A DNA stretch of 20,769 nucleotides from Chromera velia (lineage: Eukaryota > Sar > Chromeraceae): NCBI GenBank assembly GCA_018398765.1, contig JAHBMJ010000759.1:20001-40769 (forward strand), given 5' to 3'. Positions 1-20,769 of the stretch are shown here, piece by piece; the first letter of the stretch is position 1, and each line of letters opens with the position of its first letter. The notes beneath the pieces were generated by a model that was given only the letters and a program-made list of their open reading frames with translations, did no database searches and had not been told where the DNA came from. The position numbers and the translations under genes were made by a program.

Positions 1-1624
1 AGGAGACTTCTAGAAATCCCGGTGAAAGGAACGTTTTCTCGGTGGAAACCAAACACTTTGGCACTCTCAACAGCACAAAATCTCCTTGTATCTGATGGTA
101 TATGGTATACGTTGATTTTAATTATATCATATATAATTGCAGATGATCGAGTCGATCCATATGCATATATGCATGCATGGACCGACGAATGAACACATGC
201 ATGTATGCATGCATGCATTAATTATTTTTTTTTACGAGCTCGATCGGCCGCGGGGGCCGCTGAGATCAGCCGAAAGGCCCTGAGACTACACGCACTCGCG
301 TAACGCATTTTTACGCTTTTTTTTTTATTGTTTTGGCCCGGGGGGGGTGGAGGGGGAGGTCAGTTCTGCTGTCTGTCTGCATGTATGTCGATCAATCTGT
401 TGTCCAGCTGTCACGGTCCGTGTCACTACTGGAGAAAAGTGATCCTCAACAGCTCAAACGGAGCAGTGGATCCTTGGACCATATATGTTTTGCCTCTATT
501 TGCATCAAAGGGCAGCTCTACTAAGACCAATTCTGTCACCTCCCAACTAACTGAGTCCGGAAGAGCGCAGAACAGAGTCTCTATACGAGTTGCTTGAGGG
601 ATATATTTTAAAATTTATGTGACACTGTGACAGAAAGATAAAGTTTCTCTAACAAACTATGAACCTAGCTACGAACCTGCCCCCGCAAAATAAAAAAATG
701 TGTTATGCTAGTACGCATGCATTGTCACGGCTTCTCCGCTGATTTCATGCTGATTAATTCTCAGCAGAGCTGAACTGCCCCCAGGAGCAATGTGATACAA
801 CATATCAACTGTATACCACTGCATGGTTGAGTGCACGCATGCATATATTCCTTCGCTCCAGGAATTATTAAATGTGTTACACTAAGCTAGTTCACGCCAG
901 ACTAAGTTCAACTTGGGTAAAAGCCTTGCCACTGCGTCACGCCGGGGGGCGCCGGGGGCCATTGATGGTTTGAATTAACGTGATCCCGGCCGCATAGTTC
1001 GACTATGCATGTTTATGTAAGTGTATGTAAGTGTACGCATTGAATTTCATGGCCTCCAGGCCGTCAGACTGAAGGAGCTTCAATCTTGAGTCGCGAAGAA
1101 AGGGACTACGAGGCTTCGAAAAAGATATGACGGCAGTGTGAGAGAAAGTACATGCGGGGCGGCGTGTCAAGGTGTGCTGGGCGGGCCGCGCAGACCTTTA
1201 GTGGGCCAAGGCCTGCATGCGTACGTCAGTGCGTCATTCTTTGTTCAGACTCGAATTGAGTGCATGCGCCAGAAATACTTGAGTCGGGCTTGAATATGCT
1301 TGAATGTGAGCTCGTGTGATTGAAGGAAACTGTGAGTGTGGTCAGTCTATCAGTGGTTGAAAGTGATAGGATGGCAGTTCAATCAGTCAGACACACACTG
1401 GTGTATGGGCGTGGGTCGTACGGTTTTTCATGTTGAAGCAGTGACGTAATCGCTGTCAAAGCACTGCCGTCTCCAGTAAATATCTTGACTATTACTAGAA
1501 GATGGAGTCAAGAAGACTGAAGAACTTTGCTGTCTGGTAGGTTCAAACTTTCTTGTTTGTTCTGTTCTGTTCAAGTCTATGTACTTAGCTGTTCCCTAGC
1601 TAAGTATATAGTATACCATCATAG
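1..1624. other. Gene-free stretch, TGCATGC-rich
   Basis: I find no convincing coding region here. Short open frames at 328-597 and 333-524 run through a G-homopolymer region and look like chance. The sequence holds alternating TGCATGCA tracts (about 155-218, also near 715, 835 and 1213), long T runs (about 225-235 and 309-328) and a GC-rich patch (240-300). A short ATG-initiated segment at 1502-1536 ends at a GTAGG donor-like site, but no acceptor joins it in frame to the reading frame starting at 1625, so I do not call it an exon. Confidence 0.6.
155..218. repeat. TGCATGCA alternating purine-pyrimidine tract
   Basis: Two clusters of overlapping GCATGCAT palindromes lie within about 60 bases and are followed by a T tract. 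Shorter instances recur through the first 1.3 kb. Such tracts are self-complementary and slippage-prone. No function can be assigned from sequence. Confidence 0.6.
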
Positions 1625-2557
1625 GCAGCAGCCGAAGTGATTGAGAGCTCAAATGAATTTCCCTCTATTGGCAACGACACTGCAAGTAGAAGTCTAGGTG
1701 ATCCGACGGCGGCACTTTATCTCGGACAGTCTTCCCTTACCGAACAAACAGGAGACACAACACTAAGAAGCCTAGTATCATCGGCATTCTAAGAAGCAAC
1801 TGAAGCAAAAGCGGAGAGCAGCTGGGAGTCTGACTCTGTTTCACCGGCCGTGCTGTAGGCCGATCGCGAAAAGAAAATCGAATTCATTCCAACACGGCCC
1901 CGCAAGAGTAAAAGAGGCCCAATCGGGACCTAGACACAGGAGTTTGGCTTACTGGTTATCATGAACGATGCCACAGTGATGCCGTCTCCCACTAAGCAAC
2001 TGCAGCAGACTAAAGAAAAGATGCTGTCTGAGTATGTGTCGCAAGAAAGCGACTTGTTGCTGCAGCGGAAGTTATTCTACCTCACCAACAGAGGAGGCAC
2101 ACATTGTCTGTTGCATCCGGCATCTGAAGGTGAGCCACTAAACTGGCATACTTCTATGTCCAAACTTGACCTGATGGAGAAAGAGGCAGTTATAAACGCG
2201 CTGCGGAGCAAAGTGCTAAGCTACACTGCCGCCGAGCCAGTTGACTTCAATGTAGAGCACTTACTGAATGCTCTAGACTGCGACAACGGGCTGCTTTTAG
2301 CACTTCTTCCGCTCAAGGCCCTCTTGACCCTAAATGGAGGTGTTTTTTCCAATGCACACAGACACTCAAACATTGTGTACATTCCAATCTTGATGCAATC
2401 CCACATGTGGAAATCTATCAACAATAGAGACACACACGTTGATCCCTGGGAATTCTGGCAGATCACACAATGTACTGCTGGAGGGACAAGGGTATGGATT
2501 CAGGACAACCGTCTCAAGACTATTGGGAAAGACCTCGGGGATGAGCTGCATGACTAG
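1625..2557 (+). pseudogene. Decayed unknown gene (intact core 1961-2557)
   Basis: One reading frame stays open from 1625 to 2557 except for three stops: TAA at 1790, TAG at 1856 and TAG at 1931. The uninterrupted part from ATG 1961 encodes 198 residues. The product begins with a polar, Gln/Lys-rich stretch that may be helical and continues with Leu-rich segments (LLLALLPLKALL near residue 115). There is a Trp-containing WEFWQITQ segment near residue 165. I recognise no domain. The amino-acid-like composition upstream of ATG 1961 suggests the original protein was longer and that nonsense changes cut off its N-terminal part. Alternatively, 1961-2557 may be a real short gene with a chance open upstream frame. 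A frame-shifted continuation may run into the Gly/Lys repeat directly downstream. Confidence 0.4.
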
Positions 2558-2562
2558 GCTGC

Positions 2563-2870
2563 ATGAGAGGGACCAATTCAGGCGGTGGAGGGGGGGAAAA
2601 AAGGAAACGCAAGAAAAGAGAGCCAGCCTAAGGGGATGTTGCTGCCTTGGCCTCATCTTTGGCAGGGGCCATTTCAGGTGGTGGAGGGGGGGGAAAGGGG
2701 AAGCGCAAGAAAAGAAAGCCCGGGGACGCTGCTGCCTCGGCCTCGTCTTTGGCAGGGGCCAATTCAGGCGGTGGAGGGGGGGGGAAAGGGAAGCACAACA
2801 AAAGAGAGCCAGGGGATACTGCTGCCTCGGCCTCGTCTTCGGCAGGGGACGTTTCTCTCACTGTTGGAGG
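2563..2870 (+). repeat. In-frame ~90-bp Gly/Lys-rich coding repeat
   Basis: Three head-to-tail units start at 2572, 2668 and 2758, with a fourth junction at 2848, so the spacings are 96, 90 and 90 bp, all multiples of three. In the frame of 2572 each unit encodes a Ser-Gly6 stretch, a basic KGKRKKRK-like block and an Ala/Ser-rich ASASSLAGA linker. The first unit carries an in-frame TAA at 2629. Frame-preserving length changes suggest the array once expanded under coding constraint. The basic block resembles a nuclear or nucleic-acid-binding tail, which is inference only. The array runs straight into the N gap, so its copy number is unknown. Confidence 0.6.
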
Positions 2871-3158
2871 NNNNNNNNNNNNNNNNNNNNNNNNNNNNNN
2901 NNNNNNNNNNNNNNNNNNNNNNNNNNNNNNNNNNNNNNNNNNNNNNNNNNNNNNNNNNNNNNNNNNNNNNNNNNNNNNNNNNNNNNNNNNNNNNNNNNNN
3001 NNNNNNNNNNNNNNNNNNNNNNNNNNNNNNNNNNNNNNNNNNNNNNNNNNNNNNNNNNNNNNNNNNNNNNNNNNNNNNNNNNNNNNNNNNNNNNNNNNNN
3101 NNNNNNNNNNNNNNNNNNNNNNNNNNNNNNNNNNNNNNNNNNNNNNNNNNNNNNNNNN
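2871..3158. other. Assembly gap (288 N)
   Basis: This is an uninterrupted run of N. It begins just after the third unit of the 90-bp repeat, so it probably covers further repeat units, although the stated length may be only an estimate. Reading frames drawn across it are not evidence of coding. Confidence 0.99.
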
Positions 3159-3372
3159 GGGACCGGAAGTATCAGCTTGAACATGGAGGCGACGACGCTA
3201 ACACCATGACCCATGGGTCAGTCTCACTCTTTCTCTATCTGTCTGCCTGCCGTCCGTCCGTGTCGTGCAAGCTCTCTTCGCTCCTAACCGCCAGGTGTCG
3301 ATCTGACACTGCGAGTTTTTACATGTCTAAACTTCCCGCGATGTTTGCGCCGCCCCACGGCACCTGTCTCAT

Positions 3373-3603
3373 GTGCACCTGCTGCAGGGAAGGGAAAAGC
3401 GGTGCAGACGGACGACATTGAATGCTCTGGCAACAAACAGACCTCGGAAGGATCGGGGGGGGGCCGGGAGACATTCTTTGTCGGATCCAGAGAAAAAAAG
3501 CGGGAAAGAAGCCGTCTGCGAGGAGTGCACCGGCCCCCTTCGGAGGAGTGAAGGAGCGAAAGCGGACGGCGAGGGTGGGGAACACACGTCAGGGAAAATT
3601 TAG
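3373..3603 (+). CDS. Basic hypothetical protein fragment
   Basis: This 76-codon open frame is rich in Arg, Lys, Gly and Glu and contains a CEEC pair near residue 50. I recognise no domain. It shares its reading-frame phase with the Gly/Lys repeat upstream, but the N gap prevents any firm link. A second frame (3345-3551) gives an equally basic product, so the choice between them is uncertain and a frameshift in the G-run near 3455 is possible. It could be the C-terminal end of the decayed gene that starts at 1625, or chance coding in purine-rich DNA. Confidence 0.2.
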   Translation: MHLLQGREKRCRRTTLNALATNRPRKDRGGAGRHSLSDPEKKSGKEAVCEECTGPLRRSEGAKADGEGGEHTSGKI

Positions 3604-3784
3604 AGGGGAAATTGAGGAAATGAAACAAATTTTTCACAAGAAGGTGCCACGGAGAAGTGCTGTATAGGTACAAAAGACTTTTACGGTCTGCTAGGCAGGT
3701 AATAAGACAAGGAGTGTGGTAAAAAACCGTCATTTGGAAATGAAGAAAAGATGAAACATAGGGAGTACCCAACGAATCCTCCCC

Positions 3785-4517
3785 CCGCGCGTCCGAGCAT
3801 TTATTGCCGACTTCTTGGGCGACCAATACCCGATTAGCAGTCTACTTATCCCTTTTCACCTCATGTCGTTTGTAGCCGCTAGCATGCAAGTGGTCGAGGC
3901 TTCGATAAACCTGCTAGATGTGCTAGACGAAAGCTTACTAGATGATGCCTTGGTAGACTTAGTTGAGGCTTTTCCTAGTACGGCACTAGAGCGTGGCCTC
4001 CAAGCTACGGGCATTTTATATTGTGTGCAAACCTTAGTTTATGTAGGTAGATGGTGGTTGTGGGCTCTCCAGGCTCCAAATATGGTCCATTACTGTCTCT
4101 TCCCGTCCCCCGTCCCTCTTTGATATAAAAGGCTTCTAGAGCGTATCACTGAGTCCCGCTTATACGTCCGTGTGCAGCCTGCAGTCCTAGCACAGCTTCT
4201 GAAAAACCTAGACTTTTATACCGTTGCCCCACTGGCATCTTCTTCAATACTAGCACGACTTCGCAGCCTTTGAGAACTCGCAAGTAATGCTCACCGCATT
4301 TTCGAAACCGGTGGTTCCCTGGAGTCTCTCTTATGTAGGAAAAGCTATCATATCGATATCGTATCATATCGTATCGGTATTGGTATTAAAGTATGGACTA
4401 TCGGTTCTCTCTCAAGCGGCCAGGCGCGCGCCGGGCCAGGCCTCGGTACTCAAAGACCGGGCGCGGCCGCGGGTCCAGTAACATGTATACCATCCCCAAC
4501 CAGCTCTATGCATGGAT
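3785..4517 (+). pseudogene. Decayed unknown reading frame, two in-frame TGA
   Basis: A single frame is open over about 245 codons apart from TGA at 4121 and TGA at 4271. The first part (to 4120) encodes a Leu/Val/Asp-rich helical-looking segment (for example LLDVLDESLLDDALVDLVEA) followed by a Trp-rich patch. The part between the two stops reads as a plausible helical protein (LLERITESRLYVRVQPAVLA). The last ~55 codons pass through the CGATA repeat and GC-rich DNA and are probably not coding. I recognise no family. Length, amino-acid composition and the sparsity of stops suggest an old gene or transposon ORF rather than chance. Confidence 0.4.
4345..4398 (+). repeat. ATCGTATC/CGATA dispersed repeat, copy 1
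   Basis: This is a degenerate array of ATATCGTATC/ATCGGTATTG units. Reverse-complemented, the sequence at 14218-14285 shows the same units and a similar entry sequence (TAGG..AGCTATC). That suggests one dispersed repeat family with members in opposite orientation. Confidence 0.55.
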
Positions 4518-4849
4518 GAATGCGGAACCGGCTCCATGGAGCGTACACTGAATTCAGTCCCAGCGGCCGGAACAGCGCCTCAAGACAAGACTGCATGTTT
4601 ACTGCATCCGATCTAACAGAGCTTCATCATTTCCGTTTTCTGAATAAAACCGCTTCTGGACAATTAAAGCATCATAACTGCCAGAAAGGGAAAAAACAAG
4701 CTAAGGTGTAGGCATATTATAAACGTCAGGCCAATAGAAATTTCGTTTCCTCAGCATGCAGAGTTGCTTGACCCGTTGTTGACCTGTTGGAGTTGGCTCA
4801 CTGGCTAACGTCCAAACACTTCAAGGACAGTAGTCTCAGAATCGTCTTT
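4399..4849. other. No gene seen; left flank of palindrome
   Basis: A GC-rich patch with GGCGCGCGCC and GCGGCCGC sites (4420-4472) is followed by ordinary mixed sequence. The short open frame at 4520-4711 has no recognisable features. Confidence 0.5.
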
Positions 4850-6532
4850 CCACAAACAGAATGGACTCTAAAGTAGGACTTAGTGGAATTCAAAGTGATT
4901 TTTAAATTTACTATATTCTAGCTTCATTATAAAATAAAACTAAGTTACTTAAAGCAATCTAGAGCCTTTTAAAGCATTTAAAATCGTTATTCCTGTGCGA
5001 ATCTGCTCAAATGTGCTCAAAAGACTGGTTGATTAGCTAGGGTGCATGGTAGGAAAAATTATGATCACCGCGGCACGTAGAAGTTAGTGAATGTTACCTA
5101 CAAAAAAATACATAGGCACAACACTAATGGATACGCTCAAAAGCAACGTTTAGCGCTGCCAATCAACTACAAAGAATTGCTTTTTCTGCAAGGGAAACAG
5201 TGCAGGAAAGAGGGTTTTACAGATAGGCTGGTCAGACCAGACAGGAGGCGGTCAGCAGGGGTTGGACAGGATTCTTCTTTTTACAAAGAAGTCATACCAT
5301 ACAGTGCAAAAGCTTGCAAATCGTTCTGCGTGTGTCAATAAAAAACTATGAAAAAGAAGAACAGGTCCGTAGGTAGATCCAGATGTTTAGACGGAGACCA
5401 GTACGGAGTGCCACAAATGAGAAAGGATGAACGAGTAAGGAACACTTACATCGGAATAGTATGGACCGCTTTCAAGGACTGACACACATGGAACAAGTGG
5501 AAGACATTCAAATGCATTAAAGCTAAGCAATTGGTCTGGGTAGAAAAATGTTTGGCACGACTGAGAGCTGTGTAAAGCTTCAGAAGAGGCGGTCAAAAAA
5601 TGGAGGCTCCAGCAGACTCTCCATCAACCCTCTCTCAGTGACCTCCCTTGTGCATTTCTGTCAAGCTCCTAACAGAACAAAGAAGCTGGATGTTAAGTAA
5701 ATCATCATGCAAAGCGAGAGAGCGAGCCGCGCTTCCTTAACTGACCTGCAGGTGTCCCCAAGTCTCCGTCCACCAACACCTGCAAATACGAAGGGACGGG
5801 CGTTCACGCTTTATGCAGTCAAGGAAGCACTTCTGTCTAGCTTATTCTGCGTGCATAAGGTTTCAAAGAAAAGACCAAGAGTCTAAGAAGCAGCGAGTCT
5901 GGACAGGCTAACCTGGGGGTTGACTGCGGGGCTCCCAAGACTGTGACCTGCAAGGAAGAGTAAGGAGAGCGATGAAGACAGCAGTACTTTAACACCTAGA
6001 TAAGGCCGGCAGCCCTTCCCCGCTTGAACAAGAGGAGCGGCAGCAAGCAGAAAGACGTTGAAAACAAGATCAAGACGGCTGGTCTCCACTAGATCCACCT
6101 GCAAGCTCCACTTCGTGCCGACCCGAGGTGACCCAGCAACTGTTGTTACAGCCGTCTCCTCCAGAGCTCCGAAAGTGCACTCCCGAAAAAAAAGTCAAAA
6201 CCGAGAAAACGCTCTGTCAAATATCTTCTAAAACCATCAGAAGACATCTGACAGAGCGTTTTTTGTGGTAACATTTCTGTGGGAAAAGTCCGTTTGTTCA
6301 GAGGTTCAGAACTCCACAGTTTTGAACCTGTGGACCTTCAAGACGGACAAGAGACTTCAGACCCGATTATTGGCCGACAGAGGCAAAGTCGGCTGCGTGC
6401 GTCGAAGGAGCAGGGTGCCGCCACCCCCTCTGGCCCCGTGGCGGCGCCTCCTGGAGTCCTGGACCCACGATAAGCCCATGTTTGGACCTGGCGGCGGGGG
6501 GGTTTGACCTCCCTGGCCTAAGGTTCAGAAGT
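4850..6532 (-). repeat. Left arm of giant inverted repeat
   Basis: Read on the minus strand, this arm matches 6537-8248 base by base around an axis at 6534/6535. The inner ~700 bp (5831-6532) are about 99% identical to the mirror. In the outer ~1 kb I counted 18 differences in 233 bp (4861-5093) and 23 in about 222 bp (5387-5608). Nearly all are transitions. Similarity fades at about 4850 (ACAGAATGGACTC against GAGTCCACTCTGT). The arm lacks a ~28-base stretch present in the right arm at about 7795-7823. Confidence 0.93.
6206..6262 (-). repeat. Mirror copy of nested 24-bp hairpin
   Basis: This is the left-arm counterpart of the hairpin at 6807-6863. Its two half-sites, around AACGCTCTGTC and GACAGAGCGTT, are each about 24 bases and are separated by about 9 bases. 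On the plus strand the two imperfect positions are A-C mismatches; on the minus strand they become G.U pairs. Confidence 0.8.
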
Positions 6533-6547
6533 CCGCACTTTTGAACC
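6522..6547. repeat. Palindrome axis: short self-complementary GGTTCA...TGAACC element
   Basis: The symmetry point of the large inverted repeat lies inside a short hairpin, GGTTCAGAAGT-CCGC-ACTTTTGAACC. Near-copies of it occur at about 6302-6327 (GGTTCAGAACTCC then ACAGTTTTGAACC) and, mirrored, at about 6741-6767. So the axis is itself a third member of a small self-complementary repeat spaced about 220 bp apart. Confidence 0.75.
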
Positions 6548-6806
6548 TTGGGCCAGGGGGGTCAAACCCCCCCGGCGCCAGGTCCAAACATGGGCTTATC
6601 GTGGGTCCAGGACTCCAGGAGGCGCCGCCACGGGGCCAGAGGGGGTGGCGGCACCCTGCTCCTTCGACGCACGCAGCCGACTTTGCCTCTGTCGGCCAAT
6701 AATCGGGTCTGAAGTCTCTTGTCCGTCTTGAAGGTCCACAGGTTCAAAACTGTGGAGTTCTGAACCTTTGAGCAAACGGACTTTTCCCACAGAAATGTTA
6801 CTACAA

Positions 6807-6863
6807 AAAACGCTCTGTCAGATGTCTTCTGATGGTTTTAGAAGATATTTGACAGAGCGTTTT
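6807..6863 (+). ncRNA. Nested hairpin, possible small-RNA precursor-like foldback
   Basis: The two 24-base half-sites, 6807-6830 and 6840-6863, are separated by a 9-base loop (GATGGTTTT). As RNA read on the plus strand, all 24 positions pair, with two G.U wobbles. The opposite strand would have two A-C mismatches. The size and wobble pattern resemble a miRNA-like foldback transcribed outward from the palindrome axis. It could equally be a solo miniature inverted-repeat element. The structure is directly visible; expression and processing are inference. Confidence 0.4.
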
Positions 6864-7121
6864 CTTGGTTTTGACTTTTTTTTCGGGAGTGCACTTTCGG
6901 AGCTCTGGAGGAGACGGCTGTAACAACAGTTGCTGGGTCACCTCGGGTCGGCACAAAGTGGAGCTTGCAGGTGGATCCAGTGGAGACCAGCCGTCTTGAT
7001 CTTGTTTTCAACGTCTTTCTGCTTGCTGCCGCTCCTCTTGTTCAAGCGGGGAAGGGCTGCCGGCCTTATCTAGGTGTTAAAGTACTGCTGTCTTCATCGC
7101 TCTCCTTACTCTTCCTTGCAG

Positions 7122-7156
7122 GTCACAGTCTTGGGAGCCCCGCAGTCAACCCCCAG
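7122..7156 (+). other. Putative 35-nt mini-exon (right arm)
   Basis: The segment is preceded by a pyrimidine-rich tract ending TTGCAG and followed by GTTAGC, i.e. canonical AG/GT boundaries. An exact mirror is present on the minus strand at 5913-5947. Both copies lie in the well-conserved inner part of the palindrome, so conservation here does not show selection. The segment could also be chance AG/GT in pyrimidine-rich DNA. Confidence 0.3.
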
Positions 7157-7289
7157 GTTAGCCTGTCCAGACTCGCTGCTTCTTAGACTCTTGGTCTTTT
7201 CTTTGAAACCTTATGCACGCAGAATAAGCTAGACAGAAGTGCTTCCTTGACTGCACAAAGCGTGAATGCCCGTCCCTCCGTCTTTGCAG

Positions 7290-7323
7290 GTGTTGGTGGA
7301 CGGAGACTTGGGGACACCTGCAG
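7290..7323 (+). other. Putative 34-nt mini-exon (right arm)
   Basis: The segment is bounded by CTTTGCAG upstream and GTCAGTTA downstream. Its minus-strand mirror, 5746-5779, is identical, although flanking bases (for example at 5782-5786 and 5816) differ between the arms. Its ends are also complementary (GCAGGTGT and ACACCTGC), so it could be a small foldback rather than an exon. The same donor, GTCAGTTA, follows the putative exon at 8285-8336. Confidence 0.35.
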
Positions 7324-8284
7324 GTCAGTTAAGGAAGTGCGGCTCGCTCTCTCACTTTACATAATGATTTACTTAGCATCCAGCTTCTTTGTTCTGCTAG
7401 GAGCTTGACAGAAACGCACAAGGGAGGTCACTGAGAGAGGGTCGATGGAGAGTCTGCTGGAGTCTCCATTTTTTGACTGCCTCTTCTCAAGCTTTGCACA
7501 GCTTTCAGTCGTGCCAGACATTTTTCCACCTAGACCAATCGCTCAGTTTTCATGCATTTGAATGTCTTCCACTTACTCCGTGTGTGTCAGTCTTTGAAAG
7601 CGGTCCATACTATCCCGACGCAAGTGTTCCTTACTTGTTTATCCTTTCCCATTTGTGGCACTCCATACTGGTCTCCGTCTAAACATCTGGATCTACCTAC
7701 GGACCTGTCTTTCTTTTTTACAGTTTTTTATTGACACACACAGAACGATTTGCAAGCTTTTGCACTGTATAGTATGACTTCTTTGTAAAAAGAATTATGT
7801 TGTCTCTGTGCTCTGTTCTTCGGAATCCTGTCCAACCCCTGCTGACCGCCTCCTGTCCGGTCTGACCAGCCTATCTGTAAAACCCTCTTTCCTGCACTGT
7901 TTCCCTTGCAGAAAAAGCAAGTCTTTGTAGTTGATTGGCGGTGCTAAACGTTGCTTTTGAGCGTATCCATTAGTGTTATGCCTGTGTATTTCTTTGCAGG
8001 TACCATTCACTAACTTCTACGTGCCGCGGTGATCATAATTTTTCCCACCGTACACCTTAGCTAATCAACCAGTCTTTTGAGCACATTTGAGCAGATTTGC
8101 ATAGGAGTAATGATTTTAAATGCTTTAAAAGACTTTAAATTGCTTTAAGCAACCTAGTTTTACTTTATAATGAAGCTAGAATATAGTAAATTTAAAAGTT
8201 ACTTTGAATTCCACTAAGTCCTACTTTGGAGTCCACTCTGTTCACAGTGTTGTTTCTTCTTTTTATGCTGTCTTGGAGCTTTAG

Positions 8285-8336
8285 GAGTGACCGGATCGAC
8301 CAAGATGTCAACATGGGCGAACTGAGATTCGGAAAG
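8285..8336 (+). other. Putative 52-nt exon outside the palindrome
   Basis: A GGAGCTTTAG acceptor precedes, and AAAG|GTCAGTTATG follows, a 52-base open segment that could encode a peptide like DQDVNMGELRFGK. It begins about 35 bases beyond the right end of the palindrome and has no counterpart on the left side. If real, it suggests the right arm is the original locus and the left arm an inverted copy of its 5' part. No protein family is recognised. Confidence 0.35.
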
Positions 8337-8780
8337 GTCAGTTATGAGTGAGGTCACTGTCATTTAGTGACATCCATACTCTGCCATTGAAGTTTGCTAC
8401 TTTACAATTGATGTTCAACCACTGAGCATGCTTTTGATGACCTTATCTTTTACAAAAGCTTGCCACTTGGTGACTCGCTGCTTGTTTTTCAACGTTGACC
8501 TAGCTTTCAGCAACGGTTCGGTCTTTACACCCTCTAAATCACAAAACATACACTAAGACTATCTATCTGTTTCCTTGTGGGAACCTTTATAGTCCAATAT
8601 GTTTATCTTGGTCTCCTTCATGCTTTCACTTATGTAAAAGGAACTCTTAATACTGCAAGCAGTGCTGTTTTCATTTTTCTGAAACTGGATCTGCCCTCCC
8701 TGGAATAACCGGTGAGTTTGTTACTTGTGCCCGCTCCATAAAGGAAGGAGAAGGCCTCCCCAAAGTCTAGAAAGCTGAAG
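8337..8780. other. No gene seen; region between palindrome and retroelement
   Basis: This is AT-leaning mixed sequence with one further acceptor-like TTTCAG near 8510. No reading frame of note and no clear repeat is visible. Confidence 0.5.
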
Positions 8781-8838
8781 ATTGTCTTACTATGGATGTG
8801 TTCCACCAATTTGGCCTAGAGGGGGTGGGAGGGGAGGA

Positions 8839-9462
8839 ATGAGTCTATCGGTGCCGGAGGGAAGGGATAGGCTGGTGATGGGGGCCGGAGCGCAGAGCAT
8901 GCCATTGAACATAGGTGCACAAACGAGAGAGAGCTCTACAAAGAGGGATCGGGTCAGATCGGCATCGTCAGAGGAACATGATGGAGGGGCGAACTCCGGC
9001 TTTGCCACACTGAGGTCGGGGGAGGAAGAGGCGGGACGCAGGACCCCGAAACGGGCGGTCCCTCTGTTCCGCCCTGCGTCTGCAGGGAGGGGGAGGAAGG
9101 TGCTAAGCGCATATCGGATTCATCCCCCGAGTGTCCCGATGGATGGGGGGAGAATTAACTACGCTGACCTCATAGATCTGCCTATGTACAGGCAGCCCAG
9201 AAATAGTGGGTTGGGGGGACAGAGATGGCAGTATAGCATGGACGAAACGAGAACAATCGAGGCTATTATGAGGCAGGAAACAACTCCCAGGGAGGCGAGG
9301 GAGGAAGTTCTCTCCTTCCTCAAGGACTGCTCAGTTGAGGGGGATTTGGATTCCCTAGGCCTGACCGAGCTGATCTACGCGATGGTGGTGGCGAGGCAGC
9401 GTCTACATGGACTCCTTGCTGAGAGGGAGGAGGGGCAGGGCAAGGGGGAGGGACATGGTTGA
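8839..9462 (+). CDS. ORF1-like protein of the retroelement
   Basis: From ATG 8839 the frame runs uninterrupted to TGA at 9460-9462 (about 207 codons); a stop lies at 8776 in the same frame. The N-terminal half is basic and low-complexity (Gly, Arg, Ser, Pro). The C-terminal half looks structured and helical (for example EAREEVLSFLKDCSVEGDL near residue 150) and ends in a Glu/Gly-rich tail. No zinc knuckle, RRM or other known ORF1 domain is visible. An alternative start at ATG 8792 in a different frame (MDVFHQFGLEG) would join through a frameshift in the G-rich stretch near 8825. The role as a nucleic-acid-binding partner of the downstream reverse transcriptase is inferred from position and basic composition only. 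Confidence 0.45.
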   Translation: MSLSVPEGRDRLVMGAGAQSMPLNIGAQTRESSTKRDRVRSASSEEHDGGANSGFATLRSGEEEAGRRTPKRAVPLFRPASAGRGRKVLSAYRIHPPSVPMDGGRINYADLIDLPMYRQPRNSGLGGQRWQYSMDETRTIEAIMRQETTPREAREEVLSFLKDCSVEGDLDSLGLTELIYAMVVARQRLHGLLAEREEGQGKGEGHG

Positions 9463-9549
9463 CTAGGACCTGCGACGGACTGTTCTTCTAGTCAATGCAT
9501 GTTTGATGTGGCCTTTGATTTTTCTTTCTTTTCATCTATGGTAGACTAA

Positions 9550-11340
9550 ATGAGAGATGAGCTGGCAGGGTTGAATGACTGTCTTGATACTGATCTGAGG
9601 GATTATGGGGGCTTTGGCAGGGAGAGCGTGAGGCAAAGGATCAAGGCGGAGTTAGACTGTCTTACACTCAAGCTCGTTGGGTGCAGGATGCTTATTACAC
9701 TACTTGATGTGCATGGGGGGGAACCATATCCGGTCTGTGCACAGAGAGTGGAAACATGCAAATGCGCGTTGACAGTTGTCTTGGTTGCTAAGCCTTCCCA
9801 TCCTCCTTCGTACACTTTGAAGGTGATGCCGGCTTCTCCTGATGATCGATGTAGGGCATGGTCATACAGTCGGACCTTGTTCAGGAAAGGATGTCGATAA
9901 AAGATCATGAGGAGATTGATCCTGTTTCATTTTATCGCTGCTTCTGTCTGGCTTGAGTTGGAGAATAGTGCGTACAGTAAATATTTGAGGGAGGTGAGGA
10001 GTGCATGTAGAGAAACAGGTGGGCATGCTGGGTGGTAGGACAAGAAAGTGATTTACATGGTCTGGTCCCAATGGAAGAGAGGCCTATACCTTGGGAGTAT
10101 GGTGGGAATGGCGCTTGATCGCATCATGCAGCACTTCTATGTGGCTTTACGATCATGGAGGGGGGGTCGGGCAGCAAATAAATTTGGACGGGGGTATGCA
10201 CATCGTTTTTACTCAGTGCTGTCTAGTGATACTTCTCGTCATGCTCTTTTTGTTGTATTGCCTCTGGCATGGGTGAATGGTGGACAAATGAGTCTTTGTA
10301 TGATCGAATTGCTTTGTAATAGAGCGTATCAACCGATATGGAATACTGTGGGTGTCTCAAGGAAGGAAAGGAATGACCCTTCGATTGAACTGAAACCAGA
10401 ACGCTCCCGTCTGTCTGCCCGTGCGTGCAGGAGAGGTTCAGGTTACACTCAGCTGAGACACAAGCTTCGCTCCTCTCTGTGCATGACGAAGGAGTCGGAG
10501 GAACTTGAGAGGGGAGGTATTTTCCTCTTTCATGATGAATTTATGCAGAGGGTGGGTGGGAAAAGGGGGGATGAGTCTGGGGATGCATGTGTTTCTCTTT
10601 TTCGTGACAGACTTCTTGTAATGTTTTTTAAGAAGGTGCTTCCTGATAGGTCGATCAGATCTGTCAATGCCAGTAAGGATGATATCAAAGCATGTGTGAG
10701 GAAGGTTCTGAGAAGGGGAATTCTTGCTACAGGCAGACAGACATTCAACATGAACGTTAAACATCTGTGTGAACTGAATGGATGGTCAATGATGGAGATA
10801 CTGAAAGAGAAGTCGATCTTTATTCACCTTCTGCTTGCTGACTGTCCGAAGTTCAGGGTTTTTTACTTTCGTCAGTTCGAATTGATCAGAAAGGAAGTTG
10901 CTCCGCAGAGCTTAGTTCATCTAAAACTCTTGCCGTCAAAACTCAAGAACTTAAAACAGATGCTCGACAACACATACAAGGCTTGTTTTAATGCTCCTTT
11001 TGAATTGTATGGTAACTCACATGATGATTGCCCTTGCATTCAAATCGCTTAACTTCTCGATTTGCCCCTTCTAAAGGGATATGCATGTGCACTTCTTTCT
11101 TCTTCTCCATCTCTCCGTTCGCTTTTCTCTCTCCCTTTGAATTTCTCGTCTTTATATAAATTATGGCCAAACAGTGGATCGTGGGCAACGGTTGAGAAGG
11201 GGATTGACTTTTTTGTTTCTTTTCTTGTCTCCCCAAGGGGTTGTGGGAGGGGACGTCTCGGCGCTGCCCGGCATGGTCAGGGGAGGGGGGGTGATGGAGG
11301 TATGTCTGCGGCGGTTATGGCAGACCTAAGGGAGAGGTGG
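9550..11340 (+). pseudogene. N-terminal part of retroelement polyprotein, broken
   Basis: A single frame is open from ATG 9550 to about 11340 except for TAA at 9898, TAG at 10036 and TAA at 11050. The longest clear piece (ATG 10057 to 11052, about 331 codons) is basic, with many Arg and Lys residues, and ends near a DDCPC motif (about 11020-11034). A Cys-x-Cys cluster there, just ahead of the reverse transcriptase, could be part of a metal-binding segment; this is inference. I recognise no endonuclease signature (neither apurinic-type nor GIY-YIG). The frame shifts by one into the reverse-transcriptase frame around 11340-11370. Confidence 0.5.
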
Positions 11341-11356
11341 GTGACTACTCTTTTAT

Positions 11357-13237
11357 GTGCTCCATGCTCTGAGGAGGGGGCCTCCCCTTCCGAAGAAGGC
11401 TGGGATGGTGAAAAAGTTGTTAGATGTGTTGGCTGTTGTTCTAGTGGACAAGGCCCGAGGTGATCTAGCCTTTCTATGTGCATGGAAGTACAGTCAAGCT
11501 GTAAGAGCGGCTTTCATAGATAACCGATCGTATGCTGTCTTGCAACAAGTGGACCTTGATTGCGCTGTTAATGATCTGGCAAGTGGTATCGCGGACTAGT
11601 CTGCTGCCCTGAAGTCTTTTCTTTTACGTTTTGGTTCCTTGAATAGAAGGAAGCATCGTTTTGGGACTGGCCTTCTATGGGTAAAAAGGAAATCTTGGGG
11701 GGACGATGGTTGGTTGCCCACGGGCTAGTCGTTTATCGAATACCGCCCGCTCGTCTTGTATGCCTTGCATAGACGTAAGTCTCTCTTTTTCTTTGCATGT
11801 AAATGTCTAAATGGCCTGCTTCGTTACTTCAGTCCTCACTGTGACTTGAACTCAACTTTTTCTTTTCAGGAATGTGTGTCTGTATTCAACGCCGGGTATG
11901 GACGTTCCACTGATCGGTCCGAACAGCTTTTGCTGAAGCCTGACTGGCCTGTTGGTCACATTAAGATGGTAGTTGATGATATCAAGGCTTTTTTCCCCTC
12001 CCTCCCACGCGATGCCTTTCTGTTGTCACTTAGAAAATTCGTCGCGAGGGTGAAGGCAGAATCTCGACACAGATATATTGTTCTGCCGAAGTTCCGTCCT
12101 TTCTGTAAGAAGGAGGCTGGGGGGGCATGTGGAGAGGCATGGGTGTCACGCAGATAATATGTGAAGCCTGCTGCCTTCTTGTCCTCTCACAACAGATTTG
12201 CAGATGCCATCTCATGCCCTATTGATGTCCTACTGGAGATCGTTGACCTTGACTTTCGTACTAATCTGATTCATGTTCATGGACGACTGATTCGACAGAA
12301 GGAAGGCTTCCCTCAGGGGAGCCCATGCTCTCCTGGGAGGATGAGATTCTTTGCAGCCTGACAAGAGTTCTCGGTTGCTGATTCTTTCTCTGTTTCATCT
12401 TGGGAAGACAAGTCATGGTTTGGTGCACGATATATGGATGACCGCTCTCTTTTTGTTCGTTTTCCTGGCTGTGCTTCTTCTGATATAATGAGTCTTTGGG
12501 ACGGAGGCCCTCCTGCTTTACTTTTACAGGAAGATTTTTACAGTCCTGAATATGTCTTGGAAAGGCAGGGAGGCTCTACAGTGCTGGGGCTTTGGATTTT
12601 CTTTCTCCAACAGACATCCTCTGTTTTGCTTTTTGCAGCTGCAAACCCTAATCGGGATGCTCTCGTCGAATGGCATCATAACCTGTGTGCTTTTTCCTTT
12701 TCTTGCCTCCATGATTTCGATAATGCTCTTCCATTCCCTCCCTTCCCTACTCTGAAGAGAGTTAGATTCATCCATAGTTTTTCTTGTATTTCTCGGTTGC
12801 AGGGAATGATTGGACAGATGAGTTTGAATGTATTGCGTTCCTTGCTTTCCTGTAATGCCCCTGCTTGTGTTTTTATTGATGAACTGACTTTTCTTTTTTT
12901 TGAATGCTTTCTCCTTTGTTGGCCTTTTCGTTTTCTCGTGAAGGTTTTTTCTGATGTCATTGCTTGTTCGAGGAGTCCTTCGTTATCACATTATGGAATG
13001 AAACGACTTTCTTTCTTTTTACTGTTCTTGGTTGATTTTGTTATATTCCCTCCTTTGATGATTGATCTTCTTATATTCTTTCTTGCTTATACAATTGAGT
13101 GCACTATTCACCTGCTGGAAGCGATAGACAAAAGACAGCAGCAAAGAGGAAAAGGGGGTCGCGCGCGTCGGTTCTCATGCCTTGTCCTGTGCTTCTCGAT
13201 TGATCAGATGTTACATTCTTGGAGTCAGTCCGTCTGA
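11357..13237 (+). pseudogene. Reverse transcriptase (unusual, Penelope-like or related), decayed
   Basis: In one frame the polymerase motifs appear in order: a fingers-like YRPLV (about 11738-11756), motif A as DDIKAFFPSLP (about 11973-12005), motif B as GFPQGSPCSP (12305-12334), motif C as YMDD followed by Arg (12431-12442), and a GLxI box near 12585. The acidic residues of motifs A and C are present. Stops at 11597 (TAG), 11726 (TAG), 12155 (TAA) and 12359 (TGA) break the frame, so it cannot be functional as read. The last ~270 codons stay open to TGA 13237, with a thumb-like region (RVRFIHSFSC, LRSLLSCNAP) that is conserved in the second copy at 19428. The exact RT clade is not secure. Confidence 0.75.
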
Positions 13238-13585
13238 TATTGCATGCACGGTTCCGGTGTATCGGCATCATTGTATATACGATCAGACCCATGACTTCTT
13301 GTGAATGATGTGCATGTAGAAGGTGCATACATTAATTATTCACTTTTTTTTTTTTTCTGGCGTCCCCACCCGGATCGCAAAAAAGTGGAATTTTTTGCAT
13401 GCATTCTTTTTGCTCGACTATTTGACTTACCCAGAAGTGAGAGCATGCCGTCATATTGACCAATCTTGGAGATGGTGATTTCGGTAGAGTCCACCGTCGG
13501 TCCCTTAGTAAACAGTACGTGCATAGCAGGACTGTCTCGGCTGTTGGAAGAGAACTAATCATACTAGAACATTCTTAATTTGTTG

Positions 13586-14454
13586 CAGCTTTAAAATCTC
13601 AGTTAGCCGTTTTGCGTATTGGTTGATTTGCATGGAGATGCACACACAATGTTATATAGATAAACATATAGACCGCGGTACACTATTAGACCTTTGACCT
13701 CAATTTTCTCTTCACTTCGCTTGCTGAGTATCAACCACCACGTTGCTCAAGAGAGTCCAACCTAAGCTGCTTGCTGCGTAGCTTGTTTTTTCTTTCTTCT
13801 TTATGCTGCAAATCTATATGATTCCTTCATGAGTGCAGAATAACATGTGGATGTCTGCGTTTTACTATAAATTTTGTATGCATTCACTTGTATTTAGATG
13901 ATTTTGGCATACACATCAGAATAAAAACGAGTCTAACAGTTTGCGTCTGGCATGAGATTTCCAGGAACGATGTGTTGATGAAGTCATTATCAATCTGATG
14001 ATGTGTTAACTCTTTTAAAGGCGAAGCCCCCCTTATAGTTTGGCTTTCTGAACGTTTCGGAGCCCATTTTCTAAGTAAAGTTGACTGTTTAAAAATATGA
14101 GATTTTTACAAAAAGTTTTTAGTTGGACGAATGATACTGTTTGCACTAGGTTTTAGCCTTATATGCTAAAAATTTTATATTAGTATCGAAATTATCGATG
14201 ATACCCCCTTTTTTTGGAACGTTAAATTCCGATACGATACCGATACGATACCGATTCAATACCGATACGATACGATAGCTATCCCTACTCTTATGAAACA
14301 AAAACGCCGACCTCCTACGTTTTTGATCGATCAGCAAGTCGCTGAGCATCTCCATAATCTAGTGTCGTGCATGTGCGCTCACGCCGTATAGCTCATTACC
14401 TCTATACCCCGCCCTTCATAATAAAGAAAAAGAACTTAAAGTCTGACTACTAGT
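13586..14454. other. Gene-free stretch
   Basis: AT-rich sequence without a convincing open frame. It contains the CGATAC repeat at 14218-14285 and nothing else that I can name. Confidence 0.5.
14218..14285 (-). repeat. CGATAC dispersed repeat, copy 2 (inverted relative to 4345)
   Basis: A tandem of imperfect CGATACGATAC/CGATTCAATAC units ends in GATAGCTATCC. The reverse complement resembles 4335-4398, including the AGCTATC lead-in and the GTATCGGTATTG block. Together the two copies bracket the palindrome and the first retroelement. Confidence 0.6.
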
Positions 14455-15518
14455 ATGCCTGCTGGTGGAGCTATTGCATATCTAATTAACGTAAACCGTC
14501 CAATTCTCTATATGGTAGAAAACCCATTCCTAGTGTCCCCTTCGCGCATCAAAATCAACAGTACGTTAAAGAACCCAGACCGTAGACTAGACTAGTACCA
14601 TTTATGTTATCCGTGGGGTTTCAACATGATTTGCATCCTAGTACTTCCACCTGGGGTCACACAAACGCGGTTGGATCATTTAGAGCGGCTGCTTCTCGAT
14701 TTATTCAGTGACCATAAGCTCAAAAGCCTGGTCCGGCTTTTTGAATCCCGCCAAGAATGGATCATCAATGTTCCCTGCGCGCATGTATTAGCAACGTTCC
14801 GATCTTTTCGGGACCATATCGTAAAACAGCTCTATCGAATTGATAGCTATCTATTGTGGTCTGATATCCATTTCTTACCGGATTACGTCCTAGACTCTAG
14901 GCTGGAGGTAGTCTTTCCATCCAAATCATCAGCATGGTATGGTTTCGAGATGAACATAGAATCCCATCTCCCGTGAGTCTGCAGCCGTATGAAAAAGAGA
15001 CCAAGTTGAACCAAGCAGCCCGTGAGATCCCGTGAGCTACAGGAAAAGCAAGCAGTTGAACAAGTCAAAATGATGAGCCTTCAGGAAATTTGGTGGATGA
15101 CCGGCTTTGACTACCAAGCACCAGCTTCCGGAGACACTGATCTGCTCCGCCAGTACTTAAGAGCCAAGGGAGTATCGGTCAACATAAATCCTACGCTTAA
15201 CCTGTAGCAGTTTAAAGCTAGCATAGAAACGCACCTACAAGCAGACTCGGAGTGGGAGGTTAAGGAAATCCTAGATTTTTACGAAAGGCGTAATAGGTAC
15301 AAAGCCCGGTAGAAAGACTATCCACTAGGTGATGAAAACCCTCAATGGATCCTTACGGCTAACTTTCAAGGGACAAGCAACCAACTGCTTTTCAAATACC
15401 ACTACAAGGTCCGAAAAGATGTTCAGCTGCTTGATAAATAGCTTCAACTCCTAGACTTTGATCAATGGGAAGAAGAAGAAAGCTCACAACATCTCACAAC
15501 CAAGCTTGTCGAGAGTTA
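14455..15518 (+). pseudogene. Long unknown frame interrupted by four TAG codons
   Basis: Starting at ATG 14455 one frame reads as ordinary protein sequence to about 15518. The in-frame interruptions are TAG at 14593, 15205, 15310 and 15439. Between about 14974 and 15028 the coding sense moves to a second frame (TGA at 14974 in the first) and returns after a 10-base tandem duplication (CCCGTGAGAT followed by CCCGTGAGCT) near 15018-15037. Segments such as HLERLLLDLFSDHKLKSLVR and LQEIWWMTGFDYQAP look like folded protein. No known domain is recognised. It may be the first half of a larger element ORF continuing to about 16480. Decay by CAG-to-TAG or TGG-to-TAG transitions is the simplest explanation. 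Confidence 0.5.
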
Positions 15519-16480
15519 AGCTAGAGCCTCAGGCAGAAGCAAAATCTATTCCATCGAGACCAGGACCTCCAGAAAAACGTAGCTATGAACCTAAGTCGCT
15601 AGCTGACTGGACGCCTAGCTCTGAACTCGCAACATTCTTTCAGATGTCCATCCTACCACATCTTCAATTCGAGCTGGCTCAGTTATATCCTGCTCTAATG
15701 TCCCTTGTCGCTTTAAGCAGTCGCGATGAACGCATGATAACAGTGGCCGAACGCTCCTTAAAATATCTAATACGGTCTAACACGCATGATTCAAGCCACC
15801 GCTCTCCTTACATCACGGCACCAATGCTGACGACAGGCTCTGTAAGGATAGTGAAGAGACGGTCTCCCCCGGTTGAACAGGGAAAAGGCCTTGCTGCCTC
15901 ACGGCCGCTTTCTCCGCAGTGGATCACAGTCCGACGACGCTGACCAAGCTTAGCGACAGCTGGCACCCCTCTACCTGAAACGCACAGGAGCATTTGGAAA
16001 GAACTTCATGAATTTATGGAAGAAGAATACATTTGACGGACAGAGGTACAAGTTCTGATGATTCACGATGTCGAATGGAGCGTTCCACTCCTAGCCAGAC
16101 TAGGCATGGGCATGCATACAACCTCAAAGGCATATACAGGCTCGCGCTCTACCGCATCCACCTACGCACGCACCTGAAAACCATGCATGGCTACCGCTAA
16201 TGTATGCTGAAAAAATTTTGGGGCAAGACGACGCACACATAGAGCCTGCGTTCACTGACCGGAACTGGCGGAAGCCCCGAAGCTCTTGACTACTGACAGT
16301 TTGGCTACACCTTCATAGTGCTCCAGGCTTCGACGTTCAAGCTGCCAAGAAGGCCGTTGTGCATGTAATTCAGATAGGCTAAGCTTCAAGGGTTCCGCAG
16401 AGGTTGCGAGACTCGTCGCATTCCCGCAGAACGCGTGGGCGAGCCGCTTATTTCTTTTGACAGTGTTCACTCTACACGGG
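15519..16480 (+). pseudogene. Continuation of the unknown decayed frame
   Basis: After a probable frameshift near 15470-15520 the open sense continues in a second frame, whose ATG-initiated piece is 15458-15943. It has a Pro/Lys-rich hinge (RPGPPEKRSYEPKSLADW) and a helical part (LPHLQFELAQLYPALMSLVA). TGA codons occur at 15941 and 16034. After about 16160 a third frame carries plausible sequence (NHAWLPLMYAEKILGQDD) with further stops. Three frames used in order with few stops in each point to one ancient ORF of about 2 kb. I recognise no family; a transposon gag-like or accessory ORF is possible but unproven. Confidence 0.4.
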
Positions 16481-16837
16481 GCGCTCCTTCTTTGAACAGC
16501 TTACCTCCTTGCACATCGTCGAAAAAAGAAGCACAGCGTACAATCTAGTAGCGCAGGTTAACAACTTGAGGGAGTGGGAGCCAGGAAACACCGATTCAGT
16601 GCGTTTTGCAGCTCCAATCTGAGGTTCAGCTTGCAGCTATCAGCCCTGACAGAGAATGATTCCCCAAGATGTGAAAGTGAAAAAAAGATGGATCCTGATG
16701 ATGATGATTGAGGGTTAAATCCTAGATTTAGCGACGCCAAATCCCAAGCCACTAGCAAGGCTTTGAGGACAACCCAGAACACACATTCATAGGGGAGGGG
16801 GATGAGGAAGCCTGCATGCCAATCGGATCGATTCGCC
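16481..16837. other. Spacer; probable 3' untranslated tail of the minus-strand LINE
   Basis: No coding region. A TGATGATGATGATTG microsatellite at 16696-16710 lies about 130 bases downstream (on the minus strand) of the LINE stop codon. It could be the simple-repeat tail with which many LINEs end. Confidence 0.35.
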
Positions 16838-17884
16838 TCAACTTGCCTTATCGACAGAATGGACCTTCTTGAGACAGTCGGCTATAGCTTTGGAACCGCT
16901 TCTAGGCAGAATTGTGCACAACAGCAATACCATATCCTTCATTTTTTTCTTATTATCAGAAGTGCCCCTCCCGGTTGCACCTGCAACGCGTTGTGCGATC
17001 TGTATTCTTATGTCAATGGGTGCTTTCTGCTTCGCAATTTCGTACAGTTCTTTCAGCCTATTCTGTTCCCTTTCTATGTCCTTACATTCTGTCAGAACAT
17101 GAACCTCATCTTTGATCACACACGAGGGGGACAAACATTTATCGCACAGCCGTTCCGGTTGGGTTCTATCTATATCCCCCCCTGTGAGAGCCCTAAAAAA
17201 CGTACGAAAGCCTGCGGAGGACTGCAACAGACTCTTTGGCAGAGGTTCAACACTGCACTCTATCATTTTACTTCTCGGACGCCATTTCCTTTCACTCAGA
17301 AGGTGCATGGCCAAACGCTGTCTGGATGGATTCTCTGATTGGAAAGGGGAGAGATTCGCAAGGTGGGGAAAAATTCTATCTCTGTCTTTAACGTTTCTAG
17401 TTTCTTCTTTCAACCAGTCGGACAGCCAGGCACCCTCTACGATCTTTTTTGCCGCCCTTTTCCTTCTGCCCTTGCCCTTCCCTTTAAACTTGTTCCCCAC
17501 CGTGCTTGGCAATGGAGGCCACAAAAGGGAGCAATCTAATGGAACGGCCAGCCATTTTACTGTCTTAACGAAGGGTTCACATAAGCCAGCCAAGCACTCA
17601 TTCCATACTGCCCGGGGTAGAGCACGGTCGATCGATTTGATGCATTGGATGAAGCCCCCACTCAACTTACCAAGTAGAGAACTGAATGGCTCGAGAGAGA
17701 GAGAGAAAAGGGAAGGCGAAACAAAGGAGTGATGGGAGAGACCAAAACAACATCGAACAAAACGTAACTGTAATGCATCGAGGCAGGCAACATCTATCTT
17801 TCTCAGCGGGATCGTTTCCAGTCCATACAGCGCGACTGGCAGCCAGAGGGCCTTGAACAAAGTAATTTTAGAAAAGGGAGAAAC
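16838..17884 (-). pseudogene. LINE C-terminal region with Cys/His motif
   Basis: This frame, whose ATG-initiated part is 17860-16838 (340 codons), begins with LWLPVALYGLETIP and LDALQLRFVRCCFG, the conserved region after the reverse transcriptase in many LINEs. It ends with a CCHC-like C-x2-C-x11-H-x4-C motif (CDKC ... EVHVLTEC) about 80-100 residues before the end. A very basic block (GKGKGRRKRAAKK) lies near residue 130. It is open but lacks its own start context, and it joins the upstream polymerase part through a frameshift, so it is the tail of a broken polyprotein rather than a separate gene. The plus-strand frames over the same bases are antisense shadows. Confidence 0.75.
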
Positions 17885-18480
17885 AAAGCCCAGAGAAGAG
17901 AGAGCACTGCCCCCAAAGCCTTCTCTGCCGCCTCAATGCGGGTTTCGACTGTCCTGCTAAGGTCCCTGCCCTCAAAAACCCAGTTGCCCAAATACTTATA
18001 TTTACTCACCGCTTCCACTGGTCTGCCTTCATAAAGAAAAGGGGTCCGGGGCACTAGGTCGGGGTGGGGGGAGGAGAGACGCATAACTTTTGTCTTCTTT
18101 AAATTCACCTTCAGGCCGTGCTCCTTACAATAGTCCTCGAGGCGAGACAGGCGTTTCTGCAAGTCAGAAGCACTGTGAGCAAACAGAACAAGGTCGTCAG
18201 CCTATCCGATGCTTTCAATTAAAACGTCAGACAGTCTGACAGGAGTCTCTCCATCAGTACCCCCAGCCGAGCTTTGATTCCTGTTTTTATTATCGGAGCT
18301 GACAGACTTATGCAGATTGTTGATAAAAAGAAGAAAGAGGAGAGGCGTGTGGAGAACGCCCGTATGGAAGCAGCACAGTGGGAAGAGTATACGCACACTA
18401 AAGTACCCTGTGCAGGTCCTTCTGGGAGGAAACCTCGCCGATCCAATGCGAGTCACCGCTGGCAGAGCGCCCCAAAGCCC
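17885..18480 (-). pseudogene. LINE reverse-transcriptase palm/thumb, stop at catalytic box
   Basis: On the minus strand the frame reads LLFLLFINNL, then ESIG, a TAG (plus-strand bases 18202-18204), then ADDLVLFAHSASDLQ. In LINE enzymes the position before ADD is usually Tyr or Phe, so a nonsense codon sits exactly in the catalytic xADD box. The next segment, DYCKEHGLKVNLKKTKVM, and the later KYKYLG are the typical motif D and E neighbourhoods. The frame is lost near 17885-17905, where a one-base change shifts it into the frame of 16838-17860. Upstream, a HWIGEV segment in another frame suggests a further shift near 18430. Confidence 0.75.
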
Positions 18481-18944
18481 CCTTTCTCCTACAATCCGCG
18501 ATCCTCCACGCCGGCATGCAGTTGCGTCCGGCACTGCAAGAGCAGAATGAAAGATGTGTATGTAGCTGCAAGCCGAGCGGAAGTGCACACCTGCTGCCGA
18601 GAGGAGGTCCGCACCTCCCAGTGGCATGAAGAAGAGCGCAGCTGCCGAGCACAAATGCACCAGATTTGTGCATCTGCCGAAAAGAAGTGCGCACCTACTA
18701 CCTAGTTATAAAAAGAGTCTTTGATGATGGTAGCTTAAGAAGATGGATCACTGCGGATCATTGATTCACGTCTCTGAAGGAGTTCAAGTATAGTTGACCG
18801 AGTTTGGAGATTGAAATTAGAAAGGAGTTTGATTCAATTTGTTTTAATTTCTGAGGAGCAGGAAGCCTTCTCATTTTTCATCACTTTTCATGATTTTGCG
18901 CATTTCATTCACATCTTGTGTCATTCTTAGAAGTCGATAATGTT

Positions 18945-19020
18945 TGTCTGACTTTGAAAGTAAGTTGGTAAGATTTGTTTGACTTTCAAAGTAAGTCGGT
19001 ATAATTTGTTTGACTTTGAA
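18945..19020. repeat. 31-bp minisatellite, about 2.5 units
   Basis: TTTG(T/A)(C/T)TGACTTTGAAAGTAAGTTGG-type units begin with GACTTT at 18950, 18981 and 19012, an exact 31-base period. The first two units are near-identical; the third breaks off after GACTTTGAAAA. Confidence 0.8.
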
Positions 19021-19046
19021 AACCGATTAATCGAGTCCGCCCCAAT

Positions 19047-19139
19047 CCGAATATTCGTTTCCACACTCATCCGAATAATCGGTTCTCTTTTTACTCAGCC
19101 TGCTCCACACTGATCCGGATAATCGGTTTTCTTTTAATC
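19047..19139. repeat. 44-bp repeat with ATCCGRATAATCGG core
   Basis: CCACACTxATCCGxATAATCGGTT occurs at 19061 and 19105 (44 bases apart). A related ATCCGAATATTCG core starts at about 19045. The core is partly self-complementary (CCGAATAATCGG, CCGAATATTCG). No function can be assigned. Confidence 0.65.
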
Positions 19140-19424
19140 CATTCAAGTATATGTTCTTCACCTCCATATACTTCCCCACTATTCCTTTTTTATTTCCTTT
19201 TATTATTTTTCTATTGATTTTCTCTCATGCTTCCATCGAGGCAATACTAATCTATACTAGTTAATACATAAGGTAAAGTACTACATAGCAATTCCGACTG
19301 TCAACTCGTGTACTAGTTCGTACAGAGTCTAACACCATGTACATCTCGTTTCATACCTGCTGCAAAAAATATCTGTGCGGGGGCCTAGACGTATAAAAAC
19401 AGAAACTGAGGCCCAGGGCCCCGG

Positions 19425-20207
19425 AATATGTCTTTTCCTAACCTACCTTCACTTCGTAGAGTGCGTCTGATACATGCTTTCTCCTGTGTTCCTTCTGTCT
19501 CGGCCAAGAAGGGCCTAATATCCTCTCATCTTATCCGGACACTTCTTTCCTGTAATGCACCTGCGGTTGTCCTGGTTGACGAACTTACTTTTCTGTTTTT
19601 GGAGTTGTATATTTTGAGATGGCCTGTTTCGTTTTTGCTTAATTTGTTCATGTCTGCAGTCCGTCGGACTGGTGATGATGGTCTTCGTTCTCTTTAGAAG
19701 GCGCGTTTGTCCTTTCTTTGTTTTGTTCTAAAATAATCTACATATGACTAATTTTCAATGTTACGGCCTTTTGTTGTCGTTTGCTTCCGCAAGTGCACCT
19801 GAAAACCGTCAGCGATAGACAAAAGACAGCGGTAGGGATACGGAGGGGCGTCGCGCGCAGGACACTACGTGTGTTCTCTAATCATGCCTACGGTCTATCC
19901 ATCGGCTTGCAAGGATCGACGTAATACTGCGATTAATTGGCATGCTGATTTCGAGCTATTAATGTTTAGCTCGGCGTGTATGCGAAGCGTCATCCTCCGA
20001 TGGTTTTTCGCATGCATGCGTTTTTTTGTATGTCGTGTAATTAGCATGTATTCGATAAATTCCAATTGAATCAGACAGCAGCCTGTTGGATTATACTGGA
20101 TTATGGTAGATTGACCGTGTGCTCCTACTGACACATTTGTGCACAGACAACATAGGATCTCAGCTGTTGGAAGAGACTTTCAATTTTGTAGAATCTTCAT
20201 TATATGA
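19425..20207 (+). mobile_element. 5'-truncated second copy of the 8.8-13.6 kb retroelement
   Basis: The open frame 19428-19697 encodes 89 residues aligning with the thumb-like end of the reverse transcriptase at about 12736-12990. Shared pieces include RVRLIHAFSC against RVRFIHSFSC, LLSCNAPA, and DELTFLFLE against DELTFLFFE. Downstream, AGCGATAGACAAAAGACAGC, a GTCGCGCGC block, TTTTTxGCATGCAT and CTGTTGGAAGAGA recur in the same order as in 13121-13585. The catalytic motifs are missing, so this is a dead fragment. Nucleotide divergence is considerable, so the two copies are not recent siblings. Confidence 0.8.
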
Positions 20208-20769
20208 CATAATGAGACCTACCGGACTTTAACATCATTTTGGACTTTGAAATATAGGAATAACATAGGGTGTTCCATTGTATTTAATCGTTGTTTATAA
20301 GCTTTTAAATTTAATAAACATTCTTTAAAACGTGATTCTTTTAAAACAAAAGATAAAACAAAGAATTGAAGCTAGTTGTATCAATGTTAGATTATAACTA
20401 TATTTTAGTAACCATAATAGTAGCTGCATAATTGGCATATCTATGCATGATGCAATAAATGCGATCGAAAAGTAGATAATCACCCCTGAAACTATTTAGT
20501 TTTAATTGACCCTACCTAACCAGGTCTGGTGACTGGATTTGCTCCCCCACTCCCCCAAGAAAGACCAATTAATAAATGACCTACCTAGGTCCTTTTGGGC
20601 AAAACCGTCTCCCACTCCCCTGGAGGTGGAGGTGAGAGGCAGCCCCAAAGCGACAAAATCTGCAATTGGTTCTTGTAGGGGCGGTGACCCGTGGCGATTC
20701 ATAGGTGCTGATGTGCTAGTGCTCCTCTTAATGCTCCGAAAGATGCTTTTCAGTGTTGTGGGTGCAGTC
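20208..20769. other. No clear gene
   Basis: AT-rich sequence to about 20500, then a more GC-rich stretch. A minus-strand open frame at 20502-20702 gives 66 residues (including FINWSFLGEWGSKSSHQTW) that I cannot place; it may be part of another degraded repeat cut off by the window end. Confidence 0.4.

Follow-up and report, generated by a model that had tools for sequence, protein, structure and literature searches.

The 20,769-bp stretch of Chromera velia DNA analysed here, referred to as the window (contig C758, positions 20001-40769), contains a 3.4-kb palindrome at 4855-8242 with a 4-nt centre and with target-site duplications outside both ends. The inner parts of its two arms are homogenised by copying between the arms, and the mechanism of this copying is most likely gene conversion from a central break. 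The whole history proposed here, in which a transposon copy decayed by C>T changes and its inner arms were afterwards copied one onto the other, is considered likely. The parts of the palindrome are listed below.

4851-4854, plus strand: left target-site duplication CACA
4855-6532, plus strand: left arm of the palindromic element, beginning with AACAGAATGGACTC (family start AACAGAGTGGACTC)
4855-5813, plus strand: outer part of the left arm, unhomogenised (mirror 7256-8242), 68 differences in 959 columns
5814-6532, plus strand: inner part of the left arm, homogenised (mirror 6537-7255), 10 differences in 719 columns and 25 shared derived changes in 711 scored
6206-6262, plus strand: 57-nt hairpin within the arm (mirror 6807-6863)
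6302-6329, plus strand: 28-nt hairpin within the arm (mirror 6740-6767), resembling the central hairpin
6533-6536, no strand: 4-nt centre, apex of a short hairpin (6520-6549)
6537-8242, minus strand: right arm, the inverted copy of the left arm by arm alignment
7795-7822, minus strand: 28 nt of the right arm that are absent after 5274 in the left arm
8243-8246, plus strand: right target-site duplication CACA

The whole genome (177.8 Mb in 4040 contigs) was searched with the left arm as query, giving at least 88 matches with 40 of the 255 candidate places scored. Scanning with a terminus pattern of 29 specified places, with at most 3 mismatches allowed, gave 247 matches genome-wide and 0 in the reversed control. 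The copies of the family share a sharp start at AACAGAGTGGACTC, and among the first 20 loci there were 10 with two convergent ends and 10 with one end. The set of 21 two-ended elements used below consists of the window element, the 10 two-ended loci of the first set and 10 pairs chosen among the terminus matches listed. An exact 4-bp target-site duplication was found in 15 of these 21 (8 of 11 in the first part and 7 of 10 in the second); three of the four bases match in L010, L014 and L061, and no matching duplication was observed in L020, L057 and L059. The element length in the second set ranges from 555 to 3698 bp, and a typical copy has one complete arm and a second arm shortened variably, to between 176 and about 1700 bp. 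The duplication of fixed 4-bp length, together with dispersed copies that have sharp common ends, is what characterises a TIR DNA transposon, and the anatomy is that of a predicted non-autonomous, foldback-like member of this class. Two ancestral end types (CTCC or CTCT start) were considered and dropped, because they differ at a C>T site and because all elements have arms at much the same distance from one another.

For 6 of the 10 one-ended copies a partner end was looked for in the DNA that follows the arm, over some 5.5-10 kb or as far as the contig reached, and no inverted terminus was found at up to 10 mismatches in 30. Seven one-ended copies (L001, L007, L009, L013, L015, L016 and L017) pass into unrelated DNA without a matching duplication. 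They end within about 15 bp of one point (...CAAAACAGTC-CAGAACACCTTC), which is the 3' end of the arm plus a tail of about 100 nt and corresponds to the palindrome loop in two-ended copies. These seven copies may be products of one-sided deletion, loop cleavage or misassembly.

Short strong hairpins are present in each arm (6206-6262, 6302-6329, 6520-6549 and their mirrors), two of which resemble the hairpin at the palindrome centre, and in L012 the break of the second arm falls on the apex of this same hairpin. Folding of 6160-6350 gave z = -5.2, and the window had no Rfam match at the gathering threshold.

The full alignment of the arms (4855-6532 against 8242-6537) contains 78 differences in 1678 ungapped columns, namely 72 transitions and 6 transversions, so that the arms are indeed almost purely transitional, as a preliminary description from hand alignment had stated. 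Its segment counts were reproduced (18 transitions and no transversion in 233 columns, 21 and 2 in 222, 8 and 1 in 141, 3 and 0 in 157), with a total of 53 differences including 3 transversions against the 51 and about 3 given before; only the segment 6111-6267 was off, with 3 differences and not 2. The alignment has a single gap of 28 nt, at 7795-7822, for which a deletion in the left arm would be the simplest reading because L011 also has the 28 nt.

The divergence along the arms is stepped rather than smooth and uniform. The best change point is at 5814 (mirror 7255), slightly further out than the break near 5830 and 7240 proposed before, with 68/959 (7.1%) outside and 10/719 (1.4%) inside, and its log-likelihood gain of 17.3 was equalled in none of 2000 permutations. 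Among 371 arm pairs taken from different elements the top gain was 11.1, and there the outer side was the less diverged one. The mean divergence between elements is 7.7% outside and 8.1% inside; the outer halves of the window element are 7.1% apart, compared with 6.15% and up to the nearest arms of other elements, and its inner halves are 1.4% apart, compared with 5.8% to the nearest other-element arm. The divergence step is a property of the window element. A second step within the outer part had no support (p=0.84), and a weaker step was found within the inner part (p=0.03), where 5814-6090 is identical over 277 bp and is followed by 10 differences in 442 columns, all of them located from 6091 inward. 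A further identical inner stretch spans 192 bp.

Relative to the family majority, C>T/G>A changes number 67 in one window arm and 65 in the other, against 3 and 4 T>C/A>G changes; the sum is 132:7, in which an inner change shared by the arms enters twice. This supports cytosine deamination as the mutator, as the preliminary description had suggested. Pooling 32 arms gave 1605 C>T and 297 T>C changes with a ts/tv of 6.3, and the arm pairs of 10 other elements gave 531:69 transitions to transversions, from which the 72:6 of the window is no different (p=0.44). Three other repeat families of the window have the same spectrum, by which a palindrome-specific mutator was ruled out. In repeat B (16838-18300, 10 copies) 236 of 262 changes are C>T, with a C>T:T>C of 236:12 and a ts/tv of 17.7; in repeat C (9500-13577, 6 copies) 596 of 786 are C>T, with a ts/tv of 13.3 and single pairs from 9.2 to 24.6; repeat D (14300-16700) gave 215:16 against its nearest copy and 278:70 against a more distant copy, and 161 of its 209 polarised changes are C>T. 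Since these three families and the ten other elements show the same excess, it is the norm for repeats here. The excess first noticed in the arms is thus real, yet the comparison with other repeat pairs places it near the norm for the repeats of this genome, and a mutator tied to these arms is contradicted by the 13-18:1 of the other window repeats.

The 9500-13577 repeat is a high-copy repeat with 278 candidate places and a sharp common 3' end at about 13577, and its open frames had no Pfam matches. The 14300-16700 repeat belongs to an older, more divergent family (83 candidate places, 74-87% identity). The 16838-18300 repeat, on the minus strand, is recent, with 397 candidates whose best copies are 95-97% identical, and adjoins a weak reverse-transcriptase match (RVT_1, E 8e-4, below cut-off). 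Tandem arrays were observed at 2568-2848 (90-bp unit, 3.1 copies, beside an N run) and at 18931-19021 (31-bp unit, 2.9 copies).

The neighbouring-base context of the C>T changes was determined, and the order of the rates is CG > CA > CT/CC. The rates were 0.067, 0.043, 0.020 and 0.013 for CG, CA, CT and CC in repeat B, 0.097, 0.054, 0.035 and 0.037 in repeat C, and 0.112, 0.090, 0.043 and 0.044 in the arms of the palindrome family. The changes are not confined to CG, the CA rate being 0.55-0.8 of the CG rate, and they showed no preference for CHG over CHH. That the CA signal might be decayed CG was rejected, the mutated copies keeping A in 82/82 cases in repeat B, 198/203 in repeat C and 895/926 in the arms. 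A single-strand deaminase was rejected as well: adjacent changes lie on the same strand in 791 of 1572 cases in the arms (permutation mean 784) and in 109 of 226 in repeat B (110). The pattern fits a slow deamination of cytosine acting on double-stranded DNA, and the decaying cytosines are probably methylated.

It is rather unlikely that the transition excess is only a mutational bias of the whole genome with nothing specific to repeats. Three light-harvesting gene copies, compared in overlapping pairs, are transition-rich as well (13:1, 8:0 and 5:1), as such a bias predicts. By direction, however, their changes are 5 C>T and 8 T>C, in one small family with 14 polarised changes, against 132:7 in the window arms (Fisher p about 1e-6, with shared arm changes counted twice) and 236:12 in repeat B (p about 3e-7). 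In addition, C>T rates like those of the repeats would bring the GC content well under the 47% found in samples of flanking DNA.

To return to the palindrome, 25 derived changes are common to both arms in the 711 scored columns of the inner halves, 23 of them C>T, and 10 sites differ. Nine of these 10 differences are transitions; they divide into 4 and 6 private changes per arm, and 9 of the 10 are C>T. In the control, 46 pairings of a window arm with an arm of another element shared 5.1 derived changes on average and 9 at most. The count of 25/711 excludes gaps; 30 reference arms gave 24/711, and a majority in which gaps were counted gave 17/719. Only 4 of the 25 shared states are absent from other elements, and many occur there at lower frequency. 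The outer halves have 16 shared derived changes and 68 differing sites, and 74 control pairings gave a mean of 7.6 and a maximum of 15; the 16 against 15 suggests that the outer halves may not be wholly independent, with some older exchange.

The excess of shared derived changes beyond chance, in a tract bounded at 5814, is the signature of gene conversion. Since the inner arms have 25 shared derived changes and only 10 differences, the inner part had decayed before it was copied and is not young; the preliminary description had offered homogenisation or a younger inner part, and only the former holds. Private decay per arm is 0.7% inside and 3.6% outside, so that at a constant rate the copying came when about four-fifths of the decay had taken place. 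The inner decay before and after copying, (25-5.1)/711 + 0.7%, comes to about 3.5% and agrees with the 3.6% of outer private decay per arm. The copied tract includes the palindrome centre, which is why a central break is proposed. More than one copying event is possible, given the uneven inner tract.

Palindromes are difficult to assemble, and an assembler might also have filled the palindrome centre with reads of one arm and so produced near-identical inner arms. The Chromera velia genome is a gap-filled short-read assembly (velvet k=71; PMC4501334), the identical inner stretches of 277 and 192 bp exceed that k-mer, and two of the 10 one-ended loci (L003 and L015) have long N runs after the arm, with the contig of L005 ending 22 bp past the arm. 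Against this, ten inner differences remain, nine of them transitions, and nine of the ten private changes are C>T, so both variants were seen. The assembly did resolve the arms of L006, L010, L018 and L019, which differ by 6-7% over inner stretches of similar extent, and therefore there is no reason for the window centre alone to collapse unless it was near-identical. An assembly artefact is accordingly judged improbable. About equally improbable is that the inner part arose later, as an extension of the right arm when the element was last copied, by a template switch in gap repair or transposition and not by conversion in place. The length of the second arm does vary among copies, as noted above, and Galileo has TIRs of variable length and a transfer of segments between them (PMC4168063). 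The 25 inner shared changes nevertheless predate the copy, and the outer arms, which sit in the same element, carry many more changes and have only 16 in common; copying at transposition needs a decayed donor, whose outer arms should share equally many changes. Gene conversion in place is the reading retained.

The change-point test was applied across the family to the 16 of 21 elements with at least 300 comparable columns. A change point with p<0.05 was observed in 6 of the 16, where 0.8 would be expected. Low divergence lies inside in the window element, L008 (p<0.001) and L055 (p=0.025), and on the outer side in L006, L020 and L056, for which a central break alone is insufficient. In L056, 57 shared derived changes over 1040 columns stand against 20 differences, indicating that nearly the whole arm was overwritten late. 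With change points in 6 of 16 elements, inside or outside, arm-to-arm or ectopic exchange recurs in the family and its place varies.

In the transposons of vertebrates and plants, deamination of methylated cytosine produces a C>T excess that is highest at CG, affects both strands and is clock-like. All of these features are found here too, but there is a clear CA component and no preference of CHG over CHH, and, unlike in those systems, both C5-methyltransferase genes amenable to classification are DNMT2-like. The arms of sex-chromosome palindromes overwrite each other and are hence more alike than their age predicts. This is also true of the palindrome in the window, except that those palindromes have arms of many kb with genes and the tract here is short and lies by the centre of a 3.4-kb transposon copy. 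In Galileo of Drosophila, a P superfamily foldback element (PMC4168063, PMC2775673), most of the element consists of long inverted arms whose length varies, there is exchange between the arms, and one-ended copies occur beside two-ended ones, all as in the present family, which resembles the foldback-like Galileo also in that no coding capacity was found. The target-site duplication of 4 bp differs from the 7-8 bp given for Galileo (PMC4168063), the termini are different, and no internal tandem repeats are reported for the family here.

Fungal RIP (PMC9246332, PMC9998398) likewise changes C to T in repeats and counts CA among its favoured contexts, but here there are no bursts, the density is low and CG is at least as strong as CA; the host is not a fungus, and a RID/Masc1-like gene was not identified, in a search in which exons can be missed. 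The preliminary description had named a RIP-like process as a possible mutator, and a repeat-triggered mutator acting in bursts is very unlikely: it would account for the dominance of C>T in each of the four repeat families studied, also at CA sites with no decayed CG behind them (82/82 in repeat B), and for the missing C>T direction in the light-harvesting genes (a control of one family of three copies with 14 polarised changes), but the C>T load is even over 24 full-length arms (dispersion index 1.36, range 44-83) and low (about 60 per arm), there is no strand clustering, and the CG/CA order is also compatible with ordinary cytosine methylation.

A profile search of the genome with PF00145, in which exons can be missed, gave 7 candidates and 4 matches on 3 contigs (C3982, C1092 and C675; L037-L040). 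Two C5-methyltransferase matches are closest to DNMT2 among PDB structures, and a fragment of a third matched nothing; DNMT2 is the only C5-methyltransferase type recognised in the genome search. The DNMT1-RFD profile had no match, and its control was silent as well. The genome further gave 58 light-harvesting matches and 11 alveolin-type matches, which suits Chromera velia, although the alveolin control also responded in Caulobacter. Among the papers found on Chromera velia DNA methylation and on RIP in alveolates, none reports a C>T decay of repeats there in its title or abstract. According to a review, RIP is the only known use of the mutagenic effect of methylation so far and may have evolved elsewhere (PMC9246332). 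It is a highly speculative idea that in Chromera velia, a photosynthetic alveolate, a DNMT2-family enzyme marks the repeats so that their CG and CA sites decay by C>T, as a slow RIP-like defence outside fungi that is partly undone or spread by the copying of palindrome arms.

In the history favoured here, a non-coding, DNA-transposon-like copy whose inverted arms are very long would have been inserted with the 4-bp duplication CACA. Both arms would then have decayed independently, almost wholly by C>T changes, which affect both strands and follow the order CG > CA > CT/CC, presumably by deamination of cytosine that was probably methylated. If the rate was constant, about four-fifths of today's private decay would already have been in place when one arm was copied onto the other, an overwriting of about 0.72 kb to either side of the centre. 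The trigger would most likely have been a break at the palindrome centre that was repaired from the opposite arm, with gene conversion spreading outward, a proposal based on the tract reaching the centre. The overwriting would have reset the inner divergence, followed by renewed private decay.

The directional C>T decay serves as a clock in each arm, and the order of events (insertion, decay, copying and renewed decay) is readable from sequence alone. With at least about 120 copies in one genome, arm-to-arm conversion becomes countable in this family. If methylation turns out to cause the decay at CG and CA, in a genome whose enzymes of this kind are all DNMT2-like, this would be a test of whether DNA can be a substrate of DNMT2.
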